A DNA stretch of 64,000 bases from Kineosporia sp. R_H_3 (GTDB lineage Bacteria > Actinomycetota > Actinomycetes > Actinomycetales > Kineosporiaceae): positions 129,947 through 193,946 of the forward strand of contig NZ_MWLL01000191.1 of assembly GCF_002198675.1 (NCBI RefSeq), in the 5' to 3' direction. Both the position numbers and the translations under genes were made by a program. Of the stretch, positions 1-64,000 are shown one piece after another. The stretch's first letter is position 1. Each line of letters opens with the position of its first letter. The notes under the pieces are model-generated. The model worked only from the letters and a program-made list of their open reading frames with translations. It had not been told where the DNA came from and made no database searches.

Positions 1-3
1 GGG

Positions 4-765
4 TCATCCCCACTGCTGCTCCGACATCGGCCGCAGCGCGCTCTCGAGGATGCGCATGTGCCGCGGGCGCGTGAGCACGAAGACGATGAGCTCGGCGACG
101 TCGTCCGCGCGCATCATGTCCTCGACCTGGGTGCTGCCGTGCTGACGACCCCGCCCGTCCCCCATGGCGAAGTTCGTCCAGACGCCGCCCGGGCAGATGT
201 TCGTCGCTCGGATCCCGTGCTCGCGCAGCTCCCCGTCGAGCGCCCGGGTCAGCCCCACCTGGGCGAACTTGGTCGCGCAGTAGACCGCTTCGCCAGGGAA
301 CCCTCGCCGGCCCGCCTCGCTCGTCACGGTGACGAGGTCTCCGCGGCCGCGCTCCAGCAGGAAGGGGACCGCCGCTCGGTAGAGGTTGATCGTGCCCGTC
401 ACGTTCGTGGCGACCATCTCGGTGTCGTGACGCCGCGGGACGTCGAGGAAGCCGCCGTACGAGCCCACCCCGGCGTTCGCCACGGCGATGTCGAGGCCCC
501 CGAACTCGGCGGCGGCAGCGCCCACGGCGGCGTCCACCGCCGCGGAGTCCGTGACGTCGACGGCCAGCCGGAGCGCACCCGGCAGGTCCGGCCCGCCGCC
601 GCTGCGGCTGAGGAGGGCGACCCGGGCACCACGGGCGGCGAGCGCGTGCGCGAGAGCCTCCCCGATGCCCGAGCTCGCTCCGCTGATCACCGCGGCCCTC
701 CCGGTGAGGTCCTCGGCCGGGTACGTGCCGTTCGGGTAGGGGGTGGGTGCGCTTGGCTGGGACAT
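4..765 (-). CDS. SDR family NAD(P)-dependent oxidoreductase
   Basis: A classical short-chain dehydrogenase of 253 residues. The Rossmann glycine motif is SGASSGIG near residue 30, NAG follows near residue 100, and the catalytic Tyr-Lys pair is in YCATK with a Ser upstream in TVTSEAG. The start at 765 is chosen because GGAGG lies 6 nt before it; the ATG at 771 abuts the GGAGG directly. It is the last visible gene of the operon running from 7877, 53 nt after the permease. It probably oxidises or reduces a hydroxyl or keto group of the sugar handled by this operon. The substrate cannot be read from sequence. The stop codon lies at bases 4-6, so further operon genes could lie outside the window. 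Confidence 0.85.
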   Translation of the reverse strand: MSQPSAPTPYPNGTYPAEDLTGRAAVISGASSGIGEALAHALAARGARVALLSRSGGGPDLPGALRLAVDVTDSAAVDAAVGAAAAEFGGLDIAVANAGVGSYGGFLDVPRRHDTEMVATNVTGTINLYRAAVPFLLERGRGDLVTVTSEAGRRGFPGEAVYCATKFAQVGLTRALDGELREHGIRATNICPGGVWTNFAMGDGRGRQHGSTQVEDMMRADDVAELIVFVLTRPRHMRILESALRPMSEQQWG

Positions 766-818
766 CGTCATCCTCCGGTCGGAACGTGACCCCGGCGCAC
801 CCGCGCCGGGGCGTCGGG

Positions 819-1697
819 CTACTTGAGCGCCCCCGCCGTCGCGCCGGCGGCGACGTACTTCTGCGCCACGAGAAGCAGGACGACGGCAGGCAGGGACGCG
901 AGGACGGCGGTCGCCATGACGGCGCTCCAGTCCTGCACGTACGACCCGATGTACTGGTAGAGCCCCAGGGTCACGGGCCGCACGTCGTCCGTCGTGGTGA
1001 GCGTCAGTGCGAAGAGGAAGTCGCTCCACGTGAAGAGGAACGTGAACAGCCCCGCCGTGACGAGCGCGTTGCGGCTCATCGGGACGACGACGGACCAGAA
1101 CGTCCTCAGCTCGCCCGCGCCGTCCACCCGTGCGGCCTCGACGACCTCGCCCGGCACCGTGGCCATGAAGGCCCGCAGCACGAGCACGGCGAACGGGATC
1201 CCGGCGCTGGAGTCGGCGAGCACCAGCCCGGGCAACGAGTTCAGCAGGCCCAGGTCGCTGTAGACGCCGTAGAGCGCGTTGGCCACGACGATGCCGGGCA
1301 CCATCTGGCTGACGAGGATCCCCAGCAGGAACGCGTCGGTGAACCGCAGCCGGAACTGGGCGAGGGCGTACGCGGCGGGCGTCGCCAGGACGAGGCTCAC
1401 GACGACGCTGCCGAGCGACACCACCAGGCTGGTCAGCAGGTGCGGGCCCTGGTCCCGCAGCGCCTTGGCGTAGCCGGACACGTCCGGGTGCAGGGGCAGC
1501 CACGGGCTCGCGACGGCACCGCCGCCACCGGGCTGCAGCGACACGTTGAGCATCCAGTAGACCGGGAAGAGCATCACCGAGACGAGCAGCACCGCCACGG
1601 CGGTCGACCCCCAGCCGCCACGGCCCCGGCCCACGGAGGATGCGGACGTCGTCGGCGTCGTCGCGGTCGTCGTGGTGGTCGTCATCGCGGTCGCCAT
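819..1697 (-). CDS. Carbohydrate ABC transporter permease, MalG type
   Basis: Inner-membrane permease of 292 residues in the CUT1 (MalG) class. A Thr-rich N-terminal tail is followed by about six hydrophobic segments. The EAA loop is recognisable as EVVEAARVDGAGELRTFWSV, which contacts the ATPase. It starts 4 nt after the MalF-type permease stop and pairs with it and with the lipoprotein at 2663. No ATP-binding gene is present in this operon. In many actinomycetes a shared MsiK-type ATPase energises several CUT1 importers, so a partner encoded elsewhere is inferred. Confidence 0.88.
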   Translation of the reverse strand: MATAMTTTTTTATTPTTSASSVGRGRGGWGSTAVAVLLVSVMLFPVYWMLNVSLQPGGGGAVASPWLPLHPDVSGYAKALRDQGPHLLTSLVVSLGSVVVSLVLATPAAYALAQFRLRFTDAFLLGILVSQMVPGIVVANALYGVYSDLGLLNSLPGLVLADSSAGIPFAVLVLRAFMATVPGEVVEAARVDGAGELRTFWSVVVPMSRNALVTAGLFTFLFTWSDFLFALTLTTTDDVRPVTLGLYQYIGSYVQDWSAVMATAVLASLPAVVLLLVAQKYVAAGATAGALK

Positions 1698-1701
1698 GGC
1701 G

Positions 1702-2652
1702 TCAGCCCTCCGCCCGCTGCCGGCTCAGGCGCAGGTAGAGCAGCGCGAAGAGGAGCGACACGACGATGAGCAGGTTCCCCGTCGCGGCCCCCTGCCCGAA
1801 GTCGAACTCGACGAAGGACAGCTGGTAGGCCTGCGTGGCCAGGGTCTGCGTCGCGTTGGCCGGCCCGCCCTTGGTCAGGCCGAGGATGATGTCCAGGACC
1901 TTGAGCGTGTAGACCACGCCGAGCACGAGCACGACGTTGACGACCGGGCGCAGCAGCGGCCAGGTGATGTGACGGAACGCCCGCCACCCGGTCGCGCCGT
2001 CCAGCGCGGCGGCCTCGTAGAGCTCGTCGGGGATGTCCTGCAGGCCGCCGTAGAGGATCGTGGCGTTGAACGGGATGCCGATCCAGATGTTCACCATGAC
2101 GACCGCGGCGAGCGCGAGGGTGGTGCTGGTCAGCCAGCCGGGGCGGGCGTCGGTCAGCGGCGTGGCCCGGAGCACCCGGTTCAGCGCCCCGTTGTCCTGG
2201 TCGAGGATCCATTTCCACACCGCGCCGGACACGATGAGCGGTATGAGCCACGGCAGCAGCAGCAGGGAGCGGAGCATCCCGGCGCCCGGGAACGTGCGCC
2301 GGAAGAACACCGCGAGCGCCAGGCCGATCGTGAACTGCCCGAGGATCGAGCCCGCGGTGAACAGGAGGGTGTTGACGAGCGACTTGCCGAAGATCGGCGA
2401 GCCCATGACCTGCTCGTAGTTCGCCAGGCCCACCCAGGGCGCCTCGCCGGTGAAGAACGTGCGCGTCGTGTACTCCTGGAAGCCCATGACGAGGTTCTTC
2501 ACGAGCGGGTACCCGTAGAAGGCCAGCATGTACAGCGCGGCGGGCGCGACGAACAGCACCCGCCCCAGGTGCTGCGCCCTGCGACCGGTCCTGAGGGGCG
2601 GCCGGTGGGCGGGGGCCGTTCTCCCGCCCACCGGCGTCTCCAGCGCGTTCAT
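1702..2652 (-). CDS. Carbohydrate ABC transporter permease, MalF type
   Basis: Inner-membrane permease of 316 residues in the CUT1 (MalF) class. A basic N-terminal stretch precedes a first membrane segment around residues 30-55. The EAA loop is visible as ELYEAAALDGATGWRAFRHI near residue 220. It lies 10 nt after the solute-binding lipoprotein gene and 4 nt before the MalG-type permease, so the three form one importer for the sugar or glycoside degraded by the upstream enzymes. The substrate is not predictable from sequence. Confidence 0.88.
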   Translation of the reverse strand: MNALETPVGGRTAPAHRPPLRTGRRAQHLGRVLFVAPAALYMLAFYGYPLVKNLVMGFQEYTTRTFFTGEAPWVGLANYEQVMGSPIFGKSLVNTLLFTAGSILGQFTIGLALAVFFRRTFPGAGMLRSLLLLPWLIPLIVSGAVWKWILDQDNGALNRVLRATPLTDARPGWLTSTTLALAAVVMVNIWIGIPFNATILYGGLQDIPDELYEAAALDGATGWRAFRHITWPLLRPVVNVVLVLGVVYTLKVLDIILGLTKGGPANATQTLATQAYQLSFVEFDFGQGAATGNLLIVVSLLFALLYLRLSRQRAEG

Positions 2653-2662
2653 GCCCGGGCCG

Positions 2663-3910
2663 TCAGCCCGCCTGTGCCTGCTGCAGCGCCGACAGCGGAG
2701 CCTCGCCGCTCGTCATCGCCGCCTGCATCGCGGTGTAGATCTTCGTCGCGGCCTTCGGCCAGTCCGGGCCGAGCTGGCCGGTCCGGGAGCGGGCCGTCTG
2801 CACCGCGTCGGTGAAGCCCTTCATCTTCGGGTTCTGCGCCACGAACTCGGCGAGCAGGCTCGTCTTGGTGGGCACGGTCTGCCGGGCCTTGGCGAGCGCG
2901 AGCTGGTTGGCGTCGGAGTTGAGGCACGCCACGACCTTGGCGGCCGCCGCCTGACGGGCCTTGTCACCCGTCTGCGGCACGGTCCAGGTCTCGCCGCCGA
3001 GCGGCGCGACCGACGTCATCCCGGCCTTGGGCACGGGGATCGGCACGACGTCGTAGTTCAGGCCGGCCACCGAGTCGAGCACCGGGAACTGCCACGGCCC
3101 GTTGACCATCATGGCGGCCTTGCCGGCCTTGAACTGGTCGTTCACGTCGGCCTGGGACCACGTGACGACCGACTTGGAGGCGGACCCGTCCTTGACGAGG
3201 TCGACCCACAGCTGGAGGGCGTCCGCGGTCTGCTGGGTCGCGATGTCCTTCTCCTCACCGCCGTTCGACCACATGAAGGGCAGGAACTGCCAAGTCCCCT
3301 CGAAGGTGTTGATCGCGGAGAACGCGACGCCGTAGCGGTCGCCCTTCGTGAGCTGCTTCGAGGCCGCCTCGAGCTCCTCCCACGTCGTCGGGACGCTCAC
3401 GCCCGCCTCGGCGAGGATGTCCTTGTTGTAGATGAGGGCGATCGTGTTGGTCACCGGCTGCAGCCCGTACAGCTTGCCCTCGTAGGTCGAGGCGTCCACG
3501 ACACCCTGCTGGTAGCCGTCGGCCTTCAGCCCGAAGTCGTCCAGCGGGGCGAGCGCGCCGGAGGCCGCGATCTGCTGCAGGTCGGGGTTGTCGAGCATGA
3601 GGACGTCGGGGAGCGTCTTCGACGAGCTCTGCTGGAGCACCTTGGCGATGAGCTTGTCGCCGGGCACCGCCTCGCGCTCGATCTTCACGCCGATCTGGGT
3701 GCCGCAGGCCTCCACGGTCTGCTGGACGACGGTGTTGTCGGGTTCGTTGGCGTAGTAGTCCAGGACGCGCAGGGCGGTCACCGCCGCCCCGCCGCTGCTG
3801 CCGCCGGCCGGGGCGTCACTGCCTCCCCCGCAGGCCGACAGCGCCAGCGGCACCGCGCAGGCACCGGCGAGGACCTGCCGGACGCGGACGCGCTTTCGAG
3901 GTGTGGGCAT
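2663..3910 (-). CDS. Extracellular sugar-binding lipoprotein of a CUT1 ABC importer
   Basis: A 415-residue family-1 extracellular solute-binding protein. The N-terminus has a twin-Arg/Lys basic start, a short hydrophobic run and a lipobox (LSAC, Cys near residue 26) followed by a Gly/Ser-rich linker, so it should be a lipid-anchored receptor outside the membrane. The chosen ATG at 3910 has GAGAGGA upstream, and longer in-frame extensions lack a lipoprotein signal. Typical segments include the PTTWEELEAASKQLT region and VNGPWQFP. It belongs with the two permeases that follow. Confidence 0.9.
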   Translation of the reverse strand: MPTPRKRVRVRQVLAGACAVPLALSACGGGSDAPAGGSSGGAAVTALRVLDYYANEPDNTVVQQTVEACGTQIGVKIEREAVPGDKLIAKVLQQSSSKTLPDVLMLDNPDLQQIAASGALAPLDDFGLKADGYQQGVVDASTYEGKLYGLQPVTNTIALIYNKDILAEAGVSVPTTWEELEAASKQLTKGDRYGVAFSAINTFEGTWQFLPFMWSNGGEEKDIATQQTADALQLWVDLVKDGSASKSVVTWSQADVNDQFKAGKAAMMVNGPWQFPVLDSVAGLNYDVVPIPVPKAGMTSVAPLGGETWTVPQTGDKARQAAAAKVVACLNSDANQLALAKARQTVPTKTSLLAEFVAQNPKMKGFTDAVQTARSRTGQLGPDWPKAATKIYTAMQAAMTSGEAPLSALQQAQAG

Positions 3911-3999
3911 CTGGGTGTTCCTCTCGTGAGTGCCGTCTCGCGACGGCGGTGGGGGAGCGAGCCGGGCGGGCCGGCGGTGGGGCGCGGCGGCCGGGGCGC

Positions 4000-4776
4000 T
4001 CATCGCCCCAGCCACCCGCCGTCCACGGGGAGCACGACCCCGTGGACGTAGTCGGAGGCGGCCGACGCGAGGAAGACGGTCGCGCCGGCGAGGTCTGCGG
4101 GGGTGCCCCAGCGCCCGGCCGGGATCCGGTCGAGGATCGACCGGGCGCGGGCCGGGTCGTCCCGCAGGGCCCGGGTGTTGTCGGTCGCGACGTACCCGGG
4201 GGCGACGGCGTTGACGTTGACGCCGTGCGGTGCCCACTCGTTCGCGAGCGCCTTGGTCAGCCCGGCGAGCGCGGACTTGGCCGCGGTGTACGCCGCGACG
4301 TTCAGCCCGCCCTGGAAGCTGAGCAGCGAGGCGGTGAAGAGCACCTTGCCGCGGCCCCGGCGCACCATCTCCCGGCCGACCCGTCGGGTGAGGACGAACT
4401 GGCTGGACAGGTCGACCTCGAGCACGCGGTCCCACATCTCGTCGGTGTGGTCGACGGCCGGGGCCCGTTCGATCGTCCCGGCGTTGTTGACGAGCACGTC
4501 GACGGGGCGGTCCCCGGCGCAGAGCGTCTCGGCGAGGTCGGCCACGGCTGCCCGGTCCGCGAGGTCGACCTGGTAGCCGGTGAAGGTCCGGCCGAGCGCC
4601 TCGACCGCGCGCCCGACGTCGCTGCCCTGCGGCTCGAGGTGGGCCGAGACCCCCACGACGTCGGCGCCGGCCGCGGCGAGGGCCGTGGCCATGGCGAGCC
4701 CGAGCCCGCGGCGCGCGCCCGTGACGACGGCCAGCCGACCGGTGAGGTCGAAGGGGTTCGTGGTCGGCTCAGCCAT
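4000..4776 (-). CDS. SDR oxidoreductase, KduD-like (2-keto-3-deoxy sugar acid dehydrogenase class)
   Basis: A 258-residue classical SDR. Motifs are VTGARRGLG for the cofactor, NNAG, and the YTAAK catalytic Tyr-Lys. The C-terminal half carries segments typical of 2-dehydro-3-deoxy-D-gluconate 5-dehydrogenase (KduD) relatives: YVATDNTRALRDD, LDRIPAGRWG and VDGGWLGR. Its start overlaps the zinc dehydrogenase stop by 8 nt (ATGGCTGA), indicating coupled translation. Next to a sugar-acid dehydratase and a lactonase it probably acts on the 2-keto-3-deoxy acid. A true KduD role in pectin breakdown is the alternative, though no other pectin gene is visible here. Confidence 0.82.
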   Translation of the reverse strand: MAEPTTNPFDLTGRLAVVTGARRGLGLAMATALAAAGADVVGVSAHLEPQGSDVGRAVEALGRTFTGYQVDLADRAAVADLAETLCAGDRPVDVLVNNAGTIERAPAVDHTDEMWDRVLEVDLSSQFVLTRRVGREMVRRGRGKVLFTASLLSFQGGLNVAAYTAAKSALAGLTKALANEWAPHGVNVNAVAPGYVATDNTRALRDDPARARSILDRIPAGRWGTPADLAGATVFLASAASDYVHGVVLPVDGGWLGR

Positions 4777-5791
4777 CGGACCCGCACCTCACGAGGACCT
4801 TGAGCTCCCCGCCCGCATCGAGCCGGGCGAAGGCGTCCGGCGCCTCCTCCAGGGGCACGACCCGGGTGACCAGTCGGTCGGCGGGGACGACGCCGTCGGC
4901 GACGAGCCCGACGGCACGTTCGACGTCCGCCCGCTCGTACACCCGCGCGCCGAGCAGGGTGAGCTCGCGCCAGAACACCCGGAACAGGTCCACGGGCCGC
5001 GGCTGCGGGTGGATGCCCACGACGACCAGCCGGCCGCGGACCGCGAGGGACTGCACCGCGTCGTCGAGACCGGGGCCCGAGCCCGAGACCTCGAACGCCA
5101 GGTCCGCCCCCGCACCCGCCGACCACTGCGCGACGACCTCCGGGACGGACGCCGCCCCCGGGTCGACGACCTGCAGACCGAGCGCCTGCGCCTGGTGACG
5201 GCGGACGGCGTCCACCTCGGCGACGAGGGGCTCGGCGCCCGCGGCCCTGGCGACGAGCGCGACGAGCAGACCCACCGGCCCGGCTCCGACGACGAGGGCG
5301 CGCTCCCCAGGCCGCGGCGCGGCGCGCCGGACGTCGTGGACGGCGACGGCGGTCGGCTCGACGAGCGCGGCGGCCCGCAGCGCGAGGCCGTCCGGCAGCC
5401 GGACGAGCAGCTCGGCGGGCACCGTCCAGCGCTCCTGGAGAGAGCCCGGGGAGTCGATCCCGACGAAGTCGAGCCGTTGGCAGACATGGCTGAACCCGCG
5501 GCGGCAGGCGGGACAGCTGCCGCACCAGCGCAGCGGCATCACCGTGACGGGGTCGCCCGTCGCCCACCCGGCGACACCGGTCCCGACCGACCGGACCCGG
5601 CCGGACATCTCGTGCCCGAGGACGGCGGGGGTCGTGACCCTGGCGTCCATCTCGCCGTGGAGCACGTGCAGGTCGGTCCCGCAGATCCCGGTGTAGGCCA
5701 CGTCGACCGTGACCTGCCCGGGGCCGGGCGGGCGGTCCTCGACGTCCGCGACCTCGAGGGCACCGGCTCCGGTGTAGTGCACGGCGCGCAT
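4769..5791 (-). CDS. Zinc-dependent sugar/polyol dehydrogenase (MDR family)
   Basis: A medium-chain dehydrogenase of 340 residues. The catalytic zinc Cys lies in GICGTDLH and the His-Glu pair in GHEMSG. Four structural-zinc cysteines are present in WCGSCPACRRGFSHVC. The NAD-binding glycine motif is VVGAGPVGLL. The start at 5791 has GGAGG 8 nt upstream and overlaps the lactonase stop (TGATG). It is likely the enzyme that oxidises the sugar to a lactone, or a later hydroxyl, in this pathway. L-threonine, sorbitol and galactitol dehydrogenases are relatives, so the substrate is open. Confidence 0.85.
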   Translation of the reverse strand: MRAVHYTGAGALEVADVEDRPPGPGQVTVDVAYTGICGTDLHVLHGEMDARVTTPAVLGHEMSGRVRSVGTGVAGWATGDPVTVMPLRWCGSCPACRRGFSHVCQRLDFVGIDSPGSLQERWTVPAELLVRLPDGLALRAAALVEPTAVAVHDVRRAAPRPGERALVVGAGPVGLLVALVARAAGAEPLVAEVDAVRRHQAQALGLQVVDPGAASVPEVVAQWSAGAGADLAFEVSGSGPGLDDAVQSLAVRGRLVVVGIHPQPRPVDLFRVFWRELTLLGARVYERADVERAVGLVADGVVPADRLVTRVVPLEEAPDAFARLDAGGELKVLVRCGSDG

Positions 5792-6732
5792 CACGAGCAC
5801 CTCCGTCCTGGGGCCGTGACGAGGGGGCGGGTGTACGTGGCGACCGCGTTGCCCCGCAGGACGAGGTCGCGCTCCGCGGCGTCGAGGTCGTCGACCGCCT
5901 GCAGCACGACGTCGAGCCAGTGGTCGTACGTGGTCGCGAGCGTCAGCACCGGCCAGTCGCTGCCGAACAGGCAGCGCCCGGGGCCGAAGACGTCGAGCGC
6001 GTGACGGAGGAAGGGCAGCAGGTCGGACGCCGCCCGGTGGTCCGGGTCGGCCTCCGTCGCGAGACCGGAGAGCTTGCACCGCACGTTCGGCAGGGCCGCC
6101 AGCCGCCGCAGGTCATCCGCCCACGGGCCGTAGGTGTCCGCGCTGATCCGCGGTTTGCCCAGGTGGTCGAGCACGAACTCGACGGCCGGCAGGCGCCGGA
6201 CCAGGTCGACCGCCTCCGGCAGCTGCCGGCTGCGCACGCACAGGTCGAACGGCAGCCCGCGCGCACCGATCGCCGCGACCCCGGCGACGACCTCCGGCCG
6301 GGCCAGGAAGCCCGGCGGTTCGTCCTGGAGCAGCCGACGGGCCCCGGCGAGGCCGTCCAGGCCCGCCAGGTCGTCCAGCGCCGCGGCGGTGGTGGCAGGA
6401 CCGGTGCCGGGCCCGAACGGGACGTGCGCCACGGCACCGACGACGGGCAGCTCCGGGGTCGACGCCGCGAGCACCCACCGCGCCTCGGCGAGCGCCTGCC
6501 GGGGCAGCCGGTCGGCCTCGACGACGACGACCCCGGCCGGCGGGGCACCGGCGGACCGGGCGGCGGCGAGCAGGTCGGGGGCGTGGAACGGCCGGTCCAG
6601 CCCAGCGGTGCCGGTGAGCCACGGGTACGTGAGGAGCCCGGGGTCCCACAGGTGGACGTGCGCGTCGACGTAGCCGGGGCGCGCGCCGTCCCGGGCGCCG
6701 CGCCCCGGGGGGCCGGTCGGGGCGGCGCTCAC
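5791..6732 (-). CDS. Amidohydrolase-family sugar lactonase (COG3618 type)
   Basis: A 313-residue metal-dependent TIM-barrel hydrolase resembling L-fuconolactone and L-rhamnono-lactone hydrolases. The HxH metal motif is in YVDAHVHLWDP near residues 21-31, a later His is in LDHLGKP, and the catalytic Asp is in LFGSDWPV. It would open a sugar lactone to the aldonate. The GTG start overlaps the dehydratase stop by 4 nt (GTGA), so the two are co-translated. The order dehydratase, lactonase and dehydrogenases matches oxidative catabolism of fucose- or rhamnose-like sugars. The exact sugar is an inference that sequence cannot settle. Confidence 0.83.
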   Translation of the reverse strand: MSAAPTGPPGRGARDGARPGYVDAHVHLWDPGLLTYPWLTGTAGLDRPFHAPDLLAAARSAGAPPAGVVVVEADRLPRQALAEARWVLAASTPELPVVGAVAHVPFGPGTGPATTAAALDDLAGLDGLAGARRLLQDEPPGFLARPEVVAGVAAIGARGLPFDLCVRSRQLPEAVDLVRRLPAVEFVLDHLGKPRISADTYGPWADDLRRLAALPNVRCKLSGLATEADPDHRAASDLLPFLRHALDVFGPGRCLFGSDWPVLTLATTYDHWLDVVLQAVDDLDAAERDLVLRGNAVATYTRPLVTAPGRRCS

Positions 6733-7877
6733 GACGTCCGGTCCGGGACGAGGCGGTGACCGGCACGGGCCGGCCGGACGTGCGGGCCGGACGGGCGCGG
6801 CCCTTCACCGGCGGCGACGGCCGCCACGGCGGCCTCGTCGACGACGATCCCGAGGCCCGGGCTGTCGCCGAGGACGAAGGCGCCGTCCTCGACCCGGACG
6901 TCGACGAGCAGCCCGACCGGCGGCACGAGGTCCTGCAGCTCGCTGGCGATGTGGTTCGGCACCGCGGTGGCGGCGTGCAGCAGACCCGTCGGCGTCGTCC
7001 CGATCGGGCTCACCGGCAGGTCGTGCGCCTGTGCGAGGGCCGCGACGCGCAGGAAGTGCGTGACGCCCCAGACCGCCGCGGTCTGCACGATGTCGACGGC
7101 CCCGGCCGCGAGCAGCGGGCGGAACTGCTCGAGCCCGGTGAGGTTCTCGCCGGTCGCGACCGACGCCCTGATCCCGCGCCCGACGGTGGCCAGCCCTTCG
7201 GCGTCCCAGCGCCGTACGGGCTCCTCCACCCAGATGAGGTCGAGCGTGCGCTCGAGCTCGTGGACGTGCCGCACGGCCTGCTTGCGCGTCCAGGACTCGT
7301 TGGCGTCGAGCATGAGCCCGGGGCGCGCGCCGCCGGACGCGTCCGCGAGCACGTCGCGGACGAGGCCGAGCCGGCGCCGGTCCTCGTCGACGTCGAGGCC
7401 GCCCTTGAGCTTGGCGGCCCGGACGCCCCGCTCCGCGTACGCCCGGTAGACCTCGACGAGGGCGTCGTCCGGCAGCCCCATGTCGAGGCCGGACGCGTAG
7501 GCGGTGACGGTGCGGTCCCGACCACCGAGCAGGCGCCACAGCGGCTCGCCGGCGAGCTGGGCCTTGATGTCCCACAGGGCCGTGTCGAGGGCGCCGATCG
7601 TGCCGAAGACCGCTCCGGCGTGCCCGGCCTTGAAGGTGCGGCGCAGCATCCGGTCGTAGAGCGCCGTGACGCAGCGCGGGTCCTCGCCCTCGATCGCCGC
7701 GAACACGCCGTCGAGCTCGACGTGCGGGCCGAGCCCGACCCCGGTGACGCCCTCGTCGGTGTCGACGAGCACGAGCGGCACCGGGACGAGGCCGTCGGCG
7801 AACGCCCCGTTGGCGTCCCCGACGGGACGGCCCCAGCGCTGGAGCGTCGTCAGGGCCCGGTAGCCCGTGACCCGCAT
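6729..7877 (-). CDS. Enolase-superfamily sugar-acid dehydratase (mandelate racemase/MLE fold)
   Basis: A 382-residue enolase-superfamily protein. The KxK base motif appears in AAKLKGG. The metal ligands are Asp in LDANESW, Glu in VEEP and Glu in ATGENLTG. The usual His of the second-base dyad is not visible: the matching region reads LPVSPIG. It likely removes water from an aldonate to give a 2-keto-3-deoxy acid. The ATG at 7877 has AGGAGGG 5 nt upstream and is the first gene of the operon, facing the FadR-type regulator. The exact subgroup (fuconate, rhamnonate or other) is not resolved, and the missing His leaves room for another reaction. Confidence 0.82.
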   Translation of the reverse strand: MRVTGYRALTTLQRWGRPVGDANGAFADGLVPVPLVLVDTDEGVTGVGLGPHVELDGVFAAIEGEDPRCVTALYDRMLRRTFKAGHAGAVFGTIGALDTALWDIKAQLAGEPLWRLLGGRDRTVTAYASGLDMGLPDDALVEVYRAYAERGVRAAKLKGGLDVDEDRRRLGLVRDVLADASGGARPGLMLDANESWTRKQAVRHVHELERTLDLIWVEEPVRRWDAEGLATVGRGIRASVATGENLTGLEQFRPLLAAGAVDIVQTAAVWGVTHFLRVAALAQAHDLPVSPIGTTPTGLLHAATAVPNHIASELQDLVPPVGLLVDVRVEDGAFVLGDSPGLGIVVDEAAVAAVAAGEGPRPSGPHVRPARAGHRLVPDRTS

Positions 7878-7946
7878 GGCGTCCCTCCTGCTCCGTCGAC
7901 GTCGTGCCCGGATGCCGGCGACGGCGCGCCGCCGACATCGGCGGTA

Positions 7947-7975
7947 AACGTAAGTCGTATGACGAATGATGTCAA
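7947..7975 (-). promoter_or_regulatory. Operon promoter with FadR-type operator in its spacer
   Basis: On the minus strand TTGACA (7975-7970) is followed 17 nt later by TACGTT (7952-7947), a good sigma-70-like pair about 70 nt before the dehydratase start. The spacer holds TCGTATGACGA (7955-7965), a perfect 4+4 inverted repeat with a 3-nt centre. It fits the TNGT-N0-3-ACNA pattern known for FadR-subfamily GntR proteins. Binding there would block RNA polymerase. The regulator gene is 75 nt away in the opposite direction. Confidence 0.6.
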
Positions 7976-8039
7976 CGCCCGGGGTGGCTATACTCGGCGC
8001 GACCGGACTCGGGTGTCCGGCGGCACGACCGGAGGGACC

Positions 8040-8810
8040 ATGACGGCATCGGACCAGGCACCCGCGACCGCGGGCGCCGCGCCGCCGTGGGCCCGCCGTC
8101 CGGCGAACCTCGCCAGCGCGGTGGCCGCGGAGCTCGTCGCCAGGATCGTCGGCGGCGCGCACCCGCCGGGCTCACCGCTGCCGACCGAACCCGTGCTGTG
8201 CGAGACGTTCTCGGTGAGCCGCACCGTCGTCCGCGAGGCGGTGAAGATGCTGCAGGAGAAAGGCCTGGTCCAGGTCCGTCAGGGGTCCGGGACGACCGTG
8301 ACCCAGCCTGCGCTGTGGAACCTCCTCGACGAGCTGGTGCTCGCGGCGACGATCGGCCAGGAGGACGGGCTGGCGGCGCTGGACGACCTCGTGGTCACCC
8401 GGCGGCTGCTGGAGTCCGACATGGCGTTCGTGGCCGCGCGTCTGGCCGACGACGACGTCGTCGACCGGCTGCGGGCCCTCGTCGACCGGATGGACGAGCT
8501 GGTCGACGACCACGTGGCCTACGCCGAGCACGACCGCGCCTTCCACGACCTGGTGATGCAGACGTCCGGCAACCGGATCGCCCGGGCGGTCGTGCGCGCG
8601 CTGGAGAGCCAGGTCGTCAACACCGTGCGCTACATGGGCCACCCGTACCGCGAGCAGTGCGTCGCCTCGAACCGCGGCCACCGCCGGATCTACGAGACCA
8701 TCGCCGCCCACCGGTCGGAGCAGGCGTCCGAGGCGATGTTCACCCACATCACCGAGGCCTGGCTCGTCCGGCGCGAAGGCCGCGGGGACGCGACCAGGCT
8801 GGCCCGCTGA
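8040..8810 (+). CDS. FadR-subfamily GntR transcriptional regulator
   Basis: A 256-residue regulator. A winged helix-turn-helix spans about residues 22-90, with PTEPVLCETFSVSRTVVREA and LVQVRQGSGT. An FCD ligand domain follows, with the metal-site pattern in HDRAFHDLV and later His in GHRRIYETI and FTHI. The ATG at 8040 follows GGAGGG at 8031. It is divergent from the sugar-acid operon and likely represses it until a pathway intermediate binds. A TATACT -10 element lies at 7989-7994. The operator at 7955-7965 is the probable target. Confidence 0.88.
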   Translation: MTASDQAPATAGAAPPWARRPANLASAVAAELVARIVGGAHPPGSPLPTEPVLCETFSVSRTVVREAVKMLQEKGLVQVRQGSGTTVTQPALWNLLDELVLAATIGQEDGLAALDDLVVTRRLLESDMAFVAARLADDDVVDRLRALVDRMDELVDDHVAYAEHDRAFHDLVMQTSGNRIARAVVRALESQVVNTVRYMGHPYREQCVASNRGHRRIYETIAAHRSEQASEAMFTHITEAWLVRREGRGDATRLAR

Positions 8811-8839
8811 GGCGGACGGCGGCCGCGCGGGCCGACACC

Positions 8840-8874
8840 TTGTGCCGGGCCGGTCGGGGGCACAGGCTGGGCGC
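8840..8874 (+). promoter_or_regulatory. Putative leaderless promoter of the HD-domain gene
   Basis: TTGTGC (8840-8845), a 17-nt spacer and CAGGCT (8863-8868) are followed after 6 nt by the ATG at 8875. This places transcription start at or next to the start codon, and no Shine-Dalgarno sequence is seen. The -10 match is weak apart from the conserved A and final T. Confidence 0.35.
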
Positions 8875-9441
8875 ATGGAGACCGTCTCGTTCACCGCCAT
8901 GGCCGACGGCACGCAGGAGGACTACGCCCTGCTCAAGAAGCACGAGGACGGCTTCGTCGCCGCCCTGCCGGACCGGTTGCTCGAAGCCCTCGACGCGCTG
9001 AGGTCCTCGCTCGGCGGGTACCGGATCACCCGGCTCGAGCACTCGCTGCAGGCGGCGACGCGGGCCGAGCGCGACGGCCGCGACGAGGAGTACGTCGTCG
9101 CCGCGCTCCTGCACGACATCGGCGACGACCTCGCGCCGTACACCCACGGCGAGCTCGCCGCGGCCGTGCTGAAGCCGTACGTCCGCCCCGAGCTGACCTG
9201 GGTCGTCAAGCACCACGGGGTGTTCCAGCTCTTCTACTACGGCCACCACGTCGGGGCCGACCGGAACGCCCGCGACCGGTTCCGGGACTCGCCGCACTTC
9301 GACGCGTGCGCCGAGTTCTGCGAGAAGTACGACCAGAACTGCTTCGACCCGGACTACGACACGCTGCCCGTCGAGCACTTCGAGCCGGTGCTGCGACGCG
9401 TCGTCGCCGCGCCGCGCTACCTGCAGGAGGGCATCAGCTGA
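8875..9441 (+). CDS. HD-domain protein, possible mixed-valent diiron oxygenase (PhnZ/MIOX-like)
   Basis: A 188-residue protein with a full HD metal site: His in LEHSLQAA, the HD pair in LLHDIGDD, a further His in YTHGE, and HHG in VVKHHGVFQLF. A late Asp lies in CEKYDQNCFDPDYD. The LEHSLQ and HHG-FQ-YY pattern resembles the HD oxygenases PhnZ and TmpB and inositol oxygenase more than nucleotide phosphohydrolases. If so it would use iron and oxygen to cleave a C-C or C-P bond. No phosphonate or inositol genes are adjacent, so the substrate is unknown. A plain HD phosphohydrolase remains possible. The start at 8875 is preferred because of the apparent leaderless promoter. Confidence 0.72.
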   Translation: METVSFTAMADGTQEDYALLKKHEDGFVAALPDRLLEALDALRSSLGGYRITRLEHSLQAATRAERDGRDEEYVVAALLHDIGDDLAPYTHGELAAAVLKPYVRPELTWVVKHHGVFQLFYYGHHVGADRNARDRFRDSPHFDACAEFCEKYDQNCFDPDYDTLPVEHFEPVLRRVVAAPRYLQEGIS

Positions 9442-9445
9442 CGGC

Positions 9446-9488
9446 GTCGGCCGTCCGGGCCCCGGAAGGGCCCGTCGGGGCGGCCGAC
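9446..9488 (+). terminator. Two-part GC hairpin after the HD-domain gene
   Basis: Outer arms GTCGGCCG (9446-9453) and CGGCCGAC (9481-9488) enclose inner arms CGGGCCC (9456-9462) and GGGCCCG (9468-9474). The structure sits 4 nt past the stop codon. No U-run follows, as is usual for hairpin terminators in high-GC actinomycetes. Confidence 0.5.
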
Positions 9489-9570
9489 CGCGACCTGGGG
9501 TGTACGCCTGACCGGCGGGAACGGCCGCGACCTGCTCAAGCCCTTGCACGACCTCGCCGATCCCTCTACG

Positions 9571-10626
9571 GTGCCGGGTCTGGCGAGCACGACGAGGCGG
9601 CGACAGCCCCGGCGCACCGTCCACGCGGACGCCGCGCCGCTCGCTGCCGCCGCGTTCCTGTTCTCCTCGGCCGCTCTGATCTACCTCTCCCTCGCGGTCC
9701 CCGACTACATCCGCCGTGACTGGGCCCTGGCCTTCGGCCTGACGGGCGTGCCGTGCATCGTCCTGGGCGCGCTGCTCGTGCGCCGTGGTCGCCTCGGCCG
9801 CGCGGGGATGGTCGGCATCGTGCTGTTCGGCGACATCGCGATCGTCCTGTCCGGCTACGCGTCGACCGACCGCAACGGCACGACCGCCGGCGCCCTGCTG
9901 AGCCTGCCGACGCTGTTCACCGGCACGTTCCTCCCACCGCGGTGGCTCAAGGTCCAGATCGCGATCGCCACGGGCAGTGCCTGGGCGATCAACGCGCTGG
10001 TCCCCGCCCGGCCCGAGGTCCACCTCATCCGCACGGCCGTCCTGGTCGTCGCGTGCTCGTGCCCCGCCGTCATCGTGGTCCTGCTACGCCGGCAGCTGGA
10101 CCGGGCCGTCGTCACCGATCCCCTGACCGGGCTGCTCAACCGGCGGGGGCTGGACGCCGCCTTCCCGTCGGCCGTGGCCCGGGCGCGCAGGGCGGGCATG
10201 CCCGTCACCGTCCTGCTGGCCGACGTCGACCACTTCAAACGCATCAACGACGAGCTCGGGCACCTGGCCGGTGACGAGGTGCTCCGCTCGGTGGCAGCGG
10301 CGACGGCCGCTGCCGTACGGGCCGAGGACGTCGTCGTCCGCTTCGGGGGCGAGGAGCTGGCCGTCGTCCTCGTCGCCCCCGTGGAACAGGTACGGGCGGC
10401 TGCCGAGCGCGTCCGGCGCACGGTCGAGCAGGCGGACGCCCTGCGCCCGGTGACCGTGAGCATCGGGGCGGCCTGGGCCGCCCCCGACCTCGACGACCAC
10501 GAGCTGCTCGACACGCTGGTCCGTCTGGCGGACGCCCGCATGTACGAGGCGAAGCGGGCCGGCCGCAACCGGACCGTCCTGCCCGGGCCCGGCGGCACCG
10601 ACGCCGGGGCCGAGGTCTCCGGGTAG
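9571..10626 (+). CDS. Membrane-anchored diguanylate cyclase (GGDEF)
   Basis: A protein of about 351 residues. Several hydrophobic helices (roughly residues 25-165) are followed by a GGDEF domain. The substrate loop DVDHFKRINDELGH and the active-site motif RFGGEEL are intact. An RxxD product-inhibition site (RAED) lies in the canonical position before the signature. It should make cyclic di-GMP at the membrane and be feedback-inhibited. No sensory domain beyond the membrane part is recognised. The start is uncertain: GTG at 9571 and TTG at 9544 are both in frame and neither has a Shine-Dalgarno sequence. Confidence 0.85.
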   Translation: MPGLASTTRRRQPRRTVHADAAPLAAAAFLFSSAALIYLSLAVPDYIRRDWALAFGLTGVPCIVLGALLVRRGRLGRAGMVGIVLFGDIAIVLSGYASTDRNGTTAGALLSLPTLFTGTFLPPRWLKVQIAIATGSAWAINALVPARPEVHLIRTAVLVVACSCPAVIVVLLRRQLDRAVVTDPLTGLLNRRGLDAAFPSAVARARRAGMPVTVLLADVDHFKRINDELGHLAGDEVLRSVAAATAAAVRAEDVVVRFGGEELAVVLVAPVEQVRAAAERVRRTVEQADALRPVTVSIGAAWAAPDLDDHELLDTLVRLADARMYEAKRAGRNRTVLPGPGGTDAGAEVSG

Positions 10627-10743
10627 CCGCCCGCCCGTCGCCCGGGGTCTCCCGCGCGCCGACAGGCGGCCCTACCATCCCCTCGTGGAGCGGCGACCTC
10701 AGCATGCGCGTCCGGGCTGCACCGTCGGGGCCGGGGGCCGGCG

Positions 10744-12297
10744 GTGAACCCGGCCTCCTGGGTGGAGCGGCACGCCCGGCAGCGGCCGGACCGCCCGGCG
10801 CTCGCCGAGGGCGAGCAGGTGCACTCCACGTGGGCCGGCTGGGCGTCGACCGTGGCCGCCGTCGCCGGCGGTCTGCGGACCGGGTTCGGCCTCGCGCCCG
10901 GCGACCGGGTCGCCATCGTCATGCGCAACCGGCCGGAGTACCTCGAGGCGCTGTTCGCCGTCTGGCACGCGGGTCTGGCCGCCGTGCCGGTCAACGCCCG
11001 GCTCCACCGCGACGAGCTCGCGTACATCCTCGGGCACAGCGCCGCGGCCGTCGTGCTGACCGACGAGGAGCACGCGGACGACGTCCGCTCGCTGGTCGGT
11101 GAGGTCGCGTCCCTGCGGGCGGGGGTGGTGGCCCCCGGCGAGGCATGGACCCGGCTCACCGCCGCGTCCGCGGTCCCGCCGGCGACGCTGCGGCCGCAGG
11201 ACCCGGCGTGGCTCTTCTACACCAGCGGCACCACCGGGCGGCCCAAGGGAGCCACGCTCACGGCGCGCAACCTGCTCATGGCCTCCCTCAGCTACTTCGC
11301 CGACATCGACCCCGTCTCGGCGCAGGACGCCGTCCTGCACGCGGCGCCGCTGTCGCACGGCTCCGGCCTGTACGGCCTGCCGCACGTGGCCCGGGGCGCC
11401 GTGAGCGTCGTCCCGAGGTCGGGCGGCGTCGACGGCGCGGAGATCGCGGCCCTGCTGCAGCGCTGGCCGGGCACGTCGTTCTTCGCCGCCCCGACGATGG
11501 TCAAGCGGCTGGCCGGCGACCCGGCCGTGGCCGCCGTCGCCCGGGACCACCTCAAGACGATCATCTACGGCGGGGCGCCGATGTACCTGGCCGACCTCGA
11601 GGACGCCCTGGAGGTCTTCGGCCCGCGGCTGGCCCAGATCTACGGGCAGGGCGAGACCCCGATGACGATCACCGCGCTCTCGAAGGCCGACCACGCCGAC
11701 CGGGAGGACCCGCGCTGGCGCACGCGGATGCAGAGCGTCGGCACCCCGCGCACCGACGTCGAGGTCCGGGTCGTCGACGACGAGGACCGTGAGCTGCCTG
11801 CCGGCGAGCCCGGCGAGATCGTCGTCCGCGGCGACGTCGTCATGGCCGGCTACTGGGAGGACCCCGCGGCGACGGCCGAGACGCTGCGGGGCGGCTGGTT
11901 GCACACCGGGGACGTCGGCAGCTTCGACGCCGACGGTTACCTCACCCTGCGCGACCGGTCCAAGGACCTCATCATCAGCGGCGGCATGAACATCTACCCG
12001 CGCGAGGTCGAGGAGGCGCTGCTCACCCACCCGGGCGTGCGCGCGGCCGCGGTCGTCGGCCGGCCGGACCCCGAGTGGGGCGAGGCCGTCGTCGCCTTCG
12101 TCGTGAGCGACGGCGGCGCCGCGCCGCCGCCCGCCGACCTCGACCGGACCTGCCTGGACCGGATCGCCCGCTACAAGCGCCCCAAGGAGTACCGCTTCGT
12201 CGACGCCCTCCCGACGAACAACTACGGCAAGGTGGTCAAACGGGAGCTGCGGCAGCAGCTCCGGGACGAGGCCGGCGGCGCTTTCCTCAACGGTTGA
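10744..12297 (+). CDS. AMP-dependent acyl-CoA synthetase/ligase
   Basis: A 517-residue ANL-superfamily adenylating enzyme. The P-loop-like motif is FYTSGTTGRPKG, then YGQGETP (A5), GWLHTGDVG (A7) and a hinge near RDRSKDLIISGG. The C-terminal catalytic Lys region is NNYGKVVKREL. It activates a carboxylic acid to acyl-AMP and then acyl-CoA. A GTG start is used with no clear ribosome site. It is followed by two LLM-type flavin oxidoreductases on the same strand, suggesting a small catabolic or xenobiotic cluster. The acid substrate is unknown. Confidence 0.88.
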   Translation: MNPASWVERHARQRPDRPALAEGEQVHSTWAGWASTVAAVAGGLRTGFGLAPGDRVAIVMRNRPEYLEALFAVWHAGLAAVPVNARLHRDELAYILGHSAAAVVLTDEEHADDVRSLVGEVASLRAGVVAPGEAWTRLTAASAVPPATLRPQDPAWLFYTSGTTGRPKGATLTARNLLMASLSYFADIDPVSAQDAVLHAAPLSHGSGLYGLPHVARGAVSVVPRSGGVDGAEIAALLQRWPGTSFFAAPTMVKRLAGDPAVAAVARDHLKTIIYGGAPMYLADLEDALEVFGPRLAQIYGQGETPMTITALSKADHADREDPRWRTRMQSVGTPRTDVEVRVVDDEDRELPAGEPGEIVVRGDVVMAGYWEDPAATAETLRGGWLHTGDVGSFDADGYLTLRDRSKDLIISGGMNIYPREVEEALLTHPGVRAAAVVGRPDPEWGEAVVAFVVSDGGAAPPPADLDRTCLDRIARYKRPKEYRFVDALPTNNYGKVVKRELRQQLRDEAGGAFLNG

Positions 12298-12431
12298 ACA
12301 ACGCTGCCGCGGGCCGTTCCGCTGCACCGGGCGCGCTGTTAATGTCCCCGGCAGCAGGCCAGGTCGCCGGGCGTCGCGCCCGTGGCAGCACCGGGCCGTG
12401 AGATCCCGTACAGCGCCGTCCGGAGGTCGTC

Positions 12432-13424
12432 ATGAAGCTCGCCCTGTACCTGCCCAACTTCCGCGACAAGGTCACGGTCTCCGAGCTCGAGGACCTGACC
12501 GCCCTCGCCGAGGAGCTCGACTTCGACTCCGTCTGGACCCTCGACCGGATCGTCGTCCCGGAGGCCTCGGACCGCGGGGAGCTGCAGTTCCCGTTCGGGA
12601 TGATGACCGAGTTCCCCAAGGCCCTGCCGGTGTCCTCGCGCGGCGAGTGGTACCAGGGCTGGCCGCTGATCCCCTGGCTGGCGGCGAAGACGTCGAAGGT
12701 GCGGATCGGCATGAGCATCATCGACACGCCCTACCGCGCCCCCGGCGTCCTCGCGGCCGAGCTCGCGACCGTCGACCACCTGTCGAACGGGCGGCTCAAC
12801 GTCGGGATCGGCTCCGGCTGGATGCCCGAGGAGTTCGCGGCGTCCAGCGCCGCGCACCTGTTCCCCCGCCGGCACGCGCACGTGCGGGAGACCATCGAGA
12901 TCATGCAGGGCATCTGGGGCAACGACCTCTTCGAGTACCACGGCGAGTTCGCCGACTTCGAGCGCTGCGGCTTCGGCGCCAAGCCGTTGCAGGACCCGCA
13001 CCCGCCGATCTACTTCAGCGGGCTCAAGGACCCCAAGCGCTCGGCGGCCCGGATCGCCAAGTACGACCTGGCGGGCTGGATCGGCATCCAGGACACGCCC
13101 GAGGAGCTCGCGAACTGGCGGACGGCGATCCACCGCGAGCTCGAGGACATCGGCAGCGCACGGTCGGTCGAGGACCTCGACATCTGCAGCATGATCTGGT
13201 TCGTCATCACCGACACCGAGACCGACCAGACCCCGGCCGGCAAGGGCACGAACCTGCTCGCCGGCACCGCGGCGCAGATCACCGACACCCTCAAGCGCTA
13301 CAAGGAGGCGGGCCTGACGATGCCGCTGCTGTGGCCGCCGTTCCAGGACGTGCCCGTCTCCAAGACGCTCGACGACCTCAAGCGCCTCACCGAGGAGATC
13401 ATGCCGAAGGTCGAGGCGAGCTGA
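12432..13424 (+). CDS. LLM-class flavin-dependent oxidoreductase
   Basis: A 330-residue luciferase-like TIM-barrel protein. Typical segments are the N-terminal LALYLPNFRD, the LSNGRLNVGIGSGWMPEEF cofactor-binding region and HPPIYFSG. Such enzymes use F420 or FMN to oxidise alcohols, amines or ketones. The start follows GGAGG by 5 nt. It pairs with a second LLM protein 19 nt downstream. Which flavin is used cannot be read here. Confidence 0.83.
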   Translation: MKLALYLPNFRDKVTVSELEDLTALAEELDFDSVWTLDRIVVPEASDRGELQFPFGMMTEFPKALPVSSRGEWYQGWPLIPWLAAKTSKVRIGMSIIDTPYRAPGVLAAELATVDHLSNGRLNVGIGSGWMPEEFAASSAAHLFPRRHAHVRETIEIMQGIWGNDLFEYHGEFADFERCGFGAKPLQDPHPPIYFSGLKDPKRSAARIAKYDLAGWIGIQDTPEELANWRTAIHRELEDIGSARSVEDLDICSMIWFVITDTETDQTPAGKGTNLLAGTAAQITDTLKRYKEAGLTMPLLWPPFQDVPVSKTLDDLKRLTEEIMPKVEAS

Positions 13425-13443
13425 CCCGCACCGGGCCACGCGC

Positions 13444-14382
13444 GTGACGGATGCCCTGCCCCTGCTGGGGTTCGGGCTCCCCGTCGCGGGCAGCTGGGCG
13501 ACCCCGGCCACGATCGGCCGGGTCGCCCGGCGGGCCGAGGCGCTCGGGTACGCGGCGCTGTGGACCTTCCAGCGTCTGCTCCGCCCGGACGACGCGGACC
13601 TCGAGCCGGCGCACCGCGCCGTGCTCGACCCCGTCGTCGCGCTGACGCTCGCGGCCGCGCGGACGACGCGGATCGGGCTCGGGACGGCGACGATCTGCGC
13701 GCCGTTCACACCGCCGGTCGTGCTGGCCAAGACGCTGACGTCGCTCGACGTCGTGTCCGGCGGCCGGCTCACCGCAGGGCTCGGGATCGGTTGGCTGCCG
13801 CAGGAGTACGCCGCGGCCGGCGTGCCGTTCGAGCGCCGCGGCGCGCGGATGGAGGAGTACCTGCGCTGCCTCCTCGCGCTGTGGACGCAGGACCCGGTGG
13901 AGTTCTCCGGGGAGTTCTACACGGTCCCCCGCTCGCGCACGGGACCGCCGCCGGTGCAGCGCCCGCACCCGCCGGTGCTGCTCGGTGGCACCGCGGCGCC
14001 GGCGCTGCGCCGCGCGGGCCGGCTCGCCCAGGGCTGGATCGGCAGCAGCCGGCACGACCCCGCCACGATCGCGGACTGCGTCGCGGCCGTCCGCGACGGC
14101 GCGCGCGAGGCGGGCCGGGACCCGGGCGCGGTGCGGATCGTCGTGCGCGGCGTCGTCGACCTCGTCGACCGCGACCCCGGCGGCACCCGCCGACCGCTGC
14201 AGGGGACGCGCGAGCAGGTGCTCGACGACCTCGCCGCCCTGCGCGCGCGGGGCGTCACCGAGGTCTTCCTCGACCTCAACCTCTCGCCCCGGGTCAGCGC
14301 CGCGGACGCCGACGAGCACGCGTCGCTCGACCACGCCGAGCACGTGCTCGACGTGTTCGCCCCGGTCCGCCGTCCGCAGTAG
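13444..14382 (+). CDS. LLM-class flavin-dependent oxidoreductase (second copy)
   Basis: A 312-residue luciferase-like protein with the family pattern VSGGRLTAGLGIGWLPQEY and HPPVLLGGTAAPALRR. It starts with GTG, 19 nt after the previous LLM gene, and is probably co-transcribed with it. The two proteins share the barrel but little obvious sequence beyond family motifs, so they may be distinct enzymes or subunits. Function and substrate are not predictable. The gene ends 23 nt before the convergent histidine kinase. Confidence 0.82.
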   Translation: MTDALPLLGFGLPVAGSWATPATIGRVARRAEALGYAALWTFQRLLRPDDADLEPAHRAVLDPVVALTLAAARTTRIGLGTATICAPFTPPVVLAKTLTSLDVVSGGRLTAGLGIGWLPQEYAAAGVPFERRGARMEEYLRCLLALWTQDPVEFSGEFYTVPRSRTGPPPVQRPHPPVLLGGTAAPALRRAGRLAQGWIGSSRHDPATIADCVAAVRDGAREAGRDPGAVRIVVRGVVDLVDRDPGGTRRPLQGTREQVLDDLAALRARGVTEVFLDLNLSPRVSAADADEHASLDHAEHVLDVFAPVRRPQ

Positions 14383-14398
14383 ACCGAGCCGAGACGTC

Positions 14399-14414
14399 GC
14401 GGGCCTCAGCCCGC
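14399..14414. terminator. Short hairpin between convergent genes
   Basis: GCGGGC (14399-14404) and GCCCGC (14409-14414) with a CTCA loop lie between the LLM gene and the convergent histidine kinase. They overlap the kinase stop codon. This is a weak bidirectional terminator candidate without a U-run. Confidence 0.3.
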
Positions 14415-16097
14415 CGGCAGCGTGAGGGTGACCGTCGTCCCGACGCCGACGACGCTGTCGATCCCGAGCCGGCCGCCCATCGTCGTCGTGAGGCCGTGGG
14501 CGAGCGAGAGCCCGAGCCCGATCCCGCCGTCCGCGGCCAGCTCGCTGCCGAGCCGGTCGAACGGGACGAAGAGCCGTTCGCGCAGCTCCTCGGGGATGCC
14601 GCGGCCGGTGTCCTCGACCCGAAGGACGACGCACCCCGCGTCGTCCGGCCCGGCGGCCATGAGCGTCACCGCTCCGCCCGCCCGGTTGTAGCGGATCCCG
14701 TTCGACACCAGGTTGATGAGCACCTGGCGGAGCCGGCGTTCGTCCGCGCGGGCGTGCCCGCGCGGGCCCGGCCCGACGACGAGCGTGACGGTGGCCGCCG
14801 CGGCGACCGGGGCGAGCAGCTCGACCACCTCGTGGAACAGCCGTCCCACGTCGACCCGGACCTGTTCCACGGGCAGCGCACCGGCCTCGATCCGGGAGAT
14901 GTCGAGGACGTCGTCGACGAGCGCGGTGACGTGCGCGGACGCCCCCTCGATGTGCTCGAGCGCGGCGGCCCGCCGCTCCGGCGGCAGGTCCAGGGTGCGC
15001 AGCAGCTCGGTGAAGCCGCGGATGGCCTGCAGCGGCGTGCGGATCTCGTGGCTCATCGCGGAGAGGAAGTCCGTCTTGGCCCGGCTGGCCGCCTCGGCGA
15101 CGCTGCGGGCCACCTCGGCCTCACGGCGGCCGCGGCGCTCGGCCTCGGCGATCTCCCGCTGGGTGACGTCGAGGAGGTTGAGGCTCACCAGCCGCGGGGC
15201 ACCGTCCGCCGCCCGGACCGCGGACGCCGTGACCGCCAGCCGCAGCACGCTCCCGTCCGGACGGCGGGCCAGCGCCTCGAGGTGCACGCTCCCCTGCGTG
15301 GCCGCCGCGACGATCCCGGCGACCGGGGCCGCCGCACCGGGCTCGCCCGCGGGGACGGGCGACACGACGTCCGCGAGCGCCGTGCCGAGCAGCTCGCCCT
15401 CGGTGCGGCCCAGCATCCTGGCGAGCGCGGCGTTGACCTTGACGAAGCGGCCGTCGAGGTCGCTGAGCGCCATCCCGACGGCGTTGTCCTCGAACGCGTG
15501 CCGGAACCGTTCCTCGCTCTCCGCGAGCGCGCCGAACAGGCCGGCGTGGTCGATGGCGACGGACGCGAGGTGGGTGAGCCGTTCGACGAGGAGCTCCTCG
15601 CGCGGCCCCGGCCGGTGCGGCTGCCCGGTGTAGACGGCGAACGTGCCGACGATGCCCGAGCGGGCCCGGATCGGTGTCGACCAGCACGAACGCAGCCCGT
15701 GCGGGCGCGCGGCCTCGCGGTAGCGCTGCCAGCGCGGGTCGGTGAGGACGTCCTCGGCGACGACGGGGTGCCCCAGGTGGGCCGCGGTCCCGCAGGACCC
15801 GGCGTCGGCGCCGATGCCCAGGCCGTCGATGGCCGCGACGTACTGCGCCGGCAGGCTCGGGGCGGCGCCGTGCCGCAGCGTCCGGGTCGCCGGGTCGAGC
15901 AGCAGGACGGAGCAGCGCGCGCCGTCGAGCAGGTCCTCGAGCGCGGTGACGACCGCCGACAGCACCTCGGCCAGGGCCGCGCCGCCGGCCATGAGCTCGA
16001 GGACCCGGGTCTGGGAGTCGAGCAGGCGCAGCGTGTCGTCCCGCGCCAGCCCGCCCGGCGCGGCGGCGGTGACGCGCACGGTCTCCGCGGGCGTCAC
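14406..16097 (-). CDS. GAF-PAS sensor histidine kinase
   Basis: A 563-residue soluble kinase. A GAF domain (about residues 25-185) is followed by a PAS domain (about 190-310), a HisKA dimerisation helix with the phospho-acceptor His350 in SHEIRTPLQ, and a HATPase_c domain with N-box NLVSNGIRYN, DTGRGIPEEL and GIGLGLSLAHGL. No membrane segment is seen, so the signal is cytoplasmic. The GTG start lies 2 nt after the response-regulator stop, so the pair is co-translated. The ligand of the GAF/PAS part is unknown. Confidence 0.9.
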   Translation of the reverse strand: MTPAETVRVTAAAPGGLARDDTLRLLDSQTRVLELMAGGAALAEVLSAVVTALEDLLDGARCSVLLLDPATRTLRHGAAPSLPAQYVAAIDGLGIGADAGSCGTAAHLGHPVVAEDVLTDPRWQRYREAARPHGLRSCWSTPIRARSGIVGTFAVYTGQPHRPGPREELLVERLTHLASVAIDHAGLFGALAESEERFRHAFEDNAVGMALSDLDGRFVKVNAALARMLGRTEGELLGTALADVVSPVPAGEPGAAAPVAGIVAAATQGSVHLEALARRPDGSVLRLAVTASAVRAADGAPRLVSLNLLDVTQREIAEAERRGRREAEVARSVAEAASRAKTDFLSAMSHEIRTPLQAIRGFTELLRTLDLPPERRAAALEHIEGASAHVTALVDDVLDISRIEAGALPVEQVRVDVGRLFHEVVELLAPVAAAATVTLVVGPGPRGHARADERRLRQVLINLVSNGIRYNRAGGAVTLMAAGPDDAGCVVLRVEDTGRGIPEELRERLFVPFDRLGSELAADGGIGLGLSLAHGLTTTMGGRLGIDSVVGVGTTVTLTLPAG

Positions 16098-16099
16098 CG

Positions 16100-16801
16100 T
16101 CAGGGCTCCGCCCGGTAGCCGACCCCGCGGACCGTGCGCAGCCAGCGGGGTCTGGACGGGTCGGGCTCGACCTTCGACCGGATCCGGTGGACGTGCTCGG
16201 TCACCGTCGCCTCGCCCTGCCAGCCCGCGTCGCTGGCCCAGACCCGGGTCAGCAGCTGGGCCCGGGTGAAGACCTCCCGGGGGTGCGCGACGAGGAAGGC
16301 GAGCAGGTCGAACTCACGGGCGGTCAGCTCGACGGCCCGGCCGTCGACGAAGACCTCACGGCTCTGGACGTCGACCCGCAGCCCCACACCGGGATCCGGC
16401 GCGGGCACCGCCGCCGGTGCGGGGCGGGCGGCCCGGCGCAGCACCGACCGGACCCGGGCCGCGAGCTCGGCGGGCGAGAACGGCTTGACGAGGTAGTCGT
16501 CGGCCCCGAGGTCCAGCCCGATGATCCGGTCCGTCTCGCCGTTGCGCCCCGACAGGATGATGACGGGCGGGCCGCCGTCCTGCCCGGCACGGACCCGACG
16601 CAGGACGTCGAGGCCGCCCAGACGCGGCAGCGACAGGTCCAGGACGACGAGGTCGGGCCGGTCCGCGCCGAGACGCTCGAGCGCCGCGGCGCCGTCCGCC
16701 GCGCAGACCACGGCGTAGCCCTCGTCCTCGAGCTTCCAGGACAGGAGCGTGCGGATCCGCTCGTCGTCGTCCACGACGAGCACGCGGGTCGCGGCGGCCA
16801 C
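16100..16801 (-). CDS. OmpR/PhoB-type response regulator
   Basis: A 233-residue two-component regulator. The receiver domain has an acidic pocket DDD near residue 12, phospho-acceptor Asp55 in LDLSLPR and Lys in VKPFSPAEL. A winged-helix DNA-binding domain follows, with ELTAREFDLLAFL and the wing ending GVGYRAEP. The GTG at 16801 is selected because GGAGG lies 5 nt upstream and the receiver starts directly after it. The in-frame extension upstream shows no domain. Partner of the kinase that follows. Confidence 0.9.
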   Translation of the reverse strand: MAAATRVLVVDDDERIRTLLSWKLEDEGYAVVCAADGAAALERLGADRPDLVVLDLSLPRLGGLDVLRRVRAGQDGGPPVIILSGRNGETDRIIGLDLGADDYLVKPFSPAELAARVRSVLRRAARPAPAAVPAPDPGVGLRVDVQSREVFVDGRAVELTAREFDLLAFLVAHPREVFTRAQLLTRVWASDAGWQGEATVTEHVHRIRSKVEPDPSRPRWLRTVRGVGYRAEP

Positions 16802-16961
16802 CGGCACCTCCTCACCGTCGAGGCGTGCCCTGATCGTGCCGGGCCGGCGGCTCCGCGGCAATGGCCGGCCCGCGGCCGGGTGATCGAGATGCCCGTCCGT
16901 GCAGGCGCAGGAACGATCGGACCCTCGACGGGGACCGCCCCCGGGAGGAGGCTGCCGGACC

Positions 16962-17633
16962 ATGACCACCTTCGCGCTCGTGCACGGCGCCGGCGGCAGC
17001 GGCTGGGACTGGCACCTCCTCGAGGCCGAGCTGCGGGCCCTGGGACACGACGCCGTGGCCCCGGACCTCCCGGCGGACGCCGCGACGGCGACGCTGAGCG
17101 ACTACGCCGACGTCGTCGTCGACGCGGTACGCGACCGCGAGGACGTCGTCGTCGTCGGCCACTCCTTCGGGGCGTTCACGGCACCGCTCGTCGCGGCCGC
17201 GCTGCCGGTCCGGGGGCTCGTCCTGCTGGCCGGGATGGTGCCCGCGCCCGGTGAACCGCCCGACGACTGGTGGACGGCCACCGGCTGGGCGCACGCAGCC
17301 CGCGAGCAGGCAGCGGCCGACGGCGGCCTCACCGGGCACGAGGACCCGCGGGTCTGCTACTACCACGACGTCCCGCACGCCGTCGCGACCGAGGCGCTCG
17401 CTCGCGAGCGCGCGCACCCGTCGCCCGCCGCCTGCGCGCAGCCCTGGCCGCTCGACGCCTGGCCGGACGTGCCGACCCGGTTCGTGCTCTGCACGCAGGA
17501 CCGCCTCTTCCCGGCGGCCTTCCAGCGTCGCGTCGTCCGCGAGCGGCTCGGCGTCGTCCCGGAGGAGCTCGACGCCGGGCACTGCGCGGCGCTCGCGCAG
17601 CCACGTCCGCTGGCCCGGCTGCTGGCCCGGTGA
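16962..17633 (+). CDS. Alpha/beta hydrolase
   Basis: A 223-residue hydrolase of the small esterase/lactonase type. The oxyanion segment is LVHGAGGSGWDW, the nucleophile elbow is VGHSFG near residue 68, and the C-terminal catalytic His lies in DAGHCAAL. An Asp in CTQDRLFP is the likely acid. The gene is divergent from the response regulator. The start follows GGGAGGAG at about 11 nt. The substrate is unknown. Confidence 0.82.
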   Translation: MTTFALVHGAGGSGWDWHLLEAELRALGHDAVAPDLPADAATATLSDYADVVVDAVRDREDVVVVGHSFGAFTAPLVAAALPVRGLVLLAGMVPAPGEPPDDWWTATGWAHAAREQAAADGGLTGHEDPRVCYYHDVPHAVATEALARERAHPSPAACAQPWPLDAWPDVPTRFVLCTQDRLFPAAFQRRVVRERLGVVPEELDAGHCAALAQPRPLARLLAR

Positions 17634-17649
17634 CGCCGCGCCGGCCCGG

Positions 17650-18873
17650 CTACGCCGTGGACCCCGCCTGCTCCTGATCGAGGACGACGGCGCCGCCCGC
17701 ACCGGGGTCGGCACCCGCGTCGTCACCCGCGTCGGCACCCACCGTCGCCGCCGGGCCGAGGATCCCGCGGAGCTGGTCGATCTGCGTCGCGATCTCGTCC
17801 CGCTGCCGGACCAGCGCCTCGACCTCGTCCTCGGCCGTACCGCGGACCGACCCGGCCTCGGTGTCGGCCTCGGTCGTCGTCCGGTCGGCGAGCGCACGGG
17901 CCTCGGCGAGGAGCTGGTCCGCCGTCTGCTGCGCGTCGGCGACGAGGGTCGTCGCGTACTCCTCGGCGTCCCGGCGGGCCTTCTCCGCCCGCGCGATCGC
18001 CGTCGCCTCCTCCTGCTCGGCCGTCTCCCGCCGCGCCGTCGCGTCCGCGAGCTGCCGGGTCGTCCCGGCGACGGACTGCTCCTGGCGCTCGCGTGCGAGC
18101 CGGTCGGCCTCCGCCTCGCGCGCGGCGAGGTCGGCCTCCAGGTCGGCGGTCGTCCGGGCCGCGTCGGCGAGGGTCTGCTCGTGGTGCGCGGTGGCGGCGG
18201 CCCGCAGCTCGGCGGCCTCCGCGGCGGCCGCGGTCCGCAGCGCGTCGACGTCGCGGCGTGCTGCCGCCCGCAGCTCGGCGACGTCGCGCTCGGCGGCGGC
18301 GCGCAGCGGGGCGAGCTCACGCTTCACCGCGGTCCGCAGCGCGGCTGCCTCTTGCTCCGCGGCGGACCGGAGCGCTGCCGCGTCCCGCTCGGCGCCCGCG
18401 AGAAGCCCGGCCGCCTCCCGGTTCGCAGCGGCGACGACCTGCTCGGCGTGCTCGGCGGCTGACCGGCGCAGCTGCTCGGCCTCCCGGTGGGCCGCGACCC
18501 TGAGGTCCGCGGACTCGCTGCGGGCCGTGTCGCGCAGGGCACGGGCCCGGACGGCGGCGTCCCCCTCGATCTGGGCGGCGTCCGCGGCAGCGAGCTGGAC
18601 GACGTCCCAGGCCTGCTCCTGGGTCAGCCGCAGGAGCCGGTCCACCCCGGCGCCGAGGCCGCTGCTGCGCGAGACCCGCTGCACCTCGAGCACCTGGCCG
18701 CGGGCCTGGGCCACCTGGTCGGCGAGACCCTCGGCCCGGTGGTCGATCGCCTCGACCCGCGCCCGGGCGTCCGCGACGGCCGCCTCGAGACGGGCCACGG
18801 CGGCGTCCACCTCACCGCGGTCGTAGCCGCGGGGAACCGTCCGGAAGTCGGGCCTGCTGTCCGTTGCGTCCAC
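17650..18873 (-). CDS. DivIVA-like long coiled-coil protein
   Basis: About 407 residues. The short N-terminal module FRTVPRGYDRGEVDAAVARL resembles the DivIVA/Wag31 lipid-binding start. Some 330 residues of Ala/Glu/Arg-rich heptads follow, with no membrane segment, ending in an acidic Gly/Asp tail. Such proteins gather at curved membrane or scaffold the cell envelope. The start is taken as GTG 18873, directly before the DivIVA module. An ATG at 19002 would add an unrecognised basic extension. It does not sit in a cell-division cluster, so it is probably a paralogue rather than the essential Wag31. Confidence 0.72.
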   Translation of the reverse strand: MDATDSRPDFRTVPRGYDRGEVDAAVARLEAAVADARARVEAIDHRAEGLADQVAQARGQVLEVQRVSRSSGLGAGVDRLLRLTQEQAWDVVQLAAADAAQIEGDAAVRARALRDTARSESADLRVAAHREAEQLRRSAAEHAEQVVAAANREAAGLLAGAERDAAALRSAAEQEAAALRTAVKRELAPLRAAAERDVAELRAAARRDVDALRTAAAAEAAELRAAATAHHEQTLADAARTTADLEADLAAREAEADRLARERQEQSVAGTTRQLADATARRETAEQEEATAIARAEKARRDAEEYATTLVADAQQTADQLLAEARALADRTTTEADTEAGSVRGTAEDEVEALVRQRDEIATQIDQLRGILGPAATVGADAGDDAGADPGAGGAVVLDQEQAGSTA

Positions 18874-19081
18874 GCCCGCGCACCTCGCAGATCGCTGCGC
18901 CCCCGGGGTCCGGCGGGGCGTCGTGTTAAGCATCCCACGGCAGGTGTCCCGGCAGGCCCCGATGCACAGGTCCGCCGCAGAGCGTCGCGCAGCCGCCACC
19001 ACCAGCCGCCGCCACTACCATCTGTGCGGTCGTGTCCCCGGAACGAGCCCGGCTCCGCCGCCGGGACCTCGGAGGTGCCCT

Positions 19082-19546
19082 GTGCCGCATGTCGTCGACT
19101 TCAAGGCGGTCTCCACGGCCGGCCTGGAGTCCTCCCCCGTCGCGGACGCGCTCGCCGGGCTGCGGGCCAACGAGGCCCGGTACTTCAAGAACAAGTACGA
19201 CCACGTCTTCACCGTCGAGGCCGCGGGTGACGCGGCGGAGACGGTCGCCTGGGTGCACGGCGTCCTCGAGACCGAGCGCGACATCGTCATCGCGTCGCGC
19301 CCGCTCGAGGCCTCCGCCTTCGTCACCGGCGGGACCCGCTTCGCGTACGTCTTCTACGAGTCGGGGCTCGCGGTCAACGTCATGTACGGGCTCGAGGACG
19401 GCGCCAAGCGCGCGGTCGGGTTCAAGCTGTCCGAGGGCATGCCGGTCCCCGACGAGCTCGCCTCCCGGTTCAAGTTCGCGACCCAGAGGTCCACGTTGGC
19501 CGGCACCATCCGCGGCTCGTTCTTCGTCATCAAGGGCGAGCACTGA
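19082..19546 (+). CDS. Conserved-looking protein of unknown function
   Basis: A 154-residue soluble protein that I do not recognise. The GTG start has GGAGG 6 nt upstream. The chain mixes short strands and helices, has no signal peptide or membrane segment, and carries a Lys/Tyr-rich patch (RYFKNKYDHVF near residue 30) and a C-terminal strand run GTIRGSFFVIKG. Codon use matches neighbouring genes, so it is likely real. It stands alone between the DivIVA-like gene and the convergent lacI gene. Confidence 0.62.
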   Translation: MPHVVDFKAVSTAGLESSPVADALAGLRANEARYFKNKYDHVFTVEAAGDAAETVAWVHGVLETERDIVIASRPLEASAFVTGGTRFAYVFYESGLAVNVMYGLEDGAKRAVGFKLSEGMPVPDELASRFKFATQRSTLAGTIRGSFFVIKGEH

Positions 19547-19573
19547 CGAGCGCGGTGCACGCGACCGCGAGGT

Positions 19574-20617
19574 TCAGCGAGCGCCGCGCGCCGGTGCCGG
19601 GGTGGACGCCCGCAGGACGAGGCGGGTCGGGATCGGCGTGTCCTCGGTCACCGTGAGCGGTTCCTCGACCGCCAGCAGCACCTTCTGCATGATGAGCCGG
19701 CCCAGCTGCTCGAAGTCCTGCCGCACGGTCGTCAGTGCCGGGTACAGGTACCCGGCCTCCGGCACGTCGTCGAACCCGACGACGGCGACGTCCTCCGGGA
19801 CCGCGAGCCCACGCTCCCGCAACGCCGACAGCAGGCCGATGGCCATGTGGTCGTTGCCCACGAAGACCGCGTCCCCCGGCCCGAGCGGCTGCTGCAGGCC
19901 CAGGCGGTAGCCGCTCTCGGCGCTCCAGTCGCCGTGCTCGGGCTCGACCACCTCGAGGCGGCGGGAGCCGAGCTCGTCCCGCCAGCCGCGGACGCGCTCG
20001 ATGGCGTCCAGCGCCGTGGGCGGGCCGGCCAGGTGCAGGATCCGCTCGTAGCCGAGCTCGGCGAGGTGACGCACGGCGGACCGCGCCCCCCGGTACTGGT
20101 CGATCGACACGACGAGCGGTCCGCGCCGGGCGGTGGACGCCGCCGCGACGAGCGGGACCGCCAGGTCGAGACCCTTGACGGCCTCGAGCACCGAGACGTC
20201 GGCCACGACGAGGACGAGGCCGTCGACCCGCTGGCGCAGCAGCCCGTCGATGACCTCGCGCACCGCCTGCGGGTCGTCCGGCGCGCTCACCGACTGCACG
20301 TGGTAGCGCGCGGCCCGGGCCGCGAAGCTGAAGTGCACGGCGATCGACGTCGGCCCGTAGTCGGACACCCCGGGCGTGACGAGCCCGATCGTCCGGGTGC
20401 GCCGGGTGACCAGGGCCCGCGCTGCCGGCGAGGGGCTGTACTGGAGCTGGGCGATGGCCTTCTGCACCCGGGCCCGCGTCGCCGGCCGGACGCTCGGATG
20501 GTCGTTGATGACACGCGAGACGGTCTGGTGCGACACGCCTGCGAGGCGCGCGACGTCGAAGATGTTGGCGTCGCGCTCCCGGCGTCCGGGCACCGCGGTC
20601 GCGTCGGGCTCAGCCAT
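19574..20617 (-). CDS. LacI-family regulator at the end of the arabinose transporter operon
   Basis: A 347-residue LacI/GalR protein. The DNA-binding helices read IFDVARLAGVSHQTVSRVI with a hinge helix near PSPAARALV. A periplasmic-binding-protein-like sensor domain follows, with the dimer-end motif VGFDDVPEAG. Its start overlaps the ATPase stop by 8 nt (ATGGCTGA), so it is made with the transporter. The recognition-helix core SHQTVSRV equals that of the second LacI protein at 31100, so both may read the same TGTTAGCGCTAACA-like sites. Confidence 0.88.
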   Translation of the reverse strand: MAEPDATAVPGRRERDANIFDVARLAGVSHQTVSRVINDHPSVRPATRARVQKAIAQLQYSPSPAARALVTRRTRTIGLVTPGVSDYGPTSIAVHFSFAARAARYHVQSVSAPDDPQAVREVIDGLLRQRVDGLVLVVADVSVLEAVKGLDLAVPLVAAASTARRGPLVVSIDQYRGARSAVRHLAELGYERILHLAGPPTALDAIERVRGWRDELGSRRLEVVEPEHGDWSAESGYRLGLQQPLGPGDAVFVGNDHMAIGLLSALRERGLAVPEDVAVVGFDDVPEAGYLYPALTTVRQDFEQLGRLIMQKVLLAVEEPLTVTEDTPIPTRLVLRASTPAPARGAR

Positions 20618-22082
20618 CGACCTCGTCGGCTCCCGTGACGAGCGCCGTCAACGAGTCGACCGTGAGGTCCTCCGCCGCCAGCGTCTCCAGCACCCGCCCA
20701 CTCTGCAGGATCGCGACCCGGTTGCCGACCCGGAGCACCTCGTCGAGCTCGACCGAGATGAACATCACCGCGACCCCGTTGTCGGCCAGCTCGCGGACGA
20801 GGTTCTGCACCTCGACCTTGGAGCCGACGTCGATGCCGCGGGTGGGCTCGTCGAGGACGAGCACCCGGGGTGCGAGCGCGAGGAGCCTGGCCAGGAGGAC
20901 CTTCTGCTGGTTGCCGCCGGAGAGCGTGCCGGCCGGACGGTCCAGGTCCGCGGGGCGGATCCCGAGCGCCTCGACCCAGCTGGCCGCGAGCTCGCGGCGC
21001 CGCTCCTCGGGCAGGCGGCGCAGCACGCCCTGCTCGGCCTGCAGCGCCAGGGTGATGTTGTCGAGCACGCTCAGGTCGCCGATGATCCCCTCGGTCCGAC
21101 GGTTCTCCGAGGAGTAGACGACGCCCAGGGCCATCGCCTCGCGCGGCCCGGTGAAGGACCGTTCCTCCCCGCGGACCTGCAGGGTGCCGTCGAGCACCCG
21201 GTCGACGCCGGTCACCGCCCGCGCGAGCTCGGAGCGACCAGAGCCGAGGAGGCCGGCGACGCCGAGGACCTCCCCCGGCAGCAGGTCGAGGTCGGCACCG
21301 GCGACGCCCGGAACCACGAGGCCGCGGACGCTGAGCCAGGGCGGCTCCTGCGGGCCGGCCACCCGCAGGGCGGGCGCCATCCGCCGCGGGATGTGCCGGT
21401 CGCCGAGCATCGCCTGCACGAGGTCCCTGCGGAGCAGCTCGCGGGTCAGGTACTCCCCGACGAACCGGCCGTCGCGCAGGACGGTGACCCGGTCGCACAG
21501 GTCGTACACCTGCTCGAGGAAGTGCGACACGAACAGCACGGCCGCGCCGCGGGACCGGAACTGCCGCACGACCCGGAACAGCTCGGCGCACTCGTCGGCG
21601 TCCAGGCTCGACGTCGGCTCGTCGAGGACGAGCACCCGGACATCGGCGGAGACGGCCCGGGCGATCGCGACGAGCTGCTGGACGGCGAGGGAGTGCGTCC
21701 CGAGCCTCGACGTGACGTCGATCCCGACGCCCAGGGTGTCCAACGCCTCGCGGGCCCGCTCTCGCATGGCCCGCCAGTCGACGAGCCCGAACCGCCGCGG
21801 CTCCCTGCCGAGGCAGATGTTCTCCGCGACGGTGAGGTTCGGCAGCAGGTCGATCTCCTGGTACACCGCGGAGATGCCGGCCTGCTGCGCCTGCTGCGGG
21901 CTGCGGAACGTGCGGGGCCGGCCGTCGAGGGTCATGACGCCGGCCGCGAGCGGCAGCGCGCCCGTGACCGCCTTGACGAGCGTCGACTTGCCGGCCCCGT
22001 TCTCGCCCATGAGCGAGTGGATCTCGCCGGGCAGGAGCCGGAAGTCGACGTCCTGGAGGACCAGCTCGCCGCCGAGCGCCAC
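20610..22082 (-). CDS. Sugar ABC transporter double ATPase (RbsA/YtfR type), second copy
   Basis: An ATPase with two fused nucleotide-binding domains. The first has Walker A GENGAGKSTLV and Walker B VLVLDEPTSSLD. The second has the degenerate Walker A usual for this family (GLLGSGRSELA), signature LSGGNQQ and VLVLDEPTRGID. The start is unclear. GTG 22082 is the only ATG/GTG/TTG in frame near the domain start, but it cuts off the first strand (LLELAGACV) that relatives have. The open frame continues upstream into the permease gene, and an ATC at 22163 would give a normal 517-residue protein. It is the second such ATPase in this operon. Confidence 0.82.
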   Translation of the reverse strand: MALGGELVLQDVDFRLLPGEIHSLMGENGAGKSTLVKAVTGALPLAAGVMTLDGRPRTFRSPQQAQQAGISAVYQEIDLLPNLTVAENICLGREPRRFGLVDWRAMRERAREALDTLGVGIDVTSRLGTHSLAVQQLVAIARAVSADVRVLVLDEPTSSLDADECAELFRVVRQFRSRGAAVLFVSHFLEQVYDLCDRVTVLRDGRFVGEYLTRELLRRDLVQAMLGDRHIPRRMAPALRVAGPQEPPWLSVRGLVVPGVAGADLDLLPGEVLGVAGLLGSGRSELARAVTGVDRVLDGTLQVRGEERSFTGPREAMALGVVYSSENRRTEGIIGDLSVLDNITLALQAEQGVLRRLPEERRRELAASWVEALGIRPADLDRPAGTLSGGNQQKVLLARLLALAPRVLVLDEPTRGIDVGSKVEVQNLVRELADNGVAVMFISVELDEVLRVGNRVAILQSGRVLETLAAEDLTVDSLTALVTGADEVDG

Positions 22083-22144
22083 GCAGGCGCCCGCCAGTTC
22101 CAGCAGGGGTTGCGCGGCCGCTGCCGACGCGGAGGGGCTGGTCG

Positions 22145-23158
22145 CTAGCGTCGCCGGGCCGATCGCACGACGATCACCTGCTGGACCACGATGAAGACCA
22201 GCAGCAGCATCCCGATGGTGATCTGGGTCCAGGATTGCTCGGCCCCCTTGAACGAGATGATGGTCTTGATGGTGCCATACACGAGCACACCGACCAGCGA
22301 ACCGAGGACGTACCCGACACCGCCGCTCAGCAGCGTCCCGCCGATGACCACCGCGGCGATGACGTCGAGCTCGGTGCCGATGCCGTTGCGCGGGTACCCC
22401 GCACCAGAGTAGGCGGTGAGCACGAGCCCGCCGAGGCCGCTGCACACGCCGCTGACGACGTAGACGAGCACCCGTGTGCGCGCGACGTCCAGGCCCATGA
22501 GCCGGGCGGACTGCTCGTCGCCGCCGATCGCGTAGACGGTCCGGCCGAACCGGGTGTACGCCAGCGTGAAGGCCCCGATCAGCAGGACGGCGAGCGCCAG
22601 CAGACCGGTCGGGGTGACGTACCAGTCGCCCGCCTGGAACCGGGTCGACTGCAGCCACAGGATGCCGGGGCTGGTCACCTTGACCGACTGCAGGCTGACG
22701 ACGAACGCCAGGCCGCGCGCGAGGAACAGGCCGGCGAGCGAGGCGATGAATGGCTGGACGTCGAAGTACTGGACGAGGACGCCGATCATGAGCCCGATCG
22801 CCGCACCGCCGAGCACCATGACGGCCACCACGAGCAGCGGGGAGGTACCGCCCGCGAGCATCCTCGCGCCGAGGATCCCGGTGAAGGCCAGCACCGACCC
22901 GACGGACAGGTCGATGCCGCCGGTGAGGATGACCATCGTCATCCCGACGGCGAGGATGACGAGGTAGGCGTTGTCGAGCAGAAGTGCCGACAGCACGCGC
23001 GGGGTGACGAAGTTGCCGAAGTACGCCTGCGCACCGGCCAGCAGCAGCAGGAGGATGACGACGGCGGCCGCGCTCGGCAGCGCGGACGCGTGCCTGTCGA
23101 GCAACCGGTTGACGGTGCCGGCGCGGCCGGCGGGTGCGGGGGCCTCGATCACGGTCAC
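22145..23158 (-). CDS. Furanose ABC transporter permease (YjfF type)
   Basis: A 337-residue RbsC-family permease with about eight to ten hydrophobic segments. Family signatures are GGIDLSVGSVLAF, GGDEQSARLMGLDV and VVIGGTLLSGGVG. Its start overlaps the stop of the preceding permease by 4 nt. Together with the upstream lipoprotein, ATPase and permease it reproduces the YtfQ-YtfR-YtfT-YjfF galactofuranose importer layout. Beside araBAD the likely substrate is L-arabinose in furanose form. Confidence 0.87.
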   Translation of the reverse strand: MTVIEAPAPAGRAGTVNRLLDRHASALPSAAAVVILLLLLAGAQAYFGNFVTPRVLSALLLDNAYLVILAVGMTMVILTGGIDLSVGSVLAFTGILGARMLAGGTSPLLVVAVMVLGGAAIGLMIGVLVQYFDVQPFIASLAGLFLARGLAFVVSLQSVKVTSPGILWLQSTRFQAGDWYVTPTGLLALAVLLIGAFTLAYTRFGRTVYAIGGDEQSARLMGLDVARTRVLVYVVSGVCSGLGGLVLTAYSGAGYPRNGIGTELDVIAAVVIGGTLLSGGVGYVLGSLVGVLVYGTIKTIISFKGAEQSWTQITIGMLLLVFIVVQQVIVVRSARRR

Positions 23159-24212
23159 GCGGACACCTCCATGTCACGGGCGGGCTGCTGCGCGGTCGCC
23201 GGCGCCGGTCCGCGGTGCCGGCGCGAGAGCCGCCCGAGGCGGCGGTGCAGCTGCGGGGACTGGACGAGGACGACGACGGCGACGACGAACGCGAAGAAGA
23301 CCGGGCTCTGCGCCGACGGCACCCCGAGGAACAGCACGGTGGACTGCAGGGTCTGGATGACGAGCACCCCGACCGCGGTGCCCGCGATGCTGAACTTGCC
23401 GCCGAGCAGCGAGGTGCGGCCCAGGACGACGGCGACGATCGCGTAGAGCTCGATGAACTCCCCGGCGGCGTTCGCGTCGGCGGCCATGATGTTCGAGCTG
23501 TAGAGGATGCCCGCCAGCCCCGCGAGGCCACCGCTCGCGACGTACGCGGTGAAGACGATGCCGCGCGACCGGACGCCGGCGAGCCGGCTGGCCTCGGGGT
23601 TGATCCCGACCGCCTCGGTGAGCAGGCCCAGGGCCGTGCGGCGCTGGACGACGGCGACGACCGCCACCGCGGTCGCCGACAGCCACAGCGCGAACGGCAG
23701 GCCGAACACGTAACCGCTGGCGACGAACTTCAACGGCGGGCTCGTCACCGTGGTGATGAAGCCGCCCGTGACGAGCAACGCGACGCCGCGGCCGGCGAGC
23801 ATGAGGACGAGCGTGGCGACGATGGGCTGCACGCGCAGCACCGTGACGAGGAACCCGTTCCACATGCCGAGGACGACGCCGATCCCGACGCCTGCGGCGA
23901 TCGCGACGAGCACCGTGCCGACCGCTCCGGGGTCGGCCGAGCGGTCGATGAGCGTGAGCGCCACCGCGCCGGAGACGGCCATGACGGCTCCGACCGACAG
24001 GTCGATGCCCCGGGTGGCGATGACGAGCGTCATGCCGAGGGCGACCATCATGAGCGGCGCGCTCTGCCGCAGGATGTCGACGAGAGCGCCGTAGAGGTGC
24101 CCGTCCCGGACGGTCACCCTGACGAAGCCGGGCCGCGCGGCGGCGTTGACGACGACGAGCGCGAGCAACGAGACCACCGGCCAGAACAGCCGGTGCCGGA
24201 CGACGCCGGCCA

Positions 24213-24213
<1 letters not shown>
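23155..24213 (-). CDS. Furanose ABC transporter permease (YtfT type)
   Basis: A 352-residue RbsC-family permease. Motifs are RGIDLSVGAVMAV, the inner loop GINPEASRLAGVRSR and VVLGRTSLLGGKFS. The ATG at 24213 overlaps the ATPase TGA by one base (TGATG) and has GGGAGG upstream. It should pair with the YjfF-type permease as a heterodimeric channel. The C-terminus is rich in Arg and is cytoplasmic. Confidence 0.87.
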
Positions 24214-25793
<1,580 letters not shown>

Positions 25794-25861
25794 CGGTGGG
25801 AACCTCTTCCTGGATCGGGCGGGCCGCTCGTCGCAGGGGCGGGGTGCCTTCGGCGGGTGGC

Positions 25862-26869
25862 TCAGTAGGCCCGGGTCGGCAGGGCGGCCTTGGCGGCCTC
25901 CTGGTCGAACGCACCGTCCACGGCGTACGTGGTCTTCTCGACCGGCTGGCCCGCGACGACCTTCTTGACGAGCTCGGCCGCCTGGTCGCCGAGCAGCGGG
26001 TTGCACTCGACGATGTAGTTGATCTTGCCGTCGGCCAGGGCCTGCATGCCGTCCTTGACCGCATCGATGGACACGATCTTGATGTCGGTGCCCGGCTTCG
26101 CACCGGCCGCCTCGATCGCCTCGATCGCACCCAGCGCCATGTCGTCGTTGTGGGCGAAGACGAGGTCGATGCCGTCGGCGCCGAACTTCTGCAGGAAGCC
26201 CTCCATCACCTTCTTGCCGCCGTCCCGGGTGAAGTCGCCGGTCTGGCTCGCGACGGTCTTGATCTTCGTGCCGGCGATCGCGGACGAGAAGCCCTCGGCG
26301 CGGTCGTTGGCGGGCGCGGAGCCGGTCGTGCCCTCGAGGACGACCATGTTCGTGTCGGCCGTGCCGAGGTTCTCGGCGGCCCACTTGCCGGCCGTCTCGC
26401 CCTCCTTCTTGAAGTCGTCACCGACCCACGCCGCGTAGAGGTCCTCCGAGGCACTCACCGTGCGGTCCTCGAGGATCACCGGGATCTTGGCCGACTGCGC
26501 CTCCTTGAGGACGTCGTCCCAGCCGTCCGAGACGATCGGCGCGATGACGATCGCGTCGACGCCCTGGCTGATGAAGCTGCGGACGGCGGCGATCTGCGCC
26601 GCAGGGTCGTTGTCGGCCGCGTTGAAGACGAGGTCGAAGCCCTTCTCCTTCGAGAAGGCCTCCTTCATGGACTTGGTGTTCGCGGCCCGCCACCCCGACT
26701 CGGAGCCGGTCTGCGCGAACCCGACCTTGATGGTCTTGGCCGCCCCCGCGCCACCCTCGGACGCACCGCCGCCGGACGCGCCGCCGCTGGAGGACCCGCC
26801 GCCGCAGCCCGTCAACGCCATGGCCAGGACGGCCACGGTCGCGACTCCCGACAAGAGCTTCACCTTCAT
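25862..26869 (-). CDS. YtfQ-like furanose-binding lipoprotein
   Basis: A 335-residue solute-binding lipoprotein with a signal peptide and lipobox LTGC (Cys22), then a Gly/Ser linker. Several stretches match the galactofuranose-binding protein YtfQ closely: GSESGWRAANT, VRSFISQGVDAIVIAPIVS, SQTGDFTRDGGKKVMEGF and AHNDDMALGAI. It captures a furanose sugar outside the membrane. The araBAD neighbours point to L-arabinofuranose. It is the first gene of a six-gene operon and is preceded by LacI-type operators. Confidence 0.9.
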   Translation of the reverse strand: MKVKLLSGVATVAVLAMALTGCGGGSSSGGASGGGASEGGAGAAKTIKVGFAQTGSESGWRAANTKSMKEAFSKEKGFDLVFNAADNDPAAQIAAVRSFISQGVDAIVIAPIVSDGWDDVLKEAQSAKIPVILEDRTVSASEDLYAAWVGDDFKKEGETAGKWAAENLGTADTNMVVLEGTTGSAPANDRAEGFSSAIAGTKIKTVASQTGDFTRDGGKKVMEGFLQKFGADGIDLVFAHNDDMALGAIEAIEAAGAKPGTDIKIVSIDAVKDGMQALADGKINYIVECNPLLGDQAAELVKKVVAGQPVEKTTYAVDGAFDQEAAKAALPTRAY

Positions 26870-26947
26870 TGTGGAACCTCCTGGTCACACCGGCCTCGAT
26901 GCCGGACTGCCTTCTGGAAGAGGGTCTGACGCGCTCGGCGCCTGCCG

Positions 26948-26965
26948 AATGTTAGCCCTCACATT
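26948..26965. promoter_or_regulatory. LacI-type operator before the furanose importer
   Basis: AATGTTAGCCCTCACATT (26948-26965) is an 18-bp imperfect palindrome, symmetric except at two positions per half. It lies 79 nt upstream of the binding-protein start and covers a TAACAT that could be the -10 box on the minus strand. It shares the TGTTAG/CTNACA frame with the sites near araD, the lacI gene and galM. Confidence 0.6.
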
Positions 26966-27050
26966 TGGCCCCGCGGCAGATTGTGCGCGGTAACACTTCG
27001 GTAACACCTTCGTGCTCGTCGCTGCCACAAACGCGTGCTGGAGCATCGCT

Positions 27051-27085
27051 TGTGAGCCATCACATCAGCGATGTGATGGCTCACC
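27051..27085. repeat. Perfect 15-bp inverted repeat, probable paired LacI operators
   Basis: GTGAGCCATCACATC (27052-27066) and its exact reverse complement (27070-27084) flank AGC. Each arm is itself a near-palindrome of the LacI-operator type: TGTGAGCCATCACA at 27051-27064 and TGTGATGGCTCACC at 27072-27085. Their centres are 21 bp apart, about two helical turns. The repeat lies between the araB end and the importer start. It could also form a hairpin terminator for araB, but no U-run follows. Confidence 0.6.
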
Positions 27086-27142
27086 TGACCCCGCTCCGCC
27101 GGGCAGCCGTCGGGCAGCCGTCGGGGCCGACCGTGGCGGTGC

Positions 27143-28723
27143 CTAGAGCGCCCTGACGGCGGCGCGCTCGACCTCCAGGCCCGCCTCGAAGCGCGTGAGG
27201 AACGCGCCGAACCCGGCGACGTCCGACGGGTCGGGCGCGACGACGCTGCCGGCGGACGCGGCGAAGACCTGCTCGTCGAGGTACGTCCCGAGGTCGGCCG
27301 CCGCCGCGTGCGACAGGTAGCCGGCGAGGAGCGCGATCCCCCACGCCCCGCCCTCGCCCGAGGTCCGGGCGACGGACACGGGGGTGTCGATCGAGGCGGC
27401 GAGCAGCCGCTGCGCGACGCCCTCGGTCCGGAACAGGCCGCCGTGGGCGTGCATCACGGCGACCTTGACACCCCGGCTGCGCAACAGGCGCATCCCGAGG
27501 GCGAGGGTGGCGAACGACGCGTACACCTGGGAACGCATGACGTTGGCCAGGGTGAACCGCGCGTCGGGCGTCCGGACGACCAGTGGCCGGCCCGCCGCCA
27601 GGCCCGTGACCGGCTCACCGGCGAGATAGTTGTACGACAGCACGCCACCTGCGTCGGGCTCGCCGTCGAGCGCCGCGCGCAGCAGGGCGGCGTAGGTCCG
27701 GTCCGCGTCGACGTCGAGCCCCAGGGCCGCGGCGAAGTCGGTGAACAGCCCGGTCCAGACACCGATCTCGTGCGCACCGTTGTTGCAGTGCACCATCGCG
27801 ACAGGCAGGCCCGCCGGGGTGGTGACGAGGTCGATCGCGGCGTCGGCGCCGGTCAGGAGGTCGTCGAGGACGACCATGGCGAAGATGCTCGTCCCCACCG
27901 ACACGTTGGCCGTCCGGGGGTTCACGGCGTTGGTGGCGACCATGCCCGTGCCTGCGTCGCCTTCCGGCGGGCACAGCGGGGCACCCGGCCGCAGCGTGCC
28001 GCCGGGGTCGAGGAGCCGGGCTCCCTCAGCGGTGAGCGTGCCCGCCTGCCGGCCCGCCGGGAGGACCTCGGGCAGCAGGTCGGCGAGCGGCGGCAGGTCC
28101 CCGTGGGCGGCCAGCAGGCGGTCCGTGACCGCGAGCATGCCGGCGTCGTAGGTGCACGTGACCGGGTCCACCGGGAACATCCCCGAGGCGTCGCCGACCC
28201 CGAGGACCCTGCGCCCGGTCAGCCGCTCGTGCACGTAGCCGGCCAGGGTCGTCAGACGGGCCAGGTGCGCGACGTGCGGCTCGTCGTCCAGGACCGCCTG
28301 GAACAGGTGCGCCACCGACCAGCGCATCGGGATGTTCTGCCCGAGGGTCTGCGTGAGCAGGGCCGAGGCGGCCGCGGTCGAGGTGTTGCGCCAGGTGCGG
28401 AACGGCACGAGGAGCTCGTCGTCGGGCCCGAACGCCAGGTAGCCGTGCATCATGGCCGAGACGCCGATCGCCCGGTAGCTCGACGGGCGGACGCCGTACC
28501 GGCGCTCGGTCTCGGAGACGAGCGAGGCGTAGCAGTCCTGCAGGCCCGCCCAGACCTCGTCGAGGGAGTAGCTCCACACGCCCTCGACGAGGCTGCTCTC
28601 CCACTGGTGGCTCCCGGTGGCCAGCACGGCGCCTCCGCCGTCGACCAGGCAGGCCTTGATGCGGGTGGAGCCGAGCTCGATGCCGAGGACCGCGCGACCG
28701 CCGGCGATCACGTCGCGGGACAT
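27143..28723 (-). CDS. araB: Ribulokinase-type FGGY carbohydrate kinase
   Basis: A 526-residue FGGY-family kinase. The N-terminal nucleotide motif is LGIELGSTRIKACLV, with MHGYLAF and later GDAGTGMVATN and SVGTSIFAM. The C-terminal domain has the segment THE-like AHGGLFRTEGVAQR. It phosphorylates a ketopentose. Next to araA and araD it should make L-ribulose 5-phosphate. Only one base separates its ATG from the araA stop. Some actinomycete ribulokinases belong to this longer FGGY subgroup rather than the E. coli AraB subgroup, so the identification rests partly on context. Confidence 0.88.
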   Translation of the reverse strand: MSRDVIAGGRAVLGIELGSTRIKACLVDGGGAVLATGSHQWESSLVEGVWSYSLDEVWAGLQDCYASLVSETERRYGVRPSSYRAIGVSAMMHGYLAFGPDDELLVPFRTWRNTSTAAASALLTQTLGQNIPMRWSVAHLFQAVLDDEPHVAHLARLTTLAGYVHERLTGRRVLGVGDASGMFPVDPVTCTYDAGMLAVTDRLLAAHGDLPPLADLLPEVLPAGRQAGTLTAEGARLLDPGGTLRPGAPLCPPEGDAGTGMVATNAVNPRTANVSVGTSIFAMVVLDDLLTGADAAIDLVTTPAGLPVAMVHCNNGAHEIGVWTGLFTDFAAALGLDVDADRTYAALLRAALDGEPDAGGVLSYNYLAGEPVTGLAAGRPLVVRTPDARFTLANVMRSQVYASFATLALGMRLLRSRGVKVAVMHAHGGLFRTEGVAQRLLAASIDTPVSVARTSGEGGAWGIALLAGYLSHAAAADLGTYLDEQVFAASAGSVVAPDPSDVAGFGAFLTRFEAGLEVERAAVRAL

Positions 28724-28724
28724 G

Positions 28725-30245
28725 TCAGCGGCCCCCGGTGAGCCCGGCCGCGAGCCGGTGGTAGGCCGCGCCCGCCTCGAGGTCGGCGCGGTGCCGACGG
28801 ATCGTCGTCCCGCTGTCGATGACCACGAGCTCGGAGGCGGCCATCCGCGCCAGGTGCTCCACCGCCGCGAGCGGGACGTCCGTCGTGAGGACCGTGTGAT
28901 GGCTGCCCGCGGCGAGCATCCAGGCCTCGGCGGAGGTGGCGAGGTCCGGCGCCGGCTCCCAGACCGCGCGGGCCACGGGCAGGTTCGGCAGCGCCTCGTC
29001 CGGCGCGACGACGGTGATCTCGTTGGCGACGAACCGGAAGCGGTCGCCCAGGTCGACGAGGCACACGACCCGGCCGGGGCCCGGCCGCCCGGTGAAGACC
29101 ATCCGGACCGGGTCCTCACGGCCGCCGATGCCCAGGGGATGGATCTCGATGCGGGGCGTGCCGTCGGCGATGCTCGGGCAGACCTCGAGCATGTGGGCGC
29201 CGAGGACGCGCTCCGGCCCCGGCCCGAAGTGGTACGTGTAGTCCTCCATGAAGGACGTGCCGCCGCCGGGCGTGGTCATCGCCTTCATCGTCGCGAGCAG
29301 CGCGGAGGTTTTCCAGTCGCCCTCGCCGCCGAAGCCGTACCCGTCGGCCATCAGCCGCTGCACGGCCAGGCCCGGGAGCTGGCGCAGGCCGCCGAGGTCC
29401 TCGAAGTTGCTGGTGAAGGCACCGAAGCCGCCGGCGGTGAGCAGGTGGCGCAGGGCGATCTCGATCTTCGCGCCGTAGACGAGGCTCTCGTGCCGGTCCC
29501 CGCCGCGGCGCAGCTCGGGTGCGACGTCGTACAGCTCCTCGTACTCCCCGGTGAGGGCTTCGGCGTCGGCGTCGGTCACCTCGGCGACGGCGTCGACGAG
29601 GCTGTTGACGCCGTACTGCTCGATCGACATCCCGAGCGCGAGCTGGGCGCCGGTCTTGTCCCCGTCGGTGACGGCGACGAAGCGCATGTTGTCGCCGAAC
29701 CGGGCCAGCCGCAGGGTGCGCATCGTGTGCCAGCCCAGGGCGGCCCGGGCCCAGTCGGTGACCTTGGCCGCCACCGCAGGACTCGTCGGGTGCCCCACGA
29801 CGATCGTCCGGGCGACGTTGGCGCGGGCCGCGAGGTGCGCCAGCTCGCGGTCGCCGTGGGCCGCCTGGTTGAGGTTCATGAAGTCCATGTCGATGGTCGA
29901 CCACGGCAGGGACTGGTTGGCCTGGGTGTGCAGGTGCAGCAGCGGCTTGTGCAGCACCTCGAACCCGGCGATCCACATCTTCGCCGGCGAGAAGGTGTGC
30001 ATCCAGACGACGACCCCGACGCAGTCGTCGTCCGACGTCGCGTCGAGCAGCGTGCGCCGGATCTGGTCAGCGGTGAGGACGACAGGCTTCCAGACCAGCT
30101 CGACGGGAGCCTGCAGCCCGTCCGCGAGCTGCCCGACCACCTGCCGCGACTGCTCGGCGACCTGCTCGAGCGTCTCGGGCCCGTACAGCGCCTGGCTGCC
30201 GGTCACGAACCACACGGTCTTGTTCGGCGTCTTTGCCTGGGACAC
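28725..30245 (-). CDS. araA: L-arabinose isomerase
   Basis: A 506-residue protein close to E. coli AraA in length and sequence. It converts L-arabinose to L-ribulose using Mn2+. Recognisable segments are [38 protein letters not shown] with the catalytic Glu, and MEDYTYHF with a metal Glu and His. The GTG at 30245 follows GGAGCC. It lies 8 nt after the araD stop and is the middle gene of araD-araA-araB. Confidence 0.96.
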
Positions 30246-30253
30246 GACGGCTC

Positions 30254-30928
30254 CTAGCGTCCGTAGACGTTCTGATAGCGGGTGTACAGCGAGTCGATGT
30301 CGCTCTGGTCGATCGGCAGCGGGTCGCCGAGCTGTCGTGCGACGTGCACGGTGCGGGCCACGTCCTCGCACATCACGGCGGCCTTGACCGCGGCCCTCGC
30401 GGTCGCGCCGACGGTGAAGACGCCGTGGTTGCGCATGAGGACGGCCGGGGAGCGGCTCGCGCGCAGGGTCTCGACGATGCCGCGCCCGATCGAGTCGTCG
30501 CCGATGAGCGCGAAGGGCCCGACCGGGATGTCGCCGCCGAACTCGTCCGCCGCCATCGTGAGGACGCACGGCACGGGTTCGCCGCGCGCGGCCCAGGCGG
30601 TCGCGTACGTCGAGTGCGTGTGGACGACGCCGCCGACCTGCGGCAGGTGCTTGTAGACGTAGGCGTGCGCCGCGGTGTCGGAGGACGGCGTCCGCCCGCC
30701 GTCGACGAGGACGCCGTCGAGGTCGGTGACGACCATCGCGTCCGGCGAGAGCTCGTCGTACGACACCCCGGAGGGCTTGATGACGAGCAGGTCGGCGCCG
30801 GGCACCCGGGCCGACACGTTGCCGGCCGTCCACACGACGAGCCCGTAGCGCGTCAGCTCCGCGTGCAGCGCCGACACCTCGGCCCGCAGTCGCGCCACCG
30901 TCGCCGCGACGTCCGCGATCACGCTCAT
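30254..30928 (-). CDS. araD: L-ribulose-5-phosphate 4-epimerase
   Basis: A 224-residue class II aldolase-fold epimerase that turns L-ribulose 5-phosphate into D-xylulose 5-phosphate. Zinc ligands are in [12 protein letters not shown] and RNHGVFTVG, and the phosphate-binding segments are AGNVSAR and [10 protein letters not shown]. The ATG at 30928 is preferred with GGAG upstream. An ATG at 30991 would overlap the promoter -35 box. First gene of the operon. Confidence 0.93.
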
Positions 30929-30962
30929 GCCACTCCGTCCCGCGTCGGTCGTCCTGCGCAGA

Positions 30963-30991
30963 TTGTTAGCGCTCGACAATTCCGTCGTCAA
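30963..30991 (-). promoter_or_regulatory. araDAB promoter with overlapping LacI-type operator
   Basis: On the minus strand TTGACG (30991-30986), a 17-nt spacer and TAACAA (30968-30963) form the likely promoter. The site TTGTTAGCGCTCGACAA (plus strand, 30963-30979) covers the -10 box and much of the spacer. Its left half matches TGTTAGCGCT exactly and the right half is displaced by one base. A bound LacI protein would exclude polymerase. Confidence 0.6.
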
Positions 30992-31062
30992 GAAGCAATC
31001 GCCGACCGGTCAACGCTTCGCGAGCCGTCGGAGGCCGGACCAGGACGACGGTCCGGGTCTCG

Positions 31063-31099
31063 TAGTGAGCACTAACAGGCGGCTGGCTATCATGCAGCC
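31063..31099 (+). promoter_or_regulatory. Promoter and operator of the divergent lacI gene
   Basis: AGTGAGCACTAACA (31064-31077; reverse complement TGTTAGTGCTCACT) is a LacI-type operator covering the -35 position. TATCAT (31088-31093) is a good -10 box, followed after 6 nt by the GTG start at 31100. No Shine-Dalgarno sequence exists, so the transcript is probably leaderless and autoregulated. Confidence 0.58.
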
Positions 31100-32149
31100 G
31101 TGACCCAGAGCCGCCCCGGGCCGTCCGGCATGACCGGCGGCAAGCAGACGCGCGACCCGTCCATGGCCGACGTCGCAGGGCTGGCGGGGGTCTCCCACCA
31201 GACGGTGTCCCGGGTGCTCAACGACCACCCGAACGTCAGCGACCGCACCCGGCTGCGGGTGCTCGCGGCGATCCAGGAGCTCGGGTACCGGCCCAACCGG
31301 GCCGCCCGGGCACTGGCGACCGGGCGCTCGGACACGGTCGGGATCATCGCCCAGGGGTCGACCCTCTACGGCCCGGCCTCCATGCAGACCGCCTTCGGCC
31401 AGGCCGCGGCGGACGCCGGGTTCGCGGTGAGCGTGGCGAGCCTGCGCGAGCTCGACGGCGCGTCGATCTCGCAGGGGATCGACAGCCTGCTGGCGCAGCA
31501 GGTCTGCGGGATCGCGATCCTCGCCCCGGTGGCGACGCCGGACCTCGCGCTGGCGTCGATCGCGCGGGACCTGCCGCTGGTCCTCATCGACGCCGGCCCG
31601 GACGTCGACCGCAGCGTCGTCTCGGTCGACCAGGCGCTCGGCGCCCGGCTCGCGACCGAGCACCTGCTCGGGCTCGGGCACCAGACCGTGTGGCACGTCA
31701 GCGGCCCCGCCGGCTGGTTCGACAGCACGGGCCGGATCGAGGGCTGGCGGCGCACGCTCGAGGAGGCGGGCCGCGAGGTGCCTCCGCTGCTGCCGGCGGA
31801 CTGGACGGCGGCCGCGGGCTACGAGGCCGGCCAGGTCATCGCGCGCATGCCCGACGTGACGGCCGTGTTCGCCGCGAACGACCACCTGGCCCTGGGCATC
31901 CTGCGGGCGCTCGGGGAGCACGGTCGGCGGGTCCCCGAGGACGTCAGCGTGGTCGGCTTCGACGACGTCCCGGAGTCGGCCTACTTCCGCCCGCCGCTGA
32001 CGACGGTCCGGCAGGACTTCGCGGCCCTGGCCCGGACGGCGCTCGACGTCCTGCTGGGCCACGTCCACGAGCCCACCGGGCCGCACCGGACGACGATCCG
32101 CCCCGAGCTCGTCGTCCGGGCCTCGACGGCTCCGCCGCCCCGGGGCTGA
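31100..32149 (+). CDS. LacI-family regulator of the arabinose genes (AraR-like)
   Basis: A 349-residue LacI/GalR protein. The helix-turn-helix reads MADVAGLAGVSHQTVSRVL and the hinge RPNRAARALA. The effector domain ends with VVGFDDVPESAYF. It is divergent from araDAB and converges with galM, whose stop lies 6 nt beyond its own. A LacI-type arabinose repressor is known in Corynebacterium. The position and the shared operators make this the likely repressor of araDAB, the importer and galM, released by L-arabinose. A GTG leaderless start fits the -10 box spacing. Confidence 0.9.
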   Translation: MTQSRPGPSGMTGGKQTRDPSMADVAGLAGVSHQTVSRVLNDHPNVSDRTRLRVLAAIQELGYRPNRAARALATGRSDTVGIIAQGSTLYGPASMQTAFGQAAADAGFAVSVASLRELDGASISQGIDSLLAQQVCGIAILAPVATPDLALASIARDLPLVLIDAGPDVDRSVVSVDQALGARLATEHLLGLGHQTVWHVSGPAGWFDSTGRIEGWRRTLEEAGREVPPLLPADWTAAAGYEAGQVIARMPDVTAVFAANDHLALGILRALGEHGRRVPEDVSVVGFDDVPESAYFRPPLTTVRQDFAALARTALDVLLGHVHEPTGPHRTTIRPELVVRASTAPPPRG

Positions 32150-32155
32150 CGCCCG

Positions 32156-33163
32156 CTACGCGCCGGGGACGAGCGGTTCGAAGGTCCACCGGATCCGGCG
32201 CAGCCACGTCTGCCCGGGGAGCAGCTCGCACGACCCGAAGGCCGGCTTGTTCGGCGTGTCCGGGAAGTCCTGCGGCTCCAGGCAGAGCCCGTCGCCCTGG
32301 CGGATCGGCGCACCGTCGAGCCCGCGGGTGGACCCGTCGAGGAAGTTGCCCGTGTAGACCTGCAGCCCCGGTGCGTCGCTGTGGACGGTCAGGCGCAGGT
32401 CCGGCACCTCGAGCACGGCCACCACCCGCAGCCCCGTGCCGTCGGGGACGAGGTTGTGGTCGATCCCCCGGGGGGCGGTGAGCACGTCGTCGTCCGGTCG
32501 CCGGACCGCCGTGCCGATCCGCGTCGGCACGCGCAGGTCGAGCGCCGTCCCGGCGACGGGGGCGACCTCGCCGGTCGGGATGAGTAGGTCGTCCGTGGGC
32601 GTGTACGAGTCGGCCGGGACCGTCAGCAGATGGTCGTCGATCGAGCCGCGACCGGCCAGGTTGAAGTAGGCGTGGTTGGTGAGGCTCACGACCGTGGGCG
32701 CGTCGCAGGTGGCCCGCAGCTCGAGCCCGACGCCGTCCGGGTGCACCTGGTAGACGGACGTCGCGTGCACCGTACCGGGGAAGCCCTGGTCGCCGTCCGG
32801 GCTCGTCAGCGCGTACTCCACCCGGTCCGCCGTGGACGACACGACCGTCCAGACCCGGGCCCCGAAGCCGGCCGCGCCGCCGTGGAGCGTGTTGCCGTTC
32901 TCGTTGGCGGACAGGGGGTACGAGCGACCGCCCAGCTCGAGGCGGGCCCCCGAGATCCGGTTCGCGAACCGCCCCACCGTCGCGCCCATGTGGTCGCCCG
33001 CCGCCGCGTACTCGGCCACCTCCCGGTGCCCCAGGACGACCTCGCGGGGGCCCGTGCCGGCCTCGACCCGCAGCCGCCGGACCCGGGCCCCGGTCGCCAG
33101 GGTCTCCAGGAGGACGCCGCCCGCGGAGCAGGTCACGATCTCGTTCTCGTCTCGGTGCGGCAC
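32156..33163 (-). CDS. galM: Aldose 1-epimerase
   Basis: A 335-residue mutarotase that interconverts alpha and beta anomers of aldoses. Motifs are GRFANRISGARL, the catalytic His in LTNHAYFNLAG, and the catalytic Glu in CLEPQDFPDTPN. The GTG at 33163 has GAAGAGG 7 nt upstream. A consensus LacI-type operator in its promoter places it in the arabinose regulon, where it would speed conversion to the anomer used by AraA. Confidence 0.9.
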   Translation of the reverse strand: MPHRDENEIVTCSAGGVLLETLATGARVRRLRVEAGTGPREVVLGHREVAEYAAAGDHMGATVGRFANRISGARLELGGRSYPLSANENGNTLHGGAAGFGARVWTVVSSTADRVEYALTSPDGDQGFPGTVHATSVYQVHPDGVGLELRATCDAPTVVSLTNHAYFNLAGRGSIDDHLLTVPADSYTPTDDLLIPTGEVAPVAGTALDLRVPTRIGTAVRRPDDDVLTAPRGIDHNLVPDGTGLRVVAVLEVPDLRLTVHSDAPGLQVYTGNFLDGSTRGLDGAPIRQGDGLCLEPQDFPDTPNKPAFGSCELLPGQTWLRRIRWTFEPLVPGA

Positions 33164-33206
33164 GGGGCAGCCTCTTCCGGTCGGCGCGGGCGACGATGCA
33201 CGCGAA

Positions 33207-33237
33207 AGCATAGTTAGCGCTAACAGCCCTGCGTCAA
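33207..33237 (-). promoter_or_regulatory. galM promoter with consensus LacI-type operator
   Basis: On the minus strand TTGACG (33237-33232) and TATGCT (33212-33207) are separated by 19 nt. The spacer holds the perfect 12-bp palindrome GTTAGCGCTAAC (33213-33224), adjacent to the -10 box. This is the best copy of the operator shared with the arabinose genes. Confidence 0.62.
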
Positions 33238-33273
33238 CAGTCAGTTCCGGATCCTGCGGCCCGACCGGCCGCC

Positions 33274-34383
33274 TCACCGGACGACCCGGGCACCCCCGCC
33301 GTCGACGAGCCGCCGGACCTCCGCGAGCGTGGCCATCGAGGTGTCCCCCGGCGTCGTCATCGCGAGCGCGCCGTGCGCGGCGCCGTACTCGACCGCCTGC
33401 GCGACGTCCAGCCCGCCGAGCAGCCCGTAGACGAGCCCGGAGGCGAAGCTGTCGCCGCCCCCGACGCGGTCGAGGATCTCCAGGTCGGGCCGCGGCGTGG
33501 CCCGGTGCAGCCGGCCGCCGGCCCAGGCGACCGCGCCCCAGTCGTTCCGGGTCGCCGACCGCACCTCCCGCAACGTCGTCGCGACGACGGACAGGTGCGG
33601 CAGCTCGGCGACGACGCCGTCGATCATCGTCGCGAACGCGTCGACGTCGAGGCCGGTGAGGCTCGCGTCCAGGCCGGGCACCTCGAACCCGAGGGCCGCG
33701 CTGAAGTCCTCCTCGTTGCCGATGAGGACGTCGACGTGCTCCACGAGACGCCGGTTGACCTCACGGGCCCGCGCGGGCCCGCCGAAGTCGCGCCACAGGC
33801 TCGGCCGGTAGTTGAGGTCGAAGGAGACGACGGTGCCGTGCCGGCGGGCGGCGGACATGGCCGCCTCGGCGACGTCCGCGGTGCGCTCGCCGAGGGCGGC
33901 GAAGATGCCCCCGGTGTGCAGCCAGCGGACCCTGTCGACGCCGAACAGGTGGTCCCAGTCGACGTCGTCGGGCCGCATGAGGGAGGCCGCGGTGTGCCCG
34001 CGGTCGGAGACGCCGACGGCACCCCGCACGCCGAAGCCGCGCTCGGTGAAGTTCAGGCCGTTGCGCACCGAGCGCCCCAGCCCGTCGTACGGCACCCACC
34101 GCACCAGCGCGGTGTCGACCCCTCCGGTGCAGATGAGGTCCTCGACGAGGCGGCCCACCTCGTTGTCCGCCAGCGCGGTGACGACCGCCGTCCGCAGCCC
34201 GAAGCACTTGCGCAGCCCGCGGGCGACGTTGTACTCGCCGCCACCCTCCCAGACCCGCAGCTGCCGCGCGGTCCGGATCCGGCCCTCGCCCGGGTCGAGG
34301 CGGAGCATCACCTCGCCGAGAGCCACGGCGTCCCAACGGCACCCGTCCGGCGGCCGGGTCGTGACGACCGGTCCGCCGGTCAC
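33274..34383 (-). CDS. kdgK: 2-keto-3-deoxygluconate kinase (PfkB family)
   Basis: A 369-residue PfkB/ribokinase-family sugar kinase. The N-terminal GEVMLRLDP and GGEYNVARGL, the YRPSLW segment, and the C-terminal anion hole GGGDSFASGLVYG fit KdgK. It phosphorylates 2-keto-3-deoxygluconate to KDPG. The GTG start overlaps the aldolase stop by 4 nt (GTGA). It is the last gene of the hexonate operon. Confidence 0.87.
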   Translation of the reverse strand: MTGGPVVTTRPPDGCRWDAVALGEVMLRLDPGEGRIRTARQLRVWEGGGEYNVARGLRKCFGLRTAVVTALADNEVGRLVEDLICTGGVDTALVRWVPYDGLGRSVRNGLNFTERGFGVRGAVGVSDRGHTAASLMRPDDVDWDHLFGVDRVRWLHTGGIFAALGERTADVAEAAMSAARRHGTVVSFDLNYRPSLWRDFGGPARAREVNRRLVEHVDVLIGNEEDFSAALGFEVPGLDASLTGLDVDAFATMIDGVVAELPHLSVVATTLREVRSATRNDWGAVAWAGGRLHRATPRPDLEILDRVGGGDSFASGLVYGLLGGLDVAQAVEYGAAHGALAMTTPGDTSMATLAEVRRLVDGGGARVVR

Positions 34384-35066
34384 GGCCGGACCTCGCGGGC
34401 GATGGCGACGCACTCCTGCGTCAGCCGCCGGACCTCGTCGTAGCGGCCGGCCCGGACCAGCGGGGCCGCCACCATCCAGCTGCCGCCCACCGCGGCCACC
34501 GCGTCGACCGCGAGGTACTCGGCGAGGTCGGCCGCCCGGACGCCGCCGGTCGGCAGGACCTGCAGGCCCGGGAACGGTGCAGCGAGGTCGCGCACACCGC
34601 CCGGGCCTCCGAGCCGGCCCGCGGGAAACACCTTGACGACGTCGACGCCGGCGTCGAGCGCCCGCATGATCTCGGTGGCCGTGGCCACCCCCGGCAGGAC
34701 GGGCACGCCACGCGCGCGGCAGCGGGCGAGGACCTGCTCGCTCAGACCGGGGCTGACGACGAACCGCGCCCCCGCGTCGACCACCTCGTCGACCTGGGCG
34801 CCGGTCCGGACGCTGCCGGCGCCCACGACCGTGCCGGGCTCGCGGGCGAAGGCGCGCAGGGCGTCCAGCGCACCGGGGGTGCGCAGGGTGACCTCGGCGC
34901 ACGGCAGCCCGCCGTCGCGCAGCGCGGCGGCCAGCTCGGGGACCTCGCGGGCCGAGTCGAGGACGACGACGGGCACCACGGGGATGCCGGCGAGCAGGTC
35001 GGTGATCGGGCCGCCGGCGGCGCCCGGCGGGACGGGGGCGACGGAGGGGCTGGTGTGACCGGTGAT
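34380..35066 (-). CDS. eda: KDPG aldolase, apparently starting at ATC
   Basis: A class I aldolase of about 228 residues that splits KDPG into pyruvate and glyceraldehyde 3-phosphate. Motifs are EVTLRTPGALDAL, the Schiff-base Lys in VKVFPAG, and LPTGGV. No ATG, GTG or TTG exists in frame before the first conserved strand (IPVVPVVVL). A strong ribosome site AAGGAAGG (35081-35074) lies 7 nt before an ATC at 35066, just after the reductase stop. Starting there gives a normal N-terminus. A GTG inside IPVVPVV would remove the first strand. Confidence 0.83.
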   Translation of the reverse strand: MTGHTSPSVAPVPPGAAGGPITDLLAGIPVVPVVVLDSAREVPELAAALRDGGLPCAEVTLRTPGALDALRAFAREPGTVVGAGSVRTGAQVDEVVDAGARFVVSPGLSEQVLARCRARGVPVLPGVATATEIMRALDAGVDVVKVFPAGRLGGPGGVRDLAAPFPGLQVLPTGGVRAADLAEYLAVDAVAAVGGSWMVAAPLVRAGRYDEVRRLTQECVAIAREVRP

Positions 35067-35070
35067 GGCG

Positions 35071-36516
35071 CTACCTTCCTTCCACGGTCGAGGGTCCGGG
35101 TGCCGTCGGGACGGGCGCCGGGGCGCCGTCCCAGAGCGTGCGGACGGCGTTACGCACGTGCGCGAGGTACGCCCGCTCGAGCGGGTCGGCGGGGTCGAGC
35201 AGACCCGGCAGGGTGAGGAGCCGGTCGGCCGCGACGTCCGGGGAGGGCGCTGCGCCCGGCGGGTGCCCGGCGGCCCTGAGGGCGGCGTCCACGACGCCGA
35301 GGCCGGGCGCCCGGGGGCCCGCCACGCACACCACCCAGGCGGCGAGCAGCCGGGCGCAGACCGGTGCCGCCAGCCCGGCGGCGAGGCGCGCCCGGACCGT
35401 CGGCAGCACCCGCACGGCGAGCTTCTGCGAGCCGTCCCCGGCCACCTTCGCGGTCGTGTAGGGCAGCGCCGCGTTCGAGAAGCGGCGCAGCACGTCCTCG
35501 GCGTAGGTCGGGAGGTCCCAGCCCGGTGGGCACTCCAGCGTCGGGAGCACCTCACGGGCGAGCAGGTCCTCGACGGCGGCCAGCAGCGCCGGGTCCCGGG
35601 CGGCCTGCGCCACGAACCGGTGCCCGGCGAGCAGCCCCCAGTAGGCGAACGCCGAGTGCGCGGCGTTGAGGACGCGCAGCTTCGCGTGCTCGTAGGCCGT
35701 GACGTCGGCGACGAGCTCGACGCCGGCGAGCTCCCACCGCGGCCGGCCGGTCGGGAACACGTCCTCGAGCACCCACTGCGAGAACGGCTCGGTGACGACG
35801 GGCCAGGCGTCGTCCACGCCCGCGGCGGCGAGCCGGACCCGGTCGGCGTCGGTCGTCGCCGGCACCATCCGGTCGACCATGGACGACGGGAAGGCCACCC
35901 CGCCACGGATCCACTCCGCCAGCCGGGGGTCGAGGCACTCCGCGAACCCCTCGAGGACCCGGGCGACCGCTGCGCCGTTGCCGGGCAGGTTGTCGCAGGA
36001 GGCCACGGTGAACGGCGCCGTGCCGGCCGCCCGCCGCAGGCGCAGGGCCTCGACGAGCAGCCCGGGCAGCGAGCGGGGTGCCGTGGGCGCGCCGAGGTCG
36101 TGCCGGACCTCCGGCCGGTCGACGTCGAGCGGGCCGCCCGGCGCGACCGCGCAGTACCCGTGCTCGGTGACCGTCACCGTCACGACCGTCACGGCGGGGT
36201 CGGTCAGCGCGGCCAGGGCCGCCCCGACGTCCTCGGACGCGACGGCGATGTCGAGGACCGACCCGACGGGCCGGACCCGCTCCACCGTGCCGCGCTCCAC
36301 CACGTGGTAGACGAAACCGTCGGGCGCCAGCGCGTCCCGCACAGCGGGCGAGCGCAGCGAGATGCCTTGCACGGCGCCGGTCCGCTCGCCGGTGCGCAGC
36401 ACGGTGTCGCAGTAGACCGCCTGGTGCGCGCGGTGGAAGACCCCCGGCCCGATGTGGACGACGGTCGGCCGGAGCCGGCTGCGGTCGTATCCGGTCCACC
36501 GCGGGGGGCGGGTCAT
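35071..36516 (-). CDS. Tagaturonate/fructuronate reductase (mannitol dehydrogenase family)
   Basis: A 481-residue polyol-dehydrogenase-family protein. The N-terminal HIGPGVFHRAHQAVY is the NAD-binding loop. Catalytic Lys and Asn/His lie in VTEPFSQWVLED and AYEHAKLRVLNAAHSAFAY. It reduces a keto-uronate to an aldonate (D-tagaturonate to D-altronate, or D-fructuronate to D-mannonate). The UxaA-type dehydratase next to it, which acts on altronate, favours tagaturonate. Its start overlaps the dehydratase stop (ATGA). Confidence 0.85.
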   Translation of the reverse strand: MTRPPRWTGYDRSRLRPTVVHIGPGVFHRAHQAVYCDTVLRTGERTGAVQGISLRSPAVRDALAPDGFVYHVVERGTVERVRPVGSVLDIAVASEDVGAALAALTDPAVTVVTVTVTEHGYCAVAPGGPLDVDRPEVRHDLGAPTAPRSLPGLLVEALRLRRAAGTAPFTVASCDNLPGNGAAVARVLEGFAECLDPRLAEWIRGGVAFPSSMVDRMVPATTDADRVRLAAAGVDDAWPVVTEPFSQWVLEDVFPTGRPRWELAGVELVADVTAYEHAKLRVLNAAHSAFAYWGLLAGHRFVAQAARDPALLAAVEDLLAREVLPTLECPPGWDLPTYAEDVLRRFSNAALPYTTAKVAGDGSQKLAVRVLPTVRARLAAGLAAPVCARLLAAWVVCVAGPRAPGLGVVDAALRAAGHPPGAAPSPDVAADRLLTLPGLLDPADPLERAYLAHVRNAVRTLWDGAPAPVPTAPGPSTVEGR

Positions 36517-37721
36517 CGCACCGTCGGCAGGCACGCCGGCCCGGTCGGCTCGCTCGACTTGTAGGTGAGCACGAACTCCCGGTGGCCCAGCTCCTCGCTC
36601 GCGGTGGGCCGGCCGGCGGCGACCGCGTGCAGCAGGCCGAGGACCTCGTCGGCGACGTCGTCGATCCCCTCGCGGCCTTCGAGGATCCGGCCGGCGTCGA
36701 CGTCCATGTCGTCGCTCATCCGGCGGTAGGTCTCGGGGTTGGCGCAGATCTTGAGCACCGGCGACACCGCCGAACCCACCACCGACCCGCGCCCGGTCGT
36801 GAACAGCACCACGTGCGACCCGGCGGCGACGAGCTCGGCGATCTCGGCGTTGTCGTTGATGTTCGGGAACCCCCATCGCGGCGGGCCCTCGGGGACGACG
36901 TCGAGCAGGTACAGCCCGGGCGCCGGGACCCGTTGCCCGGGCGTGACGACACCGTGGATCGGCCCGCTGCCGGACTTCGAGTACGCCCCGAGCGACTTCT
37001 CCTCGAGCGTCGTGAGCCCGCCCTCGGCGTTGCCGGGCGAGAAGCTGCCGTGCCCCATCGCCGTGTAGTAGGCGGCCGCCTTCTCGACCCGGGCGACGAT
37101 CTGCGCGCCGAGCTCCGCGGTGACGGCCCGCTCGGCCATGTGCTGCTCGCACCCGATGAGCTCGCCGGTCTCCTCGAAGACCGCCGTCCCGCCGGCGGCG
37201 ACGAGCCGGTCGAAGACCCGGCCGACCACGGGGTTCGCGGTGATCCCGCTCGTGCCGTCCGAGCCGCCGCAGATGGTCCCGACCACGAGGTCCGCCAGGG
37301 TGAACGGCACCGTCCGGGCGTCCGCGGACCGGGCCCGGGTCTCGTCGACCCAGGCCCGGCCGCGGGCCACGGTGGCCCGGGTGCCGCCCTCGGCCTGGAT
37401 GACGAACGTCGCCACCGGTCGGCCGGAGGCGGCCACGGCGTACGCGAGCCCCTCCCGGTCGAACCCCTCGCAGCCCAGCGAGACGAGTGCCACGGCACCG
37501 ACGTTCGGGTGGGTGCAGAGCAGCTCGAGCATCCGGTGGGCGTAGCTGCTCGGGTAGCAGCCCCCGAAGCCGATGACGTGGACGTCGTCGCGGCCGGCGG
37601 CGATGGCGTCCGCGACGGCGCGCGCGCACTCGACGAGGTAGACGACGGCGACGACGTCGCGGATGCCGACCCGGCCGTCGGTCCGGGGGTAGCCGAGCAA
37701 CGGCGCGGGGGGCGTGGTCAC
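36513..37721 (-). CDS. Altronate dehydratase large subunit (UxaA C-terminal part)
   Basis: A 402-residue UxaA-family dehydratase body. Conserved parts are GFGGCYPSSYAH, the GCEGFDREG Cys segment, CGGSDGTSGITANP, ETGELIGCEQHMAERA and FTTGRGSVVG. It dehydrates D-altronate to 2-keto-3-deoxygluconate with iron. In E. coli both parts are one protein; here the SAF domain is a separate gene that overlaps this GTG start by 4 nt, as in many Gram-positive bacteria. A galactarate-dehydratase-like role is the alternative. Confidence 0.87.
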   Translation of the reverse strand: MTTPPAPLLGYPRTDGRVGIRDVVAVVYLVECARAVADAIAAGRDDVHVIGFGGCYPSSYAHRMLELLCTHPNVGAVALVSLGCEGFDREGLAYAVAASGRPVATFVIQAEGGTRATVARGRAWVDETRARSADARTVPFTLADLVVGTICGGSDGTSGITANPVVGRVFDRLVAAGGTAVFEETGELIGCEQHMAERAVTAELGAQIVARVEKAAAYYTAMGHGSFSPGNAEGGLTTLEEKSLGAYSKSGSGPIHGVVTPGQRVPAPGLYLLDVVPEGPPRWGFPNINDNAEIAELVAAGSHVVLFTTGRGSVVGSAVSPVLKICANPETYRRMSDDMDVDAGRILEGREGIDDVADEVLGLLHAVAAGRPTASEELGHREFVLTYKSSEPTGPACLPTVR

Positions 37722-38035
37722 TCCTCACCGCCGCGGTGCGCGAAGGTCACGATGTAGTCGCTCCTGAGGTTGTGGGTGTGGACCCAGTCCCCGGCGGCCA
37801 CCGGGGCGGTCGTCGAGCCGATGGACATCCCCGACCGGACGACGTGCTCGCCGGCGGCGATGGCCCGCACCGCGACCTTGTGGCCCAGGCGCAGCGGCCC
37901 GGTCGTGCGCAGCACCCGGCCGTCCGACGTCCGCCACGGGCCCGCGGCGAGGTCCCGGACGGCGACCGCCACGTCGTCGCCGGTCGCGAGCAGCAGCAGG
38001 TCGTAGGGGCCGTCGGCGGCCGGCGACCCGGTCAC
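37718..38035 (-). CDS. Altronate dehydratase small subunit (SAF domain)
   Basis: A 105-residue SAF-domain protein equal to the UxaA N-terminus. Recognisable segments are LGHKVAVRAIAAGEHVVRSG and VHTHNLRSDY. It forms the flexible lid of the two-part altronate dehydratase with the downstream subunit. GTG start, overlapping both neighbours by 4 nt. Confidence 0.86.
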   Translation of the reverse strand: MTGSPAADGPYDLLLLATGDDVAVAVRDLAAGPWRTSDGRVLRTTGPLRLGHKVAVRAIAAGEHVVRSGMSIGSTTAPVAAGDWVHTHNLRSDYIVTFAHRGGEE

Positions 38036-39063
38036 GGTCGCTCCTCCTCGGGGCCGAGGTCGACGACCGCCTTGACGACGTGGCCCGGCGAGGACGCGAG
38101 CCGGGGCAGGTCGTCGACGACGGAAGTCAGCGTGCTGCGGTGGTTGACCCAGGCGGTGGCGTCCAGCGACCCGTCGCGGACGGCGGCGAGCACCTGCTCC
38201 CAGTCCTGCGCCGTCGCGTTGCGGGACGCGTGCAGCGTCACCTCGCTCGCGTGGAAGCGCGGGTTGGCGAAGGTGACGACGCCCCGGGTGTGCCCGACGA
38301 AGACGAGCCGGCCGCCCGGGCCGACGAGCTCGAACGCCCGCTCCATCGAGGCGTGGTTCCCGCTGGCGTCGAACACCACGGAGGGCAGCTCACCGGCGGC
38401 GTGCTCCCGGACCCGCGCGACGAGGTCGCCGCCGACGACGAAGGCGTGCAGCCCGGCGCCTGCCGCGAAGCCGACCCGCCGGGGCACGGGGTCTGCCAGC
38501 AGGACCCGCGCCGCCGTCCGCCGCGCGGCCTGCGCGACCGCGAGCCCGACCGGTCCCGCGCCGAGGACCAGCACCGTGTCGTCGGGGCCGGGGGCCGCCC
38601 GTCGCACGGCGTGCCAGCCGATCCCGAGCGTCTCGACGAGGACGAGCTGCTCCAGCGCGAGCCCGTCGCCCGGGAAGAGCTGCGCCGCCGGCAGCAGCAT
38701 CCGCTCGCGCAGACCGCCGGGACGGGTCACGCCGAGCACCTCGATGCGTTCGCAGCAGTTGCTGCGGCCTCGCCGGCAGGCGACGCACGCACCGCACGAC
38801 AGGTAGGGCATCACGGCGCACCGGTCACCGGGAGCGACCCGCGTGACGTCACGGCCGACGGCCAGGACCTCGACGGCGAGCTCGTGCCCGAGGACGCACG
38901 GGTACTCGATGAAGTTCTGCGTGCCGTCGTAGGCGTGGTAGTCCGTCCCGCAGATCCCGACCCGGCGGACGGCGACGAGCACCTCGCCCGGCCCAGGGTC
39001 CGGCTCCTCCGGTCGTTCGACGAGCTCGAGCCGTCCCGGTCCTGTCAGCACTGCCGCGAGCAC
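38032..39063 (-). CDS. lgoD: L-galactonate 5-dehydrogenase-like zinc enzyme (LgoD/YjjN type)
   Basis: A 343-residue zinc-dependent MDR dehydrogenase. Catalytic Cys in GICGTDYHAYDG, GHE, structural cysteines in SCGACVACRRGRSNCCE, and cofactor motif LVLGAGPVGLA. The SGRTNCCE-like and SRNAT segments match E. coli LgoD, which oxidises L-galactonate to D-tagaturonate. With tagaturonate reductase and altronate dehydratase downstream, this completes a route to KDG without uronate isomerase. L-gulonate 5-dehydrogenase (RspB-like) is the main alternative. Confidence 0.78.
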   Translation of the reverse strand: MLAAVLTGPGRLELVERPEEPDPGPGEVLVAVRRVGICGTDYHAYDGTQNFIEYPCVLGHELAVEVLAVGRDVTRVAPGDRCAVMPYLSCGACVACRRGRSNCCERIEVLGVTRPGGLRERMLLPAAQLFPGDGLALEQLVLVETLGIGWHAVRRAAPGPDDTVLVLGAGPVGLAVAQAARRTAARVLLADPVPRRVGFAAGAGLHAFVVGGDLVARVREHAAGELPSVVFDASGNHASMERAFELVGPGGRLVFVGHTRGVVTFANPRFHASEVTLHASRNATAQDWEQVLAAVRDGSLDATAWVNHRSTLTSVVDDLPRLASSPGHVVKAVVDLGPEEERP

Positions 39064-39154
39064 GAGCCGTACCTCTCGTCCGGTCCCCCCGGGGGACGTC
39101 GAAGGAGCGGGCCCGCCGCAGCCGTGGCGGCGACCGCCGCGGGCCCGCTCCGGC

Positions 39155-40165
39155 TCACTGGAACTTCAGGAAGTCCGCGGCGTTGTCCGTCGTCACCAGC
39201 GCCGTGCCGGTGTCGATGAACGCCTCGACGGGCTTGCCCTGGACCGCGTTGACGGCCGCCTCGACCCCGAGGGACGCCATCTTCCCGGGGAACTGCGCGA
39301 TGGTGGCCCGCATGTCACCGGCCTGGATCGCCTTGGCCGCGTCCGGCAGACCGTCGTAGCCCATGACGAGGACCTTCTTGCCCTTCTGCTTGGCCACCTT
39401 CGCCGCGGCGATCGCCGGGTCGTCGCAGGCCGAGTAGATGGCCGTGAGCTTCGGGGCACGGGTCAGGAGGTCCTGGGCGACCGTGGCCCCCTTCGCGGCG
39501 TCGCACTTGGTCTCCGCGCCACCGATGATGACCTTGACCCCGGTGCCTTCCAGGGCGTCCTTGACGCCCTGGATCCGGGCGTCGAGGGCGGGGACGCCAC
39601 GGACGCCCTCCATGAGACCGATCGTGTCGCCGGACTTGAGCACCGACTTCAGGTAGGCGCCCGCGGCCTCGCCGCCCTTGACGTTGTCCGTCGCGGCGAC
39701 GGCGGTCCGCTTGGTGAAGGCCTCGAGGTTGTTGTCGACGAGGATCACCTTGAGGCCCTTGTCCGCGGCGGCGTTCATCGCCGGCACGACCTCCGGGCCC
39801 ATCGGGGTGATGACGATCGCCTGGAAGCCCTTGGCCACGGCGTCCTCGATCTGTGCCGTCTGGCACGGGACGTCCGACGGGGACTTGCAGGAGAAGTACG
39901 AGATGTCCGCGACACCGGGGTTCTGCTCGGACCAGGCCTTCGCCGCGTCGTCCATCGCGGTGAAGAAGGCGACGGGGAACTTGGTGATGAAGGCGACCTT
40001 CACCGGGCCGGCCGCGGCGTCGGTCGAGGTCGTCGCCGCGGGCGAGGCGGACGACGGGGCCTGCGACGAGGCGGCGGGCGTCGCACCGCTGCTGCCGCCT
40101 CCGCACCCGGCGGTGACCAGCGCGAGCGCGCCGCCCACCGAGACGAGGATCTTCCGGCTTCTCAT
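39155..40165 (-). CDS. Sugar-acid-binding lipoprotein of an ABC importer
   Basis: A 336-residue periplasmic-binding-protein of the ribose/xylose (cluster B) type. Signal peptide with lipobox TAGC (Cys21) and a Ser/Ala/Thr linker. Segments include TKFPVAFFTAMDDAAK, AIVITPMGPEVVPAMN and VMGYDGLPDAAKAIQAG. It delivers substrate to the adjacent permease and ATPase. Operon context suggests a hexonate such as L-galactonate rather than a neutral sugar, though the fold is the neutral-sugar type. Confidence 0.87.
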   Translation of the reverse strand: MRSRKILVSVGGALALVTAGCGGGSSGATPAASSQAPSSASPAATTSTDAAAGPVKVAFITKFPVAFFTAMDDAAKAWSEQNPGVADISYFSCKSPSDVPCQTAQIEDAVAKGFQAIVITPMGPEVVPAMNAAADKGLKVILVDNNLEAFTKRTAVAATDNVKGGEAAGAYLKSVLKSGDTIGLMEGVRGVPALDARIQGVKDALEGTGVKVIIGGAETKCDAAKGATVAQDLLTRAPKLTAIYSACDDPAIAAAKVAKQKGKKVLVMGYDGLPDAAKAIQAGDMRATIAQFPGKMASLGVEAAVNAVQGKPVEAFIDTGTALVTTDNAADFLKFQ

Positions 40166-40262
40166 GATGAACTCCCTGCTGGGTGATGGGCGGGCGGGGT
40201 GATCGCGAACAGGGTGGAGGTGGAACCGTTGCGGGTCAGCGGGTGCGCGTCGGACGGTGCGG

Positions 40263-41057
40263 TCAGATGGTCTGGTGGCCGGCGGCGCCGACGATCCACG
40301 CCACCAGGCGCTCGTGGTTGTCGGCCGTGGGGGCCGTCTCCCCGACCGACCGGCCGCGGCGCAGGACGATGGCCCGGTCGGCGACCGCCATCACCTGGTC
40401 CATGCTGTGCGAGATGAGGATCACGGCGACGCCGTCGTCCTTGAGGCGCCGGACGAGGTCGAGGACCCGCGCCGACTCCCGCAGGCCGAGCGCCGCCGTC
40501 GGCTCGTCGAGGATGACGAGCTTCGAGGAGAACGCCACGGCCCGGGCGACCGCCACGGCCTGGCGCTGGCCGCCGGACATGAGCGCGACCGGGGCGTCGA
40601 GGTCCGGCAGGCTGACCTGGAGCCGGTCGAGCAGCTCGCGGGTGCGGTCGGTCATCTGCCGGTGCCGCATGAGCCGCAGCGCACGCGGAAGCCGGGACGG
40701 CCCGGCCAGCTCGCGGCCCGCGAAGAAGTTGGCCGCCGGGTCGAGGTTGTCGAAGAGCGCGAGGTCCTGGTAGACGGTCTCGACCCCGTGCGCCCGCACC
40801 GCCATCGCCCCTGCCGCGGTGATGTCGACGCCGTCGAGCACGACGGACCCGGCGTCGAGGCGGTGGACCCCGCTGATGGCCTTGATGAGCGTGGACTTCC
40901 CGGCGCCGTTGTCACCGAGCAGGGCGACCACCTCGCCGCGGCCGACGTCGAACGAGACCCCGTCGAGGGCGCGGACCGCGCCGAAGCGCTTGGCGGCGTC
41001 CCGGACCTGCAGGACGGGGGTCGGGGAGGTCGGCGAGGTCGAGGAGGTCGCGGTCAC
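40263..41057 (-). CDS. Sugar ABC transporter ATPase, single domain (FrcA type)
   Basis: A 264-residue ATPase with one nucleotide-binding domain: Walker A GDNGAGKSTLI, signature MSGGQRQAVAVARA, Walker B LVILDEPTAALG. It resembles FrcA-type importers, unlike the double-domain ATPases of the arabinose importer in this window. GTG start overlapping the permease stop by 4 nt. Confidence 0.9.
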   Translation of the reverse strand: MTATSSTSPTSPTPVLQVRDAAKRFGAVRALDGVSFDVGRGEVVALLGDNGAGKSTLIKAISGVHRLDAGSVVLDGVDITAAGAMAVRAHGVETVYQDLALFDNLDPAANFFAGRELAGPSRLPRALRLMRHRQMTDRTRELLDRLQVSLPDLDAPVALMSGGQRQAVAVARAVAFSSKLVILDEPTAALGLRESARVLDLVRRLKDDGVAVILISHSMDQVMAVADRAIVLRRGRSVGETAPTADNHERLVAWIVGAAGHQTI

Positions 41058-42142
41058 GGCGCGCTCACCGCCTGCAGGCTGCGGAACCGGCTCTCGAGGT
41101 GGCCCCGGACGACGTCGAGCTCGACCGCGACGACGATGACGACGCCGGTGGCCATGTACTGCCAGTTCGGGTCGATGCCGAGCAGGTTGAGCCCGTTGCG
41201 CATCACCGCGATGACGAAGGCGCCGGTCAGCGCGTTGAGCACCGTCCCACGGCCGCCGAGGAAGCTCGCGCCGCCGATGATGACCGCCGCGATCGCGTCG
41301 AGCTCGGCGAGGGCGCCGGCCGTCGGCGACCCGGCGTCCGCCCGGCCCATCGTGAGCAGCGCGGCGACCCCGGCGAGCAGGCCGCACACGGCGTAGACGG
41401 AGACGAGGACCGAGGGCACCGGGATCCCGTTGCGGACCGCGGCCTCGGGGTTGCCGCCGACCGCGTAGACCCAGCGCCCCCAGACGAGCCCGCGGGTCGC
41501 GAGGACCAGCAGGGCGGCGACCGCGACGACGACGAAGGTCGCCGTCGGGAACCACCCGATGTCGCCGCCGCCGGGGACGGCGGCGATCCGGCCGGCGCCG
41601 ACCTCGTCCACCAGCGGCGGTGCCCCCTGGATGGTCTCGCTGTGGGAGAGGTACAGGGCCAGCCCGCTCGCCGCGGTGAGCATCGCGAGCGTGGGGATGA
41701 ACGGGTGCGGCAGCCGGCCCTTGACGAACAGCAGGCCGTTCACCAGCCCGACGGCCGTGCCGGTCGCGAGCGCCGCGGCGACGGCGAGCACCGTGGACGA
41801 CTGGTGCTGCCACACGAGCGCCCCCACGACGGCGCTCAGCGACAGGTTCGACCCGACCGACAGGTCGATGCCACGGGTCACGACGACGAGCAGCTGGCCG
41901 AGGGCCAGGACGCAGATCACCGCCGACTGGTTCAGGACGTTGCCGATGTTCTCCAGCGACCAGAACACGTCCGAGACCAGGCCGAGCAGGAGGACGAGCA
42001 GGCCGAGGATCGCCACCGGTCCGGCGCGCAGGACCGCCAGCGCGAGGGTCAGCCCGCGTCCTGCCGCTGCGGCCCGGGGCGGTTCCTCGGGAGCGCTGCC
42101 GGCGGCCACGGCGAGCGCCGGCTGCGGAGCTTGTCGGGCCAC
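41054..42142 (-). CDS. Sugar-acid ABC transporter permease (RbsC family)
   Basis: A 362-residue permease with about ten hydrophobic segments. Motifs are RGIDLSVGSNLSLS, GGNPEAAVRNGIPV and VIIGGASFLGGRG. The GTG start has AGGAAGGGGG 5 nt upstream. First gene of the nine-gene hexonate operon, facing the GntR gene. Confidence 0.88.
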   Translation of the reverse strand: MARQAPQPALAVAAGSAPEEPPRAAAAGRGLTLALAVLRAGPVAILGLLVLLLGLVSDVFWSLENIGNVLNQSAVICVLALGQLLVVVTRGIDLSVGSNLSLSAVVGALVWQHQSSTVLAVAAALATGTAVGLVNGLLFVKGRLPHPFIPTLAMLTAASGLALYLSHSETIQGAPPLVDEVGAGRIAAVPGGGDIGWFPTATFVVVAVAALLVLATRGLVWGRWVYAVGGNPEAAVRNGIPVPSVLVSVYAVCGLLAGVAALLTMGRADAGSPTAGALAELDAIAAVIIGGASFLGGRGTVLNALTGAFVIAVMRNGLNLLGIDPNWQYMATGVVIVVAVELDVVRGHLESRFRSLQAVSAP

Positions 42143-42172
42143 GTCGCCCCCTTCCTGTGCTGGTGCGCCGGA

Positions 42173-42220
42173 ACGTTAGCGAGCCGATCACATACAGTCA
42201 ACAGACAATTTCCTATAGGA
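42173..42220. promoter_or_regulatory. Divergent promoter region with GntR-type palindrome
   Basis: For the operon (minus strand), TTGACT (42201-42196), 17 nt and TAACGT (42178-42173) form a good promoter. A perfect 10-bp palindrome TCCTATAGGA (42211-42220) lies just upstream of that -35 and overlaps the -35 position of a plus-strand promoter whose -10 is TATGAT (42241-42246). It is the likely operator of the adjacent GntR protein. Confidence 0.5.
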
Positions 42221-42274
42221 TTCCACCTGGAGAAGTCCTCTATGATGCGCTGAGCGACGACAGCATGGAGACCC

Positions 42275-43003
42275 GTGGAGCACCCCGACCTCGCACCGAC
42301 CGCGGACGCCCCGGCGTTCGTCGAGCGCCTCGCACGGCGCCAGCCGCTCGTCGACGACGTCCACGACGTCCTCGTCGACATGCTCATGAACCACGCGTTC
42401 GAGCCCGGCGCCCGGCTGAACATCGAGGCGCTCGCCCGCGCGCTGGGTGTCTCGCCGACCCCGGTCCGGGAGGCGCTCGCGCGCATGGAGGCCGGCGGTC
42501 TGGTCGTGAAGGAGCCGCGCCGCAGCTACACCGTGGCGCCGCTCATCGGGGTGGAGGAGCTGCGGTTGCTCATCGACTTCCGGCTCATCGTCGAACCCGC
42601 CGCCGCGGCGGCCGCGGCGCGCGCCGTGACCGCCGAGCAGGCCGCCGCGCTGCGCGCGTTCGCCCGCACCGGGGGCAGCGGCGGCAACAACGACGCGGCG
42701 GCCAACCGGCTCGACATGCTGTACGACGCGACGTTCCACGACCGGGTCGCGGAGCTGTCCGGCAACCCGTGGCTGCGCGAGTCGCTCGGGCACCTGCGCA
42801 GCCACCTGCACATGTACCGGCTCTACCACCACGCGCAGCAGGCCGCGGCCACCAAGCCCGAGCATCTCGCGATCGCCAAGGCGATCGCCCAGCGCGACCC
42901 CGACGCCGCGGCGGAGGCCATGCGCGCCCACCTGACGACGGCGATGCGCCGGATCGACGACGTCTTCGCCTCGGGCAGGGCCGCGACCCTGCCGACGGCC
43001 TGA
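42275..43003 (+). CDS. GntR-family regulator (FCD domain) of the hexonate operon
   Basis: A 242-residue regulator. The winged helix covers about residues 25-90 with IEALARALGVSPTPVREAL. The FCD domain carries the metal pattern in YDATFHDRV and a late His in EAMRAHL. The GTG has GGAG 5 nt upstream. It is divergent from the nine-gene hexonate operon and probably controls it in response to a pathway acid. Confidence 0.87.
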   Translation: MEHPDLAPTADAPAFVERLARRQPLVDDVHDVLVDMLMNHAFEPGARLNIEALARALGVSPTPVREALARMEAGGLVVKEPRRSYTVAPLIGVEELRLLIDFRLIVEPAAAAAAARAVTAEQAAALRAFARTGGSGGNNDAAANRLDMLYDATFHDRVAELSGNPWLRESLGHLRSHLHMYRLYHHAQQAAATKPEHLAIAKAIAQRDPDAAAEAMRAHLTTAMRRIDDVFASGRAATLPTA

Positions 43004-43047
43004 CCCGGCCCGGCCGCGGTCGTCCGACTGCGGGCGCCCGCTGCGGG

Positions 43048-43743
43048 CTACCCCCGCCCGAGCCGCTCGACGAGCGCGCGGGCGCTGCAGCCGAACGTCT
43101 CGCGCAGCACCGCACCGTCCGGCCCGAGGTCGAGCACCGCGTGCTCGGTGTAGAGCCGGGAGACGCAGGCGAGCCCGGTGAGCGGATAGGTGCACGACGG
43201 CACGAGCTTGGGTGTCCCGTCCTTGGCGAACAGGGTCATCATGACGAACACCTGCCGGGCCCCGGTCGCGAGGTCCATCGCACCGCCCACCGCCGGGATC
43301 GCGTCGGGTGCACCGGTGTGCCAGTTGGCGAGGTCTCCCCGGGCGGAGACCTGGAAGGCCCCGAGGACGCAGACGTCGAGATGACCGCCGCGCATCATCG
43401 CGAAGGAGTCCGCGTGGTGGAAGTAGGCGGCACCCGGCAGCTCGGTGACCGGGATCTTGCCGGCGTTCGTCAGGTCCGGGTCGATCTCGTCGCCCACGGC
43501 GGCCGGGCCCATGTTGAGCATGCCGTTCTCGGTGTGCAGGACGACACCGGAGTCCGCCGCGAGATGGTCGGCGACGAGGGTGGGCTGCCCGATCCCGAGG
43601 TTGACGAAGGACCCGGCCGGGATGTCGCGGGCCACCAGCGCCGCCATCGCGTGCTTGTCGAGCGGGCCGGGGGCCGTCATCGGGACGGCGTCCAGGTCGG
43701 CCGGGCCGGCCAGGACGCCGGCGACGAGGGACTGCGCGCTCAC
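43048..43743 (-). CDS. pcaJ: 3-oxoacid CoA-transferase subunit B
   Basis: A 231-residue family I CoA-transferase beta subunit. The catalytic Glu lies in LHTENGMLNMGP, and AVGGAMDLATGARQV is a family segment. With the alpha subunit and a PcaF-like thiolase it probably transfers CoA from succinyl-CoA to 3-oxoadipate. Acetoacetate CoA-transferase is a close alternative. The GTG start overlaps the alpha-subunit stop by 4 nt. Confidence 0.83.
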   Translation of the reverse strand: MSAQSLVAGVLAGPADLDAVPMTAPGPLDKHAMAALVARDIPAGSFVNLGIGQPTLVADHLAADSGVVLHTENGMLNMGPAAVGDEIDPDLTNAGKIPVTELPGAAYFHHADSFAMMRGGHLDVCVLGAFQVSARGDLANWHTGAPDAIPAVGGAMDLATGARQVFVMMTLFAKDGTPKLVPSCTYPLTGLACVSRLYTEHAVLDLGPDGAVLRETFGCSARALVERLGRG

Positions 43744-44405
43744 GACCCCACCTCCACGACCCGGTCGACGTAGATGCCCGGGGTGACGACCGCCTCCGGG
43801 TCGAGGGCGCCGACGTCGACCACCTCCCGGACCTGGGCGACGACGGTCGTCGCGGCGGTGGCCATCACGGGGCCGAAGTTGCGCGCGGTCTTGCGGTAGA
43901 CGAGGTTGCCCATCCGGTCGGCGCGGTAGGCACCGACGAGCGCGACGTCGCCGTGCAACGGGTACTCCAGCACGTGGACACGCCCGTCGATCTCGCGGGT
44001 CTCCCTGCCCTCGGCGAGCGGCGTGCCCACGCCCGTCGGGCAGTAGAACGCGCCGATCCCCGCACCGGCGGCCCGCATCCGCTCGGCGAGCGTGCCCTGC
44101 GGCACGAGCTCGAGCTCGACGCGGCCCTGCCGGTAGAGGCCGTCGAAGACCCAGGAGTCGGACTGGCGCGGGAAGGAGCAGACCACCTTGCGGACCCGGC
44201 CGGCGGCGAGCAGCGCGGCCAGCCCGGTGTCCCCGTTGCCGGCGTTGTTCGAGACGACCGTGAGGTCGGTGGCGCCCTGCCGGATCAGCGCGTCGATGAG
44301 GGCGACCGGCATCCCGGCCATCCCGAACCCCCCGACGAGCACGGTCGAGCCGTCGCGGACGCCGGCGACCGCCTCGTCGGCGTCGGCGCAGACCAGGACG
44401 GTCAT
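43740..44405 (-). CDS. pcaI: 3-oxoacid CoA-transferase subunit A
   Basis: A 221-residue family I CoA-transferase alpha subunit with the glycine motif VLVGGFGMAGMP, VSNNAGNGDTGL and EYPLHGDVALV. The ATG at 44405 overlaps the thiolase stop (ATGA). It works as a heteromer with the next gene product. The assignment as PcaI rather than acetoacetate transferase rests on the thiolase. Confidence 0.83.
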   Translation of the reverse strand: MTVLVCADADEAVAGVRDGSTVLVGGFGMAGMPVALIDALIRQGATDLTVVSNNAGNGDTGLAALLAAGRVRKVVCSFPRQSDSWVFDGLYRQGRVELELVPQGTLAERMRAAGAGIGAFYCPTGVGTPLAEGRETREIDGRVHVLEYPLHGDVALVGAYRADRMGNLVYRKTARNFGPVMATAATTVVAQVREVVDVGALDPEAVVTPGIYVDRVVEVGS

Positions 44406-45601
44406 GCCGCGTCCTCGTTCTCCAGGACGACGGCGAGCGCCTGGCCGACGCCGATGCAGATCGCCGCGACGCCGTACCGTTCGCCGTCGGCGCGCAGCCG
44501 GGCCGCGAGGGTGGCGACGACCCGCCCGCCGGACGCTCCGAGCGGGTGGCCGATCGCGATCGCGCCGCCCTTGGCGTTGACCAGCTCCGGGTCGCGCAGG
44601 CCGTCCTTCAGCCAGGCGTCGACGCAGGCCAGCGACTGGACGGCGAAGGCCTCGTTGAGCTCGACCGCGCCGACCTGGGACCAGGTGACCCCGGCCCGGC
44701 GCAGCGCCGCACCCGCGGCCTCGATCGGGGCCAGGCCGAACAGGTTCGGGTCGTTCGCCGTGGCCCCGCGGCCCGCGACCCGGGCCAGCGGTGCGGTGCC
44801 GAGCCGGTCCGCGGCGGACGCCGTCCCGAGGACCAGGGCGCTGGCGCCGTCGTTGAGCGGCGACGCGTTGCCGGCGGTGATCGTGCCGTCGGGCCGGAAG
44901 GACGGCTTGAGTCCCGCGAGCTTCTCCGGGGTGGTGCCGTCGCGGATGCTCTCGTCGCGGGCGAGGTCGACCCCCGGCACCGGGACGACGAGGTCGTCGT
45001 AGAAGCCCTCCGCCCAGGCCTGCGCGGCGAGCCGGTGCGACCGGGCGGCGAACTCGTCCTGCTGCTGCCGGGTGATGCCGGTGCTCTGTGCGACCTGCTC
45101 GTTGCACTCCCCGAGCGACGCCGTCCACCCGGCCGGCATCCGCTCGTTGACGAGCCGCCAGCCGAGCGTCGTCGAGGCCCCGGTGACGTTGCCGGCGGGG
45201 AACGCCCGGTCCGGCTTGGGCAGCACCCACGGCGCCCGTGTCATCGACTCCACGCCGCCCGCGACGACGACCTCGGCGTCGCCGGTCTCGACCAGCCGGG
45301 AGGCCTGCAGCACGGCGTCCAGCGAGGAACCGCAGAGCCGGTTCACCGTCGTCGCGGGCACCGAGGTCGGCAGGCCGGCGAGCAGCACGGCCATCCGGCC
45401 GACGTTGCGGTTGTCCTCGCCCGCCTGGTTGGCGCAGCCCCACACGACCTCGTCGACCTCGGCGCGGTCGAGGGCGGGGACCCGGCGCAGCACGGCGTCG
45501 AGCGCGGTGGCGGCGAGGTCGTCCGGCCGGACGCCGGCCAGCGCCCCGCCGAAGCGGCCGAACGGCGTCCGGACGGCGGCGTAGAGGTAGGAGTCGGTCA
45601 C
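44402..45601 (-). CDS. pcaF: 3-oxoadipyl-CoA thiolase (PcaF-like)
   Basis: A 399-residue thiolase. The nucleophilic Cys is in VNRLCGSSLDAV, with NEAFA, GHPLGASGGR and CIGVGQ completing the active site. The segment TTLGWRLVN resembles the TTIGWRFVN signature of PcaF/PaaJ enzymes that cleave 3-oxoadipyl-CoA to succinyl-CoA and acetyl-CoA. GTG 45601 gives the usual N-terminus; an ATG at 45625 adds eight residues. First gene of a three-gene operon facing a LysR regulator. Confidence 0.85.
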   Translation of the reverse strand: MTDSYLYAAVRTPFGRFGGALAGVRPDDLAATALDAVLRRVPALDRAEVDEVVWGCANQAGEDNRNVGRMAVLLAGLPTSVPATTVNRLCGSSLDAVLQASRLVETGDAEVVVAGGVESMTRAPWVLPKPDRAFPAGNVTGASTTLGWRLVNERMPAGWTASLGECNEQVAQSTGITRQQQDEFAARSHRLAAQAWAEGFYDDLVVPVPGVDLARDESIRDGTTPEKLAGLKPSFRPDGTITAGNASPLNDGASALVLGTASAADRLGTAPLARVAGRGATANDPNLFGLAPIEAAGAALRRAGVTWSQVGAVELNEAFAVQSLACVDAWLKDGLRDPELVNAKGGAIAIGHPLGASGGRVVATLAARLRADGERYGVAAICIGVGQALAVVLENEDAA

Positions 45602-45676
45602 AGGTGCGACGCTACGCGGCGGCACCGATATTCTCCAAGACCGGTATCACGTGCGATTGAGACCTACGAGGTATCT

Positions 45677-46639
45677 ATGGAGCTGCGCCACCTGCGCTAC
45701 TTCGCGATGGTCGCGCAGGAGCGTCACTTCGGCCGGGCCGCCGAGCGCCTGCACATGGCGCAGCCCCCGCTGTCCCAGCAGATCCGCGCCCTGGAGCGCG
45801 AGCTCGGGGTCGAGCTGCTGCGGCGGACGACCCGGCGGGTGGACCTGACGGCGGCCGGGTCGGCGTACCTGGAGCGGGTCCGTCGGGTGCTCGCCGACCT
45901 GGACGACGCCGCGCAGGAGGCCCGCCTGGTGGCCACGGGCAGCGTCGGGACGCTGACCGTCGGGTGCGTCGGCTCGGTCACCTACAGCCTGCTCCCCCGG
46001 CTCGCCCGTGGCCTGACGGCGGCGCTGCCCGGCGTCGAGTTCTCGTTCCGGGGCGAGATGCTCGTGCCGGACCAGCTCACGGCGCTGCGCTCGGGCGACA
46101 TCGACCTCGCGCTGCTGCGCACGCCGGTCCACGAGCCCTCGGTCGTCGTCCTCCCGCTGCGTCAGGACCGGCTCGTCGTCGCCCTGCCGGCCGACCACGC
46201 CCTCGCCGCGCGGCGCCGGCTCGCCGTCCGGGACCTGCGCGACGTCGACCTGCTCGTCCACACCGGAGGTGGCGGTTCGGTGATGTTCGACCGGGTCGTG
46301 GGCCTGTGCCGGGACGCCGGCTTCGAGCCGCGGGTGCGGCACGAGGCGGCCGAGACGTCGACCCTGCTCACGCTGGTGTCGGGCGGGCTCGGCGTCGCCG
46401 TCGTCCCGGAACCGGCGACCACGCTCGGGCTACCAGGGGTGGTGCACCTGCCGCTGCGCGGGGCCGGGACCGTCGAGCTGGCCCTCGCGCGGCTGCGGGA
46501 CCGCGCCGAGCCGCACCTGCTGCGGGCGGTGGACGCCGTCGTCGACCTGGTCGCCGGGGCAAGGCGGCCCGGCGCTGCGGTTACGACCGGCGGAGCACAC
46601 TCCAAGATCGACATGCGCGTACCGCCGAACCGTGTCTAA
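45677..46639 (+). CDS. LysR-family regulator (CatR/BenM-like)
   Basis: A 320-residue LysR protein. The DNA-binding start MELRHLRYFAMVAQERHFGR and AQPPLSQQIRALE match regulators of catechol, benzoate and beta-ketoadipate pathways. The effector domain follows from about residue 90. GAGG lies 5 nt before the ATG. It is divergent from the thiolase operon and likely activates it with a pathway acid. An interrupted palindrome GATAT-N12-GTATC is visible between the genes. Confidence 0.86.
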   Translation: MELRHLRYFAMVAQERHFGRAAERLHMAQPPLSQQIRALERELGVELLRRTTRRVDLTAAGSAYLERVRRVLADLDDAAQEARLVATGSVGTLTVGCVGSVTYSLLPRLARGLTAALPGVEFSFRGEMLVPDQLTALRSGDIDLALLRTPVHEPSVVVLPLRQDRLVVALPADHALAARRRLAVRDLRDVDLLVHTGGGGSVMFDRVVGLCRDAGFEPRVRHEAAETSTLLTLVSGGLGVAVVPEPATTLGLPGVVHLPLRGAGTVELALARLRDRAEPHLLRAVDAVVDLVAGARRPGAAVTTGGAHSKIDMRVPPNRV

Positions 46640-46687
46640 TCCTCCAAGGACCCGCGAGAGGACCGGACGCGTGACAGGACCCCGTCG

Positions 46688-49600
46688 GTGATCGAGCACG
46701 CGCTGTCCCGTGCCGGCACCGTGGGCGCGGACCTCCTCGAGGTGCCCTGGGAGCAGCATGCCCTGGGCCCGCCCGGACGCTGGCCGCACGCCCTCGCGAA
46801 CGCCGTCCGCACCATGCTCTCCTCGCGGTTCTCCATGTGGATGGCGTGGGGCCCCGAGCTGACCTTCTTCTGCAACGACGCGTACCGGCGCGACACCCTC
46901 GGCTCGAAGTACCCCTGGGCCCTGGGCCGCAGCGCACGCGAGGTGTGGAAGGAGATCTGGCCCGACATCGGCCCGCGGATCGAGCACGTCGTGAGCACCG
47001 GTGAGGCCACGTGGGACGAGGACCTGCTGCTCTTCCTCGAGCGCAACGGGTACGTCGAGGAGAGCTACCACACGTTCTCGTACAGCCCTCTCGTGGACGA
47101 CGAGGGCGCGGCGGCAGGGATGCTCTGCGTCGTCAGCGAGGAGACCGAGCGGGTCATCGGCGAGCGGCGGATGCGGACGCTGCGGGACCTGGGCACCGAC
47201 CGGTCGGTCGTCCGCGAGGAGGCGGACGTCTTCACCTCCGCACGGGTTCATCTCGCGGCCAACCCGTGGTGCCTGCCCTTCACGGCGACGTACCTCTTCG
47301 ACGCCGACGGCGACGCCCGCCTGGTGTCCGCGACGGGGACCGCGGCCGGCGACCCGGTCGCGCCGCGCGTCCTCCGGGCCACGGCGACGGATCCGGTCTG
47401 GCCGCTCGCGAGCGCGGCGGCGGGCCGGGAGTGCGTCGTCGACCTGCGGTCCCGCTTCCCCGACATCCCCTCGGGCGCGTGGCCGCAGCCGCCCGACCGG
47501 GCCGCCGTCCTGCCGCTCGGGCAGACCGCGACGGACGCCGTGAGCGGCTTCGTCGTCGTGGGCCTCAACCGGTACCGGCCGTACGACGAGGAGTACGCGG
47601 GCTTCCTGCGCCTCGTGGCCGGGCACCTCGGCACCGGGGTCGCCGCGGCGCGCGCCTACCAGGCCGAGCGGGCCCGCGCGGAGGCCCTCGCCGAGCTGGA
47701 CCGCGCGAAGACGAGCTTCTTCACCAACGTCAGCCACGAGTTCCGGACCCCGCTGACGCTCCTGCTCGGCCCGGCCGAGGACGCGCTCGCCGACACCGCG
47801 CACCCGCTCGACGCGACGCAGCGCGAGCGGCTCGAGGTCATGCGCCGCAACGCCGTCCGGCTGCTCAAGCTCGTCAACATGCTCCTGGACTTCTCCCGGC
47901 TCGGGTCGGGGCGGATGGCGGCCCGCTACGAGCCGCTCGACCTGGGCGGCGCGACGCAGGAGCTCGCCGGGATGTTCCGGCCGGCGTTCGAGGCGGCCGG
48001 GCTGGACCTCGTCGTCGAGGTCGAGGGGGACACCGAGGTAGGCGCCGGGGCCGACGTGGTCGCCCACGTCGACCACGAGATGTGGTCGAAGATCGTCCTC
48101 AACCTGTTGTCCAACGCGCTCAAGCACACGTTCGCCGGCGGGGTCCGGGTCACGGTGTCGGGGGACGACCAGACGGTGGAGCTCGCCGTGGCCGACACCG
48201 GTATCGGCGTCGACGCCGACGAGCAGAAGCGCCTCTTCGAACGGTTCCACCGCGTCCTCGGGGCGCGCTCGCGCAGCCACGAGGGGTCGGGCATCGGGCT
48301 CGCCCTCGTCGCCGAGCTGGCGGAGCTGCACGGCGGGAGCGTCGGGGTGGAGAGCACCCCGGGCCAGGGCAGCACCTTCCGGGTCCGGGTCCGCCGCGGC
48401 ACCGAGCACCTGCCTCCCGAGCAGGTCGTCCGGCCGGCCGGCCCGCCGCGGAGCGGCACCGCGGACCGGCAGGTGGAGGGTTTCCTCACCGAGGCGCTGC
48501 GCTGGTCGCAGGCCCCGGACGACCCGGCGCGGCACCGCGCGGCCGACCCGGACGCACCGCACGTGCTCGTCGTCGACGACAACGCCGACATGCGCGACTA
48601 CCTGGTGTCGCTGCTGTCGCCGACGTACGACCTCACCGTCGCCGGTGACGGGCTCGCCGCCCTCGATCGCGTCCGCGAGCGCCGTCCCGACATCGTGGTC
48701 TCCGACGTCATGATGCCGGGGCTCGACGGTTTCGGCCTGCTCCAGAAGCTGCGCGGGGACGACGCGACCGCCGACATCCCGGTCATCCTGCTCTCCGCCC
48801 GGGCCGGCGACGAGGCGACCGTCGAGGGCCTCGACGCGGGGGCGGACGACTACCTCGTCAAACCGTTCTCCGCCCGTGAGCTGACGGCGCGGGTCCGGTC
48901 GAACCTCGAGCTGGACCGCAGCCGCCGCAACGCGGTCGAGCTCGAGCACAACCGGAGCCTCCTCGACCAGGCGCAACGGCTGGCCGCCGTCGGCAGCTGG
49001 GAGCTGGACCTCGCGACCGGCGCGCTGTCGGCGTGCGACGAGCTCGTCCGGCAGACCGGTCTGTCGGCCGCGGAGCTGAGCGAGCTCGGGCTCGAGGGCG
49101 CGCTGAGCCAGGTTATCCACCCCGAGGACTCCGGCCTCGTCCGCGCCGCACTGGCCAGGGCCGCACGGGGGGAGCCGCTCGACCTCCAGGTGCGGTTCGT
49201 GCGGCCGGACGGCGAGGTGCGCACCAACCGGGTGCTCGGCGAGCTCGTGGAGTCGGTGACCGGTGACCGGACCCGGTTGCGCGGCAGCTCGCAGGACGTC
49301 ACCGAGCAGCTGAGGGCCGTCGAGCTGCAGGCCGCCGCCGCGGCCGCGCGGGAGGCGGCCGCCCGGGAGCACGAGATCGCCCGGGAGCTCCAGCTGAGCC
49401 TGCTGCCGGAGCGCTGGATCACCCCGGACCACCTGAGGATCGCGACGTTCTACCGGGCAGGTGTCGAGGGCGCTCACATCGGTGGTGACTGGTACGACGT
49501 CATCGAGCTGGGCGCCGGCCGGGCCGCGCTCGTCATCGGTGACGTCATGGGCCGGGGTGTCCGGGCGGCCGCGATCATGGCGCAGCTGCGGGCCTCGGCG

Positions 49601-50452
49601 CGCGCCTACGCCCGGCTGGACCTGCGGCCCGCGGACGTCCTCGAGCTGCTCGACGGCGTCGTCCGCGACCTCGGCGACGACCAGATCGTCACGTGCCTCT
49701 ACGCCGTGTACGACCCGGGCGACCGGACCTTCACCTTCGCGAACGCCGGGCACCTGCCCCCGCTGCTCGTCAGCGGCGGCTCGCACGTCCGGCGCCTCGC
49801 CGACACCGCTGGGCAGCCGCTCGGCACCGGACCCTTCACGTTGGAGGAGGAGACCGTCCTGCTCACCGGTCCGGCGACGGTGGCGCTCTACACCGACGGT
49901 CTCGTCGAGCGCCGCGACAGCGACATCGACGCCGGCGTCGACGCGCTCGCCGCGGTGCTGGGACGCGCGGGCGTGGACGCCGTCACCCCGGACCAGCTCG
50001 TCGCGGAGCTGCTGCCGGACGGCGCGGACGACGACGTGGCGATCCTCCTCGCGGACTTCCTGGGCGAGTCCGCCGGCACGATGACGCACAGCTGGCCGGT
50101 GGCCGACGCAGCCGTTGCGGTCCAAGGGATCCGGCACGCCGTGGCCGACGTCCTCCGCCGCTGGTCGCTCCCGCCGGGGCGCGCGGACGACGTCCTGCTC
50201 GTCGTGACCGAGCTGACCACCAACGCGATCGTCCACGGGCGCCCGCCCGTCGAGCTGCGACTGCGCCACGACGGCCGACGGGTCGTCGTCGAGGTGCACG
50301 ACGCGGCCGCCTACCTGCCGCGCAAGCAGCGGCCCACCACCGACGACGAGCACGGCCGCGGTCTCGTTCTCGTCTCCCGCGTCACCGAGCGGTGGGGCAC
50401 CCGGCCGACGGACCGCGGCAAGGCCGTGTGGTGCGTGCTCCCGGTGGGCTGA
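46688..50452 (+). CDS. Giant hybrid signalling protein: kinase, receiver, SpoIIE phosphatase and RsbW-like kinase
   Basis: A single 1254-residue protein. In order: PAS-like (about 20-165), GAF-like (170-325), HisKA with His350 in SHEFRTPLT, HATPase_c (440-575; DTGIGVD, GSGIGLALV), receiver with Asp673 in VSDVMMPG and Lys in VKPFSAREL, PAS (760-880), SpoIIE/PP2C phosphatase with GGDWYDV (Asp934) and LYTDGL, and a C-terminal RsbW-like HATPase (1125-1250; ELTTNAIVHG, HGRGLVLVS). It could link phosphorelay input to anti-sigma partner switching in one chain. No membrane segment. GTG start. No sigma factor is adjacent. Confidence 0.9.
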   Translation: MIEHALSRAGTVGADLLEVPWEQHALGPPGRWPHALANAVRTMLSSRFSMWMAWGPELTFFCNDAYRRDTLGSKYPWALGRSAREVWKEIWPDIGPRIEHVVSTGEATWDEDLLLFLERNGYVEESYHTFSYSPLVDDEGAAAGMLCVVSEETERVIGERRMRTLRDLGTDRSVVREEADVFTSARVHLAANPWCLPFTATYLFDADGDARLVSATGTAAGDPVAPRVLRATATDPVWPLASAAAGRECVVDLRSRFPDIPSGAWPQPPDRAAVLPLGQTATDAVSGFVVVGLNRYRPYDEEYAGFLRLVAGHLGTGVAAARAYQAERARAEALAELDRAKTSFFTNVSHEFRTPLTLLLGPAEDALADTAHPLDATQRERLEVMRRNAVRLLKLVNMLLDFSRLGSGRMAARYEPLDLGGATQELAGMFRPAFEAAGLDLVVEVEGDTEVGAGADVVAHVDHEMWSKIVLNLLSNALKHTFAGGVRVTVSGDDQTVELAVADTGIGVDADEQKRLFERFHRVLGARSRSHEGSGIGLALVAELAELHGGSVGVESTPGQGSTFRVRVRRGTEHLPPEQVVRPAGPPRSGTADRQVEGFLTEALRWSQAPDDPARHRAADPDAPHVLVVDDNADMRDYLVSLLSPTYDLTVAGDGLAALDRVRERRPDIVVSDVMMPGLDGFGLLQKLRGDDATADIPVILLSARAGDEATVEGLDAGADDYLVKPFSARELTARVRSNLELDRSRRNAVELEHNRSLLDQAQRLAAVGSWELDLATGALSACDELVRQTGLSAAELSELGLEGALSQVIHPEDSGLVRAALARAARGEPLDLQVRFVRPDGEVRTNRVLGELVESVTGDRTRLRGSSQDVTEQLRAVELQAAAAAAREAAAREHEIARELQLSLLPERWITPDHLRIATFYRAGVEGAHIGGDWYDVIELGAGRAALVIGDVMGRGVRAAAIMAQLRASARAYARLDLRPADVLELLDGVVRDLGDDQIVTCLYAVYDPGDRTFTFANAGHLPPLLVSGGSHVRRLADTAGQPLGTGPFTLEEETVLLTGPATVALYTDGLVERRDSDIDAGVDALAAVLGRAGVDAVTPDQLVAELLPDGADDDVAILLADFLGESAGTMTHSWPVADAAVAVQGIRHAVADVLRRWSLPPGRADDVLLVVTELTTNAIVHGRPPVELRLRHDGRRVVVEVHDAAAYLPRKQRPTTDDEHGRGLVLVSRVTERWGTRPTDRGKAVWCVLPVG

Positions 50453-50473
50453 CGGCTCCGGTGGGCCGACGGC

Positions 50474-51004
50474 TCAGGGGTGTCGCGCGCGCCCGGCGCC
50501 CGCGGCCGCGCCGTGCCGCCGCACCACGACCGCACCGACCACTGCGGCGAGGACGACCGCCGCCTCCAGGGCCAGCACGAGGGTGCGGCGACGGCGCGCC
50601 TCCCGCGTCGCCGCCAGGTGGCGAGCACGCTGCGCCTCGGCGGGGCCCACCGGGAGGCCGCTGCCGGAGCCGGCGCGCGAGTACGCGATGCCGTAGTGCC
50701 GGTAGAGACGTTCCTCCTCCTCGACGGACACGTGCCGGTCGTCCTGGGCCTGCGGGGCGCCGGCGACGTCGACGCCCCGGACGACGACCCGCACGCGCGG
50801 GCCGGACTCCACGGCGTCGACGAGCGGCACGAGGACCGGTCGCCCGCGGACGTCGGCCGTCGCCCACTCCGGCAGGCCGGTGTCGTCGTCCGTGAAGATC
50901 GTGCGGCAGATCCCGATCTCCATGCCGTCACGGTCGACGAGGATCCGGCCGGCCCAGCCCTGCGCCGACCCCAGGTCGGGCAGGCCTGCCCGGCGTCCCT
51001 GCAT
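50474..51004 (-). CDS. PRC-barrel-like protein with C-terminal membrane segment
   Basis: A 176-residue protein. The first 100 residues resemble a PRC-barrel (AGRILVDRDGMEIG and a Val-rich barrel end). A charged stretch follows, then one hydrophobic segment TLVLALEAAVVLAAVVGAVV near the C-terminus. It is likely a tail-anchored cytoplasmic domain. Its ATG overlaps the DUF2945 stop (TGATG). Function unknown; PRC-barrels in actinomycetes are often stress-related. Confidence 0.68.
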   Translation of the reverse strand: MQGRRAGLPDLGSAQGWAGRILVDRDGMEIGICRTIFTDDDTGLPEWATADVRGRPVLVPLVDAVESGPRVRVVVRGVDVAGAPQAQDDRHVSVEEEERLYRHYGIAYSRAGSGSGLPVGPAEAQRARHLAATREARRRRTLVLALEAAVVLAAVVGAVVVRRHGAAAGAGRARHP

Positions 51005-51231
51005 CAGTCGTCCTCGTGCGGCGCCGACGTCTTGTGCAGCGCCGACGGCTTGTGCACCGCCTCGCCGCCCGACGTGTCGCTGCGCACCAGGTACTGCGGG
51101 TCGTCCGTCGACGCCCGCACGGTGCGGCCCGCCGCCTCGGTGTCCGACGTGATCTTCTTCTCGACCTCGCCCTCCGCCGTCCCGCCGTGGGACCGCCAGG
51201 TGACGTGGTCGCCCTTCTCCAGCTCGCTCAT
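51004..51231 (-). CDS. DUF2945 (HVA1/TUDOR-like) small protein
   Basis: A 75-residue protein starting KGDHVTWRSHGGTAEG, the hallmark of DUF2945 (hypervirulence-associated TUDOR domain). An SH3-like barrel followed by a His-rich tail (HKPSALHKTSAPHEDD) is expected. Role unknown. It is first in a two-gene unit with the PRC-barrel gene. Confidence 0.82.
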   Translation of the reverse strand: MSELEKGDHVTWRSHGGTAEGEVEKKITSDTEAAGRTVRASTDDPQYLVRSDTSGGEAVHKPSALHKTSAPHEDD

Positions 51232-51384
51232 GACCTCCGGTTACCCAGCGGCGGGAGGGTGATGCGCGCGAAGAGCGTCCGCACGCCGGCGGGAGCTGCG
51301 GGACCCGGACCACCGGATCTTCGTCACACCGTCGCGTCGGGGAACCGATCGCCGCACCGCCCGGCGCGGGCTAACGTCGATGAC

Positions 51385-52026
51385 GTGCCGGCGTCCGCCG
51401 CACCACGCACCCACCGCCCGGCCCGATTGCGAGCGCCGCCGATGTCCCTGCCCGTGCAGCGCCGGCCCGCGGCACCGCGCCGGCCGGAGCGCGCCGTCGC
51501 CGTCGTGCTGCTGTGCGGCGCTCTCGGCCTCGGCTACGTGACGCTGCAGACCCTGGCCCCGCCCCCGCAGGGCGCGTCCGCACCGGCCGCGGCGGCGCGC
51601 GTCACCGGCGACCGCGGCCCGGCCGCGGGGTGCGCGGCCGGCGACACGCCCGCACCGGCCGGCGACCTGCCCTCCTGCGAGCGGGTGGCCGCCGACCGGC
51701 TGTCCCGCGGGCCCGTCGACCCGGGGCGCGCGGCCGGCCTGCGGCGCGACCGGGCCCGCGTCGCCGCCCTGCTCGCCCCGCCGTACGGGCCGCCTCCGGA
51801 GCGCACCTCCGAGGACGTGCTGGTGACGCTGCGCGCCGCGGGGTTCCGGCAGTCGCAGGCCCGGACGGCACGCACCGACGACCCCGCCCCGGCAGGCTCT
51901 CTCGTCTACGCCGTGCAGGTCCCGGGCGGCTGCCTCGTCGGGTACCTCGCCGCCGGCGGCCCGGAGCCGGACGACGGCCCGACGGTCGTCGGGACCCTCC
52001 CGGACCGGCCCTGTCTGTCGCTCTGA
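51385..52026 (+). CDS. Membrane-anchored secreted protein of unknown function
   Basis: About 213 residues if started at GTG 51385, or 194 from ATG 51442. One hydrophobic segment (AVAVVLLCGALGLGYV) precedes a Pro/Ala-rich extracytoplasmic region. It contains four cysteines that could form disulphides, two of them in CAAGDTPAPAGDLPSC. I recognise no domain. TAACGT (51372-51377) lies 7 nt before the GTG, suggesting a leaderless start, while the ATG has no ribosome site. Upstream of glycogen phosphorylase on the same strand, 36 nt apart. Confidence 0.6.
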   Translation: MPASAAPRTHRPARLRAPPMSLPVQRRPAAPRRPERAVAVVLLCGALGLGYVTLQTLAPPPQGASAPAAAARVTGDRGPAAGCAAGDTPAPAGDLPSCERVAADRLSRGPVDPGRAAGLRRDRARVAALLAPPYGPPPERTSEDVLVTLRAAGFRQSQARTARTDDPAPAGSLVYAVQVPGGCLVGYLAAGGPEPDDGPTVVGTLPDRPCLSL

Positions 52027-52048
52027 CCGCCGAGGGCCGATCACGGTG

Positions 52049-52054
52049 TATACG
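52049..52054 (+). promoter_or_regulatory. -10 box of glycogen phosphorylase
   Basis: TATACG (52049-52054) lies 8 nt before the GTG at 52063, and no clear Shine-Dalgarno sequence is present. The transcript probably starts at or within a few bases of the start codon. Confidence 0.45.
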
Positions 52055-52062
52055 TTTGCAGG

Positions 52063-54582
52063 GTGACCGACAACGACTACGTCATCGATCCCGTGAAGGG
52101 GCCCCGCGTGGTCCCCACCCACGATCGGGCGCTCGCCCCTGTCCAGTCTCCCGAGACCGACGTCGACGGCTTCGTCGGTGCGTTCCTGCGTGAGCTCAAC
52201 TTCGGTCAGGGTGTGTCGCTGGCCCGGGCCTCGGTCAACGACCAGCACCTGGCACTCGCCCGCACGGTGCGGCAGTACCTCATGGCCCGCTGGCTCGAGG
52301 CGATCGCCCAGCAGCGGAAGAACCCGGTCAAGGCGGTCGGGTACCTCTCGGCCGAGTACCTGCTCGGCCGGCAGCTCGACAACGCGCTGCTCGCGACCGG
52401 CCTGGTGGACGTCGTCGAGGAGGGCCTGGCCGCCTGCGGCCTGAGCCTGGACACGCTGCGCGACCAGGAGGTGGAGCCCGGGCTCGGCAACGGCGGCCTC
52501 GGCCGGCTCGCCGCCTGCTTCATCGACTCCCTCGCGACGATGAGCGTGCCGTGCATCGGCTACGGCATCCGGTACGAGTACGGCATCTTCCGGCAGACGT
52601 TCGTCGACGGGCGCCAGGTCGAGCAGCCGGACACCTGGCTGACCCTCGGCGGGCCGTGGGAGTTCCCGCACCCGGAGTCGTCGCAGCTCGTCAACTTCGC
52701 GGGCCACACCGAGACGTACGTGGACGAGGACGGGCAGGAGCGCACCCGCTGGGTGCCGGGCTGGAACGTCCTCGGCGTGCCCTACAACTACATGGTCCCC
52801 GGGTACCGCAACGGCCGGGTCAACACGCTGCGGCTGTGGAGCGCCCGCGCCACGAAGGCGTTCGACCTGGAGATCTTCAACGCCGGCGACTACGCCGAGG
52901 CGGTCCGCGCGCAGACGTTCGCGGAGAACATCTCCAAGGTGCTCTACCCCGAGGACTCCACGCCGCAGGGCAAGGAGCTGCGGCTGCAGCAGCAGTACTT
53001 CTTCGTCGCCTGCTCGCTGGCCGACTACTTGTTCGAGGTGCTGCACAGCACCTTCGACCCGGCCGCGCTGCCGGAGCGGATCATCTTCCAGCTCAACGAC
53101 ACCCACCCGGTGATCGCCGTCCCCGAGCTCATGCGCCTGCTCGTGGACGTCCTCAAGCAGCCGTGGGACAAGGCCTGGGACATCACCCGGCAGTGCTTCG
53201 CCTACACGTGCCACACGCTGCTGCCCGAGGCCCTCGAGGTGTGGCCCGTCGAGCTCATCGGCCGGCTGCTGCCGCGCCACCTGGAGATCATCGAGCGGAT
53301 CAACGCCGAGTTCCTCGACGAGGTCCGCGCGGCGTTCCCGGGCGACGAGATGCGCGTGCGCCGGATGTCGATCATCTCCGACTACCCCGAGCGCGGCGTC
53401 CGGATGGCGTTCCTCGCCACCGTCGCGGCGACGAAGGTCAACGGTGTGGCGGCCCTGCACTCCGAGCTGCTGCGCGACAAGGTGCTCCCGGACTTCTCCG
53501 AGCTGTGGCCGGAGAAGTTCATCAACGTCACCAACGGCGTCACGCCCCGCCGTTTCGTCCGGCAGTCGAACCCGAGGCTGTCCGGGCTCATCACCGAGGC
53601 GGTCGGCGACGGCTGGGTCACCGACCTCGACCGGCTGCGCGGCCTCGAGCCGCTCGCCGACGACGCCGGCTTCCGGGCCCGCTTCCGGGAGGTGAAGCAG
53701 GCCAACAAGACCCGGCTGTTCGAGCTGCTGCAGCGTCGTGACGGGTACGACCTGCCCGAGGGCAGCATGCTCGACGTCATGGTCAAGCGGCTGCACGAGT
53801 ACAAGCGTCAGTCGCTCAAGCTGCTGCACATCGTCACGCTGTACGAGGGGCTCGTCTCCGGCCGCGTCGACCCGGCGGACATCGTGCCGCGGACGTTCAT
53901 CTTCGGCGCCAAGGCCGCCCCCGGCTACCGGATGGCGAAGGAGACGATCTACCTCATCAACTCGGTGGCGTCCGTGGTCAACGCCGACCCCCGGGCCAAG
54001 GGCGTGCTCACCGTCGCGTTCCCGGCGAACTACAACGTCACCCTCGCCGAGACCCTCATCCCGGCGGCGGACCTGTCGGAGCAGATCTCGCTCGCCGGCA
54101 AGGAGGCCTCGGGCACGGGCAACATGAAGTTCGCGCTCAACGGTGCCCTGACGATCGGCACGGACGACGGCGCGAACGTCGAGCTGCGCCAGCTCGTCGG
54201 CGACGACAACTTCTTCCTCTTCGGGATGCTCGAGCCCGAGGTCGCCGCGCTCGGCGAGCGGGGCTACGTGCCGAGCAGCTTCTACGAGGCGGACGACGAC
54301 CTCAAGCGCGCCATCGACCTCATCTCGTCGGGCGCGTTCTCGGGCGGCGACCGCGGGGCCTTCGAGCCGCTCGTCTCCAACCTGCTCCACGAGGACCGTT
54401 TCATGGCCCTCGCGGACTACCGCGCCTACGTGGACGCGCAGGCGAAGGTCGACGCGGCCTACGGCGACCAGGAGGCCTGGAGCCGCTCGGCGATCCTCAA
54501 CATCGCCCGGTGCGGGTTCTTCTCGTCCGACCGTTCCATGCGCGACTACATCGACCGGATCTGGCACACCGAGCCGGTGTGA
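52063..54582 (+). CDS. glgP: Glycogen/alpha-glucan phosphorylase
   Basis: An 839-residue family GT35 phosphorylase that releases glucose 1-phosphate from alpha-1,4-glucan. Key parts: GYLSAEYLLGRQLDN, LGNGGLGRLAACF, FQLNDTHPVIAVPELMR, VKRLHEYKRQ and the PLP-lysine segment EASGTGNMKFALNG followed by GTDDGANVE. Length is normal for E. coli-type enzymes (about 800-840). It stands alone without other glycogen genes nearby. Confidence 0.96.
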   Translation: MTDNDYVIDPVKGPRVVPTHDRALAPVQSPETDVDGFVGAFLRELNFGQGVSLARASVNDQHLALARTVRQYLMARWLEAIAQQRKNPVKAVGYLSAEYLLGRQLDNALLATGLVDVVEEGLAACGLSLDTLRDQEVEPGLGNGGLGRLAACFIDSLATMSVPCIGYGIRYEYGIFRQTFVDGRQVEQPDTWLTLGGPWEFPHPESSQLVNFAGHTETYVDEDGQERTRWVPGWNVLGVPYNYMVPGYRNGRVNTLRLWSARATKAFDLEIFNAGDYAEAVRAQTFAENISKVLYPEDSTPQGKELRLQQQYFFVACSLADYLFEVLHSTFDPAALPERIIFQLNDTHPVIAVPELMRLLVDVLKQPWDKAWDITRQCFAYTCHTLLPEALEVWPVELIGRLLPRHLEIIERINAEFLDEVRAAFPGDEMRVRRMSIISDYPERGVRMAFLATVAATKVNGVAALHSELLRDKVLPDFSELWPEKFINVTNGVTPRRFVRQSNPRLSGLITEAVGDGWVTDLDRLRGLEPLADDAGFRARFREVKQANKTRLFELLQRRDGYDLPEGSMLDVMVKRLHEYKRQSLKLLHIVTLYEGLVSGRVDPADIVPRTFIFGAKAAPGYRMAKETIYLINSVASVVNADPRAKGVLTVAFPANYNVTLAETLIPAADLSEQISLAGKEASGTGNMKFALNGALTIGTDDGANVELRQLVGDDNFFLFGMLEPEVAALGERGYVPSSFYEADDDLKRAIDLISSGAFSGGDRGAFEPLVSNLLHEDRFMALADYRAYVDAQAKVDAAYGDQEAWSRSAILNIARCGFFSSDRSMRDYIDRIWHTEPV

Positions 54583-54599
54583 CGCACCGGCCGTCCCGG

Positions 54600-54624
54600 C
54601 CGGCACCGCCGCAGGCGGTGCCGG
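54600..54624. terminator. Bidirectional hairpin terminator
   Basis: CCGGCACCGCC (54600-54610) and GGCGGTGCCGG (54614-54624) form a perfect 11-bp stem with a GCA loop. It lies between glgP and the convergent DUF1801 gene. No U-run is present. Confidence 0.6.
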
Positions 54625-55059
54625 TCAGGACGTCGCGGCCCGCACGAGCTCGGCGACCTGCTTCTCGACGTCCGGGCTCCACGCCTTCAGCGCGTACGCC
54701 GTCGGCCACATGTCGCCGTCGTCGAGAGTCGCGGCGTCCTGGAAGCCCAGCGTGCAGTAGCGGTACTTGAACTTGCCGGCGTCCTGGAAGAACACGACGA
54801 CCTTGCCGTCAGCGTTCGCGTAGGCGGGCATCCCGTACCAGGTCTTCGGCGACAGCCCGGGCGCCGCCTCGGTGACCGTCGCGTGCACCCGCTCGGCGAG
54901 CGCCCGGTCGTCCGGGGCCATCTTCGCGATGGCCTCGAGAACGGCCTCCAGGCCCTCGGCCTTCTTCGCGCCCTTCTTGCCCTCGGCACGCAGCTCGGCC
55001 GCGCGCTCCTTCATCGCGGCGCGCTCTGCCGCACTGAAACCGTCGGTCTTCCCTGCCAT
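54625..55059 (-). CDS. DUF1801 protein (YdhG/iron-chaperone-like fold)
   Basis: A 144-residue DUF1801-type protein. The family core KTWYGMPAYANADGKVVVFF is followed by YCTLGFQDAATLDDG and an amphipathic end. The N-terminus is a Lys/Ala-rich helix. The fold resembles bacterial frataxin-like proteins, but function is not established. Single gene, convergent with glgP. Confidence 0.78.
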   Translation of the reverse strand: MAGKTDGFSAAERAAMKERAAELRAEGKKGAKKAEGLEAVLEAIAKMAPDDRALAERVHATVTEAAPGLSPKTWYGMPAYANADGKVVVFFQDAGKFKYRYCTLGFQDAATLDDGDMWPTAYALKAWSPDVEKQVAELVRAATS

Positions 55060-55166
55060 CGTCGACTCCCCTCGTGACGTCCGGCCGATGCCCTACCGGC
55101 CCTTCACGACGAGGCTAGGTGCGGGCCCCACGACAGGGCTTCTCGATTCCTGACCGGTTCGACGGG

Positions 55167-57197
55167 TCAGAGCGCGCGGGCGAGCCGGGCCGCGTCGAGC
55201 ATGGCCGCGTGCACGTTGCGGCCTGCGACGGCGTCCCCGATCCGGAACAGCTGGTAGGTACCGCCGGGGTTGCGGACGGCGCTCTGCGCCCGGAGGGCGA
55301 GCAGGTCCTCGACGCGGACCTCGCCGTGGTTGCTCGAGCCGGGGACGAGCTCGTCGTAGAGGTCGGTGACCGCGACGGTGCCGACCTCGGCGACGACGGC
55401 GTCGACGAGCCGGGTCTCGGTGCGACTCGCCCCCTCGGCGCCGAGCGTGACGAGCAACCCGTCCGGCGCGCGCTCCACCGAGAGCAGCCGGCGCAGCACG
55501 GTCTGCCGGACGCCCCCCTCGGCGAGGGCGACGAAGTAGCCCGCCCCGACGAGCGCACCCACCTCGGGCGAGACCGTCCGCTCCGGCGTGACGAGCTCGA
55601 CCTCGGCACCCGCACGCAGCAGCGCCTCGGTGACGTCGAGGGCCTGGGTGCCGCCGTGGTCGTCGTAGACGAGCACCCGGCCGGTGGGCCGCTTCGCCCC
55701 CGAGACGACGTCCCACCCGTCGAGGACGAGCTGCGCCCCCGGGACGTCGGGCCGCCCGGGCAGGCCGCCGGTGGCGACGACGACGACGTCGTACCCGCCG
55801 GCCGCGAGCGTGTCGGCCTCCGCGTAGGTGTCGAGGTGCACCTTGACGCCGAGCCGCTCCAGCTCCTGGGCACGCCAGTCGACGATCCCCTGCAGGTCGC
55901 GCCGGCGCGGCGACAGGGACGCCAGGGCGAGCTGGCCGCCGAGCGCGGAGTTCGCCTCGAAGAGGGTCACGTCGTGGCCGCGCTCACCGGCGACCCGGGC
56001 GGCCTCGAGCCCGGCGGGGCCGCCGCCGACGACCGCCACCCGGCGCGGCGCCGCCGCCGGGGCGACGACCTGCGGCACCTCGAGCTCGCGCCCGCTCGAC
56101 GGGTTGTGGATGCAGAAGGCCGCACCGCTGGTGTAGATGCTGTCGATGCACATGTTCGCGCCGACGCAGGGCCGGATCCGGTCCTCCTGGCCGGTCGCGA
56201 CCTTGAGCGGCAGGTACGGGTCGGCGAGCAGCGCACGCGTCATCCCGACGAGGTCGAGCAGACCCGCCTCGATCGCGTAGCGGGCGGTCGCGACGTCGGC
56301 GATCCGGGCCGCGTGCATGACGGGCACGGTGAGCTCACGCTTCATCCGGCCGGCGAACTCCAGGTGCGGCGAGGCGGGCGTCCCCATCGGAGGGATCATC
56401 CGGGACAGCGCCGTGTCGCTCTCGATCGAGCCCTTGACGAGGCTGATGAAGTCGATGCCGGCGGCGGCGATGTCGCGGCCGATCCGCAGCGCCTCCTGCG
56501 GGCCGACGCCGGGTGCGCGCTCCTCGTCGAAGCTGACCCGGGCACCGACGAGGAAGTCGTCGGGGACGGCGGCCCGGACGGCGCGGATCACCTCGAGCGG
56601 GTAGCGCATCCGGTTCTCGTAGGACCCGCCGTACTCGTCGTCGCGGTGGTTCCAGAACGGCGTCCAGAACGAGTCGAGGAAGTGCCCGTAGAGCATGAGC
56701 TCGATGCCGTCGAGCCCGGCCTCCCGGCAGGCCTGCGCGCCGCGGACGAAGTCGTCCTTGATCCGGTCGAGGTCCCACTGCTCCGCGGCCTTGGCGAAGG
56801 CGCGGTGGGCCGGTTCCCGGGTGGCGCTCGCGGACACCGCCGGGACCCAGTCGTGGGTGTAGTTGCTCGTCCGGTGGCCGAGGTGGGTCAGCTGGATCAT
56901 GACGGCGGCGCCGTGCTCGTGGACCTCGTCGGCGAGGCGGCGCATCCAGGGGACGGACTCGTCCTTCCACACCTGCAGGTTGCCGAACGCCGGGGCGCTG
57001 TCCCGGCTGACGAGGGCACTGCCGCCGATCATGGTCAGCCCGACCCCGCCCCGGGCCTTCTCCACGTGGTACGCCCGGTAGCGGTCCTTGGGCAGACCGT
57101 CGTCGCTGTAGGCCGGCTCGTGCGAAGTGCTGACGATCCGGTTGCGCAGAGTCAGGCTCTTGAGACGGAAGGGGGTGAGCAGCGGGTCGGTCGCCAC
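55167..57197 (-). CDS. NADH:flavin oxidoreductase with Fe-S and FAD domains (FadH/TMADH/demethylase type)
   Basis: A 676-residue protein. An N-terminal Old-Yellow-Enzyme FMN barrel (residues 1-340; LTLRNRIVSTSHEP, HRDDEYGGSYENRMRYPLEV) is followed by a Cys segment and a C-terminal FAD/NAD domain (VAVVGGGPAGLEAARVAG). The family normally has CxxCxxxC or CxxCxxC for a 4Fe-4S cluster; here the stretch is CVGANMC, so the second Cys is Ala. The GTG at 57197 has AGGAGG 5 nt upstream. Relatives act on dienoyl-CoA, methylamines or N-methylproline. The substrate is unknown. Confidence 0.85.
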   Translation of the reverse strand: MATDPLLTPFRLKSLTLRNRIVSTSHEPAYSDDGLPKDRYRAYHVEKARGGVGLTMIGGSALVSRDSAPAFGNLQVWKDESVPWMRRLADEVHEHGAAVMIQLTHLGHRTSNYTHDWVPAVSASATREPAHRAFAKAAEQWDLDRIKDDFVRGAQACREAGLDGIELMLYGHFLDSFWTPFWNHRDDEYGGSYENRMRYPLEVIRAVRAAVPDDFLVGARVSFDEERAPGVGPQEALRIGRDIAAAGIDFISLVKGSIESDTALSRMIPPMGTPASPHLEFAGRMKRELTVPVMHAARIADVATARYAIEAGLLDLVGMTRALLADPYLPLKVATGQEDRIRPCVGANMCIDSIYTSGAAFCIHNPSSGRELEVPQVVAPAAAPRRVAVVGGGPAGLEAARVAGERGHDVTLFEANSALGGQLALASLSPRRRDLQGIVDWRAQELERLGVKVHLDTYAEADTLAAGGYDVVVVATGGLPGRPDVPGAQLVLDGWDVVSGAKRPTGRVLVYDDHGGTQALDVTEALLRAGAEVELVTPERTVSPEVGALVGAGYFVALAEGGVRQTVLRRLLSVERAPDGLLVTLGAEGASRTETRLVDAVVAEVGTVAVTDLYDELVPGSSNHGEVRVEDLLALRAQSAVRNPGGTYQLFRIGDAVAGRNVHAAMLDAARLARAL

Positions 57198-57326
57198 GAG
57201 CGCCTCCTGTGGGCCACAAGGCGTCGGGTCCGCGGCGCCTCCCCCACGATGCGGTGCGGCTCCCGCCCGGCGCGAGAGGGCACCGAGGATTCGGCCCGCT
57301 CGCGAGTCCCCGATGCATAAGTGCCT

Positions 57327-57338
57327 TACCCTCGACCA
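57327..57338 (+). promoter_or_regulatory. -10 box directly before the fusion regulator gene
   Basis: TACCCT (57327-57332) lies 6 nt before the GTG at 57339, consistent with a leaderless transcript. The -35 region is weak. The -10 match is modest. Confidence 0.35.
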
Positions 57339-58916
57339 GTGCGCGCGCAGCGGAGGACAGGGCTGTCGCCGGCGCAGGTGAGGCTGCTGCGGCGGCTCGC
57401 CGAGGCGGACCCGGAACCAGCCGTCGCGCGGCGGGCCCGGGTGCTCCTCGGTGAGGAACCGGTCTCCCGGCAGACGGCGGCGAAGTGGTCCGCGCGGTTC
57501 GCCGCGCACGGCGCCGCCGGGCTGCGCGACCTGCCGCGGACCGGCCGGCCGCCGACGCACGGCGACGAGTCGGTGCGCAGCATCCTCGTCGCGCCGCTGC
57601 TCGCTCCGACGCCGCGGTGGACCTCGCACACCGTCGCCCGGCTCACCGGGCAGAGCCAGACGGCCGTCGTCCGCGCCTGGCGCCAGGCCTTCGAAGCAGG
57701 TGCGGCGCACCCGGGCGGATCGCTGCCCTCCGGCGGGCTCGCGCTCGTCGCGGCCCGCTGCGACTCCTCGAACAGTGTCCTCGTCCTCGCCGCGCACGCG
57801 ACCGCCGTCCCACCGGAGAGCACCACGCCGTTCATGCGCTCGCCGCGGCGGCCGCCGCTGCAGGCGCTGCTCGCCGCCGACCTGCTCGCGAGGGCCCTCC
57901 CGCCGGACGCCGCCCCCACGCCGGACCCCGGGGCGGCGCCGGACCTGCCGGCGACCGTGCGTCGCCGGCTGGGTACCCGCACCCCGCTGTTCGTCCTCTC
58001 CCGCCGGCCGCTGCCCGCACCGGACCCCGTACCACCCGGGGTCGAGTACCTTCACCTCGCCCCGGACGACCCGTGGCAGGGCCTCCTGGAGACCCTCGTC
58101 CGCCGCTGCACCGCGACGCCGCAGCCGCACCTGGCCGCGCTGCAGCAGCGGCTCATGGCCTGGGCGCAGGGCGACGGCGGGCCGTTCGAATGGCTCGGGG
58201 ACGGTGCCCCGGACCGGGCCGGACGCCCGACGACCCCGGGCGGAGAGCCGCGGCCGACCGGCCAGGTGGTCGCGGACGCCGTCCTCGCCTCGGTCCTCGA
58301 GCGGATCACCGCGGGCCGGCTCACGGCCGGCGACCGGATCACCGAGTCGTCCCTGTCCCGGGCCGTGCACGCCTCGCGCGGACACGTCCGCGAGGCGCTG
58401 CTCGTGCTGGCGTCCAACGGGCTCGTCGACCTGGAGCCGCGCCGCGGCGCCCTCGTGCCGGCGCCCCAGGTGGCCGACGTCGTCGAGACGTACGCCGTCC
58501 GGCGGGCCCTCGGCGCCCTGCTCGTCCGCCGTGCGGCGCAGTCGGCCCCCGGTTCGCTGGCCCCCGTCGAGCGTGCCCTTACGGCGCTCGTCACCGTCGC
58601 CGCGACCGGTGACGCGCGGGCCAGCGGTGAGGCGGACATCGGGTTCCAGGACGCCCTCGCCCTGAGCACCGGGATGCGCCGGGTGCCACGGATGTTCGTG
58701 GCCCTGTCGTCGCAGATCCGCCTCTTCACCGCCGTCATGGGCGTGCGCTACGCGTACTCCGTCCCGCAGATGGTCCGCGACGACACCCTCCTGCTCCATC
58801 ACGTCACGGCGCGCGACGAGGCGTCGGCGCTCCAGACGTGGCACACGAAGATGGACGACGCCGTCGCGTACATGCTCACGCAGCTCGGGTCGCCGGGCCC
58901 GGCGCTGCGCCGGTAG
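57339..58916 (+). CDS. GntR/FCD regulator fused to an inactive IS630-type transposase
   Basis: A 525-residue protein. Residues 8-115 look like the IS630 transposase DNA-binding part (LSPAQVRLLRRL, KWSARFAAHGAAGLRDLPR, TGQSQTAVVRAWRQAF). Residues 130-295 follow the IS630 DDE domain (LVLAAHATAVPPE, PLFVLSRR, YLHLAPDDPWQGLLETLV, LMAWAQGDGGPFEW). At the catalytic positions His153 and Ser221 replace Asp, and Glu251 remains. Residues 307-375 are a GntR winged helix (TESSLSRAVHASRGHVREAL) followed by an FCD-like domain. It is divergent from the flavin oxidoreductase. GTG 57339 is preferred; GTG 57321 adds six residues. Confidence 0.8.
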   Translation: MRAQRRTGLSPAQVRLLRRLAEADPEPAVARRARVLLGEEPVSRQTAAKWSARFAAHGAAGLRDLPRTGRPPTHGDESVRSILVAPLLAPTPRWTSHTVARLTGQSQTAVVRAWRQAFEAGAAHPGGSLPSGGLALVAARCDSSNSVLVLAAHATAVPPESTTPFMRSPRRPPLQALLAADLLARALPPDAAPTPDPGAAPDLPATVRRRLGTRTPLFVLSRRPLPAPDPVPPGVEYLHLAPDDPWQGLLETLVRRCTATPQPHLAALQQRLMAWAQGDGGPFEWLGDGAPDRAGRPTTPGGEPRPTGQVVADAVLASVLERITAGRLTAGDRITESSLSRAVHASRGHVREALLVLASNGLVDLEPRRGALVPAPQVADVVETYAVRRALGALLVRRAAQSAPGSLAPVERALTALVTVAATGDARASGEADIGFQDALALSTGMRRVPRMFVALSSQIRLFTAVMGVRYAYSVPQMVRDDTLLLHHVTARDEASALQTWHTKMDDAVAYMLTQLGSPGPALRR

Positions 58917-58946
58917 CGACGGGCGCGAGCGGCACCGTCGCGGCGG

Positions 58947-59198
58947 TCAGGCCTCGGGCGCGACGGACAGCCCGGGGCGGGGCGCGGGCCGCGGGCGGGC
59001 CGGGAAGTCGTGGTCGAGGTCGCGCAGCTGCCGCTCGGCCTCGCGCTGCACGAGGACCGGCAGGTAGGTCCGGACCGTCGAGTCCGCGAACTCGTCGAAG
59101 ATCCGGCGGACGAGCCGCTCGATGGTCCGGGGCCTGAAGAGCGGGTGACGCGCCGCCAGGTGCGCCACCAGGCGCCGCGCCTCGTGATCGACGTCCAT
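58947..59198 (-). CDS. Free-standing three-helix-bundle protein
   Basis: An 83-residue protein whose helical core (RTIERLVRRIFDEFADS, then TYLPVLVQREAERQL) matches the N-terminal helical domain of the arsenate reductase at 61369 (TIERF, FDQFAG, FLPLIAERFA, LRAL). The tail is Pro/Arg-rich. Such modules probably mediate dimerisation. It lies 139 nt downstream of arsC on the same strand and ends 30 nt from the convergent fusion gene. It may partner the ArsC proteins. Confidence 0.75.
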   Translation of the reverse strand: MDVDHEARRLVAHLAARHPLFRPRTIERLVRRIFDEFADSTVRTYLPVLVQREAERQLRDLDHDFPARPRPAPRPGLSVAPEA

Positions 59199-59337
59199 TC
59201 GGCCTCCGGCGGCTCCACGACCCTTCAGCAGAGTCTAGGCACCCGTCGTTCACCTGCGAAGGTGCCGTCGTTGGCCGTCAGCACCCGGCAGTCCCGGTGA
59301 GCGCCGGGCCCCTCGTCGCCCGGTCGTCAGCCGGTCG

Positions 59338-59793
59338 TCAGCCGGCCGGGTCCGGCAGGATCTCGGCGAGGAGGCCCTCGACGTTGGCCCGGATCTGGTC
59401 GCGGATCGGGCGGACGGCGTCGATGCCCTGGCCGGCCGGGTCCTCGAGCGGCCAGTCGAGGTACCGGGTGCCGGGGTACCACGGGCACTCGTCGCCGCAC
59501 CCCATGGTGATGACGACGTCGCTGGCCTGGACGGCCTCGCCGGTGAGGACCTTGGGCGTGGCGGCGGTGATGTCGATGCCGACCTCGGCCATCGCCTCCA
59601 CCGCGACCGGGTTGACCCGGTCGCCGGGAGCGGTGCCGGCCGAGCGGACCTCGACGCGGTCGCCGGCGAGCGCGGTGAGCCAGCCGGCGGCCATCTGCGA
59701 GCGACCGGCGTTGTGGATGCAGACGAACAGGACGGACGGCCTGTCGCCCTTCGTGGCGCGCTCCGCGGGGGCGGGGGTGCTGTCGGTGGTCAC
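59338..59793 (-). CDS. arsC: Arsenate reductase (low-molecular-weight phosphatase fold)
   Basis: A 151-residue ArsC of the LMW-phosphatase class. The arsenate-binding loop is CIHNAGRS (CX5R) near residue 25. Further cysteines in MGCGDECP can relay the disulphide. It reduces arsenate to arsenite with thioredoxin or mycothiol. GTG start with AAGGAG 6 nt upstream. Second gene after the aquaglyceroporin, 29 nt apart. Confidence 0.9.
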   Translation of the reverse strand: MTTDSTPAPAERATKGDRPSVLFVCIHNAGRSQMAAGWLTALAGDRVEVRSAGTAPGDRVNPVAVEAMAEVGIDITAATPKVLTGEAVQASDVVITMGCGDECPWYPGTRYLDWPLEDPAGQGIDAVRPIRDQIRANVEGLLAEILPDPAG

Positions 59794-59822
59794 GTGGTGC
59801 TCCTTCGAGGTCCGGGCCGGGG

Positions 59823-60560
59823 TCAGCTGCTGTGGTGCGGGACGACGGCGTCGTCCGCGGTCTGCCCGACGTCCGGGTAGAGGGCGCGGACGAGGGCGAT
59901 CCCGACGCCGCCGCCGACGACCTGGACGGCGACGAACGGCAGCACGGACGACGGGGCGATGCCGGCGAACGTGTCGGAGAAGACCCGGCCGACCGTCACG
60001 GCCGGGTTGGCGAACGACGTCGACGAGGTGAACCAGTACGCCGACCCGATGTACGCACCGACGGCCGCTGCGGACAGCGGCGCGCGCCCGGTGCGGGCGA
60101 GGGCGAAGATCAGCGCGACGAGACCGGCGGTCGCGACGACCTCACCGACGAGCACTCCGCCGCTGACCCGCTCGTGGGTGGCGATCTGGGCGGCGTCGAG
60201 GCCGTACATGATGTTGGCGAGCACCGCGCCCGCGATCGCCCCGACGACCTGCGCGACCGTGTACGCGAGGACGTCCGCCCCCGGCAGCCCGGCACCGGTC
60301 CGCCGGCCGAGCAGCCAGTCCGCCGCGGACACCACGGGGTTGAAGTGGGCGCCGGACACCGGCCCGAAGAGCAGGATCAGCACGGCGAGCCCGAACACGG
60401 TCGCGGTGCTGTTCTCGAGCAGCTGCAGCCCCACGTCGTCCGGCGAGAGCTGCTGGGCCGCGATCCCGGACCCGACGACCACCGTCACGAGCAGGGCCGT
60501 GCCGACGCACTCGGCGAGGAGCCGGCGGGCCAGGTCGGGGCCAGGGTTGACATCTGCCAT
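59823..60560 (-). CDS. Aquaglyceroporin of the arsenic locus (AqpS-like)
   Basis: A 245-residue MIP-family channel with six hydrophobic helices. The first pore motif is NPV (HFNPVVS) instead of NPA and the second is NPA (FANPAVTVGR). Placed between arsC and the divergent arsR fusion, it probably lets arsenite leave the cell, as AqpS does in Sinorhizobium. The ATG follows TATGAT by 6 nt, so the transcript looks leaderless. Confidence 0.87.
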   Translation of the reverse strand: MADVNPGPDLARRLLAECVGTALLVTVVVGSGIAAQQLSPDDVGLQLLENSTATVFGLAVLILLFGPVSGAHFNPVVSAADWLLGRRTGAGLPGADVLAYTVAQVVGAIAGAVLANIMYGLDAAQIATHERVSGGVLVGEVVATAGLVALIFALARTGRAPLSAAAVGAYIGSAYWFTSSTSFANPAVTVGRVFSDTFAGIAPSSVLPFVAVQVVGGGVGIALVRALYPDVGQTADDAVVPHHSS

Positions 60561-60566
60561 GCCTCG

Positions 60567-60582
60567 ATCATAGTTGAGTCAA
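60567..60582. promoter_or_regulatory. Shared ars control region
   Basis: On the minus strand TATGAT (60572-60567) is the -10 box of the channel gene. On the plus strand TTGACA (60547-60552) and CATAGT (60569-60574), 16 nt apart, may drive the arsR fusion. TTGAGTCAA (60574-60582), a 9-bp palindrome, adjoins both and is the likely ArsR operator. Confidence 0.45.
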
Positions 60583-60598
60583 TACAGTTGGAGGCAAG

Positions 60599-61372
60599 AT
60601 GGCTGGACGCAGCACCGGACGGCGGGACGCACCGCCCCTCGCGGACCGGTCGCAGCGGCTGCTCGCGCGCGCGGCGCGGTTCGCCGCGGTGGGCGAACCG
60701 GTCCGGCTGGCGATCGTGGAGCACCTCGCGCTCGGCGACGCGGCACCGAGCGAGCTGGGCGCACTGGTCGACCTGCCGAGCAACCTCCTCGCGCACCACC
60801 TCAAGGTCCTCGAGGAGGCGGGCGTCGTCCGGCGCATCCGGTCCGAGGGCGACCGGCGCCGCTCGTACGTCCGGCTGCGCCTGGAGGACCCGGCCGTCGC
60901 CGCCCTGGTCGCCCCGCACCTCGCGGACGCCGGCGGTCGGCTCGGCGAACCGGGAAGCGCCGCCCGCGTGGTGTTCGTCTGCACGCACAACTCCGCCCGC
61001 TCCCAGCTCGCCGCGGCGGCGTGGGAGCAGGTCAGCGACCTGCCGGTCGCGTCCGCCGGGACGCACCCGGCGGCGAGGGTGCACCCGCGGGCGGTGTCGA
61101 CCGCACGCCGGCACGGGCTGCGCCTCGCCGGCCGGCGGCCGCAGCCGCTCGACGCGACGGCCCGGCACGGCGACCTGCTCGTCGCCGTGTGCGACAACGC
61201 CTACGAGGACCTCGGCCCGGCGCCCGACCGGCCCGGCGCCCGGCTGCACTGGTCGGTCCCCGACCCGGTGCGCGTCGACACCGACGCGGCCTTCGAGACC
61301 GCCTACGACGACATCGACCGCCGGGTCCGGCACCTCGCCGAGACCCTGGGCAGACAGGAGCACCCGGCATGA
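60599..61372 (+). CDS. ArsR-family regulator fused to an arsenate-reductase/LMW-phosphatase domain
   Basis: A 257-residue two-domain protein. Residues 15-100 are an ArsR-type winged helix (FAAVGEPVRLAIVEHL, LPSNLLAHHLKVLEEAGVV). Residues 122-250 are an LMW-phosphatase fold with CX5R (Cys128-THNSA-Arg134). No CxC arsenite site like that of classical ArsR is seen in the helix part. It probably represses both sides of the divergent ars region; the second domain may sense or reduce arsenate. GGAGG lies 4 nt before the ATG. Confidence 0.87.
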   Translation: MAGRSTGRRDAPPLADRSQRLLARAARFAAVGEPVRLAIVEHLALGDAAPSELGALVDLPSNLLAHHLKVLEEAGVVRRIRSEGDRRRSYVRLRLEDPAVAALVAPHLADAGGRLGEPGSAARVVFVCTHNSARSQLAAAAWEQVSDLPVASAGTHPAARVHPRAVSTARRHGLRLAGRRPQPLDATARHGDLLVAVCDNAYEDLGPAPDRPGARLHWSVPDPVRVDTDAAFETAYDDIDRRVRHLAETLGRQEHPA

Positions 61373-62037
61373 CCGTCCCCGACACCGAGCGGCCCTCCTG
61401 GGCAAGCCTCCCGCTGGAGCAGACGGTGGCGCTGCGCGCCGCGGCCGGCCGTCTCGCCGACGACTTCACGGGCGTCTTCGGCACCGAGACCATCGAGCGG
61501 TTCCTGCACTCCTCGTTCGACCAGTTCGCCGGGCGCGCGACGGTCCCGCAGTTCCTGCCGCTCATCGCCGAGCGCTTCGCCCGGCAGCGGCTGCGCGCCC
61601 TCGCGAAGATCGAGGGCCTGCACGACGACGGCAAGCCGACGGTGCTGTTCCTCTGCGTGCACAACGCGGGCCGCTCCCAGATGGCCATGGGGTTCTTCAC
61701 CCACCTCGCCGGGGACGGCGCCGTCGCCTGGTCCGGCGGCTCCGAGCCGGGCACCCAGGTCAACCCGGTCGCCGTCGAGGCCATGCGCGAGCGCGGTATC
61801 GACATCTCCGCGGAGTTCCCCAAGCCGTGGACCGACGAGACCGTCCGCGCCGCCGACGTCGTCATCACCATGGGCTGCGGCGACGCCTGCCCGATCTTCC
61901 CCGGCAAGCGCTACGAGGAGTGGACCCTCGACGACCCGGCCGGCCGCGCGATCGACGACGTGCGGGCGGTCCGGGACGACATCGAGCGCCGGGTCCGGCG
62001 GCTGCTCGCGGAGCTCGAGGTGCCGGTCCGTGCCTGA
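61369..62037 (+). CDS. arsC: Arsenate reductase with N-terminal three-helix domain
   Basis: A 222-residue protein. Residues 15-80 form a helical bundle (TETIERFLHSSFDQFAG, FLPLIAERFARQRL). An ArsC LMW-phosphatase domain follows with Cys96-VHNAG-Arg102 and MGCGDACPIFPGKRYEEW. Such fusions are common in actinomycetes. Its ATG overlaps the arsR fusion stop (ATGA), so the two are co-translated. It should reduce arsenate. Confidence 0.9.
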   Translation: MTVPDTERPSWASLPLEQTVALRAAAGRLADDFTGVFGTETIERFLHSSFDQFAGRATVPQFLPLIAERFARQRLRALAKIEGLHDDGKPTVLFLCVHNAGRSQMAMGFFTHLAGDGAVAWSGGSEPGTQVNPVAVEAMRERGIDISAEFPKPWTDETVRAADVVITMGCGDACPIFPGKRYEEWTLDDPAGRAIDDVRAVRDDIERRVRRLLAELEVPVRA

Positions 62038-62497
62038 CCGGCCGAGCATCACGGCGGAGCACGACGTGGTGCGCGCCCGGCCGCGCGTGCTGTTCGTGTG
62101 CGTCAAGAACGGCGGCAAGTCACAGATGGCCGAGGCGCTGATGCGTCACGTCGCGGGTGACGGCGTCGATGCGGCCTCGGCTGGGACCCGGGCCGGTACG
62201 GCGGTGAACACGCTGTCCGCCGACTCCCTGCTCGAGCTGGGGATCGACATCCGCGGGAACACCCCGCGACAGCTCACGGCCGACCTGGTGGACGCGAGCG
62301 ACCTGGTGGTCGTCCTCGGTCAGGACGCCGAGGTCGACCCGGGGCGGGGGACCCCGGTCGAGCGATGGGAGACCGACGAACCGTCGGAGCGCGGCATCGA
62401 GGGGATCGAGCGCATGCGGCTGGTCCGCGACGACATCCTCGACCGGGTCGCCGCGCTCAACGAGCGGCTCACACCGTCGGGGCCGAACGGGCCGTAG
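62030..62497 (+). CDS. Arsenate-mycothiol transferase-type ArsC with CX5K loop
   Basis: A 155-residue LMW-phosphatase-fold protein. The active loop is CVKNGGKS: Cys24 is present but the usual loop Arg is Lys30. This loop resembles actinomycete enzymes that join arsenate to mycothiol, so that role is likely. The GTG start overlaps the previous stop by 8 nt. The C-terminus overlaps the convergent DUF2180 gene by 29 nt. Confidence 0.8.
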   Translation: MPDRPSITAEHDVVRARPRVLFVCVKNGGKSQMAEALMRHVAGDGVDAASAGTRAGTAVNTLSADSLLELGIDIRGNTPRQLTADLVDASDLVVVLGQDAEVDPGRGTPVERWETDEPSERGIEGIERMRLVRDDILDRVAALNERLTPSGPNGP

Positions 62498-62747
62498 GCG
62501 GTGACCCTGCCCGCGCCGGGGCCGGGGCGCGCCGCCCTGCCGCGGCGTCCACGGCCGCCCGGCACAGGTGGCACCGCACCGTGCGGGTCACCGGCCCGAC
62601 GGCGACCGTCCGGTTCATCGCCGCCGCCCGGGAGAGCCGGCGCGGGGTGACCTCGGCGTGCTCGATGCAGAGAGCGACCCCGCAGTCGACGCACACGGCG
62701 ACCGCGGGGGTGTCCTCGGCGCGGGCGGCGCACTCGTAGCAGTTCAC
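62469..62747 (-). CDS. DUF2180 zinc-binding protein
   Basis: A 92-residue protein. VNCYECAARAEDTPAVAVC, CVDCG, ALCIEHA and a final CHLC give four Cys pairs typical of DUF2180, a small zinc-ribbon family. The C-terminal 25 residues are Arg/Ala/Pro-rich. GTG start overlapping the acr3 stop by 4 nt. It is coupled to the arsenite exporter. Its role is unknown. Confidence 0.8.
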   Translation of the reverse strand: MNCYECAARAEDTPAVAVCVDCGVALCIEHAEVTPRRLSRAAAMNRTVAVGPVTRTVRCHLCRAAVDAAAGRRAPAPARAGSPPTARSAPTV

Positions 62748-63856
62748 GGCGTCCCCGCCCCGGCAGTCGCGGCTGCGGCGACGGGACCCCCGCGGGGGAA
62801 GAAGCGCCGCGCGGCGAGCGCGACGTAGACGAGCCCGACGAGCACGGGCACCTCGATGAGGGGGCCGACGACACCGGCCAGAGCCTGTCCCGACGTGGCC
62901 CCGAACACACCGATGGCGACGGCGATGGCGAGCTCGAAGTCGTTGCTCGCGGCCGAGAAGGCGAGCGCCGCGGCGCGCGGGTAGGTGAGGTGCAGCCGGT
63001 ACGCGAGGGCGAACGTGCCGAACCACATGACGGCGAAGTAGACCAGCAGCGGCAGCGCGATCCGGACGACGTCCAGGGGTCGCCCGGTGATGGTGTCGCC
63101 CTGCAGCGCGAACAGGACGGTCACGGTGAAGAGGAGGCCCCACAGCGCGACCGGGGAGATCGCCGGCAGGAAACGGGTCTCGTACCAGTCGCGTCCCCGC
63201 AGGCGTTCGCCGAGCACCCGGCTGAGGTAGCCGGCCACGAGCGGGATCCCGAGGAAGATCGCGACGATGACGGCGATCTCGCCGAGGGAGACGTGCAGCG
63301 AGGTCGTGCCGAGACCCAGCCAGCCGGGCAGGGTCTGCAGGTAGAAGTAGCCGAGGGCGGCGTAGGCGAGGACCTGGAAGACGGCGTTGAGGGCGACCAG
63401 GACGGCGGCCGCTTCCCGGTCGCCGCCGGCGAGGTCGGTCCAGATCAGGACCATGGCGATGCAACGGGCCAGACCGACGAGGATCACGCCCGTGCGGTAG
63501 GCGGGCTGGTCGGGGAGGAACAGCCAGGCGAGGGCGAACATGACCGCGGGGCCGACGACCCAGTTGAGGACGAGCGACGACACCATCATCCGGCGGTCGG
63601 CGGTGACGACGCCGATCTCGCCGTACCGGACCTTGGCGAGGACCGGGTACATCATGAGCAGCAGACCGAGTGCGATCGGCAGCGACGTCTGGCCGACCTT
63701 CAGGGCGTCGAGCGCGTCGTCGAGCCCGGTGAACGCCCTGCCCAGCAGCAGTCCGGCGACCATCGCGGCGCCGATCCAGACGGGCAGGTAGCGGTCCCGG
63801 CGGGTCAGGGCGGCGACGACCTGGGGTCTCGCTTCAAGCGGCGTTGCAGCGTCCAT
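62744..63856 (-). CDS. acr3: Arsenite efflux transporter Acr3
   Basis: A 370-residue transporter with about ten hydrophobic segments. Family features are LLMMYPVLAKVRYGE, the conserved Cys in GLARCIAMVLIWTDLA, and FSAASNDFELAIAVAIG. It exports arsenite using the proton gradient. The start at 63856 gives the usual N-terminus, though GAGG abuts the ATG. A longer in-frame extension to the window edge looks non-coding. Convergent with the arsR-arsC operon. Confidence 0.92.
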   Translation of the reverse strand: MDAATPLEARPQVVAALTRRDRYLPVWIGAAMVAGLLLGRAFTGLDDALDALKVGQTSLPIALGLLLMMYPVLAKVRYGEIGVVTADRRMMVSSLVLNWVVGPAVMFALAWLFLPDQPAYRTGVILVGLARCIAMVLIWTDLAGGDREAAAVLVALNAVFQVLAYAALGYFYLQTLPGWLGLGTTSLHVSLGEIAVIVAIFLGIPLVAGYLSRVLGERLRGRDWYETRFLPAISPVALWGLLFTVTVLFALQGDTITGRPLDVVRIALPLLVYFAVMWFGTFALAYRLHLTYPRAAALAFSAASNDFELAIAVAIGVFGATSGQALAGVVGPLIEVPVLVGLVYVALAARRFFPRGGPVAAAATAGAGTP

Positions 63857-63939
63857 CCTCGAAGCGTGACCCCGTGCCGACGGCGCGCGGTACGACGAAC
63901 GTCCCGTCCGCGGCCGGGTCGCGGCCCGCAGGAGCAGGC

Positions 63940-64000
63940 CTACGCGGCGTACGGGTCCTCGGTCGCACCGAACCGGTGCCAGCAGGTCCGCACGCACCCG
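63940..64000 (-). CDS. Possible C-terminal end of a gene cut by the window
   Basis: A minus-strand frame ends in TAG at 63940-63942 and encodes CWHRFGATEDPYAA just before the stop, open to the right edge. The composition looks coding but only about 19 residues are visible. It could belong to another ars gene upstream of acr3. Very tentative. Confidence 0.25.
   Translation of the reverse strand, partial: GCVRTCWHRFGATEDPYAA

Follow-up and report, generated by a model that had tools for sequence, protein, structure and literature searches.

Ordinary members of the GntR/FCD family of regulators typically begin with the GntR helix, which is followed by a ligand-binding domain. Transposon proteins can also turn into bacterial transcription factors, and this is the origin of the TldR proteins. 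These are TnpB-related, RNA-guided transcription factors (PMC13418256). In eukaryotes, transposase capture is a described route to new host proteins, with fusions such as SETMAR as examples (PMC8327481, PMC8704517). Transcription factors derived from mobile elements have been reviewed with phage and antitoxin examples, and in the main text of that review the term IS630 occurs 0 times (PMC8987985). Among the titles and abstract openings returned by a literature search, no bacterial IS630-GntR or IS630-ROK regulator was named.

The protein described here is encoded in a stretch of 64,000 nucleotides from Kineosporia sp. R_H_3, referred to as the window. It is rather probably a host GntR/FCD regulator of the neighbouring catabolic gene, the N-half of which descended from an IS630 transposase whose DNA-binding module was kept as a second DNA reader. 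This reading builds on a single reading frame, a conserved fusion, a catalytic triad that is lost, two halves that are each under purifying selection, and a divergent catabolic neighbour.

The fused regulator gene

The gene is located at 57339..58916 on the forward strand and encodes 525 aa from a GTG at 57339. An alternative GTG at 57321 would yield a product of 531 aa, and the frame 57321-58916 (+) is open throughout. An earlier note on this DNA described an IS630 part that continues without a stop into a GntR helix and an FCD-like domain, which is borne out by the single 525-aa frame. Specifically, a GntR winged HTH is found at residues 313-373 (58275..58457, +; Pfam PF00392, E 8.5e-11) and an FCD ligand-binding domain at residues 383-501 (58485..58841, +; Pfam PF07729, E 9.4e-9), both above cut-off. 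The closest PDB sequence is that of the putative GntR regulator 2hs5, with an E value of 5.3e-14 over residues 320-513. Because both defining domains are present, the protein is classed as a GntR/FCD regulator. It is not classed as an IS630 transposase, since neither an intact catalytic triad nor the DDE_3 domain was found.

In a tree of the C-halves, the 14 fused proteins, which include near copies, form one clade against 14 others with a support of 100/98. The comparison rows are top matches of one search, with one frame taken at each of 14 loci. Twelve of these frames are 224-295 aa long, which fits regulators that begin with the GntR helix; two are long (711 and 730 aa), and their upstream part was judged by eye.

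In its own genome the gene is present in one copy, accompanied by a paralogue with 47% identity (L025). The IS630 model gives three weak matches in this genome, the window gene being among them. Around the gene, the best 25 of 200 candidate pairs of terminal inverted repeats (the longest ones) are imperfect, with 70-82% identity, and none is convincing.

Distribution of the fusion

Orthologues occur in Kineosporia sp. A_224 (L001) and in a MAG (L002); they are about 90% identical and share the domain order. The paralogue L025 has the same order minus the first HTH. A search in other genera, as suggested in the earlier note, located the fusion in three further families, including the genera g12 and g52 and the family f6.

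In genus g12 (family f7), an initial search detected fused proteins in G018, G036 and G052. A fused profile of ten members matches 46 of the 51 g12 genomes; in 39 the match spans at least positions 4-535 of 554. Upon inspection, the proteins of all seven remaining matching genomes have HTH sequence from the N-half joined in frame to GntR/FCD; it runs from the GRP linker on in five of them and covers both HTHs in two. One TGA lies within the match in four of the 39 full-cover rows (G018, G611, G598 and G619), and the reading frame of G018 and that of G611 end at the 3' end of the gene. Some g12 genomes contain a second, more distant and lower-scoring fused GntR/FCD type (L170, 1214-2839, and L171, 2096-3718, both on the minus strand), and putA is absent from the fetched stretch around these two loci.

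Within genus g52, the fused profile matches 7 of 219 genomes. Four of the proteins are full length and three are without the HTH module: G534 retains just its final portion in frame, G468 retains none of it, and in G449 the C-half is in pieces. The family f6 member (G396), obtained in a search of the class with the N-half profile, begins after the first HTH. Among genomes of the class, the GntR type was detected in at least 3 of 394 at E <= 1e-40 and a type fused to a ROK regulator in at least 1 of 394 at E <= 1e-130, while at least 1 of 198 phylum genomes, the source genome itself, gave a match; these counts are lower bounds because just two to six candidates were scored per genome. No plasmid record covers 80% of the query for either L137, a g52 member of the GntR type, or L135, a member of the ROK type.

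Some N-half-only matches, L029 among them, resemble IS630-type proteins, which counts against a fused-regulator reading, as do the three g52 proteins without the HTH module. L029 (27-1055, -) is located in genome G003, from the same family as the window, and encodes a stand-alone IS630-like protein of 343 aa. It shows strong HTH_32 and HTH_29 matches, a triad changed to P, S and H, and PFVW near its end, and may be an unfused copy that is either domesticated or in decay.

The tree of the N-modules, from which L025 was omitted as too short, is poorly resolved, and a single clade of GntR-fused modules is not rejected (p 0.263). The most economical interpretation is a single ancient fusion that was inherited or transferred across no fewer than four families and subsequently lost in places.

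The HTH region and the GRP linker

The HTH part of the N-half is significantly IS630-like in the window protein, and it is the only part that is; the middle is not. Pfam HTH_32 (PF13565) matches residues 46-105 with an E value of 5e-8 and 33.8 bits, against a cut-off of 33.7. The NCBIfam IS630 model NF033545 matches residues 42-110 (E 8.6e-8, 32 bits), its whole-protein cut-off of 100 being far above. Matches to HTH_29 and HTH_28 begin at residue 42, both under their cut-offs.

A paired HTH had been proposed, and the second of the two stands. Of the IS630-type module, the first HTH region (residues ~9-60; 57363..57518, +) stands only in part, as 12 residues present in L137 are missing from it in the alignment; in the paralogue L025 it is wholly absent. 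RTGRP at residues 67-71 (57537..57551, +) forms the GRP-type linker between both HTHs. In an alignment of ten rows, R67 and P71 are invariant in all ten, and G69 and R70 are identical in at least nine of those present. The second HTH (residues 93-118; 57615..57692, +) shows the strongest conservation within the N-half, with 7 of its 26 columns identical in at least nine of the ten rows (A100, T103, G104, S106, Q107, V110 and R112). The whole N-half has 18 such columns, 12 of which fall into the GRP linker and the second HTH (58 positions) and 5 into the middle (175 positions).

This pattern bears on whether the N-half still binds DNA. It could have lost this ability and serve as a structural or oligomerisation domain, the protein then being an ordinary GntR/FCD regulator. 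The first HTH is damaged in the window protein and absent in L025 and several relatives, the middle is strongly diverged, the constraint on the N-half is weaker, and three g52 relatives are without the HTH module, all of which favour such a role. Since the first HTH is absent in L025, in the f6 member and in five of the seven inspected g12 proteins, the N-half may bind DNA less well. However, the GRP linker and the second HTH are the best conserved in the N-half over four families, and even the shortened g12 and f6 proteins retain them. A purely structural role is unlikely, albeit a serious contender, and a second DNA reader is the preferred reading.

The degenerate middle and the catalytic triad

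The middle of the protein (residues 119-293; 57693..58217, +) includes PFEW at residues 282-285 and would represent the degenerate remains of an IS630 catalytic domain, with homology drawn through the g52 relatives. Under two MAFFT settings, with the g52 relatives as bridges, His153 occupies the position of the first Asp and Glu251 that of the Glu, as had been called before. The second Asp, previously assigned to Ser221, corresponds to a gap in one setting and to Arg222 in the other, adjoining Ser221. Judging from these alignments, the catalytic triad is lost in the window protein. Among the reference transposase rows, 13 of 14 show D, D and E, and L054 has an Arg at the first position. All three triad positions are changed in L128, L158 and L159 of genus g52. 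L137, from the same genus, has kept the Glu and an Asp at the first position, while the residue at its second position changes between Gly and Asp with the alignment. The DDE_3 domain (PF13358) is absent among the Pfam families matched at E up to 10, in a search whose filters drop most weak matches; the control transposase L106 matches PF13358 with an E value of 1.7e-16.

The middles were also compared on their own using hhalign, four pairs being accompanied by 60 column shuffles each and by a reversed comparison. The window-type middle reaches a probability of 0.9% and a score of 18.3 against IS630 (shuffle maximum 18.9, reversed 15.8), and a score of 17.1 against the g52 GntR-type middle (shuffle maximum 17.3, reversed 19.8). 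The ROK-type middle scores 26.9 against the window-type middle (shuffle maximum 19.4, reversed 12.5). For the g52 GntR-type middle against IS630, the probability is 97.7% and the score 84.7 (shuffle maximum 24.6, reversed 16.5). In comparisons without shuffles, the ROK-type middle alone is not significant against IS630 (1.1%) and reaches 29.3% against the g52 GntR type, and the g12-type middle gives at most 0.4% against the three others. Because the window-type middle does not exceed its shuffles, its descent from IS630 is deduced via relatives only.

These relatives are the four g52 N-halves of L137, L128, L158 and L159, which align with 14 IS630 transposases over their whole length (hhalign 100%). 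In a tblastn search, the N-half of L137 matches at least 12 plasmid records annotated as IS630 transposase, with 34.5-37.7% identity over 309-358 residues. The proposed IS630 likeness from end to end, over residues 8-295, therefore holds for the HTH part. For residues 120-295 it is not demonstrable from the window protein and its close kin, and there the likeness rests on the g52 relatives. AlphaFold models have a mean pLDDT of 43.9 (N-half, three sequences) and 38.0 (full protein), which is too low to use, and a Foldseek search with the N-half model gave 76 matches at E <= 10 and 0 at E <= 0.001. The order of the predicted elements is compatible with an RNase H-like remnant, but is not counted as evidence.

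A generic HTH region joined to unrelated sequence, with no IS630 origin, would explain why the window-type and g12-type middles are without a significant IS630 match, and also why models of other transposase families pick up the HTH of g12-type proteins as well. Nevertheless, the HTH part of the window protein scores on the IS630 model, the four g52 proteins match IS630 over the whole module, both in hhalign and, for L137, in tblastn, and the fused C-halves form one clade. An origin of this kind is very improbable, and descent of the N-half from an IS630 transposase is retained.

Reading frame and selection

The halves might have been separate genes with a frameshift between them, yet no stop is present in the window gene, L001, L002 or L025. 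The GC content at the codon positions follows the same coding pattern in both halves, with values of 0.93 and 0.96 at the third position. The dN/dS ratios were determined according to Nei-Gojobori for the three pairs among the window gene, L001 and L002. In the N-half they amount to 0.24-0.39 for the HTH region and 0.27-0.37 for the middle, and in the C-half to 0.08-0.18 for GntR and 0.14-0.18 for FCD. The linker of 14 codons shows 0.29-0.62. For the pair of window gene and paralogue the overall ratio is 0.64, at a divergence too great for this value to be weighed. Both halves are under purifying selection, with GntR/FCD more strongly constrained than the N-half.

Chance read-through of an IS630 remnant lying in frame before a GntR gene with its real start near residue 308 is already largely refuted and has next to no probability left: accidental long frames are frequent at the local GC content of 77%, but this frame is conserved in the orthologues, the paralogue and the g12 and g52 relatives, the N-half is constrained, and the codon-position pattern is of the coding type in both halves. 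The domestication put forward in the earlier note, with lost catalysis and a fusion to GntR/FCD, is supported by the orthologues, the paralogue and the fused relatives in other families, as well as by the missing triad and by purifying selection.

ROK regulators with a similar N-half

In genus g52, an IS630-type N-half is also found in front of a MarR-like HTH with a ROK domain. Following the matches with long open frames gave nine such loci in 8 of 150 genomes, and both counts are lower bounds. The loci are L139 (4114-6369, -), L135, L136, L130, L132, L131, L133, L134 and L126, and the genomes are G274, G490 (twice), G472, G446, G479, G480, G535 and G482. At L130 (1402-4131, -) in G446, the sequence of the ROK part includes a series of unread residues, after which it is out of phase by eye. 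Seven ROK-type N-halves align with IS630 at an hhalign probability of 99.7% over 306 columns, and in L088 the HTH part has a match to the IS630 model at 1.6e-20. In an AU test, one clade of all fused N-modules (GntR and ROK) has a borderline p value of 0.0525.

The same kind of module thus precedes two unrelated regulator domains. As the GntR/FCD and ROK halves belong to different families, the module was either captured on two or more occasions or passed from one regulator to another. Both the ROK regulators and the presence of the layout in other families go beyond the earlier note. Actinobacterial regulators may repeatedly have captured IS630 transposases, GntR/FCD and ROK proteins each gaining an N-terminal module that lost catalysis and is used as a second specificity module, perhaps on operators that once were transposon ends. 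We regard this broader proposal as evenly poised. If true, it would be a bacterial counterpart of eukaryotic transposase capture, and some regulators would carry a second DNA-reading part that is not told by their family name.

Neighbouring genes and proposed function

Divergent from the regulator lies a gene for a flavin oxidoreductase of 676 aa (55173..57200, -), which is of the old-yellow-enzyme (OYE)/FadH-like type according to its Pfam domains Oxidored_FMN and Pyr_redox_2. Its best NCBIfam match is mycofact_OYE_2, under the cut-off of that model. An OYE-type gene is divergent from the regulator in the window, at L001 and L002, and at the paralogue locus L025. At the latter, the regulator (6449-7828, -) faces away from the flavin oxidoreductase (8001-10046, +), and an FAD enzyme of the amino-acid-oxidase kind is encoded nearby (4283-5596, -). 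In all 19 g12 genomes inspected (L145-L155, L026 and L163-L169) and in the f6 member, putA adjoins the regulator on the opposite strand. With OYE and putA as neighbours, the family adjoins genes for catabolic flavoenzymes, a setting in which local regulators would be expected. The target in the window is likely the divergent flavin oxidoreductase gene (55173-57200), and in the families f6 and f7 likely putA, which belongs to proline breakdown. OYE and putA might be linked via proline or methylated proline, a guess based on related enzymes.

The region between the divergent genes (57201..57338) is the presumed operator region. By eye, no operator or promoter motif was recognised in it when aligned with L001, L002 and L025, and the aligned upstream regions of 11 g12 loci showed no convincing palindrome or second site. 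Downstream of the regulator, translations from 59338-62497 include several arsenate-reductase-like small phosphatases and an aquaporin-like channel, as well as an ArsR-type HTH joined to an arsenate-reductase-like phosphatase (60599-61372). This part of the window looks like an arsenic resistance cluster.

For a regulator that has kept the transposase module as a second DNA reader, the following division of tasks can be envisaged. The FCD domain would sense a metabolite of the neighbouring pathway, and the GntR helix would bind an operator in the divergent intergenic region. From the transposase module, the GRP linker and the second HTH would contact a further stretch of DNA nearby, conferring more specificity or affinity, and the dead RNase H-like remnant could act as a spacer or an oligomerisation surface. 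From this arrangement, we infer two-site binding by the fused regulator.

Comparison with known systems

In common with GntR family regulators of the FCD type, the window protein contains a GntR winged HTH followed by an FCD domain. It differs from them in about 300 extra IS630-type residues at its N-terminus. With the IS630 (Tc1/mariner-like) transposases it shares an HTH, a GRP linker and a second HTH, and in the g52 relatives the likeness to these transposases spans the whole module. Unlike them, the window protein has lost the triad, is fused to a regulator and occurs as one copy with a diverged paralogue.

Fusions of the SETMAR type resemble the window protein in that a host protein is joined to a transposase-derived DNA-binding part. 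The window protein, in contrast, is bacterial, and its transposase part is N-terminal in a regulator with a ligand-binding domain. A conserved bacterial capture in two regulator families would offer a simple, testable system for the recruitment of a transposon DNA reader, which here would take place in a single frame without splicing.

TldR shares with the window protein the proposed path from a transposon protein to a bacterial transcription factor. To our knowledge, TldR is not fused to a GntR or ROK regulator and, unlike the window protein, it is guided by RNA.
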